A DNA stretch of 64,000 nt from an uncultured Pelagibacteraceae bacterium (GTDB lineage Bacteria; Pseudomonadota; Alphaproteobacteria; Pelagibacterales; Pelagibacteraceae), in NCBI GenBank assembly GCA_902635865.1, contig CACPPD010000001.1, positions 175,495 through 239,494 of the forward strand. Reading direction: 5' to 3'. How positions within the stretch are numbered: the first letter of the stretch is position 1; the number at the start of each line of letters is the position of its first letter. A program made the position numbers and the translations under genes. Positions 1-64,000 of the stretch are shown here, one piece after another. A model generated the notes under the pieces. That model worked only from the letters and a program-made list of their open reading frames with translations, had not been told where the DNA came from and made no database searches.

Positions 1-1100
1 ATAGTTGGTCAATGAGACAACCTTTAGGAGTTGTTGCAGGTATCACACCTTTTAACTTTCCAGCAATGGTTCCAATGTGGATGTTTCCAATAGCAATAGC
101 ATGTGGAAATACTTTTATTCTTAAACCATCAGAAAAAGACCCATCTTGTGGTCTAAGATTGGCTGAACTTCTATCTGAGGCTGGTCTTCCAGATGGAGTG
201 TTTAATGTAATAAATGGTGATAAAAAAGCTGTAGATGCAATTTTAGAAAATAAAGATATTAAAGCTGTTAGTTTTGTTGGATCTACTCCTATTGCAAAAT
301 ATATTTATGAAAATTCAGCTAAAAATGAAAAGAGAGTTCAAGCTTTAGGTGGAGCAAAAAATCATTTAGTTGTTATGCCAGATTGTGATTTGGATGGTGC
401 TGTAAATGGATTAATGGGCGCTGCTTATGGTTCAGCTGGAGAAAGATGTATGGCTCAATCAGTTGCTGTTGCAGTTGGAGATATTGGAGATGAGCTTGTA
501 TCAAGATTATCAAAAAAAGCTGAGGCGTTAAAAGTGGGTCCTGGAATGGATAAAACTTCAGAAATGGGACCTTTAGTTACAAAAGAACATTTAGAAAAAG
601 TTACAAATTATGTTGATTTAGGTGTTAAGGAGGGTGCAAAGCTAGTGGTTGATGGTAGAGGTTTAAAACTTCAAGGTTATGAAAATGGTTTCTATATTGG
701 TGGATGTTTATTTGATCATGTAAATAAGGATATGAGAATTTATAAAGAAGAAATATTCGGTCCAGTTTTATCAGTTATTCGGGTGAAAACTTTTGAGGAA
801 GCTGCAAAATTAATTAACGACCATGAGTACGGAAATGGAGTTAGTATTTATACAAGAGACGGTGATGCAGGCAGAACTTTTGCAAGCAAAATTCAAGTAG
901 GTATGGTTGGTATTAACGTGCCGATCCCAGTTCCAATGGCATTTCATAGTTTTGGTGGTTGGAAAAGATCTTTGTTTGGAGATAGTGGAATGCATGGTAT
1001 GGAAGGAATAAAATTTTACACTAAACTTAAAACAGTAACATCTAGATGGCCTTCAGGTGTCCGATCAAATGCGGAATTTGTTATGCCAACAATGAAATAA
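1..1100 (+). CDS. mmsA: Methylmalonate-semialdehyde dehydrogenase (CoA acylating), 5' end cut by window edge
   Basis: Frame is open upstream of the reported Met ([29 protein letters not shown]); ALDH family motifs LGGAKNH and [11 protein letters not shown], typical of MmsA. Confidence 0.9.
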
Positions 1101-1109
1101 AGGAAATAG

Positions 1110-2072
1110 ATGACAAAAATATCTTTAATTGGTGCAGGCCAAATAGGTGGAACTCTTGCACATTTGATAGGGACAAAAGAATTAGTAAATGAAGTGGTTT
1201 TATTTGATGTAGCTAGTGGTATTGCAAAAGGTAAAGCATTAGATATTGCACAATCTTCATCTGTAGATGGTTTCAATGTTAGGTTTTCAGGAACTGATAA
1301 CTATGAAAGCATAATAGATTCAGATGTAATTATAATTACAGCTGGCGTTCCAAGAAAGCCTGGTATGAGTCGAGATGATCTCCTTGGAATAAATTTAAAA
1401 ATCATTAAACAAGTTGCTGAAGGTGTAAAGAAAAATGCTCCTAATGCTTTTGTGATCTGTATCACCAATCCTTTAGATGTTATGGTTATGGCATTTCAAA
1501 AATTTTCAGGTTTGCCATCAAATAAAGTAGTTGGTATGGCAGGTATTTTAGATAGTTCGAGATTTAAATTATTTTTATCATTAGAACTAAATGTGCCTGT
1601 AAGAGAAATTGAGGCAATGGTTATGGGTGGTCATGGTGACACCATGGTCCCTATGCCAAGATTTACAAAAATTTCAGGTAAACCTTTGTTAGATCTTGTA
1701 AAGGATGGAAAGATTTCATCAGAAAGGGTTGAGGAAATTAATCAAAGAACAAGAGATGGCGGTGCTGAAATAGTTAAATATTTAGAAAAAGGATCAGCCT
1801 TTTATGCACCAGCAGCTTCAGGTGTTCAAATGGCAGAAGCATATTTGAATGATCAGAAAAAATTATTACCCTGCGCTGTACAATTAAATGGAGAATATGG
1901 TGTGAAAAATGTTTATGCAGGTGTTCCTGTTGTCATTGGAAAAAATGGTGTAGAAAAAATTGAAGAGATTGATTTAGATGAAAAAGAAAAAAAAGAATTT
2001 ATGCATTCAATAGATGCTGTAAAAGCTTTATGGGAAGCTGCATCTAAAATAGATCCTGATTTATCTAAATAA
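1110..2072 (+). CDS. mdh: Malate dehydrogenase
   Basis: [17 protein letters not shown] Rossmann motif, [19 protein letters not shown]; next to the suc genes. Confidence 0.95.
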
Positions 2073-2074
2073 TA

Positions 2075-3235
2075 ATGAATATTCACGAGCATCAAGCTAA
2101 ACAAATATTGAAAAAATATGGAGCTGTAGTTCCTGAAGGAGTATTTGCGCTTAATGTTGATGAACTTATTCAAAAAGCAAAAGCACTTAAAACTGAGAAA
2201 TATGTTCTTAAAGCACAAATTCATGCGGGTGGTAGAGGAAAGGCTGGTGGTGTTAAAATTTTAAATTCTATTGAGGAACTAACTGTAGCAGCTAAAGAAT
2301 TACTTGGAAAAAAACTAGTTACTCATCAAACTGGCCCTGAAGGTAGAGAGGTAAAAAGATTATACGTAGAAGAATCATCAAATATAGATAAAGAATTTTA
2401 CTTATCGTGCCTGGTTGATAGGGCAAGTTCTAAAATTGCATTTATATCAAGTGATCAAGGTGGAATGGATATTGAAGAGGTTGCTAGCAGTTCACCTGAA
2501 AAAATTATAACTACAAAAGTTGATATGGGTGATGAAATTTCTGACTCAGATTGTGAGAAGATAGTTAAAATTTTTAATTTAAATGAAGAAGCAAAAAAAC
2601 AAGCAATAACATTAATTAAATCAATATATAAAATGTTTGTCAGCACAGATGCAAACATGGTTGAAGTAAATCCATTGATTTTGACAAAAGAGGAAAAAAT
2701 TGTTTGTTTAGATGCAAAAGTTAATTTTGACTCAAATGCATTATTTAGACATCCAGAAATTGTTGAACTAAGAGATTTAAATGAGGAAGATTCTACAGAG
2801 ATAGAAGCTAGCAAGCATGATCTTGCATATATCAAGCTAGATGGAAGTATTGGATGTATGGTGAATGGGGCAGGATTGGCGATGGCAACAATGGATATAA
2901 TTAAATTGTATGGTAAAGAGCCAGCAAATTTTTTAGATGTAGGCGGTGGCGCATCTAAAGAAAAAGTATCTGCTGCATTAAAGATAATTCTCTCAGATAA
3001 AAATGTTAAAGGTATTTTAATTAATATTTTTGGAGGAATAATGAGATGTGATGTTCTTGCCCAAGGAGTAGTTGATGCAGCTAAAGAAATTAATATTAGT
3101 GTACCTTTGGTTGTAAGATTAGCAGGCACAAATTTCAAAGAAGGAAAAAAAATTCTTGATAATTCTGGATTAAAATTAATTTCTGCAGAAAATTTAGATG
3201 ATGCTGCTAAGAAAATTGTTGAGGCGATAAAATAA
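2075..3235 (+). CDS. sucC: Succinyl-CoA ligase beta subunit
   Basis: [16 protein letters not shown] start, [32 protein letters not shown]. Confidence 0.96.
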
Positions 3236-3236
3236 A

Positions 3237-4112
3237 ATGTCGGTTTTGGTAAATAAAAATACTAAAGTAATTTGTCAGGGATTTACTGGCTCACATGGAA
3301 CATTTCATTCAGAGCAGGCCATAAAATATGGAACCAATCTTGTTGGTGGAGTTACCCCAAAGAAAGGTGGACAAAAACATTTAGACAGACCAGTTTTTAA
3401 TAGCGTTTTAGAGGCAAAAAATGAAGTAGGAGCAGATGCAACTATGATTTATGTACCTGCTAAATTTGCAGCAGCAGCAATCATTGAAGCTATTGATGCA
3501 TCAGTTGAACTTATTGTTTGTATAACAGAGGGTATTCCAATTCAGGATATGCTTAAGGTCAGACAAAAATTAAGTGGATCTAGAAGCAGATTAATTGGAC
3601 CTAATTGTCCAGGAATAATAACACCAGATGAATGTAAAATTGGGATTATGCCGGGAAGTATTCACAAAAGAGGAAGTGTTGGAATTGTATCAAGGTCAGG
3701 AACATTGACATATGAAGCAGTAGCCCAAACAACTGAAAATGGACTTGGTCAATCAACTTGTATTGGTATTGGTGGTGATCCTATTAATGGTACAAATTTT
3801 ATTGATTGTTTAGATTTATTTTTAAATGACTCTGAAACAGAATCTATTTTAATGATTGGTGAAATTGGTGGAACAGCTGAAGAAGAAGCGGCTGACTTTG
3901 TAAAAAATCATAAGATTAAAAAACCAATAGTTGGATTTATTGCTGGAATTACCGCTCCTCCAGGAAGGAGAATGGGGCATGCTGGTGCCATTATATCAGG
4001 TGGCAAGGGTGGAGCTGAAGATAAAATTAAAAAAATGGAAGAATGTGGTATTACAGTTGCCAAATCACCATCAATTATTGGAAAAACTTTATTTGATAAA
4101 CTGTCTAATTGA
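3237..4112 (+). CDS. sucD: Succinyl-CoA ligase alpha subunit
   Basis: [42 protein letters not shown]. Confidence 0.96.
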
Positions 4113-4146
4113 AAAAAAATATTAGAGGGATATATTAAATAAAAAG

Positions 4147-7065
4147 ATGTCTTCATCAAAAAATCTTGATTTCGAAAAAACTTCATTTTTAAACAAATCT
4201 AATAGTGCATTTATAGAAGAAATGTATTTAAAGTTTGTAAATAAAGATGCTGATCTTCCAGAAAGTTGGGCAAATTATTTTGAGGGAATTGGTGAAGAAT
4301 TAAATGTTATAGCAAAAGAAATTAATGGTCCATCATGGGGACCTACTAAAAAAAAGATTGATATTGATGAATTACAAAAAAAAATAGAAGAACAAGATAA
4401 AAATGATTTTGATAATGTCAAATTAGACACTTCAGAAAAATTTAATTTTCAATTACTTGCTGACTCAAATAAAGATTCTATTAGTGCTGTAGCATTAATT
4501 AGAGCATATAGACTAAGAGGACATTTATTAGCAGATCTTGATCCTTTAGAAATGAGAGAGTCAGAATATCTAGATGAGCTTCATCCAGATTTTTATGGTT
4601 TTAAAAAAGAAAATTACGATAAGAAAATTTTTCTAAACGGGGTAATCAATCGTAAATATGCAAATATAAAAGAAATACTTAAGTTTATGAAGAAAACCTA
4701 CTGTGGAAAAATAGGTTATGAGTTCATGCATATTTCAAACCCAGATGAAAGAAAGTGGTTTAGGGACAGGATAGAGCAAGATAAAAATGCACTTCAATTT
4801 ACAAAAAATGGTAAAGAGGCAATTTTAAATAAATTGGTACAGGCAGAAGGATTTGAAAAATTTTTAGCTACAAAGTATGTGGGAACAAAAAGATTTGGTT
4901 TAGATGGTGGTGAAAGTTTAATACCTGCTCTTGAACAAATAATAAAAATTGGTGGTCAAAATAATATAAAAGAAGTTAAAATAGGTATGTCTCATAGAGG
5001 AAGGCTTAACGTTTTAGCAAATGTTTTACAAAAATCTTACAAAAAAATTTTTAATGAGTTTGCTGGTGAGTTTAGTACTGATTCTGAAGATAGTGCTGGA
5101 GATGTAAAATATCATCTTGGAGCGTCGTCTGATAGAGAATTTGATGGAAATTCAGTACATGTCAGTTTAACAGATAATCCCTCTCATTTAGAAGCTGTTA
5201 ACCCAGTTGTTTTAGGTCAAACAAGAGCCAAACAATTTTTCCATAAAGACCGTGAAAGAAATAAAGTTATACCTATTCTTATTCATGGGGATGCAGCCTT
5301 TGCTGGCCAAGGAGTTGTAGCAGAATGTTTTGCAATGTCTGGACTACCAGGACATAACACTGGAGGAACAATTCATATTATTGTTAATAACCAAATAGGA
5401 TTTACTACTAGTCCAAGATTTGCGAGGTCTTCACCTTATCCATCTGATGTTGCAAAAATGGTAGAGGCTCCAATTCTACATGTTAATGGTGATGATCCAG
5501 AAGCAGTTGTTTATGCAACTAGAATAGCAACTGAATTTCGATTAAAATTTAATAGAGACGTCGTAGTAGATTTAATTTGTTATAGAAGATTTGGACATAA
5601 CGAGGGAGATGAGCCTTCATTTACTCAACCTTTAATGTATAAAAAAATTAGATCTCATCCCAGTGTTTACAAAATTTATGGAAATAAATTAGTAAACGAA
5701 AAATCTATAACTGAAGAATTATTAAATCAAAACGTTAAATCATTTAAAGATTTACTTGATGAACAATACAAAAGTGCAAAAGATTATAAACCAAAAATAG
5801 AATGGTTTGAGGGAACATGGTCAAGATATAAACCTGAAAGAGGTAAAGATAAAAGGGGTATAACTGGTTTCGATGAAAATAAATTAAAAATAATTTCAGA
5901 TAAAATAAATGGTATTCCTGAGGAAAAAAATATTCACAAGACTATCTCTAAAATATTTAATGCTAGAAAAGAAAGTATCGAAAAAGGTACTGGAATCGAT
6001 TGGTCTTCAGCTGAATCTTTAGCTTTTGGATCTTTGCTAGAAGAGGGATATCCAGTTAGACTTGTAGGACAAGACTCTGGAAGAGGAACATTCAGTCAAC
6101 GACATTCCGTTTTAAGAAATCAAATAGACAATTCTAGGTACATTCCCCTTAATAATATTTCTAAAAATCAAAAGCAATTTGAAGTAGTAGATAGTTTTTT
6201 ATCTGAACTTGCGGTTTTAGGTTTTGAATATGGTTATAGTCTAGTAGAGCCAAACACACTTACTCTTTGGGAAGCACAATTCGGTGACTTTGCTAATGGA
6301 GCTCAAGTAGTAATTGATCAATTTATTGCATCTGGCGAGAGAAAATGGAATAGAGCATCTGGTATAGTAATGTTGTTACCCCACGGATATGAAGGACAAG
6401 GACCAGAACATTCTTCAGCAAGATTAGAAAGATTTTTACAACTATGCTCAAACGATAATATGCAAGTAATGAACTGCACAACCCCAGCAAATTATTTTCA
6501 TGCTTTAAGAAGACAAATGCATAGGAGTTTCAGAAAGCCACTAATCATAATGACACCAAAATCATTATTAAGAAATAAGTATTGTGTTTCAAGTTTAGAA
6601 GATTTTAACAAAAAAAATACTTTCCATAGAGTATTGTGGGATCATGCTATGGATCCTAAGTCTAAAGGATTTATTAAACTAAAAGAAAGTTCTAAAATAA
6701 GAAAAGTAATTCTTTGTTCTGGAAAAGTATATTTTGATTTGTTAGACGCCAGAGAAAAGTTTAAAAGAGATGATGTAGTGATGTATCGAATTGAACAATT
6801 GTATCCATTTCCAGCAAAAGCTTTGGTTAAGGAGTTAAAACCGTACTCTAAAAATGCTGAATTCTTTTGGTGTCAAGAAGAACCAAAAAATATGGGTGCT
6901 TGGTTTTCAGTTAGAGATTATATCCAATGGACATTAGACACTTTAAAGGCTAATAATAATAAAATTTCTTATATAGGAAGAAGCCCAGACGCAACTCCTG
7001 CAACAGGATATGCCAAAAGGCATAATTCTCAACAACAAGAAATAATTAACAAGGTATTTGATTAA
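4147..7065 (+). CDS. sucA: 2-oxoglutarate dehydrogenase E1 component
   Basis: 972 aa; [54 protein letters not shown]. Confidence 0.97.
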
Positions 7066-7070
7066 TTTTA

Positions 7071-8369
7071 ATGAGTGAAAAAATAGTAGTCCCAGTTCTT
7101 GGTGAAAGCATAACAGAAGCGACAGTTGCAAAATGGTTAAAAAACGCAGGTGATACAGTCGAAGCAGACGAGCCAATTGTAGAGCTTGAGACAGACAAAG
7201 TAAACTTAGAAGTGCCATCTCCAATTTCTGGTGTTTTAACAGAGATAAATTCACAAGATGGATCAGTCGTTGAAGTAGGAGCATTATTAGGTTCTGTATC
7301 AGAAGAAGGTGGAGTGGTTAAATCTGCACCAAAAACCCAAAAAGAAATCAAGCAAGAGAAGATAGTTCCTGCAGAGAGCAATGTAATTAAATTAGATGCA
7401 AATAAAAAAGAACCAAAAGTATTTGAAGAAAAAGAGACAGAAAAAACCAAAGAGAAACCTTTAGTTTTAACTGAGGAAGTTAAACCAGATGTTGCTCCAA
7501 AAAGAGATATTAATCCAACCTTGTCTCCAGCAGTGAGAAAAATAGTAACTGAAAATAATATTGATATTAATTTAATTCAAGGTTCAGGAAAAGATGGGAG
7601 AGTTTTAAAAGGAGATTTAATAAGTTTGATGGGTGCAAATCCAAAACCATCTGAAAGAAAAATTCAATATGGTGAAGAAGAACGAATTAAAATGACTAGG
7701 TTGAGACAAACTATTGCAAAAAGATTAAAGCAAGCTCAAGAGAATGCTGCTCTTTTAACTACATTTAACGAGGTTGATATGAGCAGTGTAATGGAAATGA
7801 GGAAAGAAAATCAAGAGGATTTCCAATTTCGTTATGGGATAAAATTAGGATTTATGTCATTCTTTGTTAAAGCATGTGTAGTTGCTTTAAAAAATTTCCC
7901 TGCCGTGAATGCTGAAATAGATGGTGATGAGATTATCTATAAAAACTATTATAATATTAGTTTTGCTGTTGGAACAGATAAAGGTTTGGTTGTTCCAGTT
8001 TTAAGAAATGCAGATGAATTATCTTTTGCTGATATAGAAAAAAATATTAAAGAAATTTCAGAAAAAGCTCGAGATGGAAAGCTAACAATTGAAGATCTTC
8101 AAGGAGGAACATTTACAATAAGTAATGGAGGTGTGTATGGGTCTATGCTTTCAACCCCAATACTAAATTTACCTCAATCTGGTGTGTTGGGCATGCATAA
8201 TATAGTAGAAAGACCTATTGTTGTAGATGGTGAAATCAAAATAAGACCAATTATGTATTTAGCATTATCATATGATCATAGAATTATTGATGGAAAAGAA
8301 TCAGTATCTTTTCTTAAAATGATTAAAGAAAACTTAGAAAACCCTAGAAGGTTGTTTTTAGATATTTAA
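7071..8369 (+). CDS. sucB: Dihydrolipoyl succinyltransferase (E2)
   Basis: Lipoyl domain [13 protein letters not shown]-terminal [19 protein letters not shown]. Confidence 0.96.
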
Positions 8370-9770
8370 ATGTCAGAAAAATTTCAAGCTGTAGTTATTG
8401 GAGGTGGACCGGGTGGTTATGTATGCGCGATCAGACTTGCCCAATTAGGATTAAAAACTGCATGTGTAGAGTCTAGAGGGTCTTTGGGAGGTACTTGTTT
8501 AAATATCGGTTGTATTCCATCAAAAAGCTTACTTAATCTGTCTGAAGAATTTCACAAAGTAAAAAGTTTAGCAAATAAAGGTATTGAAGTTGGTGAAGTA
8601 AAATTAAATTTAGACAAAATGATGAAAAGTAAAGATAAAGCTGTAACCGTTCTTACAAAAGGTGTTGAGTTTCTTTTGAAAAAAAACAAAGTTACTTACT
8701 TTAAAGGACATGGAAGTTTTAAATCTAAAAATGAAATTTTAATAAAGGATGATAAAAATAAAGAAAACATCATCCAAACAGAAAAAACAGTTATTGCTAC
8801 AGGATCAGTTCCAGTTTCATTACCAGGAATAGAAATAGATGAGAAAACAATTGTCTCATCAACAGGTGCTTTAAAGTTAGAAAAGGTACCTAAGAAAATG
8901 GTCGTAGTAGGAGGAGGCTATATAGGATTGGAGATGGGATCTGTATGGTCAAGACTTGGAGCAGAGGTGCAAGTTGTTGAATTTTTAGATCATATTACAC
9001 CTGGAATGGATAAAGAAATCTCTTCAGAATTTATGAAAATTTTAAAAAAACAGGGAATGAAATTTAATATGCAAAATAAAGTTGAAACAATTAAAAAAAA
9101 TGCCTTAGGTGCAGTAGTTTCAACAGTAGATAAAGATGGTAATAAAAATAATTTTGAGTGTGATGTTGTTTTGATTTCTGTTGGCAGAAAACCTAATACA
9201 GATGGTTTGAATTTAGAGTCTGTAGGAGTAGATCTTGATGAAAGAAATAGAATTAAAACTGATAAAATTTTTAAAACTAACGTTGAAAATATTTATGCAA
9301 TAGGCGATGTAATTGCTGGTCCAATGCTTGCACATAAAGCGGAGGACGAAGGTATAGCAGTTGCAGAAAACATAGTTGGTCAATCTGGACATGTAAATTA
9401 CGATACAATCCCAGGAGTAGTTTATACAACACCAGAAGTAGCATCAATCGGTAAAACTGAGGAACAATTAAAAGAATTAAATAAAAAATATAAAGTAGGG
9501 AAATTTTCGTTTATGGCTAATTCAAGAGCTAAGGCCATAGATGATGCGGAAGGTTTTGTTAAAATTTTAGCCGATGAGCAAACAGATAAAGTATTAGGTG
9601 CACATATAATTGGACCTCATGCAGGAGAATTAATTGCAGAGATCGGTGTTGCAATGGAATTTGGCGCAAGTGCAGAAGATATCGCCCGAACTTGTCATGC
9701 TCATCCGACGTTTTCTGAAGCAGTTAAAGAAGCTGCTTTATCAGTAGATAAAAGAGCAATACACTCTTAA
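8370..9770 (+). CDS. lpd: Dihydrolipoyl dehydrogenase
   Basis: [30 protein letters not shown] redox disulfide, [15 protein letters not shown]. Confidence 0.96.
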
Positions 9771-9792
9771 TTTTTTTTCATATTATAAAAAT

Positions 9793-11748
9793 ATGAAATA
9801 TCCGATTCTTGTACCAAATATCTTTAATCATCCATTCACTTATGAAAGTAGTTTAAAACTTAAAGTTGGTGATTATGTAATGGTACCTTTTGGAAAATCA
9901 AAAATTACCGGTGTTGTTTGGGACGAATTTGAAAAAAATAATAATAAAAATTTTAAGACTAAAAATATAATCAAGAAATTAGACGTTACTCCGTTAAAAA
10001 AAAATACAATAAATTTTTTAAATTGGTTTGCAGAATATAATCTTATCCCAAAGGGTATGGCTTTAAAGTTAGTACTCTTAACTAGTAATGCGGTAGAGAA
10101 CAAAGAAACTCAACTTTATCAAATATTTGATAGCAAAATTAAACAAACCTTAATCAAGCTATCTAGTGATCAAAATAAATCTCTAAAAAAAATGAATGCT
10201 TCAAATAAAAAATTTAGAGTTCATGTTTTACAAGGTACAACTGGATCAGGAAAAACTTTAGTTTATTTTGAAGCGTTAAAACCACTGATAGTGAAGGGTT
10301 TTCAAGGATTAATTTTATTACCAGAAATAGGTCTCACCAGTCAGTTTGAACAAAAATTTTTAGAATATTTTGGTTTCAATCCTGCAGTTTGGCATTCGGG
10401 CATTTCAAAAAAAAAGAAAGAATTAATTTGGAGTGGTGTTTCTAACGGTAAAATAAAAATAGTTATTGGTGCAAGGTCCTCATTATTTTTACCATTTAAA
10501 AAATTAGGAATGATAATTGTTGATGAGGAACATGATCAATCATTTAAACAAGACGAAGGCATAACCTACAATGCTCGTGATATGGCAATTTCCAGAGCAT
10601 CTTTCGAAAATATTCCAATCAATTTGATTACTGCTGTTCCTTCCATAGAAACTTTTGAAAATATTAAAAAAGGTAAATACGAGGTCTCTAGATTAAATGA
10701 AAGATATCAAAAGGCGGCGTTACCCAATTATGAAATTATTAATTTAAATAATACAAAACTTGAAAAACAATCATGGTTATCAAATAAAATTATTGAAAAA
10801 GTTAATTCACATTTGGAAAAAAAAGATCAAGTTTTGTTTTTTTTAAACAGAAGAGGTTTTTCTCCAAATGCTTTATGTAATAAATGTTTTACAAGTTTTA
10901 CATGTCCAAATTGTACTATCAATTTAGTTTATCATAAAAATAAAAATAACCTATTGTGCCATTATTGTGGATATAAATCTGATATGAAAAGAAACTGTAC
11001 AAAAGAAGGCAATTGTGAATTTATTTTTAGTGGCCCTGGTGTTGAGAGAATTTCAGAAGAAGTAAAAAGAAAATTTCCTGGTAAAAAAATAGAGATCTTT
11101 TCAAGTGACACTATGAATAAAAAAGATTCTAAAGAAAAAATAGATAAAATTATTAATAATGAAACTCATATTTTAGTTGGAACTCAATTAATTTCAAAAG
11201 GTTTTCATTTTCCAAGCTTAAATTGTATTGTAGTTGTAGATATTGATCTTTCATCTCAAGGACATGATTTAAGAGGTGCAGAAAAAAATTTACAGCTTTA
11301 TCATCAACTTTCAGGACGTGCAGGAAGAACAGGAAAGCCAGCAATCGTATACTTTCAAACCTACGAAAATAATACTAAGATGATTTCAGAAATTACAAGT
11401 AAAAATCCAGATATTTTTTTAGAAAGAGAACTGGAGATAAGGAAAAAAAATAAACTTCCACCATTTCAAAGATTTATTTCTTTAATCTTAACTGGAGACA
11501 ATGAAATTAAATTAGAAAAAGAAGCTATTAATTTTAAAAATTTTATTGAAAACAAAATTGAAGGAAAAATATTAGGGCCAGTGAATGCTCCATTGTTTAG
11601 ATTAAAGAGAAAATTTAGAATTAGATTTTTAATTAGAGGCTTAAAATCTATGAAACTACAAAGTTCTCTTGCAAAAATTATTCCAAAATATAAATTTTCT
11701 TCTGGAATAAAACTTTCAGTTGATGTTGACCCAATTAACTTCAATTAA
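9793..11748 (+). CDS. priA: Primosomal protein N' (PriA helicase)
   Basis: GTTGSGKT Walker A, DEEHDQSFKQ, four CxxC zinc motifs (CNKC, CPNC, CHYC), SGRAGRTGKPA. Confidence 0.92.
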   Translation: MKYPILVPNIFNHPFTYESSLKLKVGDYVMVPFGKSKITGVVWDEFEKNNNKNFKTKNIIKKLDVTPLKKNTINFLNWFAEYNLIPKGMALKLVLLTSNAVENKETQLYQIFDSKIKQTLIKLSSDQNKSLKKMNASNKKFRVHVLQGTTGSGKTLVYFEALKPLIVKGFQGLILLPEIGLTSQFEQKFLEYFGFNPAVWHSGISKKKKELIWSGVSNGKIKIVIGARSSLFLPFKKLGMIIVDEEHDQSFKQDEGITYNARDMAISRASFENIPINLITAVPSIETFENIKKGKYEVSRLNERYQKAALPNYEIINLNNTKLEKQSWLSNKIIEKVNSHLEKKDQVLFFLNRRGFSPNALCNKCFTSFTCPNCTINLVYHKNKNNLLCHYCGYKSDMKRNCTKEGNCEFIFSGPGVERISEEVKRKFPGKKIEIFSSDTMNKKDSKEKIDKIINNETHILVGTQLISKGFHFPSLNCIVVVDIDLSSQGHDLRGAEKNLQLYHQLSGRAGRTGKPAIVYFQTYENNTKMISEITSKNPDIFLERELEIRKKNKLPPFQRFISLILTGDNEIKLEKEAINFKNFIENKIEGKILGPVNAPLFRLKRKFRIRFLIRGLKSMKLQSSLAKIIPKYKFSSGIKLSVDVDPINFN

Positions 11749-11752
11749 CCTC

Positions 11753-11770
11753 AAAAAAGAGACCTTTTTT
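11753..11770 (+). terminator. Hairpin with A/T stem after priA, possible intrinsic terminator
   Basis: AAAAAAG-AGAC-CTTTTTT inverted repeat just after the priA stop; stem is mostly A-T so stability is modest. Confidence 0.4.
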
Positions 11771-11856
11771 ACCAATCCGCTACTTGAAGACATAAGGGTC
11801 ATATGTTATTTAGGGCGTGATTTTTAAATAATCTTCAACATTATAGAGGAACCAAG

Positions 11857-12414
11857 TTGAGTAAAGACACCGGATTTTCAATAACTTCAGCTGAAAGGTA
11901 CTCTCTTGCGCTTTTTGAACTTTCAGAGGAAAACAATCTTTTAAGTCAGATCGAAGATCAGTCTTCATCTATACTTAATTTAATAGATCAAAGTGAAGAT
12001 TTTTCTAATTTGATTAAAGATCCAACTACAAGCCAAGTAGATTTACTAAAAGTAATCAATACAATCTCTGAAAATAATAAATTTGAGTCTTTATTTAAAA
12101 ATTTTTTAAGTTTCTTAATTCGAAAAAGACGTTTTTTTTTTATTGAGCGTATACTTAAAAGCTTTATTGAAATTTGTTCAAGAAAAAGAGGTGAACTTAA
12201 AGCAGAATTGAAATCAGCAAAAGAATTATCTAATGAAGAAATTACAAAAATTACAGAAGAGTTAACAAAAAATTTTAGCTCAAAAATAAAATTAAACTAT
12301 AAATATGACGAAAGTTTAATAGGAGGTTTGGTAGTACAAGTAGGAAGTACTATGGTCGATACCTCAATTAAAAATAAATTACAACAAATCGAAAATAGAA
12401 TGATAGAGGCATAA
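11857..12414 (+). CDS. atpH: ATP synthase F1 delta subunit (TTG start)
   Basis: 185 aa in frame directly upstream of atpA; ERYSLALFELSEEN start, C-terminal DESLIGGLVVQVGSTMVDTSIKNKLQQI; 'agagga' before a TTG start. Confidence 0.92.
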   Translation: MSKDTGFSITSAERYSLALFELSEENNLLSQIEDQSSSILNLIDQSEDFSNLIKDPTTSQVDLLKVINTISENNKFESLFKNFLSFLIRKRRFFFIERILKSFIEICSRKRGELKAELKSAKELSNEEITKITEELTKNFSSKIKLNYKYDESLIGGLVVQVGSTMVDTSIKNKLQQIENRMIEA

Positions 12415-13950
12415 ATGGAAATAAATCCTTCAGAAGTTACAAAAATATTAAAAGAACAAATTAAAAATTTTGGCGATAAAGCAGAAGTCACAGAAGTTGG
12501 TCAAGTTTTATCGGTTGGAGATGGTATTGCTAGGATTTATGGTTTGGATAATGTTCAAGCTGGGGAGATGGTAGAGTTTGCAGATGGTTCAAAAGGGATG
12601 GCTCTAAACTTAGAAAGTGAAAACGTTGGTGTCGTAATTTTTGGTGATGACAGAAATGTTAAAGAAGGAGATGTAGTAAAAAGAACTGGTAATATTGTTG
12701 ATACTCCAGTTGGAAAAGAATTATTAGGAAGAGTAGTGGATGGTTTAGGAAATCCTATCGATGGAAAAGGACCATTAGATAAAGGAATTAAAAAAAGCAG
12801 GGTTGAAGTAAAAGCTCCTGGTATTATTCCACGACAATCAGTAAGTGAACCAATGCAAACTGGTCTTAAATCAATTGATAGTCTAGTTCCGATTGGAAGA
12901 GGACAGAGAGAATTAATTATTGGTGATAGACAAACTGGTAAAACAGCAGTTGCAGTAGATGCAATTATTAATCAAAAAAAAATCAATGAATCTGGTGATG
13001 AAAAACAAAAACTGTATTGTATATACGTTGCAGTTGGACAAAAAAGATCAACAGTAAGACAAATTCAAAAAACATTAGAAGAAGCTGGAGCTATGGAGTA
13101 CACAACAATCGTTGCTGCTACTGCATCTGACTCTGCTCCTTTACAATTCTTAGCACCATACACAGGTTGTGCTATGGGTGAGTATTTTAGAGATAATGGA
13201 ATGCATGCGTTAATAATTTATGATGATTTGTCTAAACAAGCAGTTGCTTATAGACAAATGTCATTGCTATTAAGAAGACCGCCGGGACGTGAGGCTTATC
13301 CTGGAGATGTATTTTATCTTCACAGTAGATTACTTGAGAGAGCAGCTAAATTAAGTGATGAACATGGTGGTGGATCACTTACTGCACTGCCAATTATTGA
13401 AACACAAGGTGGAGACGTATCCGCGTTCATTCCAACTAACGTTATTTCAATTACAGACGGACAAATTTTCCTTGAAACAGAACTATTTAACCAAGGTATA
13501 AGACCTGCAATTAACGTAGGTTTGTCAGTATCAAGGGTTGGTTCATCAGCTCAAACTAAAGCGATGAAAAAAGTTTCTGGTTCAATGAAATTAGAGCTAG
13601 CACAATACAGAGAAATGGCAGCTTTTGCTCAATTTGGATCTGATTTAGATGCATCTACCCAGCAACTTTTAAATAGAGGCTCGAAATTAACTGAACTTTT
13701 AAAACAAAAACAATATTCACCCATGACTGTTGCCGAACAAGTTATTTCAGTATTTTGTGGAGTAAAAGGTTATCTGGATGATATTGATTTAAAAGACGTT
13801 GCTGAATTTGAGAGCAAGATTATTGAAAAATGTAAATCAGATAAGCCTGAAATTATCGAGTCAATTTTAATTTCAGGAAAACTTGAGGAAGATAAAGAAA
13901 AATTACTTGTTGAGGTGATCACTCAATTAAAAGGAAATTTTAAATCTTAA
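12415..13950 (+). CDS. atpA: ATP synthase F1 alpha subunit
   Basis: GDRQTGKTA Walker [26 protein letters not shown]. Confidence 0.98.
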
Positions 13951-13956
13951 AAATTT

Positions 13957-16249
<2,293 letters not shown>

Positions 16250-16250
<1 letters not shown>

Positions 16251-16642
16251 TGAGCGAAGAGTTTAAATTAGAAATAGTAAATCCTGAAAAATCTTTTTTA
16301 GTAAAAGACGATGTTTCAGAAGTTGTGGTTCCTACTTTTGAAGGAGAGATGGGAATATTGAAGGATCATATTTCTATTATTTCCTTTTTGAAACCTGGGA
16401 TAATTAAGATTTTATCAAAATCAGGTGATGAAAATTATTATGTTGAAGATGGAATTGTTGAGTTCAAAAATAACAATTTATCAATTTTAACAAGTACAAT
16501 TTTTAATCTTGCTGATATGGATAAATCAAAGCAACAAGATTTACTTAAACAGGCAGAAGAAGAGGCTAATAAAACCGATATTAACGATCAATCTAAATAT
16601 TTAGCAGATCAAAAAGTTGAAGTTTTAAAAACTCTAAATTAG
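16250..16642 (+). CDS. atpC: ATP synthase F1 epsilon subunit
   Basis: Follows atpD with one-base overlap; FKLEIVNPEKSFLVKDDVSEVVVPTFEGEMGILKDH is typical. Confidence 0.93.
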
Positions 16643-17107
16643 ATTTTTTACTTTTTCTTTAAGTTCTTTGTAAACATGATGTTTAAAATCAACCACAACA
16701 TCAGTAATTAAATCTAAGTCAATCCACTTCCAATCTAAAAATTCTGGATTAGATGTATTAATATTTATTTCATTATCATTTCCAATAAATCGCATTAAAA
16801 ACCATTTTTGCTTCTGACCTTTGTATTTACCTTTCCAAATAATACCTAGTAATCTATCAGGTAAATCATAGGTTAATGTACCATCTAATTCTTTTATAAG
16901 TTCTACACTTTTGATACTTGTTTCTTCCTCTAGTTCTCTAAATGCAGCTTTTAAATTATCCTCTCCCTCATCAACACCACCCTGAGGCATTTGCCAAAAA
17001 TTTTTAGGATTATCTATTCTTTTTGCAACGAATACTTTATTTTGTTTATTCAGCAACACAATTCCGACCCCACTTCTCAGTGGTAAATCTTTAAAATTTT
17101 TATTCAT
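16634..17107 (-). CDS. rppH: RNA pyrophosphohydrolase (Nudix)
   Basis: Nudix box GGVDEGEDNLKAAFRELEEETS; LRSGVGIVLLNKQNKVFVAKR start. Confidence 0.9.
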   Translation of the reverse strand: MNKNFKDLPLRSGVGIVLLNKQNKVFVAKRIDNPKNFWQMPQGGVDEGEDNLKAAFRELEEETSIKSVELIKELDGTLTYDLPDRLLGIIWKGKYKGQKQKWFLMRFIGNDNEININTSNPEFLDWKWIDLDLITDVVVDFKHHVYKELKEKVKNLI

Positions 17108-17108
17108 A

Positions 17109-18248
17109 TTATCCGTTAAGTAACTTAATAGCGTAGTTTAATTGATTATCAGTATCAGTTTTTATTCTAAAATCATCACCTTCTTCATTTACTTCTATAT
17201 CTGGTCTAACACCTACTTCAGAAATAGATTTTCCAGAAGGAAGATAATATTTTGCAACAGTTAATCTGATAGCTCCACGATTTTTTAAAGGAATAATTGA
17301 TTGGACAGAACCTTTACCAAAGCTATTTTCACCAACGATAATTGCTCTTTTGTGATCCTTTAAAGCTCCAGCAACAATTTCAGATGCAGATGCTGAACCA
17401 TAGTTAATTAAAACCAATAATGTTTTTCCATCAGTAATATCTCCTTTTTTTGCAAACCATTTTCTATTTTCAGATTTTTTTCTGCTTTTTGTTGAGACTA
17501 TCTCTCCATTTTCTAGAAAAAAATCTGAAATCTTTATTGCTTGAGATAAAAGACCCCCAGGATTATTTCTTAAATCTAAAATAAATGAATTTAAGTTTTT
17601 ATCTTTTTTAAGTTTTTTAATTTGTTCTTCTATTTGATCACTACTGTTATCGTTAAATGAAGTAAGCCTGATGTATCCAATATTTTCATCTATAATTTCA
17701 GATTTTACAGATTGGACCTGAATAACTTCTCTTATGATATTAAATGTTAACGCTTTTCTTTCACCTCTTCGTCTTACTGTCAACTCTATTCCAGAACCTA
17801 CAGGTCCTCTCATTAAATCAACAGCTTCACTTAAAGATTTTCCTTGAACTTGAACATCATTTATTTTTACTATGTAATCACCAGCTTTTAATCCAGCCCT
17901 AGATGCAGGTGTGTCATCTATTGGTGAAATTACTTTCACGACACCAGCTTCCATGCTAACTTCAATTCCTAGTCCGCCAAACTCACCACTGGTTTCTGTT
18001 TGCATTTCATCAAAAATTTTAGGAGACATGTATGATGAATAAGGATCTAAGGATTGTAAAAGTCCATTGATAGCAGAGTCCATACTTTCAGATTGATTGA
18101 ACTCATCAACATATTCTTTATTAATTTTTTCTAGAACCTCACCGAAGAGATCAATTTTTTTATAAATATCAATTTCAGCTGAAATAACAGTTTTATTTAA
18201 GCAAAAAATAGAGAAAAAAACTAATAATAAAAATTTAATTTTTTTCAT
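17109..18248 (-). CDS. ctpA: C-terminal processing peptidase (S41, PDZ domain)
   Basis: Signal peptide from the likely start MKKIKFLLLVFFSIFCLNK (the track start at 18284 is probably too long); PDZ GGLGIEVSMEAGVVKVISPIDDTPASRAGLKAGD; SASASEIVAGAL active site. Confidence 0.92.
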   Translation of the reverse strand: MKKIKFLLLVFFSIFCLNKTVISAEIDIYKKIDLFGEVLEKINKEYVDEFNQSESMDSAINGLLQSLDPYSSYMSPKIFDEMQTETSGEFGGLGIEVSMEAGVVKVISPIDDTPASRAGLKAGDYIVKINDVQVQGKSLSEAVDLMRGPVGSGIELTVRRRGERKALTFNIIREVIQVQSVKSEIIDENIGYIRLTSFNDNSSDQIEEQIKKLKKDKNLNSFILDLRNNPGGLLSQAIKISDFFLENGEIVSTKSRKKSENRKWFAKKGDITDGKTLLVLINYGSASASEIVAGALKDHKRAIIVGENSFGKGSVQSIIPLKNRGAIRLTVAKYYLPSGKSISEVGVRPDIEVNEEGDDFRIKTDTDNQLNYAIKLLNG

Positions 18249-18595
18249 ATCATCATTTTTTCTTTTGGAATTAGCTCTGACCAAATTTTCTCTAATTCAT
18301 AAAACTTTCTTTTTTCTGGGTGAAAAATATGAACAATCAAATCAATCCCATCAACAAGTTTCCATTCTCCACTTTCTTTACCCTCAATTTTTGAGTCTTT
18401 TACACCGTTATTTTTAAGCTTTTCTAAAACTTGTTCTGATAAAGATTGAATATGTCTAGATGAAGTTCCACTTGCTATGATCATATAATCAGCCATAGAA
18501 CTTTTATCTTTAAGATCAATAGTTACAATGTCTTGAGCTTTATTGAGATCTAGTGTGTTGATTACAATTTCTTTTAAGTCTGAAATTTTGTCCAT
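18245..18595 (-). CDS. rsfS: Ribosome silencing factor
   Basis: DLKDKSSMADYMIIASGTSSRHIQSL and GEWKLVDGIDLIVHIFHPEKRKFYELEKIW. Confidence 0.93.
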   Translation of the reverse strand: MDKISDLKEIVINTLDLNKAQDIVTIDLKDKSSMADYMIIASGTSSRHIQSLSEQVLEKLKNNGVKDSKIEGKESGEWKLVDGIDLIVHIFHPEKRKFYELEKIWSELIPKEKMMI

Positions 18596-18612
18596 TAATT
18601 GATTTTAGATTA

Positions 18613-19134
18613 TCAAATTTTTCTTAATTGAGAAGATGAAATGTTGACTTTATTAAACTCAATAAACTGTAAATTGGTCTTGCTAAGTTGCTTAAATGTC
18701 TTTGATTTTAAAGAATTTTTTTTATATCCATGTCTGTCAAAAACTAGAATATTACATTTTTGTGAAATTAATTTAAATTTATACCATTTATGAAAATTAA
18801 CAAGGTTGTCGGCACCCATTAAAAAATATATTTCAATGCTTTTATCTCTTTTTAAATGATTGATTAAATTTATTGTTTTGTTTGATTTAATAATTTTTTC
18901 ATAAAATTTAACCTTAATAAATGAATTTGTACCAATTATTTTTTTACAAAATTTAATTCTGTGAGAAACAGATGTCTCGCTCTCTGTTTTAAATGGATTT
19001 TTTTTTGTAATTGCCCAAATAACTTTTTTAAGTTTAAATCTTTTTTTTGCTTCCTTAGAAATTGCTAAATGTCCTTTGTGAGCAGGATCAAACGATCCAC
19101 CTAATATACCAATTTTTATTTTTGTGTTATTCAA
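18613..19134 (-). CDS. nadD: Nicotinate-nucleotide adenylyltransferase
   Basis: IGILGGSFDPAHKGHLAIS nucleotidyltransferase motif; ISSSQLRK C-terminus. Confidence 0.9.
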   Translation of the reverse strand: MNNTKIKIGILGGSFDPAHKGHLAISKEAKKRFKLKKVIWAITKKNPFKTESETSVSHRIKFCKKIIGTNSFIKVKFYEKIIKSNKTINLINHLKRDKSIEIYFLMGADNLVNFHKWYKFKLISQKCNILVFDRHGYKKNSLKSKTFKQLSKTNLQFIEFNKVNISSSQLRKI

Positions 19135-19135
19135 T

Positions 19136-20386
19136 TTAATTTCTTATTTTACCATTACTGGTGATTTCATATTTATATGAAATCAATTGATTTAAACCTA
19201 CAGGACCTCTTGGTGGTAGTGTATTAGTAGAAATTCCAACTTCTCCACCAAATCCAAATTCACCGCCATCAGCAAATTGTGTGGAGGTATTATGCATTGC
19301 AATTGAGCTTTTAACATTTTTTAGGAAATATTTTGCTGTCTTTTTATTTTTTGTAATGATGGAGTCAGTGTGCATAGTTCCGTATTTGTTTATATGCTTA
19401 ATTGCCTCTTCAGAATTTTTAACAACTTTAACAGATACAATTGATGATAAATATTCAGTTGACCAATCTTTTTCTTTTGCAGGATATACTTGACCATTGT
19501 AATAACTTTTGAAAATCTTATCGCCAATTATTTTACAACCACTATTTTCAAGTTCCTGCAAAATAGGATTACTAAATTTTTTGACTATATTTTTATGAAT
19601 TAGAATAGTTTCAGTCGCACCACAAATACTTGTATTTCTTAATTTAGCGTTATAGACAACTTCTTTAGCCATTTTTAATTCTGCATCTTTATCTATATAA
19701 GTATGACAAAGTCCCTCTAAGTGCCCAATTATAGGTACTTTAGATAAATTTAAAACTTTTTTAACTAAATTTTTTCCACCACGAGGTATGATTACATCTA
19801 TATATTTTTTCATCTTAGAAAGCATAATATCCACAAGTCTTCTTTGTTTTGAATCAATAAATTGAATAAAGTTTTCATCAACTTTATTTTTTTTAAGTGC
19901 TTTTCTAAACAACTTAGCTAAAGCTTTATTTGAATTTATAGCCTCAGAGCCTCCTTTCAAAATCACTACATTTCCAGATTTAAAACAAAGACTAGCAACA
20001 TCTGAAGTTACATTTGGTCTACTTTCATAAATAACCCCAATAACTCCAATTGGTATTGATACTCTTTTTATATTCAAACCATTTGGTCTTTTCCATTTGT
20101 CTAAAGTGTTGTCTATAGGGTCTCTTAATTTAGCTATTTTTAAAATAGAATTTATAATTCCATTTAATTTATCTTCATTTAAGTGAAGTCTTTTAATTAA
20201 GTTCTCTTTTAACCCTTTTTTTCTTGCGTAATTAATATCTTTTGAATTTTGATTAATAATAAATTTTTTTTCATACTTAATTAATTTCGCGTAATCATTT
20301 AAGACTTTATTTTTTACTTCAGTTTTAACTTTATACTCACTAGCTTTTCGAGCTTTTATTCCAACTAAATTCATGTATTTAATCAT
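19136..20386 (-). CDS. proA: Gamma-glutamyl phosphate reductase
   Basis: IGVIGVIYESRPNVTSDVASLCFKSGNVVILKGGSEA; FGFGGEVGISTNTLPPRGPVGL. Confidence 0.95.
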   Translation of the reverse strand: MIKYMNLVGIKARKASEYKVKTEVKNKVLNDYAKLIKYEKKFIINQNSKDINYARKKGLKENLIKRLHLNEDKLNGIINSILKIAKLRDPIDNTLDKWKRPNGLNIKRVSIPIGVIGVIYESRPNVTSDVASLCFKSGNVVILKGGSEAINSNKALAKLFRKALKKNKVDENFIQFIDSKQRRLVDIMLSKMKKYIDVIIPRGGKNLVKKVLNLSKVPIIGHLEGLCHTYIDKDAELKMAKEVVYNAKLRNTSICGATETILIHKNIVKKFSNPILQELENSGCKIIGDKIFKSYYNGQVYPAKEKDWSTEYLSSIVSVKVVKNSEEAIKHINKYGTMHTDSIITKNKKTAKYFLKNVKSSIAMHNTSTQFADGGEFGFGGEVGISTNTLPPRGPVGLNQLISYKYEITSNGKIRN

Positions 20387-22481
<2,095 letters not shown>

Positions 22482-22497
22482 TTAATTGGTTGTACTA

Positions 22498-22752
22498 TTA
22501 ATTGGGCTTTACAGAAACGAAAGTTCTATCTGATTTAGATTTTTTGAAGACAACTTTTCCTTTAACAACTGAAAATATTGAATGATCTTTACCCATACCA
22601 ACATTTTCACCTGGAAAAATCTTAGTTCCTCTTTGTCTAACAATTATGTTTCCAGGAATTACTGTTTCACCACCATACTTTTTTACACCAAGTCTTCTAC
22701 CGGCACTATCTCGTCCGTTTCGTGATGATCCACCTGCTTTTTTTGTTGCCAT
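22498..22752 (-). CDS. rpmA: 50S ribosomal protein L27
   Basis: [29 protein letters not shown]. Confidence 0.98.
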
Positions 22753-22766
22753 AATTTACCTAATAA

Positions 22767-23165
22767 CTATTTGCTTACTGCTTCCTTAACTTCTTCTTTT
22801 TTTGAAGTTTTAGAAATTTTTTCAGCTTCTGATAAAACTTTACCATCTTTTGAAAAAATTTTGTTAATTCTTATCATAGAATATTCTTGTCTATGCCCAT
22901 TTTTTCTTCTTGAATTTTGTCTTCTTCTTTTTTTAAAAATTAAAATAGTTCTATTTTTACTATTTTTAATTAAATTAGCTTCTACTTTTGCACCCTCAAC
23001 ATTTGGAGTTCCAATTTCAATTGATTTATCATCACCATATGCCAAGATTTCATTAAACTCTATTTTGGTCTCAGGTTTAGAGTCTGGTAGTTTTTCAATC
23101 TTTAGAATTTCTCCAGATTTTACTTTATACTGTTTTCCACCTGTCTTTATTACTGCGTATGACAT
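22767..23165 (-). CDS. rplU: 50S ribosomal protein L21
   Basis: MSYAVIKTGGKQYKVKSGEIL (likely true start inside the longer ORF); FKKRRRQNSRRKNGHRQEYSMIRI. Confidence 0.95.
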   Translation of the reverse strand: MSYAVIKTGGKQYKVKSGEILKIEKLPDSKPETKIEFNEILAYGDDKSIEIGTPNVEGAKVEANLIKNSKNRTILIFKKRRRQNSRRKNGHRQEYSMIRINKIFSKDGKVLSEAEKISKTSKKEEVKEAVSK

Positions 23166-23191
23166 ATTATGATTTAATTTAAAGTTACCGC

Positions 23192-23219
23192 AATATAGTT
23201 GTAGCCAGCCTTTAGTCAA
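23192..23219 (-). promoter_or_regulatory. Putative sigma70 promoter for rplU-rpmA
   Basis: Minus strand TTGACT - 16 nt - TATATT, ending about 26 nt upstream of the L21 start. Confidence 0.55.
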
Positions 23220-23229
23220 GCCGAATTAA

Positions 23230-23949
23230 TTAGAAATTATCCTTAAAATCTCTTAATTTTGAAAAGGTTTTAACATCTTTTGCTCTTAAAAATATATTAC
23301 ACTCCAATTCCTCTTTTAAAGTTGAGGGTATCGTAGGAATTCCATTTTCTCTTAATTTTTCTATTTTTTTTATTTTTTTTTGTAACTCTTTGTTCTCAGA
23401 ATCATATTTTTTACAAAATTTTGCATTATTAAAAGTGTATTCATGACCACAATAAATTTTTGTCTCTTCTGGTAATAATTTAATTTTGTTTAAAGATTCA
23501 AACATTTCCTCATAAGAACCTTCGAATATTCTTCCACAACCAAGTGAGAAAAGTGTATCTCCGGTAAAAACTAATTTTTCTTTAAAAAAATTAAAACAAA
23601 TATGGCCTGATGTGTGTCCAGGTATATGCATAATTTTAGCTTCAAAGTTTTCGGCTTTCCATATTTGATTGTCTTCTAACAATATGTCTATTCCAGGAAT
23701 TCTTTTTGAGTCTCCTTCAAAACCCACAATAACTGACCCATATTTTTTTTTTAATTCTTGATTTCCTCCAATATGATCATAATGATGATGAGTATTAAGA
23801 ATATATTTTAATTTTATATTTTTATTTTTTAAGAAATTTATTATTGGTTCAGACTCACTGGGATCTACAACACACGCAAAATTGTTACTTTCGTCTATTA
23901 TTAAATAGCTATAGTTGTCTTGAAGACAAGGTATAATTTCAATACGCAT
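23230..23949 (-). CDS. gloB: Hydroxyacylglutathione hydrolase (glyoxalase II)
   Basis: THHHYDHIGGNQELKKK, HIPGHTSGHICF, FTGDTLFSLGCGRIFEG. Confidence 0.93.
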   Translation of the reverse strand: MRIEIIPCLQDNYSYLIIDESNNFACVVDPSESEPIINFLKNKNIKLKYILNTHHHYDHIGGNQELKKKYGSVIVGFEGDSKRIPGIDILLEDNQIWKAENFEAKIMHIPGHTSGHICFNFFKEKLVFTGDTLFSLGCGRIFEGSYEEMFESLNKIKLLPEETKIYCGHEYTFNNAKFCKKYDSENKELQKKIKKIEKLRENGIPTIPSTLKEELECNIFLRAKDVKTFSKLRDFKDNF

Positions 23950-23950
23950 T

Positions 23951-24547
23951 TTATTTTTCTATCAAAAATATACCAAGATCTGCAAACAAATTTTTAACGC
24001 CTAAATTACTCTGATTTATTGTTGATTTATCAAGATTGTTTAAAGCGAGTGATTTAAAAATCTTTATATCTTTTGATTTTACAAAATGAAAAAAATCTTT
24101 GATTGTGCACATGTGTAAATTTGGAGTGTTATACCATTCATCTGGTAATGTTTTTGTAATTGGCATTGTACCTTTAAATAATAAATGAAATCTCACTTTC
24201 CAGTATCCAAAATTAGGAATCGTAACTATTGCCTTTTTTCCAACTCTTAAAAGTTCATTTAAAACTAATTCAGGATTAAGAAAAGCTTGTAGGGTTTGAC
24301 TCAAAACAACATAATCAAATGATTTGTCTGGAAATTGCTTTAAATCTTTTTCAGCATTTCCTTCAATTACAGTTAATCCTTTAGCAATACATTCTTGCAC
24401 TTTTTCTTTTGAAATTTCTAATCCCCTTATATTTATATTTTTATTATCCTTTAAAAATTTCATCAAAGTTCCATCAGCACAACCTACATCTAAGACTTTC
24501 TTATCTTTTTCTATTAAATCTGCTATTACCTGAAATTCATTTTTCAT
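23951..24547 (-). CDS. metW: Methionine biosynthesis protein MetW
   Basis: VLDVGCADGTLMKFLK SAM motif, DYVVLSQTLQAF, PNFGYWKVRFHLLFKGTMPIT; downstream of metX. Confidence 0.93.
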   Translation of the reverse strand: MKNEFQVIADLIEKDKKVLDVGCADGTLMKFLKDNKNINIRGLEISKEKVQECIAKGLTVIEGNAEKDLKQFPDKSFDYVVLSQTLQAFLNPELVLNELLRVGKKAIVTIPNFGYWKVRFHLLFKGTMPITKTLPDEWYNTPNLHMCTIKDFFHFVKSKDIKIFKSLALNNLDKSTINQSNLGVKNLFADLGIFLIEK

Positions 24548-24549
24548 AA

Positions 24550-25665
24550 TTAATTTTCTTCGTAAGATTTATCTAAAAAGTTTTTTAGTGCACTCAAGAA
24601 ATCAGGAACGTCTAGCAAAAAGGAGTCGTGACCTTTATCTGACTCAATTTCTACAAATCCAACATCAGCTCCTATTGAGTTTAAAGCAATCACAATATCT
24701 TTGTTTTCTTGAGTTGGATAAAGCCAATCTGAAGTAAAAGAAATTATAAAAAATTTCGCGTTTGTATTTATAAATGCTTCTGAAAGATTACCGTTGAATT
24801 TTTTAGCTAAATCAAAATAATCCATAGCTCTAGTAATATAAAGATAACTATTTGCATCAAATCTATCTACGAAAACTGAGCCCTGATATCTTAAATAACT
24901 TTCTATTTGAAAATCAGCGTCAAATCCAAATTTAAGATCTTCTCTTTCTTGTAATTTTCTTCCAAATTTTTCCTGCAAACCTTTTTTAGATAAATAAGTA
25001 ATATGAGCTGCCATTCTAGCTACTGCCAATCCTTTTCCAGGATTAGTATCGTTTGATGTATAATTCCCGTCTTTCCAGTTACTATCAGCTGTAATAGCTT
25101 GTCTACCTAGTTCGTTAAAAGCAATATTTTGAGCTGAATGACTAGATGTGGTTGCTATCGGTATCACTGTTTTGGATTTATCAGGAAAGTTACTAATAAA
25201 CTGAAGGACTTGCATACCTCCCATTGAACCACCAGTTATAGAAAACAGTTTATCAATACCAAAATGATCAAGTAAATTATATTGAGCATTCACCATATCA
25301 TTAATTGTAATAACGGGAAAATTTATTCCAAAAATTTTTTGATCAGGATCTTTATGACTTGGTCCATATGATCCCATGCATCCACCAATTACGTTAGAGC
25401 AAATAACAAAATATTTATTCGTATCTATAGCTTTATCAGGACCTACTGCATAACTCCACCAACCCTCTTTGTTAGTTACAGGGTTTATTCCGGTTACAAA
25501 TTGATCTCCTGTTAGAGCATGAAAAACTAATATTGCATTGTCTTTTTTTGAATTAAGTGAACCGTAAGTTTCATAGGCTATCGGAAAATCTTTTATGGTC
25601 TTTCCACAGTCTAATTTTAGTGGTTTCTCTACAATTAAAGTTTTTATGTTTTTCTCAGTATTCAT
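24550..25665 (-). CDS. metX: Homoserine O-acetyltransferase
   Basis: FHALTGDQ, GGSMGGMQVLQF nucleophile elbow, GHDSFLL. Confidence 0.95.
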   Translation of the reverse strand: MNTEKNIKTLIVEKPLKLDCGKTIKDFPIAYETYGSLNSKKDNAILVFHALTGDQFVTGINPVTNKEGWWSYAVGPDKAIDTNKYFVICSNVIGGCMGSYGPSHKDPDQKIFGINFPVITINDMVNAQYNLLDHFGIDKLFSITGGSMGGMQVLQFISNFPDKSKTVIPIATTSSHSAQNIAFNELGRQAITADSNWKDGNYTSNDTNPGKGLAVARMAAHITYLSKKGLQEKFGRKLQEREDLKFGFDADFQIESYLRYQGSVFVDRFDANSYLYITRAMDYFDLAKKFNGNLSEAFINTNAKFFIISFTSDWLYPTQENKDIVIALNSIGADVGFVEIESDKGHDSFLLDVPDFLSALKNFLDKSYEEN

Positions 25666-25699
25666 AGTTTTTGACTGTTTCGAATTGTGAGAAAAAAAA

Positions 25700-25751
25700 C
25701 TATTTTAGCGGTTTTTTTTAAGCGCTCGCAATTCAGTTAAATCAGCGCATA
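25700..25751 (-). ncRNA. SAM-II riboswitch aptamer in the metX leader
   Basis: Minus strand ATGCGCTGATTTAACTGAATTGCGAGCGCTTAAAAAAAACCGCTAAAATAG matches the recalled SAM-II consensus (GCGCUGAUUUAAC..UUGC.AGCGC...GCUAAA); P1 GCGCT/AGCGC is intact; adjacent to metX. Confidence 0.82.
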
Positions 25752-25754
25752 ATT

Positions 25755-25783
25755 TTTTTACTAGAACTTATTTATTATGTCAA
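25755..25783 (-). promoter_or_regulatory. Putative sigma70 promoter for metXW
   Basis: Minus strand TTGACA - 17 nt - TAAAAA, ending just upstream of the SAM-II aptamer. Confidence 0.55.
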
Positions 25784-25856
25784 TTTTTTAAAAAATCCTC
25801 TTATTCTCTATAAAATTTTGTAATTTTATCTATAAAGAGCACATAAATTAAAAAAA

Positions 25857-26942
25857 ATGATAACTCCAAATTTCAAAAAATTTAAAATTGAGGCTTATAG
25901 GCCTGGTAAATCAAAAGTTAAGAAACTTAAGAACGTGATTAAGCTTTCTGCAAATGAGTCTGCTTTAGGTATGAGCCCTAAAGCAAAGAAAATAATATCA
26001 AATAAAAATCTGAATTTAGACAAATATCCAGATGGAAAATCTCAAAATTTAAGAAAAGCAATATCTAAAGCTTATAAATGTAATTTTGAGAAAATTATTT
26101 GTGGCGCTGGTTCAGATGAAGTTATTCAAATGCTCTGTCAGTTGTTTTTAAACCCAAAAGATGAGGTTGTGGTACCAAAGTACAGTTTTTTAATGTACAG
26201 AATTTACTCAAAAATTGTAGGTGCAAAAGTTGTATTTGCAAAAGAAATTAATTTTAAAGTCTCAGTAAATGAAATTTTAAAAAAAATAACAAAAAAAACT
26301 AAAATTGTGTTTATAGCTAACCCAAACAATCCTACAGGAACTTACTTAACTAAAAAAGAAGTTTTAGAATTAAGAAAAAGATTAAATAAAAAAATTTTAC
26401 TAGTTATAGATGATGCCTATACAGAATATATGAAAAACAAAGATTATTCATCTGGGTTAGATTTGTTTAAAAATAAAGACAATGTTTTCATCCTTAGAAC
26501 TTTTTCTAAAATGTTTGGATTAGCTTCTCTGAGAGTAGGTTGGGGATATGGATCAAAAAAAATAGTTGATGCGCTAAATGTTATAAAACCACCATTTAAT
26601 GTAAATGGTATTGCTCAATTAGCTGCCACCGAGTCACTGAAGGATAAAGCTTTTATAAATAAATCGATTAGACATAATTTATTATATTCTGAAAAAATTA
26701 AGAAATTTCTTGAGACATATAATATTTTTTCAAATTCAGTTTCAGCAAACTTTTTGTTACTTAATTTTGAAAAATGCAGATATTCAGCAAAATTTCTGTA
26801 TGAAAAACTTAAAAATAAGGGAATTATTTTAAGATCAACAGAAGATGGTTATCATATAAAGAATAAATTAAGGTTAACTATTGGATCTAAAAAAGAAAAC
26901 TTAAAATTTATGAGTGTTATTAAGCAAGTATTAAAAAAATGA
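25857..26942 (+). CDS. hisC: Histidinol-phosphate/aromatic aminotransferase
   Basis: KLSANESALGMSPKA, ANPNNPTGTYL, TFSKMFGLASLRVGWGYG PLP motif. Confidence 0.88.
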   Translation: MITPNFKKFKIEAYRPGKSKVKKLKNVIKLSANESALGMSPKAKKIISNKNLNLDKYPDGKSQNLRKAISKAYKCNFEKIICGAGSDEVIQMLCQLFLNPKDEVVVPKYSFLMYRIYSKIVGAKVVFAKEINFKVSVNEILKKITKKTKIVFIANPNNPTGTYLTKKEVLELRKRLNKKILLVIDDAYTEYMKNKDYSSGLDLFKNKDNVFILRTFSKMFGLASLRVGWGYGSKKIVDALNVIKPPFNVNGIAQLAATESLKDKAFINKSIRHNLLYSEKIKKFLETYNIFSNSVSANFLLLNFEKCRYSAKFLYEKLKNKGIILRSTEDGYHIKNKLRLTIGSKKENLKFMSVIKQVLKK

Positions 26943-27835
26943 AAAATATTTTAATTATTGGCTGTGGATTATTAGGATCATCTTTATTAAGGCGTATTAC
27001 CAAAAAAAAAATAGCAAAAAAGATATTTATTTATGAAAAATCAAAAGCAAATATTGCTAAGATAAAAAGATTAAAATTACCTGGAACAATTGTAAAATCA
27101 TTAAAGGAAGGTGCAAGTAATTCTGATTTAATCATCTTTTGTACACCAATGAGTGAATACAAAAATATTATTTTAAAAATTAATAAATTTATACAATCGA
27201 AAACATTGATTACAGATATTGGTTCTTCAAAAATTGAAACTTCTAAAATTATAAATAAATTTTTAAAGAAAGGTATTAATTGGATTCAAAGTCACCCGAT
27301 AGCTGGATCAGAGGTCAGTGGACCAGAGCATGGTAAAGAAAATATGTTTACTGGTAGATGGTGCATAATAATTAAAGAAAAAAATATTAAAAAAAATAAG
27401 ATAAATATTCTAACTAAGTTTTGGAAAAAAATTGGAGCAAAAATAGTTTTTATGAGCGCTGAAAAACATGACAAAATTTTTTCTATTACTAGTCATTTAC
27501 CACACTTAATTGCATATAATCTGGTGAAATCCGCACAAGATTTTGAGAAAAAACAAAATTATGAGCTAATCAAATATAGCGCTGGTGGATTACGAGATTT
27601 TTCTAGGATTGCAGCATCAAATGAAATCATGTGGAGAGATATTTTTTTTAACAATAAAAATAATATTTCAAAGGCGATTGATTTATTTATTAAAAATTTA
27701 AATCAATTTAAAAAAGATATTAATTCAAAAAATAATAAGTCTATCATAAAGAAACTTATTCAGACCAAAAAAGTAAGGTCAAAAATCATCAAATTAAAAC
27801 AAGATATAGACAAGCCTGACTTTGGAAGAAATTAA
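26939..27835 (+). CDS. tyrA: Prephenate/arogenate dehydrogenase
   Basis: IIGCGLLGSSLLRRI, SHPIAGSEVSGPEHGKENMF, AGGLRDFSRIAASNEIMW. Confidence 0.9.
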   Translation: MKNILIIGCGLLGSSLLRRITKKKIAKKIFIYEKSKANIAKIKRLKLPGTIVKSLKEGASNSDLIIFCTPMSEYKNIILKINKFIQSKTLITDIGSSKIETSKIINKFLKKGINWIQSHPIAGSEVSGPEHGKENMFTGRWCIIIKEKNIKKNKINILTKFWKKIGAKIVFMSAEKHDKIFSITSHLPHLIAYNLVKSAQDFEKKQNYELIKYSAGGLRDFSRIAASNEIMWRDIFFNNKNNISKAIDLFIKNLNQFKKDINSKNNKSIIKKLIQTKKVRSKIIKLKQDIDKPDFGRN

Positions 27836-28581
27836 TATTTTATTCTAGATACTTTTTTTACCTTTAACTTGGCAGTTTTTTCAATTCTGTTAATAGTTTC
27901 TATAATTGGCATAATAATTACTTTTCTTTCTGGACCATAAGCATGAATTAGTTGTTTGGAATTTAAACACATAGCAACATGACCTTTCCAAAAAATAATA
28001 TCTCCTTTTTTAAATAGTTTTTTCTTTAAATTCTTTTTTGTATATTTGATTTGATCTTTTGTATCTCTTGGATAAAACGAATTATTGTAACAATAAAATA
28101 TTTGCAATAAGGCTGAACAATCAATACCTTTAAATGTTTTTCCACCCCAAACATATTTTACATTGAGAAATTTTTTAAATATTTTTGTAAAATTATTTTC
28201 TTTATGGTTTATTTTTTTAATATCAGCTTTTTTAATCCATTTATTTTTTTCAATTTTTACGTAATTCTTATTTTGTTCAAATACAGATAATTTGGATGCA
28301 AGTGGAAGGCAACTGTTAGTTCCAATTCCAGGTTTTTTATAAATTTTTGCTTTTAGTGAATTGACTTTATAATTGGGGCTAAATTTTTCTATATATTTTG
28401 AATTTTTTATATAACCCTTATAATTGTCAAATAAAGTTTTAATTTTTATCCAATTTTTATTTTTTGCTAATATTTTGAATTTTTCACCATGAATAATTTG
28501 TGAAGTTACCTCAGATCTTTTCGAAGGATTTTTGTAAATATTCGAAAAATTACCTATGAAATAAAAATTATTTTGCACCAA
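27832..28581 (-). CDS. SH3-domain NlpC/P60 family peptidase
   Basis: Bacterial SH3-like repeats, then GIDCSALLQIFY (Cys) and GDIIFWKGHVAMCLN (His); no signal peptide in the ORF. Confidence 0.8.
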   Translation of the reverse strand: MVQNNFYFIGNFSNIYKNPSKRSEVTSQIIHGEKFKILAKNKNWIKIKTLFDNYKGYIKNSKYIEKFSPNYKVNSLKAKIYKKPGIGTNSCLPLASKLSVFEQNKNYVKIEKNKWIKKADIKKINHKENNFTKIFKKFLNVKYVWGGKTFKGIDCSALLQIFYCYNNSFYPRDTKDQIKYTKKNLKKKLFKKGDIIFWKGHVAMCLNSKQLIHAYGPERKVIIMPIIETINRIEKTAKLKVKKVSRIKY

Positions 28582-29959
28582 TTTTAATTTTGTTTTTAAT
28601 TAACCACAAACAAATTAATGATGGTATTACCATTATAGTCGTTAAAACAAAAAATGTTCCCCAATCTCCATTTAACCAGTCAACTAGAGCTCCTGAGGAT
28701 GAAGCTAAAGTAGTACGACCAGCAGTACCAATTGAAGCAAGCAATGCATATTGTGTGGCTGTATAAGTTCTATCAACTAGTAATGATATAAATGCAACAA
28801 ATGCTACAGTTGCAAAAGCTGCTGTGATGTCATCAGCTATAACTGCAATTGCAAATAAAATTTCTGATTTTCCAGTCCATGCTAAAACTGCAAATAAAAG
28901 ATTGGTCATAGCCATTAACCCACCAGCATAGAACATAGTTTTAATTGTTCCAGCTCTCATGGCCATTACTCCACCCAACAAAGTAAATACAACTGTTGTT
29001 ATCCAGCCAAGACCTTTTGAAAAAATTGCAATTTGACCTTTGGAGAAACCAATTTCTTTATAAAAAACAATAGACATTCTACCCATAAATGCCTCACCTA
29101 TCTTAAACAAGAAAACAAATCCTAAAATTCCAGCTGCAATGGCAAAACCATTTTTTCTAAAAAAACTAATAATAGGTCCGCCTATAGTTCCTGTAATATA
29201 AGCGATAAAGTTTGTAATAATATTTCTAGACCCAAGTTTTCCCTCAATTAATTTGTCCGTTTCTCTCTGTTTTGCTTGTCTGCTTGTCTCTATAGGTTCA
29301 TGAACAAACATTAATCCGATATTCATTAAAATTATTAAAATACCTAAAATTAAAAAAGTTGCTTGCCAGTAGTCAGCTACCCCTAGGTTTTCAAAAAATT
29401 CTGCAGTAAATAAAGCAACAACTCCACCTAATTTATAACCTGTCCACCAACCAACAACAGCCATGGCTGCGCCTGCAGCCATTGATTTTCCTTCATTTTC
29501 ATTTATCTGTTCAATTCTTAATGCATCCACAGTTATATCTTGGGTTGCTGACGCGATAGCAATAATTAAACCTACAGTAATTAATAAAGCCAAATTTTCA
29601 GTTGGATTAATCACACTCCAAACAACAAGACTTAACAAAATAATTAATTGCATCAAAACTATCCATCCTCTTCTATGACCTAATTTTTTTGTTAGTATAG
29701 GAATTTGAATTCTATCTATAATGGGAGCCCACAAATAATTGAAAGCGTATACTCCAAAAATTAAACCTGCCCATCCAATTGTTGATCTACTAAGACCTTC
29801 TTCTTTAAGCCAAAGACTTAAGCTACTTGCAATTAATACCCATGGAAATCCACTTATTGCACCTAATAAAAGAATTCTTACCATTCGAATATCTTTATAA
29901 ACTGCAAGAGAATCAAGCCATGTTTGTTTCTTTGTTTCAGACATAATTAATTTCTCCAA
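28568..29959 (-). CDS. ampG: AmpG-like MFS muropeptide permease
   Basis: 12-TM-like; MVRILLLGAISGFPWVLIASSLSLWLKEEGLSRSTIGWAGLIFGVYAFNYLWAPIIDR resembles AmpG; likely start MSETKK near 29944. Confidence 0.75.
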   Translation of the reverse strand: MEKLIMSETKKQTWLDSLAVYKDIRMVRILLLGAISGFPWVLIASSLSLWLKEEGLSRSTIGWAGLIFGVYAFNYLWAPIIDRIQIPILTKKLGHRRGWIVLMQLIILLSLVVWSVINPTENLALLITVGLIIAIASATQDITVDALRIEQINENEGKSMAAGAAMAVVGWWTGYKLGGVVALFTAEFFENLGVADYWQATFLILGILIILMNIGLMFVHEPIETSRQAKQRETDKLIEGKLGSRNIITNFIAYITGTIGGPIISFFRKNGFAIAAGILGFVFLFKIGEAFMGRMSIVFYKEIGFSKGQIAIFSKGLGWITTVVFTLLGGVMAMRAGTIKTMFYAGGLMAMTNLLFAVLAWTGKSEILFAIAVIADDITAAFATVAFVAFISLLVDRTYTATQYALLASIGTAGRTTLASSSGALVDWLNGDWGTFFVLTTIMVIPSLICLWLIKNKIKIGAK

Positions 29960-30480
29960 AAAGATGGTAAGAACAATACTAATATTGCAAACAACTCAAG
30001 TCTACCTAAAATCATACCTACAGTTAAAATCCATTTAGAAATATTGGGCAAAGATGAAAAATCTCCATTAGGCCCGATAATAGGTCCTAAACCTGGACCA
30101 ACATTTGATATTGATGTTGCCGCTCCAGAGATAGCAGTTATAAAATCGAGGCCTGTTAATGATAATAATGCAGCTAAAATAAAAAAAATAACAAAGTAAA
30201 AATAAATAAATGAAATTATTGATGCAATAAATTTATCATCAACAGATCCTTGATCGTATTTAATTACAAATATTCCCTTGGGATATATAATTTTTTTTAA
30301 TTGATTTAATATAAATAAATATAGAATTTGAATTCTAAAAATTTTGACTCCACAAGTAGTTGATCCAGCACAGCCCCCAATAAACATTAATGCAAGAAAT
30401 ATTGTTATAGGAAAACTTCCCCAACCGTCGAACTCAGCATTTACATAACCTGCTGAACTTAATAAAAATAAACCTTTTGC
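29947..30480 (-). pseudogene. trkH: TrkH potassium uptake protein, C-terminal part only (5' portion missing)
   Basis: Frame open past the reported Met: LLSSAGYVNAEFDGWGSFPITIFLALMFIGGCAGSTTCGVKIFR...GPGLGPIIGPNGDFSSLPNISKWILTVGMILGRLELFAILVLFLPSFWRN is the TrkH C-terminus; homology stops near 30465-30480. Confidence 0.8.
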
Positions 30481-31690
30481 AATGTTGTCAACGCTACTTT
30501 ATGCAGATAGTTTTTTAGGAAGAAGTTTAGTTGGAAGAATTGCACAGGGAACTGCGCGAGCTAATCAATCTATAAAAGCAATCAATTTAAATGGTGAAAA
30601 AGTTGATGAAGGAAAATTAACAAAAATTTTTAGATATGAAGGTACAAAAAAAGTTCCAATAGATGTTGGCGAGGCTGGGGATATCGTAGTTGTAGCGGGG
30701 TTAGAAAAAGCAAATGTTGCTGATACGATATGTGACTTAGAGGTAAATGAGCCAATCCCTGCGACACCAATAGATCCTCCTACAATGTCAATTACAATTA
30801 CTGTAAATACTTCACCCTTAGCTGGAACTGAAGGTAAAAGACTAACCAGCACCCAAATAAGAGATAGATTAGTTCAAGAGGCACAAAATAATGTTGGAAT
30901 TACATTTTCTGAAAACGAGGGAAAAGACTCTTTTGTTGTTAGTGGTAGAGGTGAGTTGATGTTGGAAATTCTTTTAACTCAAATGAGAAGAGAAGGTTTT
31001 GAAATGACAGTTAGTCCTCCAAAAGTTTTATATAAAACTGATGAAAGTGGAAACAAACTTGAGCCAATTGAAGAAATTACTATGGATCTTGATGAACAAC
31101 ATTCATCAAAAGTAATTGACTCAATGAACAGAAGAAAAGGTAAACTAATAGAACTCAAAGATACTGGAACCAACAAAAAAAGATTAATTTTTCATGCGCC
31201 TACTAGAGGTTTAATGGGCTACACAAGCAGATTTCTTACACTTACAAAAGGAAATGGAGTGATCAACAGAATATTCCATAGCTATGGTACTTTTGAAGGA
31301 GAGATGGAAGGTAGAAGAAATGGAGCATTAATCTCAATGGAGCAAGGAAAAGCTGTTGCATTTGCTATCTTTAACTTACAGGCACGAGGAGAAATGTTTG
31401 TTACACATAATGACTCTGTTTATCCTGGAATGATAGTTGGTCTTTCGCCTAAACCAGGTGATATGATTATTAATGTAATGAAGGGTAAAAAATTGACTAA
31501 TATGAGAACTCAAGGTACTGATGAGAATGTTGTTCTTACACCAGTAAGAAAGATGTCAATTGCAGAACAATTAAGTATGCTGAATACAGATGAAGCTTTA
31601 GAGATAACACCAGACTCATGCAGATTAAGAAAAGCAATTCTTGATCCACACGAAAGAAAAAAAAGCGAAAAAGCTATAGCTGCAGCCTAA
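30470..31690 (+). pseudogene. typA: TypA/BipA GTPase, C-terminal part only (N-terminal GTPase domain missing)
   Basis: KPFAMLSTLLYADSFLGRSLVGRIAQG...VNTSPLAGTEGKRLTSTQIRDRL...VSGRGELMLEILLTQMRREGFEMTVSPPKVLYK...GKKLTNMRTQGTDENVVLTP matches BipA domains II to C-terminus; no G1-G4 motifs upstream. Confidence 0.85.
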
Positions 31691-32334
31691 TCAAAAGTTT
31701 TATTAACTAAATAAAGTCCTAAAGCAACACAAGGACCTATGCCAAATGCAAATAATAAAGTTCCAACCCCAACTGTTCCTCCTAAATACCACCCAATACT
31801 TACAACTGAAATTTCTAATGTACCTCTTACAACAGCTATAGGAAAATTAGTTAATTTTTGTAATCCTATCATTAATCCATCTCTAGGACCGGCTCCTAAA
31901 TTAGATACCAAGTAAATACCACCACCTATTCCAACCATGATTACAGAAATTACAGCTAATAATAATTGATAAATATAATTTGATGGTGTTGGAACATATT
32001 TAATGCAAAGATCAATCATAATTGCAATTATCAATGCATTAAATATTGTACCCATTCCTGGTTTTTGCCCAAGAGGGATCCATAAAATTAAAACAGCAAT
32101 ACTTATTAATAATGTGATAGTTCCAATACTTAAATTAACATTTAAGGAAATACCTTGGGCTAAAACACTCCAAGGAGAGGCTCCTGTAAATGAAACAATT
32201 AACAATCCTTCACCCAATCCAAATAAAGACAAACCAAAACATAAGAAAAAAAATGTAGAAAACTTTGGTTTAAAATTAAATGGTTTTTCAGAACTCCATT
32301 TTACTTTTGGAATTTTTTTTATTTTTAAAAACAT
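31687..32334 (-). CDS. YczE/YitT-like integral membrane protein
   Basis: Multi-TM protein; FFLCFGLSLFGLGEGLLIVSFTGASPWSVLAQGIS, NLGAGPRDGLMIGLQK resembles the YczE family. Confidence 0.65.
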   Translation of the reverse strand: MFLKIKKIPKVKWSSEKPFNFKPKFSTFFFLCFGLSLFGLGEGLLIVSFTGASPWSVLAQGISLNVNLSIGTITLLISIAVLILWIPLGQKPGMGTIFNALIIAIMIDLCIKYVPTPSNYIYQLLLAVISVIMVGIGGGIYLVSNLGAGPRDGLMIGLQKLTNFPIAVVRGTLEISVVSIGWYLGGTVGVGTLLFAFGIGPCVALGLYLVNKTFD

Positions 32335-32387
32335 AATTGTAATAAGCTATATCTATTAATGAAGAAATCTAATATTGTAACCAGCAA

Positions 32388-33068
32388 ATGAAAAGGTTTG
32401 CAGTTATTTTACTTGTTATATTTTTCTCATCAATTTCTCTAGCTCATATAGGTCATTATAACAAATTTGACAAAATAGAAATGGAGATCTTAAGAAATGA
32501 TGAAGTTATTGGATATAACAATTATTATTTTAAAAGAGAAGATGAAAAAACGATAGTAAAAAATCAATATAAATTTGAGGTAAAATTACTATCTGCAACA
32601 ATATTTAAAGTAGAGGGATATGGAGAAGAAATTTATTTAAATGATAAATTGATATCTTTTCAATCAAAGACAGTTCAAAATAAAAAAGAAAAATTTGTAA
32701 ACTTAAAACTAGATAAAAATAATGAAAAGTTTGATATTAAAGGATCTTCATATTCAGGTGAAGCTTCAGTAAAAAATATTATTGGAAATTGGTGGAGTCA
32801 TAAAATTTTACAAGCAGAAAGCCAAATAAGTCCTATTTCTGGAAGTATAAAAGAACAAATAGTTACTTTTATTGGTAAGGAAAATATTTCAATTGATGGC
32901 AAACAATACGAAACAGATCATTTCAAACTCACATCTAAAGATATGTCTCTTCCAGAGGATAAAAAATTAAATTTTGATATTTGGCTTGATAAAAAAACCT
33001 CAGTTATTGTCAAAGTCACATATGAAAGAATGGGAAATTGGGAGTATCGCTTAAAAAAACTTGAATAA
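32388..33068 (+). CDS. Secreted protein, DUF6134-like
   Basis: Signal peptide MKRFAVILLVIFFSSISLA; beta-rich body with YETDHFKLTSKDMSLPEDKKLNFDIWLDKKTSVIVKVTYERMG. Confidence 0.5.
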   Translation: MKRFAVILLVIFFSSISLAHIGHYNKFDKIEMEILRNDEVIGYNNYYFKREDEKTIVKNQYKFEVKLLSATIFKVEGYGEEIYLNDKLISFQSKTVQNKKEKFVNLKLDKNNEKFDIKGSSYSGEASVKNIIGNWWSHKILQAESQISPISGSIKEQIVTFIGKENISIDGKQYETDHFKLTSKDMSLPEDKKLNFDIWLDKKTSVIVKVTYERMGNWEYRLKKLE

Positions 33069-33070
33069 AA

Positions 33071-34042
33071 TTATTTATTTATTTTTTTATAAAGATCGTT
33101 TGCACTTATCCATCCTGCCTCTACTCTAGGACCCACAAACCAGTCTCCACACACTCCTAAATTAAATTTATTACTCCAATAACTTTTAATTTTTAAAGAT
33201 CTAGAATTTGAAGAATATTTCCAACCATGATTTAATGAAGTTAATATTTTTGTTTTTTTAATTCCAGTAAATTTAAAAAATCGATCAATTAAAATCTTTG
33301 AATTTTTTTCTTTATTTTCTCTATTTTTATTTATTTTTTTATTTGCCCATAGGTTTGTACTTTGTAAAGTCCATAAATCATTTTTACTTTTAAATCTTTT
33401 TTTACTATTTTCTTTAGCGGCCCACCCTAAAATTTTATCGTTAAATAAATAGCTTGAAACGTTTTTATTTGTTTTTTTAATTTCAATCATGACTGTAATA
33501 TTCGCATCCATTTTGATTTTTTGCTTAATGAATGGATCCTTAATGAATTTTTTTGATAATTTTTTTAATTGCGGGAATGGGCAAGTTAATACTAATTTAT
33601 CATAATATTTTGTTTGATTGTTCTTAAAGACTAGCTTCCATTTTTTGTTTACAAATTTTATCTTCTTTAACTCACATTGAAAATTACAATTTATATTCTT
33701 TATTAAATATTTGCTAATATCATTGTTGCCTTTGCAGCCAATTATTTTAACATGATTTTTATTTTCTTTTTTTAACTTATGTAAAAAAACATGTTTGCCA
33801 CCCCATTTTTTTAGAATTTTTTTTTTAAGTAAATTTGTAACAAATTTTTTAAATTTAATTGTTTTTGGAGAAATATATTGTGCCCCATGGTCAAATCCTT
33901 TTGACTTATTTAATCTTTTAAAAGAAGATCTACCACCTGGACCTCGAGCTTTGTCATAAATATGTACAGAATTTTTTTTACTTAATAAATTAGCTATTGT
34001 TGCTCCAGAAATTCCAGAGCCAATTATGCAATAACTACTCAT
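33071..34042 (-). CDS. FAD-dependent amine oxidase/renalase-like protein
   Basis: CIIGSGISGATIANLLSKKNSVHIYDKARGPGGRSSFKR; C-terminal LGVCGDWFVGPRVEAGWISANDL. Confidence 0.75.
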   Translation of the reverse strand: MSSYCIIGSGISGATIANLLSKKNSVHIYDKARGPGGRSSFKRLNKSKGFDHGAQYISPKTIKFKKFVTNLLKKKILKKWGGKHVFLHKLKKENKNHVKIIGCKGNNDISKYLIKNINCNFQCELKKIKFVNKKWKLVFKNNQTKYYDKLVLTCPFPQLKKLSKKFIKDPFIKQKIKMDANITVMIEIKKTNKNVSSYLFNDKILGWAAKENSKKRFKSKNDLWTLQSTNLWANKKINKNRENKEKNSKILIDRFFKFTGIKKTKILTSLNHGWKYSSNSRSLKIKSYWSNKFNLGVCGDWFVGPRVEAGWISANDLYKKINK

Positions 34043-35355
34043 TTTCCTGCAACAGTCATACCTTCTATCATCATAGTTGGCGAATTGATTGAATATTCGA
34101 ATTCTAAATCATTAGCTAAAATTATATTTTTGAACATATCCTTAAAATTACCAGCAATTGTTATTTCATTAACAGGATATTTAAATTCTCCATCCTCAAC
34201 TAAAAAACCAGTTGCACCTACTGAATAATCTCCAGTTACAATATTAGACCCATGACCAATAGTTTCGGTAATATAAAGACTTCTTGAATTTTTTTTCATA
34301 AGATCCTCATAGCTTATTTTTCCTTTTTCAAAATATAAATTGGTAGTTCCGCCACTTCTTCCATTCGATTTTAAATTTAATTTTTTTCCATTGTATGTGT
34401 CGACAAAATAATTTTTAAGTATTCCATCCTCTATAAGTTGTAATGTATTTGAGTTTACACCCTCTGAATCAAAGTTTTGAGAACCCATTCCTTTAATTAT
34501 ATCGGGTTTATCAATTACATTTATCGAATTAGCAAAAACCTGTTGATCAATTTTATCCTTTAAAAATGAAGTGCCTCTTGCAATTGCGGAAGCAGATATT
34601 GCACTTGCAAAAGCACTTAACATTCCCTTTGAAATTCTTTTATCAAAAATTATGCTGATCTTATCACTTCCAATTTTTTTAGGGCTCAATTTTCTAATAG
34701 TTTGCTTGGCGGCTTTATTTCCAAGATCTGTTGCTTGCTTAATATCAGACAAATGACGTTTACTAGAAAACTCGTAGTCTCTTTCCATGCTATTTTCATC
34801 TTTTGCAACTGTTACACAAGAGGCCGCAAAAGAAGAAGTTTTATAACCGTCACAAAAACCTTCACTATTAGCTAATATAAAATTTGATTTATTTTCAGTG
34901 AAACTAGACTCTGTATTTATGATTTGATTATCTGATGAAGCAGATTCCTCTAAATCCTTTAGATATTTTATTTTTTTATCGTTTTCGAATCTTGTTTCAT
35001 CATACAAATTAAGATTACTAATTTGTTTGGCTAATAAATTTTTATCAGGCAAAGAATTAAATTCATCCTCTGGTGTAATTTTTGTAGTTTCAAAGCACTT
35101 TTCAATTAAAGTTTTTATATTTTCATCTAGTAAATTTGATGATGAAATTGATGATCTTCTTTTACCTAAATAAGTTTCTATATTTAATGCCAACCCATCT
35201 GATCTATCTGAGGCTTCTAGGGATTTATTTCTAAAATTAACTGTTTCTGAAATTGAGTGACCAACTGTAACACTTGCATCAGTTGCTCCCATTTTTTTTG
35301 CCAAATCTAAACAATATGAAGCTTTAGATATTAGAAATTCTTGATCCTTAACCAT
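34039..35355 (-). CDS. tldE: TldE/PmbA metalloprotease
   Basis: SISETVNFRNKSLEASDRSDGLALNIE, SNIVTGDYSVGATGFLVEDGEFKYPVNEITIAGNFKDM. Confidence 0.9.
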   Translation of the reverse strand: MVKDQEFLISKASYCLDLAKKMGATDASVTVGHSISETVNFRNKSLEASDRSDGLALNIETYLGKRRSSISSSNLLDENIKTLIEKCFETTKITPEDEFNSLPDKNLLAKQISNLNLYDETRFENDKKIKYLKDLEESASSDNQIINTESSFTENKSNFILANSEGFCDGYKTSSFAASCVTVAKDENSMERDYEFSSKRHLSDIKQATDLGNKAAKQTIRKLSPKKIGSDKISIIFDKRISKGMLSAFASAISASAIARGTSFLKDKIDQQVFANSINVIDKPDIIKGMGSQNFDSEGVNSNTLQLIEDGILKNYFVDTYNGKKLNLKSNGRSGGTTNLYFEKGKISYEDLMKKNSRSLYITETIGHGSNIVTGDYSVGATGFLVEDGEFKYPVNEITIAGNFKDMFKNIILANDLEFEYSINSPTMMIEGMTVAGK

Positions 35356-35361
35356 AATACT

Positions 35362-36774
35362 TTAAAGTTTTGTTCCACCAACTGTCATTTTATCGATCAA
35401 AATTGAAGGTTGAGCAACTCCAACAGGAACTCCTTGTCCTGCTTTTCCACAAGTTCCTATGCCTGGATCTAACATCATATCATTTCCTACCATCGATACC
35501 TCTTTAAGTATTGATGGTCCATCACCAATAAGTGTTGCGCCTTTAATTGGAGATCCAATTTTACCATTATTTATTTCGTAAGCCTCAGTGCAATTAAATA
35601 CAAATTTTCCAGATGTAATATCCACCTGGCCACCTCCAAAACTTACTGCAAAAATTCCTTTATCAACAGATTTGATCATTTCATCTTGAGTTTGGTTGCC
35701 ATTTAACATCATTGTATTTCTCATTCTTGGCAAAACAATATGTCTATAATTTTCTCTTCTTCCAGATCCAGTAGATCTTGTATTCATTAATCTTGCATTG
35801 TGCCTGTCTTGCATAAAATTTTTAAGAATACCATTTTCAATTAAGACTGTTCGCTCAGTTGGTGTTCCCTCATCATCAATAGTTAAACTGCCTCTTCTAT
35901 TATCTAACGTACCATCATCAACAATTGTTACTCCCTCGCTCGCAACTTTTTCTCCAATAAGATCATGAAATGCTGATGTTTTTTTTCTATTAAAATCTCC
36001 TTCAAGCCCATGACCAATTGCTTCATGAATTAATATAGCAGGCCAGCCAGGTCCTAAGACCACTTTCATCTCACCAGCGGGTGCTGGTTTGCTTTCTAAA
36101 TTTACTGATGCAATTCTAAAAGCCTCTTCACAAACATTTTTCCAATTATCATTTTTTAAATAATCGTCATAAGATTGTCTCCCACCAATTCCATATACTC
36201 CCGTTTCTTTTCTTCCATTTTTCTCCAACATTACAGAGACATTAAATCTAATTAATGGACGAACATCGGTGAGTGCTTCTCCACCTGATCTAATGATTTC
36301 AATTGATTTTTGCTCTCCAGCAAAACTAGCAGTCACTTGTTTTACTGATCCATCTTTTTTTCTCAAAAAATCGTTTACTTTATTTAAAACTTCTAATTTT
36401 GAGTCTAAAGTTTTTTGTTCAATTGGATTAATATCTTCATAAAATTTTTTATTTGATTTTGGAATTTCATGATTATATGTGCCTTTAATTGATTTAAGAG
36501 TTGATTTAAGATTCTCCGAGGAATTTTTTAATGAATCTTTTGATATTTCGTTTGAATATGAATAGGCAACAACCTCGTTTGAAATAGCTCTGAAGCCAAA
36601 TCCTAAATCAGAACTATAGTTTGAGCTTTTTATTTTATTGTCATCTAACAAAATTGACTCTGATTTAGACTCCTCTAAATAAAGCTCACCATCATCACAA
36701 TTATTTAGTGTTTCGGATACTATTTTATCTACATCTTGTCTTGTTAAATCAGATTTTTTAAAGAAATTACTCAT
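35362..36774 (-). CDS. tldD: TldD metalloprotease
   Basis: HEAIGHGLEGDFNRK zinc motif; GTCGKAGQGVPVGVAQPSILIDKMTVGGT. Confidence 0.93.
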   Translation of the reverse strand: MSNFFKKSDLTRQDVDKIVSETLNNCDDGELYLEESKSESILLDDNKIKSSNYSSDLGFGFRAISNEVVAYSYSNEISKDSLKNSSENLKSTLKSIKGTYNHEIPKSNKKFYEDINPIEQKTLDSKLEVLNKVNDFLRKKDGSVKQVTASFAGEQKSIEIIRSGGEALTDVRPLIRFNVSVMLEKNGRKETGVYGIGGRQSYDDYLKNDNWKNVCEEAFRIASVNLESKPAPAGEMKVVLGPGWPAILIHEAIGHGLEGDFNRKKTSAFHDLIGEKVASEGVTIVDDGTLDNRRGSLTIDDEGTPTERTVLIENGILKNFMQDRHNARLMNTRSTGSGRRENYRHIVLPRMRNTMMLNGNQTQDEMIKSVDKGIFAVSFGGGQVDITSGKFVFNCTEAYEINNGKIGSPIKGATLIGDGPSILKEVSMVGNDMMLDPGIGTCGKAGQGVPVGVAQPSILIDKMTVGGTKL

Positions 36775-36859
36775 TCGTCTTAAATAGTGGTTTGTTGATA
36801 ATTTTCAACTGATCATTTTACGCATGTACAATTTTTCACTAAAAGTTAATTATTGTAAA

Positions 36860-37213
36860 ATGAAAGTATTTTTTAATAACTCTTGTAAAATCTGTAGATC
36901 AGAAATTAACTTATATAAAAAAGAAAATATCAAAGATATTGACTGGATAGATATAACAAATAACTCAGATGCTGAAAAAGAAACATCTAGAAATGATAAA
37001 GAATTATTAAGAAGATTACATGTTAAGGAGAATGGTAAAATTATTCAAGGTGCAGAGGCATTCCTTTATGTTTGGAAAAAAATTCCAAAATATAAATTTT
37101 TATATAAATTTTTCAAACTACCAATAATATTCACAATCTTTAAATATGGGTATGAGATAATTGCCTTTTTTTTATATTTAAAAAATAAAAAACAACTTAA
37201 AAAACTAAGTTAA
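36860..37213 (+). CDS. DCC-family thiol-disulfide oxidoreductase-like protein
   Basis: MKVFFNNSCKICRSEINLYKKENIKDIDWIDI; likely internal start. Confidence 0.7.
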   Translation: MKVFFNNSCKICRSEINLYKKENIKDIDWIDITNNSDAEKETSRNDKELLRRLHVKENGKIIQGAEAFLYVWKKIPKYKFLYKFFKLPIIFTIFKYGYEIIAFFLYLKNKKQLKKLS

Positions 37214-37498
37214 AAAAAATATTAAAAATTCACTAAGTAAAGACATAGATAATAAAAACATAATTAATAAAATTGAATACATAAGAGTTATAACTCTATT
37301 TCTTTTTCTCCTCAGTCTAACAAAAGTTTTATCATCTAGATCTGAAATATCCCTTTCACCAACTACGGGATAATCATAGCTCCATCGCCATGTAGATTGG
37401 CCTAATCTAGAGTCGAGACTGTTAAAATACCTTATCCAAGCAAGAATATATTTTAATACTAGATACAAAATAATCATTAGTGTTGAAGAAAGTAACAT
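37205..37498 (-). CDS. Small membrane protein of unknown function
   Basis: 97 aa with two hydrophobic segments flanking a charged region; ATG and stop fit between neighbours. Confidence 0.5.
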   Translation of the reverse strand: MLLSSTLMIILYLVLKYILAWIRYFNSLDSRLGQSTWRWSYDYPVVGERDISDLDDKTFVRLRRKRNRVITLMYSILLIMFLLSMSLLSEFLIFFLT

Positions 37499-37528
37499 TC
37501 TTAATGATACTTAATTATGTATGATAAT

Positions 37529-38755
37529 TTAATTGATATTTTTGGCTCTTTTTCTTGCAATTAACTGCGTAAGAGCATCAACCATAGTATCTGAGGCCTT
37601 AAATATTTCATTATTTTTAAACTCATGAGAAATATTTTTTTCCGGGTTAGTTTTGTCTTCAATAACTATTCCTTCATCTGGTGAATTATTTTTTATATAA
37701 ATTAATAAAAGCCATTCATCATCTGAGGCTTCGTCCCATTTAACAAATATTTCTCCAGTTTCAAATCTTCTATCTATACATCTAAAGATAGACATATGTC
37801 TTGTTATGTGTCTTTTATTTAATTGAAATACTAAACTGCTAGCACTTCTGTAAAAACTTTCGAGAGCAAACTCAATTTTCTGTCTAGCTAAAGTATATTC
37901 TTTTTCTTTTTGTAAAAGTGTTTCTCTATCTTCATCTCCTTGAATTTTAACTCCTAATGCCTCTACTCTTTCTCTAATTTTTTGATCTCTAATAATTCGA
38001 TATTTTTCTTTTAATTTTTCTATTCTTTGTTGTAAGCCCGCATAATCCTCTCTCTTTTCTCTTAATGAAATTTTTTCCAATTTCTCTAGTTCTTTAACCT
38101 CTCTAACTCTAAACTTTTCAATTTGCTTATCTAATTTTAATTGTTGTAAAAATTGCTTTTGTTTTTCTGCTTGTTCAATTCTTAAAAGAGCTTGTTCTTT
38201 TCTTAAGAATAGTTTTATTTCTTTTGTTCTTTGTTTTTCCAATCTAATTTCATCTTTTAAAGCTTGTTCTTTTAATTTAACTTTTAAATCAGTCTCTTTT
38301 TGCTTTTCTTTTGCAGCTTTAATCTTTTCTGATCTTTCTTTTTCTTGTTTTTCTATTTTTAATCTTCTTGCTTCATCTTTTTTTAGAATTTTATACTGTG
38401 AAATTGTGTCTGCTATTTTATCAAAAAATGCTTGGATATATTTTTCAAAACCAAAATTCAATCTAAACTTAAATTCAGGCTTTAAAGAATTTTGAATATT
38501 AACTACTTTTAAAAGAAAATCTGGTTTCTTTGATACAATTGATTGAGATTTTTTTGAAATTTTTTTTGATTGTTTTGGATTTTTTGATTTTTTTCGTTTT
38601 TTATTTTTTTGTTTTTTTCGATTATTAATTTTTTTTACAGATTTATTTTTAATATTAAATTTATTTAACTTTTTAGATATTTTTTTAACTCTTTTTTTAG
38701 TTTTTCTTTGATTTTTAGAAATACTTTTTTTAAATTTTTTTTTTTTCTTTTTCAT
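37529..38755 (-). CDS. Lysine-rich/coiled-coil protein with unidentified C-terminal domain
   Basis: First 80 aa contain 36 Lys; central Glu/Lys/Arg coiled coil; C-terminal FRCIDRRFETGEIFVKWDEASDDEWLLLIYIKN. Confidence 0.65.
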   Translation of the reverse strand: MKKKKKKFKKSISKNQRKTKKRVKKISKKLNKFNIKNKSVKKINNRKKQKNKKRKKSKNPKQSKKISKKSQSIVSKKPDFLLKVVNIQNSLKPEFKFRLNFGFEKYIQAFFDKIADTISQYKILKKDEARRLKIEKQEKERSEKIKAAKEKQKETDLKVKLKEQALKDEIRLEKQRTKEIKLFLRKEQALLRIEQAEKQKQFLQQLKLDKQIEKFRVREVKELEKLEKISLREKREDYAGLQQRIEKLKEKYRIIRDQKIRERVEALGVKIQGDEDRETLLQKEKEYTLARQKIEFALESFYRSASSLVFQLNKRHITRHMSIFRCIDRRFETGEIFVKWDEASDDEWLLLIYIKNNSPDEGIVIEDKTNPEKNISHEFKNNEIFKASDTMVDALTQLIARKRAKNIN

Positions 38756-38782
38756 CTAGGGAAATTTATATCTATCAATAAT

Positions 38783-39973
38783 TTATTGATAAATATAGTC
38801 TCTTGTAACTGGTGTTGAAGAATAATTTTTTGTTAATTGAAATTGATAAACAACTTGATCACCCCATTTAAATGCCATCTCACAACCTGCAAGATAAAAT
38901 TCCCACATTCTAAAAAATCTTTCATCAAACATTTCAATTATTTTTTCTTTGTTTTTAAGACAATTTTCTTTCCAATGCCTTAAAGTGTGCATGTAATGAA
39001 GTCTTAAAACCTCAATATCTGCAACAATTAATCCAGATTTTTCTATTTGAGGACTTACCTCGCTCAAGCTTGGTGTATATCCACCTGGAAAAATATATTT
39101 TGTAATCCAGGGGTGTGGATCTCTTGGTGGATTCACTGATCCTATTGTATGAATTAAAGATACCCCGTCATCTTTCAAAAGTTTTTCTACTTGTGAAAAA
39201 AATTTTCTATAAAATTTTCTTCCTACATGTTCAAACATTCCAACACTTACTATTCTATCAAATTTTTCATCAAGCTCTCTATAATCAATTAATTTAAAAT
39301 GTAATTGATTTTCTAAATTAAGTTCTTTTGCTCTTTTTTTACAATAATCAAACTGATTTTCAGAAAGAGTAATTCCCGTAACTTCGCAATTTGCACTTTT
39401 TGCAATATCAATTGCCAAAGATCCCCATCCACATCCGATGTCTAAGACTTTTTGATTTGGTTTTATATTAAGTTTTTTAATTATATGTTGGATTTTATTA
39501 TTTTGCGCAGTTTCAAGCGTGTCGGTATCGTTTTTAAAGTACGCGCATGAATATTGTCTTTTAGGATCTAAAAACAGATCATAAAGATCATCTGAAATAT
39601 CATAATGATGTGAAACGTTCATCTTAGATTTTTTTATAAAATTGAAATTAGTGAAATATCTATAAGTACCTCTAAACTTATTGATTAAAGAACTAAAAAC
39701 ATTTATCTCACCTCTACCAAAATTCATTAAAGAAAGATCTAAAAAATCTGTCAATGTTCCATTTTCTATAATTATTTCTCCATCAGTGTAAGCTTCGCCT
39801 AAATATAAATCAGGATGAAATAATAATTTGTAATGGAGGTTTTTATTTAATATTTTCAGCTTAATAGGGTTTTCACTTTTTGGGTTACCAATAATATAGC
39901 TTTTAGAGTTAGCATCAATTAAGATAAATCCATCTTTTTTAAAAACATTATTCAAAAATCTTGCTAATTGCAT
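38783..39973 (-). CDS. cfa: Cyclopropane-fatty-acyl-phospholipid synthase family methyltransferase
   Basis: SHHYDISDDLYDLFLDPKRQYSCAYF, VLDIGCGWGSLAIDIAK, HTIGSVNPPRDPHPWITKYIFPGGYTPSLSE. Confidence 0.9.
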   Translation of the reverse strand: MQLARFLNNVFKKDGFILIDANSKSYIIGNPKSENPIKLKILNKNLHYKLLFHPDLYLGEAYTDGEIIIENGTLTDFLDLSLMNFGRGEINVFSSLINKFRGTYRYFTNFNFIKKSKMNVSHHYDISDDLYDLFLDPKRQYSCAYFKNDTDTLETAQNNKIQHIIKKLNIKPNQKVLDIGCGWGSLAIDIAKSANCEVTGITLSENQFDYCKKRAKELNLENQLHFKLIDYRELDEKFDRIVSVGMFEHVGRKFYRKFFSQVEKLLKDDGVSLIHTIGSVNPPRDPHPWITKYIFPGGYTPSLSEVSPQIEKSGLIVADIEVLRLHYMHTLRHWKENCLKNKEKIIEMFDERFFRMWEFYLAGCEMAFKWGDQVVYQFQLTKNYSSTPVTRDYIYQ

Positions 39974-40858
39974 CTAGGCCGCCTTATTATTATTTAATGA
40001 AAAATTTAATTTCTCTAAATTATTTATTAAATCTGATGCCTCTTTAGAGTTTAATATACTAAGTGGTGGCAAAAGATTTTTATAATATGTTTCTTTTTTA
40101 CTAAAGTAAGTATGTAAACCTGAAATCAAGTTATATTTTTCAAATTCTGCTCTTACATCACAAAGATTTTGATTTACTGTCTGATCATTTCCATTATTAA
40201 AATCATCATAGACTTTTCTTGCCAGAGTAGAAGTGGCATTACATGTAGCTGTAATAATTCCCGAACAACCTAATTGAAGTCCTTTAAATAATTTAGATTC
40301 TGAACCAGGTAAAACTGAAAAATTATCGATTTTTAAGTTTTCAAAAAGATTATATGAACTATCTTTTACTCCAATTATATTTTTTGGATATTTTTTTACT
40401 AACTCTTCAATACATTTAATACTGAACTTATAACCACATAGTTTTTCAAAATTATATAGTACTATTTCACAATCAGAAATTACATCTACTATTTTACTAT
40501 AAAATTCTATTACCTCTTTATCTCCATATTTATAGTAAGCAGGTGGCATAATTAGGAATCTGTTAAATCCTAAAGATTTTGAAACTCTCATCAAATTAAT
40601 TGTTTCACCTAAAGAATTTAAACCAGTGCCAATAACGTACTTTCCTTTGTGTTTACTTGAGGTCAGATGATTTAAAAGATTAATTTTTTCAGAGACGGGT
40701 ATAAGTTGAGCTTGCCCCGTGCTTCCAAATATAGCTGCTCCGTGACAACCTTTATCTATAACCATTTCTGCGTGCTGAATGGTTTTTTTAATATCAAGCG
40801 TCAAATCATCATTTAAAATTGACATTGAGGCTGCATAAATACCTTTAATTTTACTCAT
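39974..40858 (-). CDS. Dihydrodipicolinate synthase/N-acetylneuraminate lyase family protein
   Basis: IFGSTGQAQLIPVSEK, catalytic-Lys motif IIGVKDSS; lacks the canonical YNxPxRxG loop. Confidence 0.75.
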   Translation of the reverse strand: MSKIKGIYAASMSILNDDLTLDIKKTIQHAEMVIDKGCHGAAIFGSTGQAQLIPVSEKINLLNHLTSSKHKGKYVIGTGLNSLGETINLMRVSKSLGFNRFLIMPPAYYKYGDKEVIEFYSKIVDVISDCEIVLYNFEKLCGYKFSIKCIEELVKKYPKNIIGVKDSSYNLFENLKIDNFSVLPGSESKLFKGLQLGCSGIITATCNATSTLARKVYDDFNNGNDQTVNQNLCDVRAEFEKYNLISGLHTYFSKKETYYKNLLPPLSILNSKEASDLINNLEKLNFSLNNNKAA

Positions 40859-40907
40859 AGTAAAAATTTATATAAAAATATTAATTAGTAAAGTTTATAA
40901 ATAAACG

Positions 40908-41870
40908 ATGAAAATATTAGCTATTCAAAACAGGATGGGCATTGGTGATACAGTAATTTTTCTACCTTTTATTAAAGCTATTTCAAAAAAATTTGGAGTG
41001 CCTGTTAGTTTGCTAGTGAAAGAAAATTCAAAAGCTAAAGATTTTCTAAATGAAACAAATTATATTGATGAAATAATTCACCTAGAAAGAGACAATAAAA
41101 TAAAACAAAAACATGATGGGTTAAAAGGATTTTTCAAACTAACATCTGATATTAAAAAATATAATTTCGATAAAGTTTTTATATTTAATTCTTCTTTGAG
41201 ATATAACTTAATTTGTAGATATGCTGGAATTAAACAGATATTTCAATACCCTTTATTTGAAAAACAAAATCAACACATTACAGACTCAGCTAAAAAATTA
41301 ATAAAAAAATATTTAGATGTTGAAACTAATGATAATCCAGAAATTCAAATTAATAATGAATTAGTCCAAAAATCTATAATTAAATTTAATATAAATAATG
41401 ATGAACTCAATGTTTTGTTGGGTATAGGTGGCTCAGGCCCAACAAAAAGAATACCATCAAAAACTTTTCTAAACGTAATGGAAAGATTAGAAAATTTTGA
41501 AAAATGTAAGTTTTTTTTAGCTACAGGTAAAAATCGAGATGAACAAAAAATCCTAATGGAAATATTAAATACAAAATTTAAGGAAAAGTGTGTTGCTTTA
41601 GATAACCTCAGTATAAAAGAAACATTGCCTATAATTAAAAATTGTAATGTTGCAATCTGTAATGATACAAGTTTCTCACATTTATCATCAGCATTAGGAA
41701 TTAAAACAATTACATTAATGGCTGATACTCCATTAATCTATGGTTCTTATAATACAAATATGTATCCGATAATTCCTGATGGAGAAACAACTGTTTCTCA
41801 TAATACTCATGGTAAAGATAAAATAAATCCAGATAAGATTTACGAAAAACTATTATCAATAATGAATTAA
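40908..41870 (+). CDS. Glycosyltransferase family 9 (heptosyltransferase-like)
   Basis: MKILAIQNRMGIGDTVIFLPFIKAI; LLGIGGSGPTKRIPSKTFLNVMERL; CNDTSFSHLSSALGIKTITL. Confidence 0.85.
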   Translation: MKILAIQNRMGIGDTVIFLPFIKAISKKFGVPVSLLVKENSKAKDFLNETNYIDEIIHLERDNKIKQKHDGLKGFFKLTSDIKKYNFDKVFIFNSSLRYNLICRYAGIKQIFQYPLFEKQNQHITDSAKKLIKKYLDVETNDNPEIQINNELVQKSIIKFNINNDELNVLLGIGGSGPTKRIPSKTFLNVMERLENFEKCKFFLATGKNRDEQKILMEILNTKFKEKCVALDNLSIKETLPIIKNCNVAICNDTSFSHLSSALGIKTITLMADTPLIYGSYNTNMYPIIPDGETTVSHNTHGKDKINPDKIYEKLLSIMN

Positions 41871-42370
41871 GAAATATCTTTTAGAACTATTTCTTTAGCT
41901 TCATTGACTATAGCTGACAATCTTGAAGTCTCTGGAGAAATATCTGGGTGAATTTTTTTTTGAATTTTTTGGTAAGCTTTATTTAGTGTTTCTTTGGTTG
42001 GTTTTTTATTAATATCTAAATTTAAAATTTTATATGCCTCAGATATTGATAATGATGAAGAGTTATTATTTTGATACTTATTAAAAGAAAATCTTCCAGA
42101 ATTCCTCAAAGTTTGAATAAGTCTATAAAGAGAAAGCAATTGTATCAATGATAAACCTTTAAGTTTAACTAAAGCAAGACTTGCAAGAGTTAATGGTAAT
42201 GTGAGTAGAAATTTTCCACCGATAGCAAATAAAACTGCTAATAAAGCCAACAATAAAATTGTTATCAGCCTCACTCCTTTTGACATTTTTTTTGGAGAAA
42301 TATTTGACCACCATCTTAATAAAAAATATAAGATTACTAAAATTACAAGTAGATAAATAATAATATTCAT
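41867..42370 (-). CDS. Membrane-anchored J-domain protein (Pam18/Tim14-like layout)
   Basis: N-terminal TM segments, C-terminal SEAYKILNLDINKKPTKETLNKAYQKIQKKIHPD; start MNIIIYLLV with an AAGGAA RBS. Confidence 0.75.
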   Translation of the reverse strand: MNIIIYLLVILVILYFLLRWWSNISPKKMSKGVRLITILLLALLAVLFAIGGKFLLTLPLTLASLALVKLKGLSLIQLLSLYRLIQTLRNSGRFSFNKYQNNNSSSLSISEAYKILNLDINKKPTKETLNKAYQKIQKKIHPDISPETSRLSAIVNEAKEIVLKDIS

Positions 42371-42385
42371 ATATTTCCTTATTAG

Positions 42386-44461
42386 ATGAAAGTACCACAA
42401 CTTAAAAAAAAACTAGAGATAAAAACTTGTCACAATATTGATTGGGAAGACAATTATAGCTGGATTCATCAAGATAATATTTTGGAAGTTCTTAGAGATA
42501 AAAGCAAGTTAAATCCTGAAGTAAAAAAATATTTAGAAGATGAAAATGCTTACTCAGAGCATCATTTAAAAGATACAAAAGATATCCAAAAAAAATTATT
42601 TGATGAGATTAAAGCAAGAATTAAATTAGATGATGAATCTTTGCCCTATAAAGATCACACCTATGAGTATTGGACAAAAACTACAACAAAAGGAAATTAT
42701 TCTATAAAACTTAGAAAAAAAATTGGTGCAGAAAATATTGAGGAAATATGGAATGGAGATAAAGAAAAAGAAAAACTTAAAACTGAATATTTTGGGGTTG
42801 GAGATTTAGAAGTAAGTAACAATGATAAATATCTAGGATACTCTTTAGATCTTAAAGGATCTGAATATTATACAATTTATTTAAGAGATATAAAAACAAA
42901 CAAAATTATTTCAAAAGAAATTGCAGAAACATCAGGGGGAATAACATTTAGTTTGGATGATAAATATATTTTTTATTCTAAACTTGATGAAAATCATAGA
43001 GCAAGAACAATATACAGGCACAGAATAGGTGATTTTGAGGGCAAAGATGAATTAATATTTGAGGAGAAAAGCGAGGCTTTTACAGTAGGAATTGGAAAAA
43101 GCTCAGATGAAAAATATTTTTTTATAAATACTTCTGACCATAATACTTCAGAGCAATATTACTTTAAGTCAGACGAATTAAATCCATCTCCAAAACTTAT
43201 TATTAAAAGAGAAAGAGGTGTTCTGTATTCTGTTAATTCATGGGATGGTAAATTTTATAATCATACAAATAAAAATGCTGAAGACTTTAAAATTGATATT
43301 TGTGACAATTTAGGAAATCAAAATTGGAAAACATATATTACAGCAAAAGATGAAGTTTTAATTGGTGGATTAACATTCCTTAAAAATTGGATTATTCGTA
43401 GTGAAACGTCAGATGCGCTAGATAAATTATTTGTCAAAAATATTTCTACAAATATAGAAGAAGAATTAATTTTTTCTGATGAATCTGTTTATGTTCCAGG
43501 AGTAAGCTTAACTCAAAAAGATAGAAATACTGATGAAGTTCATTTAGGATACTCCTCACCTAAAACTCCTTCTAGAGTATTTAAATATAATTTAGCGACA
43601 AAATCTAAAGAACTTGTTAAAGAGCAAGAGATCCCATCTGGTCATAATAAAGATGACTATATTGTTGAGAGAGTTGAGTTTAAATCTCATGACGGAAGAA
43701 TGGTTCCATTAACAATTACTAGACACAAAAAAACAAAAATTGACGGGTCTGCAAATGTTTTATTGTATGGATATGGGTCTTATGGAAATTCTATGTCCCC
43801 AAGTTTTTCTTCTGCAAGATTAAGTCTTATAAATAGAGATATAATTTGGGCAACAGCCCATATCAGAGGGGGTATGGAAAAAGGTATGAAATGGTGGAAA
43901 GAAGGGAAATTAACAAACAAAAAAAATACTTTTGAAGATTATATTTACGCAGCAAAATATTTGATCGAAAAGAATTATACGTCAAAAGGAAATATTATTG
44001 GAATGGGTGGATCAGCTGGAGGATTATTAATGGGGGCTGTAGTTAATCAATCTCCTGAATTATTTTTAGGAATTATTATGGCAGTTCCTTTTGTGGATTC
44101 TTTAACAACAAATCTTGATCATTCTTTGCCTTTAACTGTGGGAGAATTTGACGAATTTGGAAATGCGAAAGCGAATAAAGAACACTTTGATTATATTTTT
44201 TCATATGCACCCTACAACAATATTAAAAAAATGGATTATCCACATATATTAATTACAACAAGTTTAAGTGATAATAGAGTTTTATTTGATGAACCAGCAA
44301 AGTTCACAGCAAAACTTAGAGATTATAAAACAGATAATAATTTGCTTCTCTTGAAAACCGAAATGAATGCTGGTCATGGTGGAAAATCAGGAAGAGATGG
44401 AGTAATAGAAGAAATTGCAATTGACTATGCATTTGCATTAAAAATTTCAAAAAAAATTTAG
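42386..44461 (+). CDS. ptrB: Oligopeptidase B (S9A prolyl oligopeptidase family)
   Basis: GMGGSAGGLLMGAVVNQSPELF, HIRGGMEKGMKWWKEGKL, MNAGHGGKSGR. Confidence 0.93.
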   Translation: MKVPQLKKKLEIKTCHNIDWEDNYSWIHQDNILEVLRDKSKLNPEVKKYLEDENAYSEHHLKDTKDIQKKLFDEIKARIKLDDESLPYKDHTYEYWTKTTTKGNYSIKLRKKIGAENIEEIWNGDKEKEKLKTEYFGVGDLEVSNNDKYLGYSLDLKGSEYYTIYLRDIKTNKIISKEIAETSGGITFSLDDKYIFYSKLDENHRARTIYRHRIGDFEGKDELIFEEKSEAFTVGIGKSSDEKYFFINTSDHNTSEQYYFKSDELNPSPKLIIKRERGVLYSVNSWDGKFYNHTNKNAEDFKIDICDNLGNQNWKTYITAKDEVLIGGLTFLKNWIIRSETSDALDKLFVKNISTNIEEELIFSDESVYVPGVSLTQKDRNTDEVHLGYSSPKTPSRVFKYNLATKSKELVKEQEIPSGHNKDDYIVERVEFKSHDGRMVPLTITRHKKTKIDGSANVLLYGYGSYGNSMSPSFSSARLSLINRDIIWATAHIRGGMEKGMKWWKEGKLTNKKNTFEDYIYAAKYLIEKNYTSKGNIIGMGGSAGGLLMGAVVNQSPELFLGIIMAVPFVDSLTTNLDHSLPLTVGEFDEFGNAKANKEHFDYIFSYAPYNNIKKMDYPHILITTSLSDNRVLFDEPAKFTAKLRDYKTDNNLLLLKTEMNAGHGGKSGRDGVIEEIAIDYAFALKISKKI

Positions 44462-44473
44462 TACACTTTTAAT

Positions 44474-44501
44474 CTTGAAAAAAACAAATTAATTCCCATA
44501 T
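44474..44501 (+). promoter_or_regulatory. Sigma32 heat-shock promoter for hsp20
   Basis: CTTGAAA - 14 nt - CCCATAT, close to CTTGAAA-N13-15-CCCCATnT. Confidence 0.75.
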
Positions 44502-44505
44502 AAAC

Positions 44506-44563
44506 TATGTGGGTCGCCTAATGGGGCTTACATAAATAAACTTGCTTAACAAAGGAGGATATA
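44506..44563 (+). promoter_or_regulatory. ROSE-like RNA thermometer in the hsp20 5' leader
   Basis: Hairpin I TATGTGGGTC(G)CC-TAAT-GGGGCTTACATA (44506-44534); hairpin II CTTGCT-TAACAA-AGGAGG (44541-44558) pairs a UUGCU motif with the Shine-Dalgarno and leaves a G opposite G, as in ROSE elements. Confidence 0.68.
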
Positions 44564-45010
44564 ATGACAAGTAAGGATCTATCTATATTTAACTCACTTA
44601 GACCTTTTTCAATTGGTTTTGATGATATGTTCGACCAATTCGAAAATATGTTGGGAAATGGGAATTTGACAATGCAGTCAAATTATCCACCATACAACAT
44701 ACGAAAGACAGGCAAAGACAACTATGCAATTGAGGTAGCATTAGCTGGCTTTAGCAAAAAAGACGTAGAGGTTGAGTTTGAGGACAACTTATTAACAGTC
44801 AGAACAAAACAAGTTAATAAGTCTGAAAACAGTGATGTTGATGGAGAAATAATTCATAAGGGGATTTCTCAAAGACAATTTGCAAGATCATTCACTATTG
44901 CTGATGATGTAAAAGTTAATGGTGCTGAACTCAAGGATGGTCTTTTAACAATATCTTGTGAAAGAATAATTCCAGAACATAAAAAAAAGAAACTTATTGA
45001 AATTAAATAA
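44564..45010 (+). CDS. Small heat shock protein (Hsp20/IbpA family)
   Basis: LRPFSIGFDDMFDQFENM; alpha-crystallin domain YAIEVALAGFSKKDVEVEFEDNLLTV. Confidence 0.95.
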   Translation: MTSKDLSIFNSLRPFSIGFDDMFDQFENMLGNGNLTMQSNYPPYNIRKTGKDNYAIEVALAGFSKKDVEVEFEDNLLTVRTKQVNKSENSDVDGEIIHKGISQRQFARSFTIADDVKVNGAELKDGLLTISCERIIPEHKKKKLIEIK

Positions 45011-45023
45011 GTCTTAAACCTTG

Positions 45024-45047
45024 CTTGTGGGGAGTAGTCCCCACAGG
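45024..45047 (+). terminator. Strong GC hairpin downstream of hsp20 without a clear U-tract
   Basis: TGTGGGGA-GTAG-TCCCCACA perfect 8 bp stem at 45026-45045, extendable by a T-G wobble and C-G. Confidence 0.5.
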
Positions 45048-45141
45048 TATGAACAAATCTTAAAAACTGATTAATTTATACAAGTTCGTTTTGTATTACA
45101 AAAAAACCTATAATGAGCAGATTTTTTTTCTAGCATCGAAT

Positions 45142-45447
45142 TTAAAAACACCCGTTTGATACAAAACCAACGACTATGTTTTCTGAATTAATCTCAAACC
45201 TTCGTTCACATGGAACTAGGTATTTTTTGCTATTATAAACTAGTTCAAAATTACCTTTGGCATTTTTAAAATCTTCGTCTGGTTTTCCAAGTTCCATTTG
45301 AAGTTCACTGGCAGATTTTCCTAAGAATTTACTTAATTTTTCATTTTCTTTTTCAACAATTGCATCTGTTTTTTCCTTTACAGTTTGACACCCTGAAAAA
45401 AAAATTATGATAATTAATAGGCTTATTGCTGATTTAAATTTTAACAT
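45142..45447 (-). CDS. Small lipoprotein of unknown function
   Basis: Lipobox LLIIIIFFSGC; 101 aa; LGKPDEDF motif resembles small OmlA/SmpA-like proteins. Confidence 0.6.
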   Translation of the reverse strand: MLKFKSAISLLIIIIFFSGCQTVKEKTDAIVEKENEKLSKFLGKSASELQMELGKPDEDFKNAKGNFELVYNSKKYLVPCERRFEINSENIVVGFVSNGCF

Positions 45448-45574
45448 AAGTTCAAATTAACATTTTTTGCTTTAATAAATTATTAACTTTTAAGTTGTAT
45501 AAATAATTTATTTCTTATTACATTTAAGTTTAATTATAGTAACAATTGTGTTCTTTATTTGATGGTTCAAGCAT

Positions 45575-46165
45575 ATGAATGAAAAAGCCCTAGAAAAAAT
45601 ACTTAATATATTTTTAGAGAAAATCTTACCCCTTACTGAAAAGGGTGTTGCTAGAGGTAGTAAAATATTTGGTGCCGCAATAATTAAAAAAAATGATTTA
45701 TCGCTTGTAGTCGCAGAAACAAATAATGAAATAGAAAATCCATTGTGGCATGGTGAGATGCATACTCTTAAAAAATTTTATGAATTAGATGCAAACATAA
45801 GGCCCAATGAGAAAGACTGCATGTTTTTAAGTTCACATGAACCCTGTAGTATGTGCTTAAGTGCAATCACTTTTTCTGGATTTGATAATTTTTATTATTT
45901 GTTTCCATACGCAGCAACAAATGATGATTTTAATATCCCTCATGACCTGAATATACTAAAGGAAGTTTTTAATATTAGTGATGGAAAATATAATAAAGAA
46001 AATTTGTATTGGAAAAGTCAAAACATAAATTTACTTATTGACAATTTATCTACTTCAGAAAAAGAAAAAGTTTTAAACATATTAGACGAAATTAAAAAAA
46101 GATATTTAAATTTATCGAATCAATATCAGAAAAATAAGGATGGAAATTCTATACCATTAAATTAA
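45575..46165 (+). CDS. Cytidine/guanine-type nucleoside deaminase family protein
   Basis: Zinc deaminase motifs HGEMHTLKKF and SSHEPCSMCLSAITFSG; 3 nt upstream of the ABC transporter. Confidence 0.8.
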   Translation: MNEKALEKILNIFLEKILPLTEKGVARGSKIFGAAIIKKNDLSLVVAETNNEIENPLWHGEMHTLKKFYELDANIRPNEKDCMFLSSHEPCSMCLSAITFSGFDNFYYLFPYAATNDDFNIPHDLNILKEVFNISDGKYNKENLYWKSQNINLLIDNLSTSEKEKVLNILDEIKKRYLNLSNQYQKNKDGNSIPLN

Positions 46166-46168
46166 TTA

Positions 46169-47659
46169 ATGAATACAAACCTTAAAATTTCAAATGTAAC
46201 TAAAATATATCCTGGGTGTGTTGCAAACGACGATGTTTCACTCGAGTTTAATAGTGGTAAAATTTATGCTCTTCTTGGAGAAAATGGTGCTGGGAAATCT
46301 ACACTTGTTAAAATTCTCTCAGGTGTAGTCATTCCTGATGAAGGTAAAATTTATTTAAATAAAAATATTCTAAAACTTAATTCACCATCAGATGCAAAAA
46401 AAAATGATATTGGAATGGTATTCCAGCATTTTAATCTTTTTGAAACTTTGTCTGTATTTGAAAACTTAATAATAGACTCAGGTGAACAAAGAGAAAATTT
46501 AAAAGAAAAAATTGATACAATCATGAAAAAATACAATTTTTCAGTTGATCTTGATGTTCCTGTTCTCAATTTATCAGCAGGTCAAAAACAAAAAGTAGAA
46601 ATAATAAGATGCCTAATTAGAAGCCCAAAAGTTTTAATTATGGATGAACCCACATCGGTATTAACAGAGCAAGAAACCAGTGAATTATTCTTATCATTAA
46701 AAAAATTTTCAGAGGAAGGAATTTTAATTATTTATATTACCCATAAACTTAAGGAAGTTATGCAACTTTGTGATGAAGTTGCTGTGATGAGAAGAGGAAA
46801 ATTGGTCTCTGTAAGCCAAATCAATAATGAAAATATAGAATCTCTTGCTAACAAAATGGTTGGTCAGGATTTAAAAACAATTAAGAAAAAAAAGGAAAAT
46901 ACTTCGTCAGAACAATTAATTAAAATAACAAATCTTAATTTTACAAGTGAGGATCCTTTTGAAACAAACTTAATTGATATCAATTTTTCTCTAAATCGAG
47001 GGGAATGTTTAGGAATCGCTGGTATATCAGGAAATGGCCAAAGTGAATTATTTCAAGTGTTAAGTGGTGAAATTATATCAAATAAGAATTCCATAGAATT
47101 TAATAAAAATTTTATTGGGGATTTAAATCCTCAAGAAAGAAGAGAATATTTAATGGCTTTTTCTCCAGAAGATAGGCTTGAACAAGCTGCTATTCCACAA
47201 ATGGCGATTTTTGAAAATGTAGCTTTAAACAATTTTAAATCCTCAAATTTTTTTAATAATGGATTAATAAATGAAAGCAAAATTAAAGAGCATTCAAAAA
47301 AAATAATTTCAGAATTTAATGTAAACACTGACAATATAGATTTAAAAAGCCAATTTTTATCTGGAGGAAATTTACAAAAATTAATTATTGGAAGAGAGCT
47401 AATAACATCTCCAGATTTATTAATTTGTTTTAATCCTACATGGGGTTTGGACGTTGGAGCTATAAATTATATTCATGAAACATTAATTAAAATAAATGAA
47501 CAAAATAAATCAATAATATTAATATCAACAGACACTGATGAGTTGTTAAAATTAAGTGACAAAATTTCAGTAATCCATAGAGGAAAATTATCAAAAATAA
47601 TGAATGCTGAGGATGTTACCTCTGAGAAACTTGGGATACTTATGGGAGGAGGAAATTGA
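46169..47659 (+). CDS. Nucleoside/purine ABC transporter, double ATPase subunit
   Basis: Two ABC domains: GENGAGKSTLVK, LSAGQKQKVEI, GISGNGQSELFQ, LSGGNLQKLIIGREL. Confidence 0.92.
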   Translation: MNTNLKISNVTKIYPGCVANDDVSLEFNSGKIYALLGENGAGKSTLVKILSGVVIPDEGKIYLNKNILKLNSPSDAKKNDIGMVFQHFNLFETLSVFENLIIDSGEQRENLKEKIDTIMKKYNFSVDLDVPVLNLSAGQKQKVEIIRCLIRSPKVLIMDEPTSVLTEQETSELFLSLKKFSEEGILIIYITHKLKEVMQLCDEVAVMRRGKLVSVSQINNENIESLANKMVGQDLKTIKKKKENTSSEQLIKITNLNFTSEDPFETNLIDINFSLNRGECLGIAGISGNGQSELFQVLSGEIISNKNSIEFNKNFIGDLNPQERREYLMAFSPEDRLEQAAIPQMAIFENVALNNFKSSNFFNNGLINESKIKEHSKKIISEFNVNTDNIDLKSQFLSGGNLQKLIIGRELITSPDLLICFNPTWGLDVGAINYIHETLIKINEQNKSIILISTDTDELLKLSDKISVIHRGKLSKIMNAEDVTSEKLGILMGGGN

Positions 47660-48720
47660 TTAAAATTGTAAAAAGGGATCAACCTTCAAAAGCTATATTT
47701 TTCTTTACACCTGTCCTAGCTATTTTTCTTACATTATTAGCGGGAGGTATAATATTTTATATTTTAGGTTTTAAACCATTTGAAGCCCTAAAATTTTTTT
47801 TCATAGTTCCAATTGCAGATAAATATGGTTTCAGTGAATTACTATTAAAAGCCACACCACTTTGTTTAATAGCTATTGGTTTATCTTTTTGTTTTAAAAG
47901 TAACAATTGGAATATTGGAGCAGAAGGTCAATTAACTTTTGGGGCTATAGTTTCAGGAGGAGTTGCATTATTATTTTATGATCAAAAAGGTTTCTATATT
48001 CTACCAATAGTAATATTAGCTGGCGCAATTGGCGGTATGATATATGCATCAATACCTGCAATATTAAAAACTTACTTCAATACTAATGAGATATTAGTAA
48101 GTCTTATGTTGGTATATGTTTCAAAATTAATTTTAGATTATCTTGTTGTCGGTCCCTGGAGTAATCCAGAAGGTTTTAATTTTCCTGAAACTAGACAGTT
48201 CAGTGACTCTGCAAGACTTCCTTTATTATTTGAAGGATTAAGAATTCACGCAGGAATATTTTTAGCTTTAGCTGCAGTGGTTATCAGTTGGTTTGTTTTT
48301 TATAAAACTTATTTAGGGTTCCAAATGAAAGTTTCAGGTTTTAGTTTAAAGACAGCAAAATATGCCGGATACAAAGGTAAAAAAATGATTATCCTGGTTT
48401 TTTTAATAAGTGGTGCTTGCGCAGGTTTAGCTGGAGTTGGAGAAATAACTGGACCTATTGGACAGCTTCATAGAGAAGTGTCTCCAGATTATGGATTTAC
48501 TGCGATTATTGTTGCATTTTTAGGTCGCTTACATCCTGTGGGAATAATTTTTGCATCTCTAGTTGTTGCAATAACTTATCTGGGTGCTGAAACGGCACAA
48601 ATCTTTATGCAAATACCAAAATATACAGGTCAGGTTTTTCAAGGGATGATTTTATTTTTTCTTCTTGCTTCTGACTATTTACTCTTTTTCAAATTTAAAT
48701 TTATAGGTTCAAAAAAATGA
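47656..48720 (+). CDS. ABC transporter permease (BMP/nucleoside type)
   Basis: FKSNNWNIGAEGQLTFGAI, FNTNEILVSLMLVYV, SPDYGFTAIIVAFLGRLHP. Confidence 0.92.
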   Translation: MIKIVKRDQPSKAIFFFTPVLAIFLTLLAGGIIFYILGFKPFEALKFFFIVPIADKYGFSELLLKATPLCLIAIGLSFCFKSNNWNIGAEGQLTFGAIVSGGVALLFYDQKGFYILPIVILAGAIGGMIYASIPAILKTYFNTNEILVSLMLVYVSKLILDYLVVGPWSNPEGFNFPETRQFSDSARLPLLFEGLRIHAGIFLALAAVVISWFVFYKTYLGFQMKVSGFSLKTAKYAGYKGKKMIILVFLISGACAGLAGVGEITGPIGQLHREVSPDYGFTAIIVAFLGRLHPVGIIFASLVVAITYLGAETAQIFMQIPKYTGQVFQGMILFFLLASDYLLFFKFKFIGSKK

Positions 48721-49649
48721 TAATAGATATAAATTTTGTTGGACTAATAATTGCATCAATAATGGCTTCCGCTGTTCCTTTGATTTTGGCGTCTTGTGGT
48801 GAATTAATTACTGAAAGATCTGGAGTTCTAAACCTTGGTGTTGAAGGAATGATGATCATTGGAGCAATTTCAGGCTTCGCACTAATGACGGTTACTGGAA
48901 GTTTAATTATAGCAGTTTTTGGGGCAATGTTAGCTGGAGTTTTAATTTCAACAATTTTTGCATTTCTTACCCAAACATTAATTACAAATCATGTCGCTAC
49001 TGGTTTGGCGCTTACCATATTTGGAATTGGAATTTCTGCAATGATTGGAAAAAACTTTGTAGGTATTCCTGGAAAAGAGTTTCCTGTTTTGTTTGAAGGT
49101 TTAAAAGACACAATACCACTTATAAGTCCAATATTATTTGGTCATTCAATAGTTTTTTATTTTGCTTTTGCACTACCCTTCATAACTAGCTACTTTTTAA
49201 AAAAAACAAAAATTGGATTAATTGTAAGAGCTGTAGGAGACTCGCCCGAGTCTGCCTCTAATCAAGGAATAAATGTAAGGATTGTGCGTTACGCTTGTAT
49301 ACTTTATGGAGGCGCAATGTGTGGTCTTGCAGGGGCGTATTTGTCAATGATTTATACTCCGCAGTGGATTGAAAATATGACAGGTGGCAGGGGCTGGATT
49401 GCACTTGCTCTAGTGGTTTTCTCAACGTGGAACCCTATTAAAATTTTAATCGGTGCGATGATTTTTGGTGGATTGACCATTATTCAATTTCATATGCAAG
49501 CAATCGGAGTAAGAATTCCTGTTCAATTTTTAACGGCCCTGCCTTACATCGTTACAATAATAGTTTTAGTTGTAATTTCTCGTGATAGTAGAAAAATAAG
49601 ACTAAGTACTCCTAGTTCCTTGGGGAAATCTTTTCATAAAGACAATTAA
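48717..49649 (+). CDS. ABC transporter permease (BMP/nucleoside type)
   Basis: ASCGELITERSGVLNLGVEGMM, TGGRGWIALALVVFSTWNP. Confidence 0.92.
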   Translation: MIIDINFVGLIIASIMASAVPLILASCGELITERSGVLNLGVEGMMIIGAISGFALMTVTGSLIIAVFGAMLAGVLISTIFAFLTQTLITNHVATGLALTIFGIGISAMIGKNFVGIPGKEFPVLFEGLKDTIPLISPILFGHSIVFYFAFALPFITSYFLKKTKIGLIVRAVGDSPESASNQGINVRIVRYACILYGGAMCGLAGAYLSMIYTPQWIENMTGGRGWIALALVVFSTWNPIKILIGAMIFGGLTIIQFHMQAIGVRIPVQFLTALPYIVTIIVLVVISRDSRKIRLSTPSSLGKSFHKDN

Positions 49650-49727
49650 TTTTAAAATAATCATTTTTTTTTAGATAATTTAATTTAAATTTAATTAATT
49701 AAAAAAATCAAAAGGGGAAATAAATTT

Positions 49728-50798
49728 ATGCATAAATTTTTAATTCGTTCTTTCGTCTCTTCTTTAGTTTTATTATTTACATTAACTGTGGCTGCAATTG
49801 CAAAAGATGTAAAAGCAGCATTTGTTTATATTGGTCCAACTGGTGACCATGGATGGACTTATCAGCATGATGTAGGTAGAAAAGCTGTTGAAGCTGCCGG
49901 ATTTAAAACAACATACGTGGAGGGGGTTCCGGAAAGTGCTGATGCTGAAAGGGTTCTTAGACAATTAGCTAATTCTGGTCATGACATTATCTTTACAACT
50001 AGCTTTGGATATATGAACCCTACTAACAAAGTTGCAAAAGAGTTTCCAAATGTAAAATTTGAACATGCTACTGGATATAAAAGAGAACATCCAAATGTTG
50101 CAACTTACGCAGCTAGATTCTATGAAGGTAGAACTATTTTGGGAACAATTGCTGGAACTATGACTAAATCTAATGTGATTGGATATGTTGCATCTTTTCC
50201 AATACCTGAAGTAATCAGAGGTATCAATTCATTTACTTTAGCAGCTCAAAAAGTTAACCCAAATATTAAAACTAAAATTGTTTGGGCTTTCACTTGGTAC
50301 GATCCAGGTAAAGAAGCAGAAGCAGCAAAAGCTTTAATTGATCAAGGTGCTGATGTTATTGCTCAACACACAGATAGTACAGCTATTGTTCAAATGGCTG
50401 AAAAAGCAGGAGTATATGCATTTGGACAAGCAAGTGATATGGATAAGTTTGCACCAAAGGCTGTATTAACTTCAGTTGAGAATAATTGGGGACCATATTA
50501 TGTTGATAGAGTTAAAGCTGTTGCAAATGGTACATGGAGTCAAAAAGATACATGGCACGGTATAGGTGATGGTATGGTAGTAATCTCAGGTTTAGATTCT
50601 CAAATGCCTAATGACCTACAGGCAAAAGTTAAAAAACTTCAAGCAGATTTAGCATCTGGGAAAGTTCATTCTTTCACTGGACCAATTTATGACCAAAAAG
50701 GGAATTTAATGGTAGCAGAAGGGAAAACTGCAGATGATGGTATGCTAGCAGGTATGATGACTTATGTTAAGGGTGTTGAAGGAGATATACCGAAATAA
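49728..50798 (+). CDS. BMP-family substrate-binding protein
   Basis: Signal peptide; VKAAFVYIGPTGDHGWTYQHDVGRKAVE; FYEGRTILGTIAGTMTKSNVIGYVASFPIPEVIRGINSF. Confidence 0.92.
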   Translation: MHKFLIRSFVSSLVLLFTLTVAAIAKDVKAAFVYIGPTGDHGWTYQHDVGRKAVEAAGFKTTYVEGVPESADAERVLRQLANSGHDIIFTTSFGYMNPTNKVAKEFPNVKFEHATGYKREHPNVATYAARFYEGRTILGTIAGTMTKSNVIGYVASFPIPEVIRGINSFTLAAQKVNPNIKTKIVWAFTWYDPGKEAEAAKALIDQGADVIAQHTDSTAIVQMAEKAGVYAFGQASDMDKFAPKAVLTSVENNWGPYYVDRVKAVANGTWSQKDTWHGIGDGMVVISGLDSQMPNDLQAKVKKLQADLASGKVHSFTGPIYDQKGNLMVAEGKTADDGMLAGMMTYVKGVEGDIPK

Positions 50799-50820
50799 GC
50801 TCTTCAACTTATAAAAATTT

Positions 50821-50848
50821 AAAAGGCCGGTTTTTTAACTGGCCTTTT
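50821..50848. terminator. Bidirectional intrinsic terminator between convergent genes
   Basis: AAAAGGCCGGTT-TTTT-AACTGGCCTTTT followed by TT; A-tract on one side and T-tract on the other. Confidence 0.85.
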
Positions 50849-51373
50849 TTATATTTGATGTTTTTTTTTAATTTCTTCAATTCTTAATTCTTCATAAATT
50901 TCGAAGGGCTGTACAATCCAAGGATTATCAGGAAGTTTTTTTGCACAAAAATCTGGCTCAAATGTTGATTTCTTTTTTTTAAATAAAGTAGCAGTTTTGA
51001 TATCCTCTATTTTATCCTTTATTGGTTCATATTTTTTTAACCAGTCTATACTTTTGTTAAAAGTTATTCCTGTATCAGATAAATCATCGCATAATAGTAT
51101 TTTGCCACCCATATTAGGTGCGATAGAACTCATTTCCCTGGAGAACACAATATCACCCTGCTCATCCTCCACTCCTTTGCCACTATAAGATTCAACTGCA
51201 AGATATGCACATTTTAATTTAAATATTCTACTTAATACGTCTATCATTGGTGCTGCGCCACGCATGATGCCAATCAGTATTGTTGGTTTATATCCACTTT
51301 CATCAATTTGGATTGCTAACTTTTCAACAGTTTGGTTGTACTCATCCCAACTGACAATCATTTTTTCTGTCAT
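50849..51373 (-). CDS. Purine phosphoribosyltransferase (xanthine/guanine type)
   Basis: ILIGIMRGAAPMIDVLS; PRPP motif ILLCDDLSDTGIT. Confidence 0.82.
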   Translation of the reverse strand: MTEKMIVSWDEYNQTVEKLAIQIDESGYKPTILIGIMRGAAPMIDVLSRIFKLKCAYLAVESYSGKGVEDEQGDIVFSREMSSIAPNMGGKILLCDDLSDTGITFNKSIDWLKKYEPIKDKIEDIKTATLFKKKKSTFEPDFCAKKLPDNPWIVQPFEIYEELRIEEIKKKHQI

Positions 51374-51390
51374 AATTTTTTAATATCTAT

Positions 51391-52299
51391 TTATTTAAAT
51401 AATAAAACTAAAACTGCAAGAACGATAAGTGCAATTATTGAAGATATTAAGATATACAACCTATGAATGTTTCTTCCTCTTAAATTAAAATAATGTCGTG
51501 CTACTCCAGTAATAACTGCTAATGCACATAATATTAACCAATTATACTGATGATAAACTAAGAAACTTGAGTGTCCAGAAAGCATTATAAACAACACTAA
51601 AAAAGTGGAATAATTATTATGAATTGATCTCTGTTTAGCTGCTAGAGATAAACTCATATCAAATTTTTCACCTCTTTTACTACTGCTGATGATGTTCATT
51701 TGATTGGGTATAATTACTGTAAAAACATTACCAAACATATTGGTTCCTATAATTAGTCCAACACTTAAAATTGCAAATTTTGGTCCAAACAATTTTGTTA
51801 AACCAAAGGAAACGGCTGCTAATAAAATAATTGCTGTAGATATAAATAGTACATTATTTTCAATCAATTTTGATTTACATAATAGATCATATATAAACCA
51901 AAAAATAATTAATGATAAAAGCGAGATAATAATGGCGTAACTAGGAGGCATCAACAGGACACGTTTATCGACCATTAATACACCAGCGTTATAATAATAA
52001 ATTACAACTAAAAGCAACATTCCTGTTACAAAAGTTAGGTAACTTTGCCATTTAAAAATTACTAATCTATTTAAATAATCCTGTGGTGGTGAGGTTTTTA
52101 ACCTTGAAAGTTTATAAAAAAAACCAGAATGCATCAGATATCCCTCTCCATCGACATCATTGCTTGTTATATTTTTATTTAAATTGTTGTCTAAGTAATT
52201 AAATAAAAAACTGTTACCTACCCATAATATTGCAAATACTACATGGCCCCATCTTAGAATAACTTCTAACCATTTAATTGTATAAGGTAAGAATTCCAT
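51391..52299 (-). CDS. puuD: Urate hydroxylase PuuD membrane domain, lacking the C-terminal cytochrome c domain
   Basis: MEFLPYTIKWLEVILRWGHVVFAILWVGNSFLFNYLDN plus multi-TM body; no CxxCH in the 302 aa; within the purine cluster. Confidence 0.78.
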   Translation of the reverse strand: MEFLPYTIKWLEVILRWGHVVFAILWVGNSFLFNYLDNNLNKNITSNDVDGEGYLMHSGFFYKLSRLKTSPPQDYLNRLVIFKWQSYLTFVTGMLLLVVIYYYNAGVLMVDKRVLLMPPSYAIIISLLSLIIFWFIYDLLCKSKLIENNVLFISTAIILLAAVSFGLTKLFGPKFAILSVGLIIGTNMFGNVFTVIIPNQMNIISSSKRGEKFDMSLSLAAKQRSIHNNYSTFLVLFIMLSGHSSFLVYHQYNWLILCALAVITGVARHYFNLRGRNIHRLYILISSIIALIVLAVLVLLFK

Positions 52300-52769
52300 C
52301 AGTATTTTATTTTATCTACTTTTTTATCCCAAATTTCAAAAGCTTTTAAAGCTTCTTCTCTAAGCATTTGTACCATTTTAATTTTTCTATCATCAATTTT
52401 TTTTGGAATTTCTGTATAAATAAAAGAGTCATCAAAATCTATATTTTTTGCATCTTCTCTAGTGTTTGCATAATATATTTTACCTAATCTTGACCAATAA
52501 ATTGCTGAAAGACACATCGGGCAAGGTTCACAAGATGTATAAATCTCGCATCCAGATAGATCAAAAGTATTTAAATTTTTACAAGCTTCTCGAATTGCTA
52601 CTATTTCTCCATGAGCAGTTGGATCATTTGTGGAAGTAACTTTGTTAGAGCCCTCTGCAATAATCTTTTGATCCTTAACTATAACGCTTCCAAAGGGACC
52701 TCCTATAGTATTCGCACTTTTAATTGAAAGTTCAATGGCTTTTGCCATAAATTTTTTTTTATCTTCCAT
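52299..52769 (-). CDS. guaD: Guanine deaminase (cytidine deaminase fold)
   Basis: DPTAHGEIVAIREACKNLNTFDLSGCEIYTSCEPCPMCLSAIYWSRLGKIYYANTREDAKNIDFDD resembles GuaD. Confidence 0.88.
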   Translation of the reverse strand: MEDKKKFMAKAIELSIKSANTIGGPFGSVIVKDQKIIAEGSNKVTSTNDPTAHGEIVAIREACKNLNTFDLSGCEIYTSCEPCPMCLSAIYWSRLGKIYYANTREDAKNIDFDDSFIYTEIPKKIDDRKIKMVQMLREEALKAFEIWDKKVDKIKY

Positions 52770-52775
52770 TTTTTT

Positions 52776-55076
52776 TTATTTTATTTTATTTTTAATTTTG
52801 TTAATACTCATTAAAATTCTTTCAGGTGTTGCTGGCGCATTAAGTTCTGGTGCAAACTGATAATTTCCAACTGAAGCAACTGCATCTTTAATTGCATAAA
52901 AAACGCTCATAGCTAACATTAGAGGAGGTTCGCCTGTTGTCTTTGCTTTATTAACAACTTTTTCTTTATTTATTCCATCTTTAAAAATTTCTACATTAAA
53001 TTTTTTTGGAATATCACTTACAGCAGGAATTTTATACGTTGATGGAGAGAAAGTTGTAATCTGACCATTTGATTTCCAATTTAGTTCTTCAATAGTTAAC
53101 CAACCTTGTCCTTGAACAAAACCCCCTTCGATCTGACCTAATTCAAGTGCAGGATTTATTGGTTTTCCTGCATCATGCAAAATATCAACTCTTTCTAGGA
53201 TATTTTCACCTGTCAGCGTATCTATAGTTACTTCTGAAACAGCTGCACCATAACAAAAATAATAAAATGGTCTTCCTCTAAATTTTTTTTTATCAAAGTT
53301 TATTTTTGGCGTTGAATAAAAACCTGAGGATGAAAGAGAAATTCTATTTAAATATGCTTCTTGAATGATATTTTTAAATTCAAATTGTCTGTTTCCAAAT
53401 ATTATATATTGATCCTTATAAATTGCTTCTTGATTGTAAATCTTATATTTTTTTTTAATAAATTTTTCTAAATTTAATTTAATTTTTGCTACTGCATTTA
53501 ATGCTGCAGCACCATTAAGGTCTGTGGTTGAAGATGCAGCGCTAGCTGAAGTATTTGGAACCTTAGCTGTATTTGTTGATGAAATATGAACTAAATTATA
53601 TGGTAATCCCAAGGAATTGGCCACTAGTTGAGCTATTTTTGTATGAGTCCCTTGACCCATTTCTATACCACCATGGTTCAAGTACACACTTCCATCTGTA
53701 TAAATATGCACTAAAGCACCAGCTTGATTTAAATGAATTGTTGTAAATGAAATCCCAAATTTTACTGGAGTAATAGCTATACCCTTCTTTTTAAATTTAT
53801 TTTTTTCATTGAATTTTTTTATCTCTGAATATCTTTTCTTATAATTAGATTTATTTTCTAAATTTTTAAATATTTCATTAATCACATTGTCTTCAATAGT
53901 CATTCCATAGTGAGTTATATTTTTTTTATCTTTTTGATAAAAATTTTTCTTTCGAACTTGAATAGGATCTATTTTTAAATACCTTGAAATATTATCAATA
54001 ACATTTTCTATAGCCATCATTCCTTGATTTCCACCAAAGCCTCTAAATGCAGTTGAAGTTGGAATATTTGTCTTGCATAAATTATTTGTTACCTCGATAT
54101 CTGATATGTAATACGCATTATCTATATGAAGAAGAGCTCTTTCATTTATTGCTGCTGATAAATCAGGCGACATTCCACAATTTGATGATAAGTTAATTTT
54201 TAATCCTTCAATAATTCCTTCTTCATTAAATCCAACTTCGTATTCAGATAAAAATTCATGCCTTTTACCAGTCAAAATTATATCATCATCTCTATCTAGT
54301 CTTAATTTCACAGGCTGACCTGTTTTTTTTGCCAACAACGCACAAATACATGCAGTCATAAAATTTGTCTCTTTCCCTCCAAATCCACCTCCAATTCTTC
54401 TTACTTCAACATTTATAGAATTACTTTTCTGATTAAACATTTTTGCAATTAATTGTTGTGTCTCAGAAGGATGTTGTGTTGAACTGTAAACTAAAAAATT
54501 ATCATCTTCTTTAGGTATAACAAACGCTGCCTGACCCTCTAAATAAAAGTGTTCTTGACTTCCAGTTGTAAAGTTTCCTTTCAAATTATATTTTGAATTT
54601 TTAATTTTCTTAGAAGGGTTTCCTTTTTTAATTTTTCTAGGCTTAAATAAAAACTGTTTTTTATTTAAAGCATCTTTTATTGTGATAACTGGTTTTAAAT
54701 CTTTATAAGTGATTTTTGCCTTTAATACTGCTTTTCTTGCAAGTTCAGTAGTTGTGGCAGCTACAGCAAACAATGGTTGACCAAAAAACTCAACTTTTTT
54801 ATCTGGAAATATTGGATCACCATCAAAAACAGGGCCTACGTCGTTCCTTCCTGCGATATCACTTTGAGTGACTACTGATATCACCCCTTCACTTTTTTTT
54901 ACATCGCTTAAGTCTATTTTTTTGATTATTGCATGAGCTTTTTTACTTAAACCAATAGCACCATAAATTGTATTTTTTGGTTCATTAATATCGTCAGTGT
55001 ATTCAGCGTATCCACTTACATGCTTATAAGCACTATCATGTGGTCTTACATCATTAATATAGTTCTCTTTGCTCAT
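52776..55076 (-). CDS. xdhB: Xanthine dehydrogenase molybdopterin-binding subunit
   Basis: HVSGYAEYTDDINEPKNTIYGAIGLS, RRIGGGFGGKETNF, GGIEMGQGTHTKIAQ, GEPPLMLAMSVFYAIKDAV. Confidence 0.93.
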   Translation of the reverse strand: MSKENYINDVRPHDSAYKHVSGYAEYTDDINEPKNTIYGAIGLSKKAHAIIKKIDLSDVKKSEGVISVVTQSDIAGRNDVGPVFDGDPIFPDKKVEFFGQPLFAVAATTTELARKAVLKAKITYKDLKPVITIKDALNKKQFLFKPRKIKKGNPSKKIKNSKYNLKGNFTTGSQEHFYLEGQAAFVIPKEDDNFLVYSSTQHPSETQQLIAKMFNQKSNSINVEVRRIGGGFGGKETNFMTACICALLAKKTGQPVKLRLDRDDDIILTGKRHEFLSEYEVGFNEEGIIEGLKINLSSNCGMSPDLSAAINERALLHIDNAYYISDIEVTNNLCKTNIPTSTAFRGFGGNQGMMAIENVIDNISRYLKIDPIQVRKKNFYQKDKKNITHYGMTIEDNVINEIFKNLENKSNYKKRYSEIKKFNEKNKFKKKGIAITPVKFGISFTTIHLNQAGALVHIYTDGSVYLNHGGIEMGQGTHTKIAQLVANSLGLPYNLVHISSTNTAKVPNTSASAASSTTDLNGAAALNAVAKIKLNLEKFIKKKYKIYNQEAIYKDQYIIFGNRQFEFKNIIQEAYLNRISLSSSGFYSTPKINFDKKKFRGRPFYYFCYGAAVSEVTIDTLTGENILERVDILHDAGKPINPALELGQIEGGFVQGQGWLTIEELNWKSNGQITTFSPSTYKIPAVSDIPKKFNVEIFKDGINKEKVVNKAKTTGEPPLMLAMSVFYAIKDAVASVGNYQFAPELNAPATPERILMSINKIKNKIK

Positions 55077-56513
55077 TTAATTAACTCTTGTTAGCTTATT
55101 AGAATGTATTTCTACGAAACATTTCATCAATAAATTTTTTGCTATCTCTAGTCTATATTCTTTACTTGCTCTCATATCCCCTATAGGACTTAGGTCTTTA
55201 TCAAGATAATTTTTGGCTTGATTAAAAGTACTTAAATTAAGAGGTTTATTCTTAAGAATTTTCTCACAGGCTTTAGCTCTTTTTGGTACAGCTGCCATAC
55301 CTCCAAAAGCAATAAAAACCTCTTTAATTTTATTTTTATCAATTTCAAAATTAAAAGATCCACAAACAGATGAAATATCATCATCAAATCTTTTTGATAT
55401 TTTAAATGCTTTAAAAATATTTTTCTTAAATAATGGTATTTTTATTGAGTGAATAAATTCATTCTTTTTTAATTTAGTTTTTCTATAATTGAGGAAAAAA
55501 TTGTTTATAGGAATAACTTTTCTTTGATTGAAGCTTTCAATTAAAATTTCTGCATTTAAAGATAACAAAATTGGTAATGTATCACCTATCGGAGATGCTG
55601 TTGCAATGTTACCACCTATAGTTCCTACATTTCGAATTTGAACAGAACCATATCTTTTAAGAACTAAATAAAAATCTGGATAATGTTTTTTAATTTCTTT
55701 TTCAAATTTTATTAAAGGTGTAGAGGCGCCAACCTCAAGGTAATTTTTATTTACTTTTATAAAGTCTAATTCTTTTATTTCTTTTAAATCAATTATAAAA
55801 GGAATTTCTTTTCTTTCTTTTGTAACTTTTAAAGATAAGTCTGTTCCACCTGCAAGAAAACTAAAATTAGAGTATTTTTTAATTATATTTTTTAAATCCT
55901 TAATATTCTTTGGTGAAAAATAAATTTTATCATCTTTTTTAATATAAATATTTTTTGGTTTAATTTTTTTTAATAATTCAATAACTTTATTATTATTTTT
56001 ACTAAATTGATCATTCCTGTTTTTCTTGTCTAAACTTTTTGCAGCATCTATTATAGGTCTATATCCAGTGCAGCGACATAAATTACCTGATATAGAATCT
56101 GTTATTAATTCATTATTAAGACTTTTGTTATTTTTAAACATTGAAAATAAAGCCATAACAAATCCTGGTGTACAGAAACCGCATTGGGAACCATGAAATT
56201 TTACCATCGCATCTTGTACAGGGTGAAGTTTGCCATCTTTGGAAACCAAATCTTCTACAATTAAAAGTTGTTTACCATTTAATGATGGAACAAATGAAAT
56301 ACAGGAATTAATTGCCTTATATATAATCTTATTATCGACTAATTCACCTAAAACAATTGTACACGCGCCACAACCACCCTCTGAACATCCTTCTTTGGTT
56401 CCAGTCTTTTTTAATTCGGTTCTAATATAATTAAGTATGGTTTGATTTGGATCAGGATTATTGATTACTATAAGTTTATCATTTAATAAAAATTTAACAG
56501 AGCTCGATATCAC
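55077..56513 (-). CDS. xdhA: Xanthine dehydrogenase FeS/FAD subunit
   Basis: TKEGCSEGGCGACTIVLG, CGFCTPGFVMALFSM, LCRCTGYRPIIDA; FAD domain FLAGGTDLSLKV. Confidence 0.93.
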   Translation of the reverse strand: MISSSVKFLLNDKLIVINNPDPNQTILNYIRTELKKTGTKEGCSEGGCGACTIVLGELVDNKIIYKAINSCISFVPSLNGKQLLIVEDLVSKDGKLHPVQDAMVKFHGSQCGFCTPGFVMALFSMFKNNKSLNNELITDSISGNLCRCTGYRPIIDAAKSLDKKNRNDQFSKNNNKVIELLKKIKPKNIYIKKDDKIYFSPKNIKDLKNIIKKYSNFSFLAGGTDLSLKVTKERKEIPFIIDLKEIKELDFIKVNKNYLEVGASTPLIKFEKEIKKHYPDFYLVLKRYGSVQIRNVGTIGGNIATASPIGDTLPILLSLNAEILIESFNQRKVIPINNFFLNYRKTKLKKNEFIHSIKIPLFKKNIFKAFKISKRFDDDISSVCGSFNFEIDKNKIKEVFIAFGGMAAVPKRAKACEKILKNKPLNLSTFNQAKNYLDKDLSPIGDMRASKEYRLEIAKNLLMKCFVEIHSNKLTRVN

Positions 56514-56864
56514 TTAACTACCTCTATAAGTAGAATAACTCCAAGGTGAAACAAGTAAAGGAACATGATAATGCTGTGAGGGATCTGAAATACCAAATCT
56601 GATAATAACATCATCCAGGAATGGAACATCGTTAGCGGCAGATGTATTTTTAAAATAATCACCAATATGAAAAACTAATTCATATTTACCCTTAATAAAA
56701 ATATCTCCCTCAGCTAATGGTGAATTAGCTCTACCATCGTCATTGAGTTTTGTTGACGTTAATTTTTTTCGTTCTGAATTATTAATATAAAACAACTCAA
56801 CTAGGATACCTTTGCCAGGTTTACCAGAATACACATCTAAAACATGAGTTGTGAGCTTTGTCAT
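56514..56864 (-). CDS. hiuH: 5-hydroxyisourate hydrolase (transthyretin-like)
   Basis: LTTHVLDVYSGKPGKGI; FLDDVIIRFGISDPSQHYHVPLLVSPWSYSTYRGS C-terminus. Confidence 0.95.
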   Translation of the reverse strand: MTKLTTHVLDVYSGKPGKGILVELFYINNSERKKLTSTKLNDDGRANSPLAEGDIFIKGKYELVFHIGDYFKNTSAANDVPFLDDVIIRFGISDPSQHYHVPLLVSPWSYSTYRGS

Positions 56865-56912
56865 AAAATTATAATATCATTTAATTTTAAACTTAAATTA
56901 TTTTAAAGTTAT

Positions 56913-57410
56913 ATGAGAACAATAGATAACATTAACGATCTTAACAAGTCTGATTTTTTGTCTTTATTTGGTAATGTTTTTGAAAAAACTGAGTCAGTTG
57001 CAGTGGAAGCATTTGAGTCAAAACCATTTAAAAACTTCGAAGATATTATGTTTAAAATGCTTGATATTTATGAAAATTATGAAAAGAATAAAATTTTAGA
57101 GATTTTGAATGCTCATCCTGAGCTTGCTGTAGCAAAAAAAATGACCTCTGAATCTATATCAGAACAAGCCTCTGCAAAATTAAACCAATGTTCTAATGAT
57201 GAATATGAAGAATTTAAAAAATTAAATTCAGAATATAAAAAAAAGTTTAATTTTCCTTTTATAATTGCCGTAAAAGGTAAAGATAAAAATGAAATTTTGA
57301 ATAATTTTAGACAAAGAATACAAAGTGATGTAGAAAGTGAATTCCTTGAAGCAAAAAAACAAGTAAAAAAAATCGCAACCTTTCGTTTGAATGAAATAAA
57401 TAAAAAATGA
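56913..57410 (+). CDS. uraD: OHCU decarboxylase
   Basis: NDLNKSDFLSLFGNVFEKTE, ILNAHPELAV, FPFIIAVKGKDKNEILNNFRQRIQS. Confidence 0.93.
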   Translation: MRTIDNINDLNKSDFLSLFGNVFEKTESVAVEAFESKPFKNFEDIMFKMLDIYENYEKNKILEILNAHPELAVAKKMTSESISEQASAKLNQCSNDEYEEFKKLNSEYKKKFNFPFIIAVKGKDKNEILNNFRQRIQSDVESEFLEAKKQVKKIATFRLNEINKK

Positions 57411-58393
57411 GAAAATTTATAAGTGCAAAAATGATTAACTTAGCGGATCCAAGAATTGGATCAAAAGTTATATTTAAGACTGACGATTTTTTTGCAGCTG
57501 CTCATAGAATATTAAACATCGAAACTCCAGTTTTTAAAGACGGACTATTTGACAAACATGGTAAATGGATGGATGGATGGGAAACAAGGAGAAGAAGATC
57601 AAAAGGTTTTGATTATTTAATTTTAAAACTTGGTAAACCTGGGAAGATATTTGATATAGACATTGACACGACACACTTCAATGGAAACCAACCCACACAT
57701 GCTTCTTTAGAGGGTTGCTTAAGTAAAACAAAGCCTAATAAGAAGACAAAATGGATTTCCGTACTGAGCAAAAAAAAACTTGGGCCAAGCCGAAACCATA
57801 GCTTCAAATCAAACAACAAATCTGTTTTTAATTATATAAGACTAAACATTTTTCCAGATGGTGGAGTTGCAAGACTAAGGCTTTATGGAAAAATTGAAAT
57901 GGAGAAAAACTTTTTAAATAACAAAACTATTAACCTTACATCTGTTTTAAATGGCGCTTCAATTATTGGTTGTAATAATGAACATTTCGGCAGAGCTGAA
58001 AATATCATAGCACCTGGTAAAGGAAAGAATATGGGAGATGGTTGGGAAACAAGAAGAAGTAGAGGAAAAAACTTTGATTGGCTTATAATAAAATTTGGAA
58101 AACCAGGATTAATAAAAAAGCTAGAGATAGATACCCATCATTTTAAAGGAAACTATCCCGATAGTTGCTCAATTCAAACTGCAAGCATTTCAAAAGATCT
58201 TTCCAATAAATCAATTGTCAACAATTCAAAAAATTGGAAGTTTATTTTAAATAAGTCAAAACTGTCAGCTCACAAGAAACATATTTTTAAAAAATTTTTA
58301 ATTAATAGAAGTAAAGAAAATTATCTTAGAATTAATATCTATCCAGACGGTGGAATTTCAAGAATAAGGGCATTCGGAAATTTTGTGAAATGA
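57407..58393 (+). CDS. alc: Allantoicase
   Basis: Tandem repeats with DGWETRRRRSKGFDYLILKLGKPG and DGWETRRSRGKNFDWLIIKFGKPG; FPDGGVARLRLYG and YPDGGISRIRAFG. Confidence 0.95.
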   Translation: MRKFISAKMINLADPRIGSKVIFKTDDFFAAAHRILNIETPVFKDGLFDKHGKWMDGWETRRRRSKGFDYLILKLGKPGKIFDIDIDTTHFNGNQPTHASLEGCLSKTKPNKKTKWISVLSKKKLGPSRNHSFKSNNKSVFNYIRLNIFPDGGVARLRLYGKIEMEKNFLNNKTINLTSVLNGASIIGCNNEHFGRAENIIAPGKGKNMGDGWETRRSRGKNFDWLIIKFGKPGLIKKLEIDTHHFKGNYPDSCSIQTASISKDLSNKSIVNNSKNWKFILNKSKLSAHKKHIFKKFLINRSKENYLRINIYPDGGISRIRAFGNFVK

Positions 58394-58881
58394 AAATAAT
58401 AAAAGCAAAAAAAATTACTAAAAAAAATTTTTCTAAATTTGGTCAATTAATAAATACATCAAAAAAAAATCCTATAAATATTAATGATGGGTATGCAAAA
58501 AGATTTGATAATTTGATAAACCTAGATGCATCTAAAAACAAAGGGAAAGCAATTGTTAGTATTTTTAAAGCAAAAAAAAGAAGTTTTCCTATGAAAATTG
58601 ATATGATGGAAAAACATCCTTTAGGAAGCCAAGCCTTTATACCAATGGAAGATACAAAATTTTTAGTATTTGTAGCACCAAAAGGAGATAAACCAGATAT
58701 AAATAAAATCCAATCCTTTTTAGTACCAAAACAAACTGGGGTTAATTACAATGCTGGTATTTGGCACTTTCCGTTGATTTCTATGAAAGATATGAATTTT
58801 CTAATTGTTGATAGAAAAGGAAAAGGAAACAATCTTGTAATTTATAAGTTTAAAAAAGATAAAATTATTTTGAAGAAATGA
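58390..58881 (+). CDS. allA: Ureidoglycolate lyase
   Basis: ITKKNFSKFGQLI, MEKHPLGSQAFIPM, NYNAGIWHFPLISMKDMNFLIVDRKGKGNN. Confidence 0.92.
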   Translation: MKIIKAKKITKKNFSKFGQLINTSKKNPININDGYAKRFDNLINLDASKNKGKAIVSIFKAKKRSFPMKIDMMEKHPLGSQAFIPMEDTKFLVFVAPKGDKPDINKIQSFLVPKQTGVNYNAGIWHFPLISMKDMNFLIVDRKGKGNNLVIYKFKKDKIILKK

Positions 58882-59777
58882 AAAAAAAATATCCAAGAGA
58901 TTTAGTGGGATATGGTTCCAAACAAGTTAAGGTAAGGTGGCCTGGTAATGCAAAATTAGCTTTACAATTTGTACTAAATTATGAAGAAGGAGCAGAGAAT
59001 TGTACTCTCCACGGTGATAAAACTTCAGAAGTATTTTTATCAGAAATTATAGGAGCAAAAGCAATTAAAGGTCGACACTTAAATATGGAGTCAATTTATG
59101 AATATGGATCAAGAAGAGGATTTTGGAGAATTCACGACCTCTTTAACAAAAAAAAAATTCCACTTACTATTTTTGGAGTTGGTATGGCATTGGAGAGAAA
59201 TAAAGAAGTTTGTTCTGCTATAAAAAAAGCAAAGTATGAAGTTGCTTGTCATGGGTGGAGATGGATTGATTATCAAAATGTATCAAAGAAAAAAGAAAAG
59301 AATGATATGAAACTTGCAGTCAAATCTATAAAAAAGATTTTTGGCTATCAACCTGCTGGTTGGTACACTGGTAGGTGTAGCACAAATACTTTAGATTTAG
59401 TAATCGAAAATGGTGATTTTTTATACTGTAGCGACACATATAGTGATGATCTTCCTTATTGGATAAAAAAAGGTAGTAAAAAACAACTCATGGTTCCTTA
59501 TACACTCGATAACAATGATATGAGATTTGCAACTAATCAAGGATTTAATTCGGGTGAACAATTTTATAATTATTTAAAAGATAGTTTCGATGCCCTTTAT
59601 GAGGAAGGAAAAACTTCACCAAAGATGATGTCGGTTGGCTTGCATTGTAGATTAATTGGAAGACCTGGTAGAATACAATCTCTTAAAAAATTTTTAAATT
59701 ACATTACAAAATTTAAGGATATTTGGATCTGCAAAAGAGTAGACATAGCTAAACATTGGATAAAAAATTATAGTTAA
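58878..59777 (+). CDS. puuE: Allantoinase, PuuE (polysaccharide deacetylase) type
   Basis: YPRDLVGYGSKQVKVRWPGNAKLALQFVLNYEEGAENCTLHGD; CHGWRWIDYQNV; RPGRIQSLKKFLNYI. Confidence 0.93.
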   Translation: MKKKYPRDLVGYGSKQVKVRWPGNAKLALQFVLNYEEGAENCTLHGDKTSEVFLSEIIGAKAIKGRHLNMESIYEYGSRRGFWRIHDLFNKKKIPLTIFGVGMALERNKEVCSAIKKAKYEVACHGWRWIDYQNVSKKKEKNDMKLAVKSIKKIFGYQPAGWYTGRCSTNTLDLVIENGDFLYCSDTYSDDLPYWIKKGSKKQLMVPYTLDNNDMRFATNQGFNSGEQFYNYLKDSFDALYEEGKTSPKMMSVGLHCRLIGRPGRIQSLKKFLNYITKFKDIWICKRVDIAKHWIKNYS

Positions 59778-59785
59778 AATTTTTA

Positions 59786-60109
59786 TTATTGTTCCGCAGC
59801 TATAGAAGTATAATGAGCAACCGCTTCTATTTCATCATCAGTTAGTATACCCTCCATCGCAGGCATTACTCCTATACCGTTTCTAACTGCCATTATAATT
59901 CTTTGAATATCAGGTCTGATTTCATTCAAATTTGGACCAACCATTGAGTTTGATCCAGCATCCGAGAGCATATGGCACGCTGCACAATTTCCAGCTCCTA
60001 GAAAAACTTCTTTTCCCTTAATAAATAATTCATCAGCATTAGCTTGTATAATTGATACAAATATTAAAAAAAACAAGTTGCAACAGAAATTTAAAAATAA
60101 TTTTTTCAC
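59786..60109 (-). CDS. Secreted class I cytochrome c, stand-alone
   Basis: Signal peptide; CAACH heme motif; VMPAMEGILTDDEIEAVAHYTS. Confidence 0.88.
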   Translation of the reverse strand: MKKLFLNFCCNLFFLIFVSIIQANADELFIKGKEVFLGAGNCAACHMLSDAGSNSMVGPNLNEIRPDIQRIIMAVRNGIGVMPAMEGILTDDEIEAVAHYTSIAAEQ

Positions 60110-60152
60110 TTAAATTTGGTATCATAATTAAAAAAATTTAAAAAGGAGAATT

Positions 60153-60440
60153 ATGAAAGCTTATTGGGTTGCAAATTACACTGAAATAAAGGATGACGAA
60201 AGACTTAAAAAATATGCTGTTAAAGCAAAAGAAGCGGTTGAAAAATATTCTGGAAGAATATTGGCAAGAAGTGCAAATAATATAACTTTAGATGGTAGGG
60301 AAATGATCAGAGTGGCTCTTGCAGAATTTCCAGATATAGAAGCTGCAAAAAATTGTTACAATTCTGAAGAGTATGTTGAAGCTAGGAAACATCTAGAAAA
60401 CAATGCTACAAGAGAACATATAATTTTTGAGGGAATGTAA
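60153..60440 (+). CDS. DUF1330 family protein
   Basis: KAYWVANYTEIKDDERLKKYAVKAKEAVEKYSGRILAR; EFPDIEAAKNCYNSEEYVEAR. Confidence 0.85.
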   Translation: MKAYWVANYTEIKDDERLKKYAVKAKEAVEKYSGRILARSANNITLDGREMIRVALAEFPDIEAAKNCYNSEEYVEARKHLENNATREHIIFEGM

Positions 60441-60452
60441 GATAATAAAGAT

Positions 60453-61088
60453 TTAATATTGAATAGGTTCGGGATCTATACTTCTCCATAAATACCAAGT
60501 GGCGACAGAACAGTAAGGTGAAAACTTTTTGTTTAAATATGTTATATAACTTTCTGGTGGTAAGTATTTTTTATTAAAATTTTTTGAAATAGCTCTTAAC
60601 AAGCCAATATCCTGAATTGGCCAAATATTAGGACGATTATATGTAAACAATAAGATCATTTCTGCTGACCATCTTCCAATTTGTCTTAACTGAGAGAGAT
60701 AAATAATCGCTTCTTCATCAGACAATTTTGAAATAATTTTTGGATTAAATTCTTTGTTCAGTACTTTTTTAGCTAAACTTTTAATTCCTTTTACTTTCTG
60801 CCTGCTTAAGCCACAACTTTTTAGCTGAGATGAAGATAACTTATTAACTGTTTTTGCATTAATTTTATTTTTACATTTTTTCTTAAATTTTAAAAAAACT
60901 GAATTTGCAGCTGCAACACTAATTTGTTGTCCAATTATACTTTTACAAAGTGAAAAAAAAACATCTCTTCTTGAGGTAAGCACTGTCTCTGAAGGAGATT
61001 TGTATTTTTTAATTAATGATGACATTACCTTATCTTTTTTAGATAAATATTTTTTTGCTTTGATCCAATATGATGGGGCTTTACTCAT
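60453..61088 (-). CDS. alkA: DNA-3-methyladenine glycosylase II (HhH-GPD)
   Basis: FFSLCKSIIGQQISVAAANSV; LRQIGRWSAEMILLFTYNRPNIWPIQDIGLLRAI. Confidence 0.85.
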   Translation of the reverse strand: MSKAPSYWIKAKKYLSKKDKVMSSLIKKYKSPSETVLTSRRDVFFSLCKSIIGQQISVAAANSVFLKFKKKCKNKINAKTVNKLSSSQLKSCGLSRQKVKGIKSLAKKVLNKEFNPKIISKLSDEEAIIYLSQLRQIGRWSAEMILLFTYNRPNIWPIQDIGLLRAISKNFNKKYLPPESYITYLNKKFSPYCSVATWYLWRSIDPEPIQY

Positions 61089-61962
61089 GTCTAGATACCG
61101 ATAAACGTTTTTTTAATACCAGCTCACGTCTAAAAATAATAAATGAGGATAAAATTACTAATCCAGCACCTAACAATGTTTTAAATGTTGGTAATTCATC
61201 CCAAATAAAATAACCAAAAATTATTGCAAATACTAGTGCTAGATATTTTAGAGGTGTTACTAAACTTACTTCTGATAATTTATAAGATTGGGATAACCAT
61301 AAATTTGCAAGACCACCCAATATACCGATCAAAGATAACAAAAATAAATCAATTAAACTTGGAAGAATCCAGTTTTGATAAAAAGATAAAAAACTTAAAA
61401 GCATTATAGAAAATGAAAAAAAGAAACTAATTAACCATACTGGTTCTGTTGAAGATAATTTTCTTATAGCTATTGCAACATATGATAATCCTAAACAAAA
61501 TATTATTGGATAAATATAATATAAGTTAAGTGAGCTAAACCCAGGTTCCGATATAATAATTATACCAACGAAACCAACTAAAACCGCTAACCACCTATAT
61601 AAACCAACTTTTTCATTTAACAAAAAAATTGAAAATATAGTTGTGAATATTGGTGCTGCAAAAGTTATACTAACAACTGTTGCCAAAGGTAAATTTCTTA
61701 AAGCGATAAATATAGATACCAACGCAATCAATCCTGCTAAACATCTTTTAAAATGAAGAAATGGTCTAGTTGTTTTATAAAAATCTAAATATCTATCTTT
61801 AGGAATAAGAAATAAAATAGGAATTATTCCACAAAATCCTCTAAAAAACAAAACTTGTCCAACGGGATAATCCTCAGACCATTTAACAATCACATCCATA
61901 AGCGAAAATGCACATACTGATATGAACATGTAAAAAAAGCCTAATTGATTTTTTGATAGCAT
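61081..61962 (-). CDS. DMT/EamA family transporter
   Basis: Ten-TM pattern; AFSLMDVIVKWSEDYPVGQVLFFRGFCGI; second EamA repeat. Confidence 0.85.
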   Translation of the reverse strand: MLSKNQLGFFYMFISVCAFSLMDVIVKWSEDYPVGQVLFFRGFCGIIPILFLIPKDRYLDFYKTTRPFLHFKRCLAGLIALVSIFIALRNLPLATVVSITFAAPIFTTIFSIFLLNEKVGLYRWLAVLVGFVGIIIISEPGFSSLNLYYIYPIIFCLGLSYVAIAIRKLSSTEPVWLISFFFSFSIMLLSFLSFYQNWILPSLIDLFLLSLIGILGGLANLWLSQSYKLSEVSLVTPLKYLALVFAIIFGYFIWDELPTFKTLLGAGLVILSSFIIFRRELVLKKRLSVSRHE

Positions 61963-61996
61963 ATGATTAACTTTAAATTAATTAAGTAAATTATCA

Positions 61997-62440
61997 ATGG
62001 AAATAGCAATTTTAGGATTAGGATGTTTTTGGGGACCAGAAATTAAGTTTAGTAAACTTGATGGAGTTATAAAAACAGAAGTAGGTTATTGTGGAGGTCA
62101 TAATGCTGAAACCAATTACAAAGAAGTATGCACAGGAACAACAAATCATGCAGAAGTAGTAAAATTAGATTTTGATCCTAAAGTAATATCTTACGAGAAA
62201 ATTCTAGAATATTTTTTTGAAATTCATGATCCAACAACTCTAAATTCTCAAGGACCAGATTTTGGAACCCAATATAGAAGTGAAATATTTTATTTAAATG
62301 ATCAGCAAAAAATTACTGCCGAAAAAATAATAGAAAAAGAAAACATCAAATTATCAGGAAAAGTAGTAACAAAAACTTCTTTAGTTAAAAATTATTGCCC
62401 AGCTGAAGAGTATCATCAAAGATATTTAGAAAAAAGATAA
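61997..62440 (+). CDS. msrA: Peptide methionine sulfoxide reductase MsrA
   Basis: GLGCFWGPEIKFSKLDGVIKTEVGYCGG; NSQGPDFGTQYRSEIF; YCPAEEYHQRYLEK. Confidence 0.95.
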   Translation: MEIAILGLGCFWGPEIKFSKLDGVIKTEVGYCGGHNAETNYKEVCTGTTNHAEVVKLDFDPKVISYEKILEYFFEIHDPTTLNSQGPDFGTQYRSEIFYLNDQQKITAEKIIEKENIKLSGKVVTKTSLVKNYCPAEEYHQRYLEKR

Positions 62441-62441
62441 A

Positions 62442-63260
62442 ATGTCTTTAGTTGATACAAGTTGGTTAGAAAATAATATTGATAAAGTAAAAATTATTGA
62501 TTGCTCATGGCATATGCCTCAAACTCAAAGAAACGGTTTTGAGGAATATACAGAGGAACATATTCCAAATGCTATTTTTTTTGATTTAGATAAAAATTCC
62601 AAATTAGATACTGATTTACCACATATGCTTACCGATACTAAATCTTGGGAAAAAATAATGAGCAATATGGGTATAGAAAATAATGATCGAATAGTAGTTT
62701 ACGATAACTCTGATGTTATTAGTTCTTGTAGATGTTGGTACAATTTAATTTATTATGGACATGACGCTAAGCTAGTTCATGTTCTAGATGGTGGATTAAA
62801 AAAATGGAAAAAAGAAAATAAATCTACAGATAACAAAAAAGTGATCACTCAAACATCAAAGTATAAATGTAAAGAAAATAAAGAACTTGTTAAAAATAAA
62901 AAACAAATAGATGAAAATATTGATACAGGTAAATTTAATGTTGTTGATGCAAGAAGTAGAGAAAGATTTGAGGGCAAAGTTGCTGAACCAAGAAAAGGTC
63001 TTAGAAGTGGTTCAATAAAAAATTCTTTTTGTCTACCCTTTTCTGAATTAGTAAACGAAGACCATACTTTCGTTAGTAAAGATAAAATAATGGAAAAATT
63101 TAAGTCCTTTAAATTTGACCATGATAAAAATCTAGTATTTTCATGTGGTTCTGGAGTGACCGCAAGTGTATTGGCACTAGCTTATTCTTTAATAAATGCT
63201 AAATATATGCCGACCATTTACGATGGCTCTTGGGCCGAATATGGAAAAATTAACTTATGA
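62442..63260 (+). CDS. sseA: 3-mercaptopyruvate/thiosulfate sulfurtransferase
   Basis: Two rhodanese domains; VVDARSRERFEG; active site CGSGVTAS. Confidence 0.92.
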   Translation: MSLVDTSWLENNIDKVKIIDCSWHMPQTQRNGFEEYTEEHIPNAIFFDLDKNSKLDTDLPHMLTDTKSWEKIMSNMGIENNDRIVVYDNSDVISSCRCWYNLIYYGHDAKLVHVLDGGLKKWKKENKSTDNKKVITQTSKYKCKENKELVKNKKQIDENIDTGKFNVVDARSRERFEGKVAEPRKGLRSGSIKNSFCLPFSELVNEDHTFVSKDKIMEKFKSFKFDHDKNLVFSCGSGVTASVLALAYSLINAKYMPTIYDGSWAEYGKINL

Positions 63261-64000
63261 AAACATCCACCAAAATAACAAGTATAGTAATTATATTTTT
63301 TCTAATAATTGCAACAGTGATTATAGGAAGAACAATGATTGGAAATCATTTCAAAAAAAAATTCAGTAAAAGACCGCCTCCTGGAATAATAATCACTACT
63401 ACTCAAGAAAGGGTTTTTGAAAATGTTGTAAGTACTTACGGGACTGCTGCTCCAATTCAAACACAATCATTTAAAATTGAAAAATACGAAATATTAAAAC
63501 CCATAAGTTATAATCAAAAAGTTAAAAAAGGTGATGTAATTGCTCAACTTAAAAATAGAAAAGTTATTGCACAATTTGATGGAATTATTGGAAAAAGAGA
63601 ATTTTCAGAAGATATTGAGGTTTCAAAATCTTCTATATTAATTAACCTTGAAGATACTAGCTCAATATATTGTGATGTAGATATACCTGAAATTTTTGTA
63701 CCATTTATTAAAGTTGGTCTGCCAGTTGATATTAAATTTTCTGGTTATAAAAATAAAATTTATAAAGGCGAGGTAGATTCTTTTGCTAGCAGGATAAGTG
63801 AAGATACAAGGGCTTTGGCAACTAGAGTTAAAATGGATAATGCATCTGGTGAAATACTGCCTGGTTCATTTTTAGAAATATCTATTAAATATGATGTAAG
63901 AAATGGCTTAAGTGCTCCAGATACGAGTACAATTGTCGAAGGTGAAAATGTTTTTATTTATAAAGTAGATGAAAAAAATAAAGTCACAAAAACTAAAGTA
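63257..64000 (+). CDS. RND efflux periplasmic adaptor (HlyD/AcrA-like), cut by window end
   Basis: ORF from ATG at 63257 open to window end, absent from the supplied track for lack of a stop; MKTSTKITSIVIIFFLIIATVIIGRTMIG...PPPGIIITTTQERVFENVVSTYGTAAPIQT...NQKVKKGDVIAQL. Confidence 0.82.
   Translation, partial: MKTSTKITSIVIIFFLIIATVIIGRTMIGNHFKKKFSKRPPPGIIITTTQERVFENVVSTYGTAAPIQTQSFKIEKYEILKPISYNQKVKKGDVIAQLKNRKVIAQFDGIIGKREFSEDIEVSKSSILINLEDTSSIYCDVDIPEIFVPFIKVGLPVDIKFSGYKNKIYKGEVDSFASRISEDTRALATRVKMDNASGEILPGSFLEISIKYDVRNGLSAPDTSTIVEGENVFIYKVDEKNKVTKTKV

Follow-up and report, generated by a model that had tools for sequence, protein, structure and literature searches.

The leader of the hsp20 gene in the 64,000-nucleotide stretch of DNA analysed here (henceforth the window) is very probably a ROSE-like RNA thermometer, to judge from its sequence. 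The larger arrangement that we propose, namely a two-hairpin ROSE-like thermometer under an RpoH promoter, to which Pelagibacter and one sister genus add a pairing of codons 2-4 with a CCUURCUUG motif in the 3' untranslated region (3'UTR), is in our judgment highly likely. The elements that make up this arrangement are:

44474 to 44480, plus strand: -35 box CTTGAAA of sigma-32 (RpoH) type, recognized by the consensus CTTGAAA/CCCATAT across leaders
44495 to 44501, plus strand: -10 box CCCATAT, recognized by the same consensus; its spacing places the inferred transcript start near 44508-44511
44506 to 44534, plus strand: hairpin I, with which the mRNA is predicted to begin, from folding and covariation
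44541 to 44547, plus strand: anti-SD arm CUUGCUU, which contains both the ROSE motif UUGCU and the G of the mismatch, G44544; invariant in the genus
44552 to 44558, plus strand: SD strand AAGGAGG, paired with the anti-SD arm, from folding and conservation
44564 to 45010, plus strand: hsp20, encoding an IbpA-like small heat-shock protein of 148 aa with its ATG at 44564, from Pfam and NCBIfam
44567 to 44576, plus strand: coding-start element ACAAGTAAGG, spanning codons 2-4 and one further base; its synonymous sites are frozen, and it can pair with the 3'UTR motif by complementarity
45019 to 45028, plus strand: 3'UTR motif CCTTGCTTGT, reverse-complementary to the coding-start element apart from one G-U pair
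45024 to 45047, plus strand: GC-rich hairpin closing the 3'UTR (-21.1 kcal/mol, z -3.7), whose lower stem overlaps the 3'UTR motif

When folded in isolation, CTTGCTTAACAAAGGAGG (44541-44558) adopts the structure (((.(((....))).))), in which C44541 pairs with G44558, U44542 with G44557, U44543 with A44556, C44545 with G44554, U44546 with A44553 and U44547 with A44552, and G44544 faces G44555 as a G-G mismatch. The initial annotation had described this fold of the arm on the SD, mismatch included, and both the sequence check and the folding recovered every base and pair that it named, together with the U44547-A44552 pair, which it had not listed. The computed stability of this hairpin II is weak: at 4, 25 and 37 C it amounts to -6.2, -3.5 and -2.0 kcal/mol, respectively. 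The leader displays the features by which an element is recognized as ROSE-like: 1) a U(U/C)GCU motif lies opposite the SD in the 3'-most hairpin and contains a mismatched G. 2) At least one stable hairpin, here hairpin I, is found upstream, and it folds at 44506-44534 as had been claimed. 3) The gene in whose 5' leader the element is situated encodes a small heat-shock protein, and the element, again as claimed, directly precedes the hsp20 ATG. The product of this gene matches the Pfam HSP20 model with an E-value of 5e-17, and its best NCBIfam match is IbpA, with a score under that model's cut-off. The earlier interpretation of the leader as a two-hairpin ROSE-like element is supported.

In a single genome, the arm/SD motif is within chance: TTGCTN{3,10}AGGAG occurs in 3 copies in the window against 0.9 expected, with at least 3 copies in 7 of 100 shuffles, and in 22 copies genome-wide, though among 10 of these that were inspected only the hsp20 copy lies in a leader. 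It is the conservation of the leader, the covariation of hairpin I and the specificity of an independently trained covariance model that set the leader beyond chance. The 81-nt leader region is more stable than its shuffled versions (z = -3.3), none of the 200 shuffles being equally stable. Within hairpin I, 18 cells are changed on both sides with the pairing kept, as against 7.1 +/- 2.7 in shuffles, a number that 0 of 500 shuffles reach, and the pairing drops when the partner strand is slid.

The genome is one of Candidatus Pelagibacter, in SAR11, as the initial annotation had supposed. Leaders were compared across about 107 species of the genus, four sister genera (g5, g173, g174 and g175) and at least 20 species of a sister family. 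Every intact hsp20 leader that was read keeps the promoter, hairpin I and the arm/SD hairpin, and Hsp20 itself was found in 36 of the 37 high-quality genomes of the genus. The CTTGCT/AGGAGG pairing, on whose conservation in close relatives the initial annotation had staked its reading, is retained in every intact leader of the genus that was read, and also in sister genera. The alignment of these leaders, proposed along with it as a search for covariation, gave a positive answer for hairpin I; hairpin II has pairs that are constant throughout the genus, where covariation has no purchase on them. In the sister genus g173 the arm carries UCGCU instead of UUGCU, and the sister SAR11 family has three-hairpin leaders, in which UUUAAUCGCUUAAGGAGGAUUAAA is preceded by two hairpins and UCGCU lies opposite the SD; both forms are allowed by the ROSE motif U(U/C)GCU (PMC3669281). 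Five of these three-hairpin leaders with UUUAAUCGCUUAAGGAGGAUUAAA (L131, L133, L138, L226 and L228) match no Rfam family at E <=0.5. A covariance model, R1, built from 20 Pelagibacteraceae leaders with the window sequence excluded from training, gives the hsp20 leader of the window 73.8 bits (E 1.3e-18), whereas no other place in the genome exceeds 24 bits. In a class-wide sample the five next-best places of R1 (L237-L241, E 1e-4 to 3e-3) all lie before hsp20 genes, and these ROSE-like leaders belong to other AT-rich alphaproteobacterial families. A weak second R1 match is present in the window at 7854-7898 on the minus strand (17.9 bits, E 0.009).

The Rfam ROSE search, suggested earlier as a check, gave a divided answer. 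The best Rfam match of the region is indeed ROSE_3 (RF02523), over its full length and with 24.3 bits (E 0.017 in 1.2 kb), but this lies under the gathering score of 43; hence, we call the leader ROSE-like and leave it out of RF02523. No Rfam family reaches its cut-off anywhere in the 64-kb window. Scanned over the class, ROSE_3 produced nothing above its cut-off and weak matches only, few of them at hsp20, and Rfam is therefore of no use as a detector. In another alphaproteobacterium a sub-threshold ROSE_3 match (L031:1501-1570, 32.8 bits) is situated before a ClpB-like gene.

The promoter is equally well preserved, with at least 11 of the 14 positions of the box pair CTTGAAA-N14-CCCATAT matched in 120 of 125 leaders and a spacing of 14 in 118. 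In the genome at hand, the copy at 44474-44501 is the sole strict match to this pattern. The genome encodes two sigma-70 factors, one of which is RpoH, above the TIGR02392 equivalog cut-off, so that boxes of the CTTGAAA/CCCATAT type and an RpoH occur in one genome. With a start near 44508-44511, the mRNA would begin with hairpin I. This predicted start lies upstream of 44541, whereas one downstream of that position had been named earlier as speaking against the thermometer.

Short ROSE elements with two hairpins are already known and tested in Pseudomonas (PMC3669281). The Pseudomonas ibpA leader resembles the one described here in its sigma-32 promoter, its IbpA-type small heat-shock gene, the GC-rich hairpin I at its 5' end and a hairpin II in which U(U/C)GCU lies on the SD (PMC3669281). 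The two differ in the pairs that flank the core of hairpin II on both sides, which are G-C in Pseudomonas and U-A and U-G in SAR11 (PMC3669281); moreover, unlike that of Pseudomonas, the SAR11 leader is AT-rich and is accompanied by complementarity between coding start and 3'UTR. With the ROSE elements of rhizobia and Caulobacter, and with RF02523, it shares the motif, its position and a GCC/GGG hairpin I. Classical ROSE elements possess three to four hairpins (PMC3669281), whereas two are found here and three in the sister SAR11 family. In the literature searched we found no ROSE element described for SAR11, although a report listing 'a possible RNA thermometer' among the motifs of SAR11 strain HIMB5, whose gene it gives only in its supplement, may be prior notice of one (PMC6429828).

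Codons 2-4 of hsp20 are ACA AGT AAG with hardly a synonymous exception in 106 species: threonine is encoded by ACA in 106 of 106 cases, serine by AGT in 106 of 106 and lysine by AAG in 102 of 104, against a background elsewhere in hsp20 of about 12% AGT and 21% AAG for the same amino acids. A few bases past the stop codon, beside the GC hairpin, 114 of 124 species carry CCTT[AG]CTTG, which is complementary to CAAGTAAGG and whose core occurs once in the genome. On a tree of 124 hsp20 genes, computed with the first codons left out, 7 changes fall to the coding element and 8 to the 3' motif; on 5 branches both change together, whereas 20,000 branch-length-weighted draws gave at most 4 such coincidences. 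This tree test took the place of a best-of-60-windows duplex-energy ranking, which was dropped because the GGGG hairpin confounded it. A strict scan picked out the variant loci by their coding state, which leaves their 3'UTR state unbiased. Three variant species show compensatory upkeep of the kind expected of an icaR-like contact, with a clean G-C to A-U compensation between coding start and 3'UTR motif in L119 and a pairing regained with a one-base bulge in L104 and L145; in the others both sides have decayed, and L146 and L152 have lost both motifs. Across genera, g175 has both elements, whereas g5, g173, g174 and the sister family lack both and keep the leader. On account of this distribution and the co-change, it is the 3'UTR, rather than the anti-SD arm, to which the coding start answers. 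The coupled evolution of gene start and 3'UTR suggests a contact between the two ends of the mRNA, and we infer a long-range link between them on top of the thermometer.

It is possible, and we entertain it tentatively, that the leader is a plain ROSE-like thermometer and nothing else, with the coding-start and 3'UTR motifs having separate roles, such as a start-codon context on the one hand and a transcript-end or protein-binding element on the other, and their complementarity being incidental. Other genes of the window, examined as a control, also show complementary runs of at least 10 between their first codons and the 50 nt past the stop, mostly A/T or G-U rich; as such runs arise by chance in A/T-rich genes, a single genome is insufficient and conservation is needed. 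The joint loss in L146 and L152 does not by itself prove pairing, and folding of the full-length mRNA, which is too noisy to decide the matter, predicts a strong contact in L022 and L027 and one near zero in the window's own mRNA. Against an incidental complementarity stand the co-change on more branches than any null draw produced, the compensatory or bulge-compensated changes in L119, L104 and L145, and the joint presence or absence of both elements across genera.

A more doubtful reading, drawn from folding models, is a two-state switch in which the arm would lie on the SD when cold and on codons 3-5 when warm, such that the coding start actively frees the SD. In Turner-model folding of the leaders alone the SD stays closed up to 45 C, but once 15 nt of coding sequence are added the fold of lowest predicted energy joins the arm to AAGUAAG in the coding start and not to the SD. 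When the coding start is included, the modelled openness of the hsp20 SD in the window is 0.22 at 4 C and climbs to 0.80 at 40 C; when it is left out, the value is about 0.2 throughout. A rise of more than 0.2 between 10 and 37 C is predicted in 46 of 118 species with the coding start free and in 2 of 118 with it occupied. Such a switch is nevertheless unpredicted in over half the species, and the non-canonical pairs of ROSE elements are poorly handled by the energy models from which these values derive. Further, the coding start varies in step with the 3'UTR rather than with the arm. A helix between arm and coding start was rejected as the cause of the frozen codons, given that g5 has the same arm without those codons.

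It is unlikely that the 3'UTR instead gives rise to a small RNA which, independently of temperature, acts in trans on codons 2-4 of its own mRNA to repress it. The 3'UTR motif does precede a strong hairpin and, so placed, could serve as the seed of a small RNA, and there is a precedent in OppZ and CarZ of Vibrio, in which 3'UTR sequence is likewise complementary to its own message (PMC7398697). However, a search that was positive in E. coli and Caulobacter did not find Hfq in any of four SAR11 genomes, of which two are single-contig, and this makes a classical trans-acting small RNA less likely. The 3'UTR hairpin is also without a U-run terminator in the interval 45011-45141 between the convergent genes, and hsp20 may lack a classical intrinsic terminator altogether. 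In contrast to OppZ and CarZ, the searched SAR11 genomes are without detected Hfq, and a processed small RNA is not indicated (PMC7398697).

Finally, it is quite improbable that the leader is no thermometer at all and merely sequesters the SD to hold hsp20 translation low, or binds a protein. The same static structure would serve for this, but the exact ROSE motif with its mismatched G, the small heat-shock gene, the sigma-32-type promoter and the class-wide tie to hsp20 all speak against this.

Returning to the thermometer with its 3'UTR pairing, we envisage that RpoH makes the hsp20 mRNA upon protein unfolding and so sets the mRNA supply. In the cold, hairpin II would hide the SD and block 30S binding, and upon warming its weak helix, with a U-G pair, the G-G mismatch and two G-C pairs, would open and Hsp20 would be made. 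In Pelagibacter and a sister genus, codons 2-4 would in addition pair with CCUURCUUG in the 3'UTR, a contact that might act as a second lock on the start region or else keep that region off the anti-SD arm. As long as the mRNA is not being translated, this contact would occupy +4 to +13, within the footprint of the ribosome, and loading ribosomes would then displace it. According to the energy model, a free coding start can draw the arm off the SD with rising temperature, and an occupied coding start keeps the SD closed. Whether the ROSE hairpin and a cis contact between codons 2-4 and the 3'UTR together form an end-to-end clamp that gates translation, in bacteria without detected Hfq, is to our mind evenly balanced.

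Pairing of 5' and 3' regions within one mRNA is known from icaR (PMC3868564) and other mRNAs (PMC7821165). As in Pelagibacter, the icaR 3'UTR of S. aureus carries a motif complementary to the initiation region of its own mRNA (PMC3868564). The target there is the SD, whereas in Pelagibacter it would be codons 2-4, with a thermometer on the same mRNA and with evolutionary evidence as the ground for the pairing (PMC3868564). The combination of a thermometer and a 3'UTR pairing on one mRNA is one that we have not found described.

SAR11, which ranks with the most abundant cell groups in the ocean, has very few regulators, with two sigma-70 factors and no Hfq found. If true, the link between a thermometer and the 3'UTR of the mRNA that carries it would constitute an added layer of a kind that we have not found described for RNA thermometers, and a conserved thermometer on the small heat-shock gene of SAR11 would provide these bacteria, which are central to questions of ocean warming, with a direct molecular temperature sensor.
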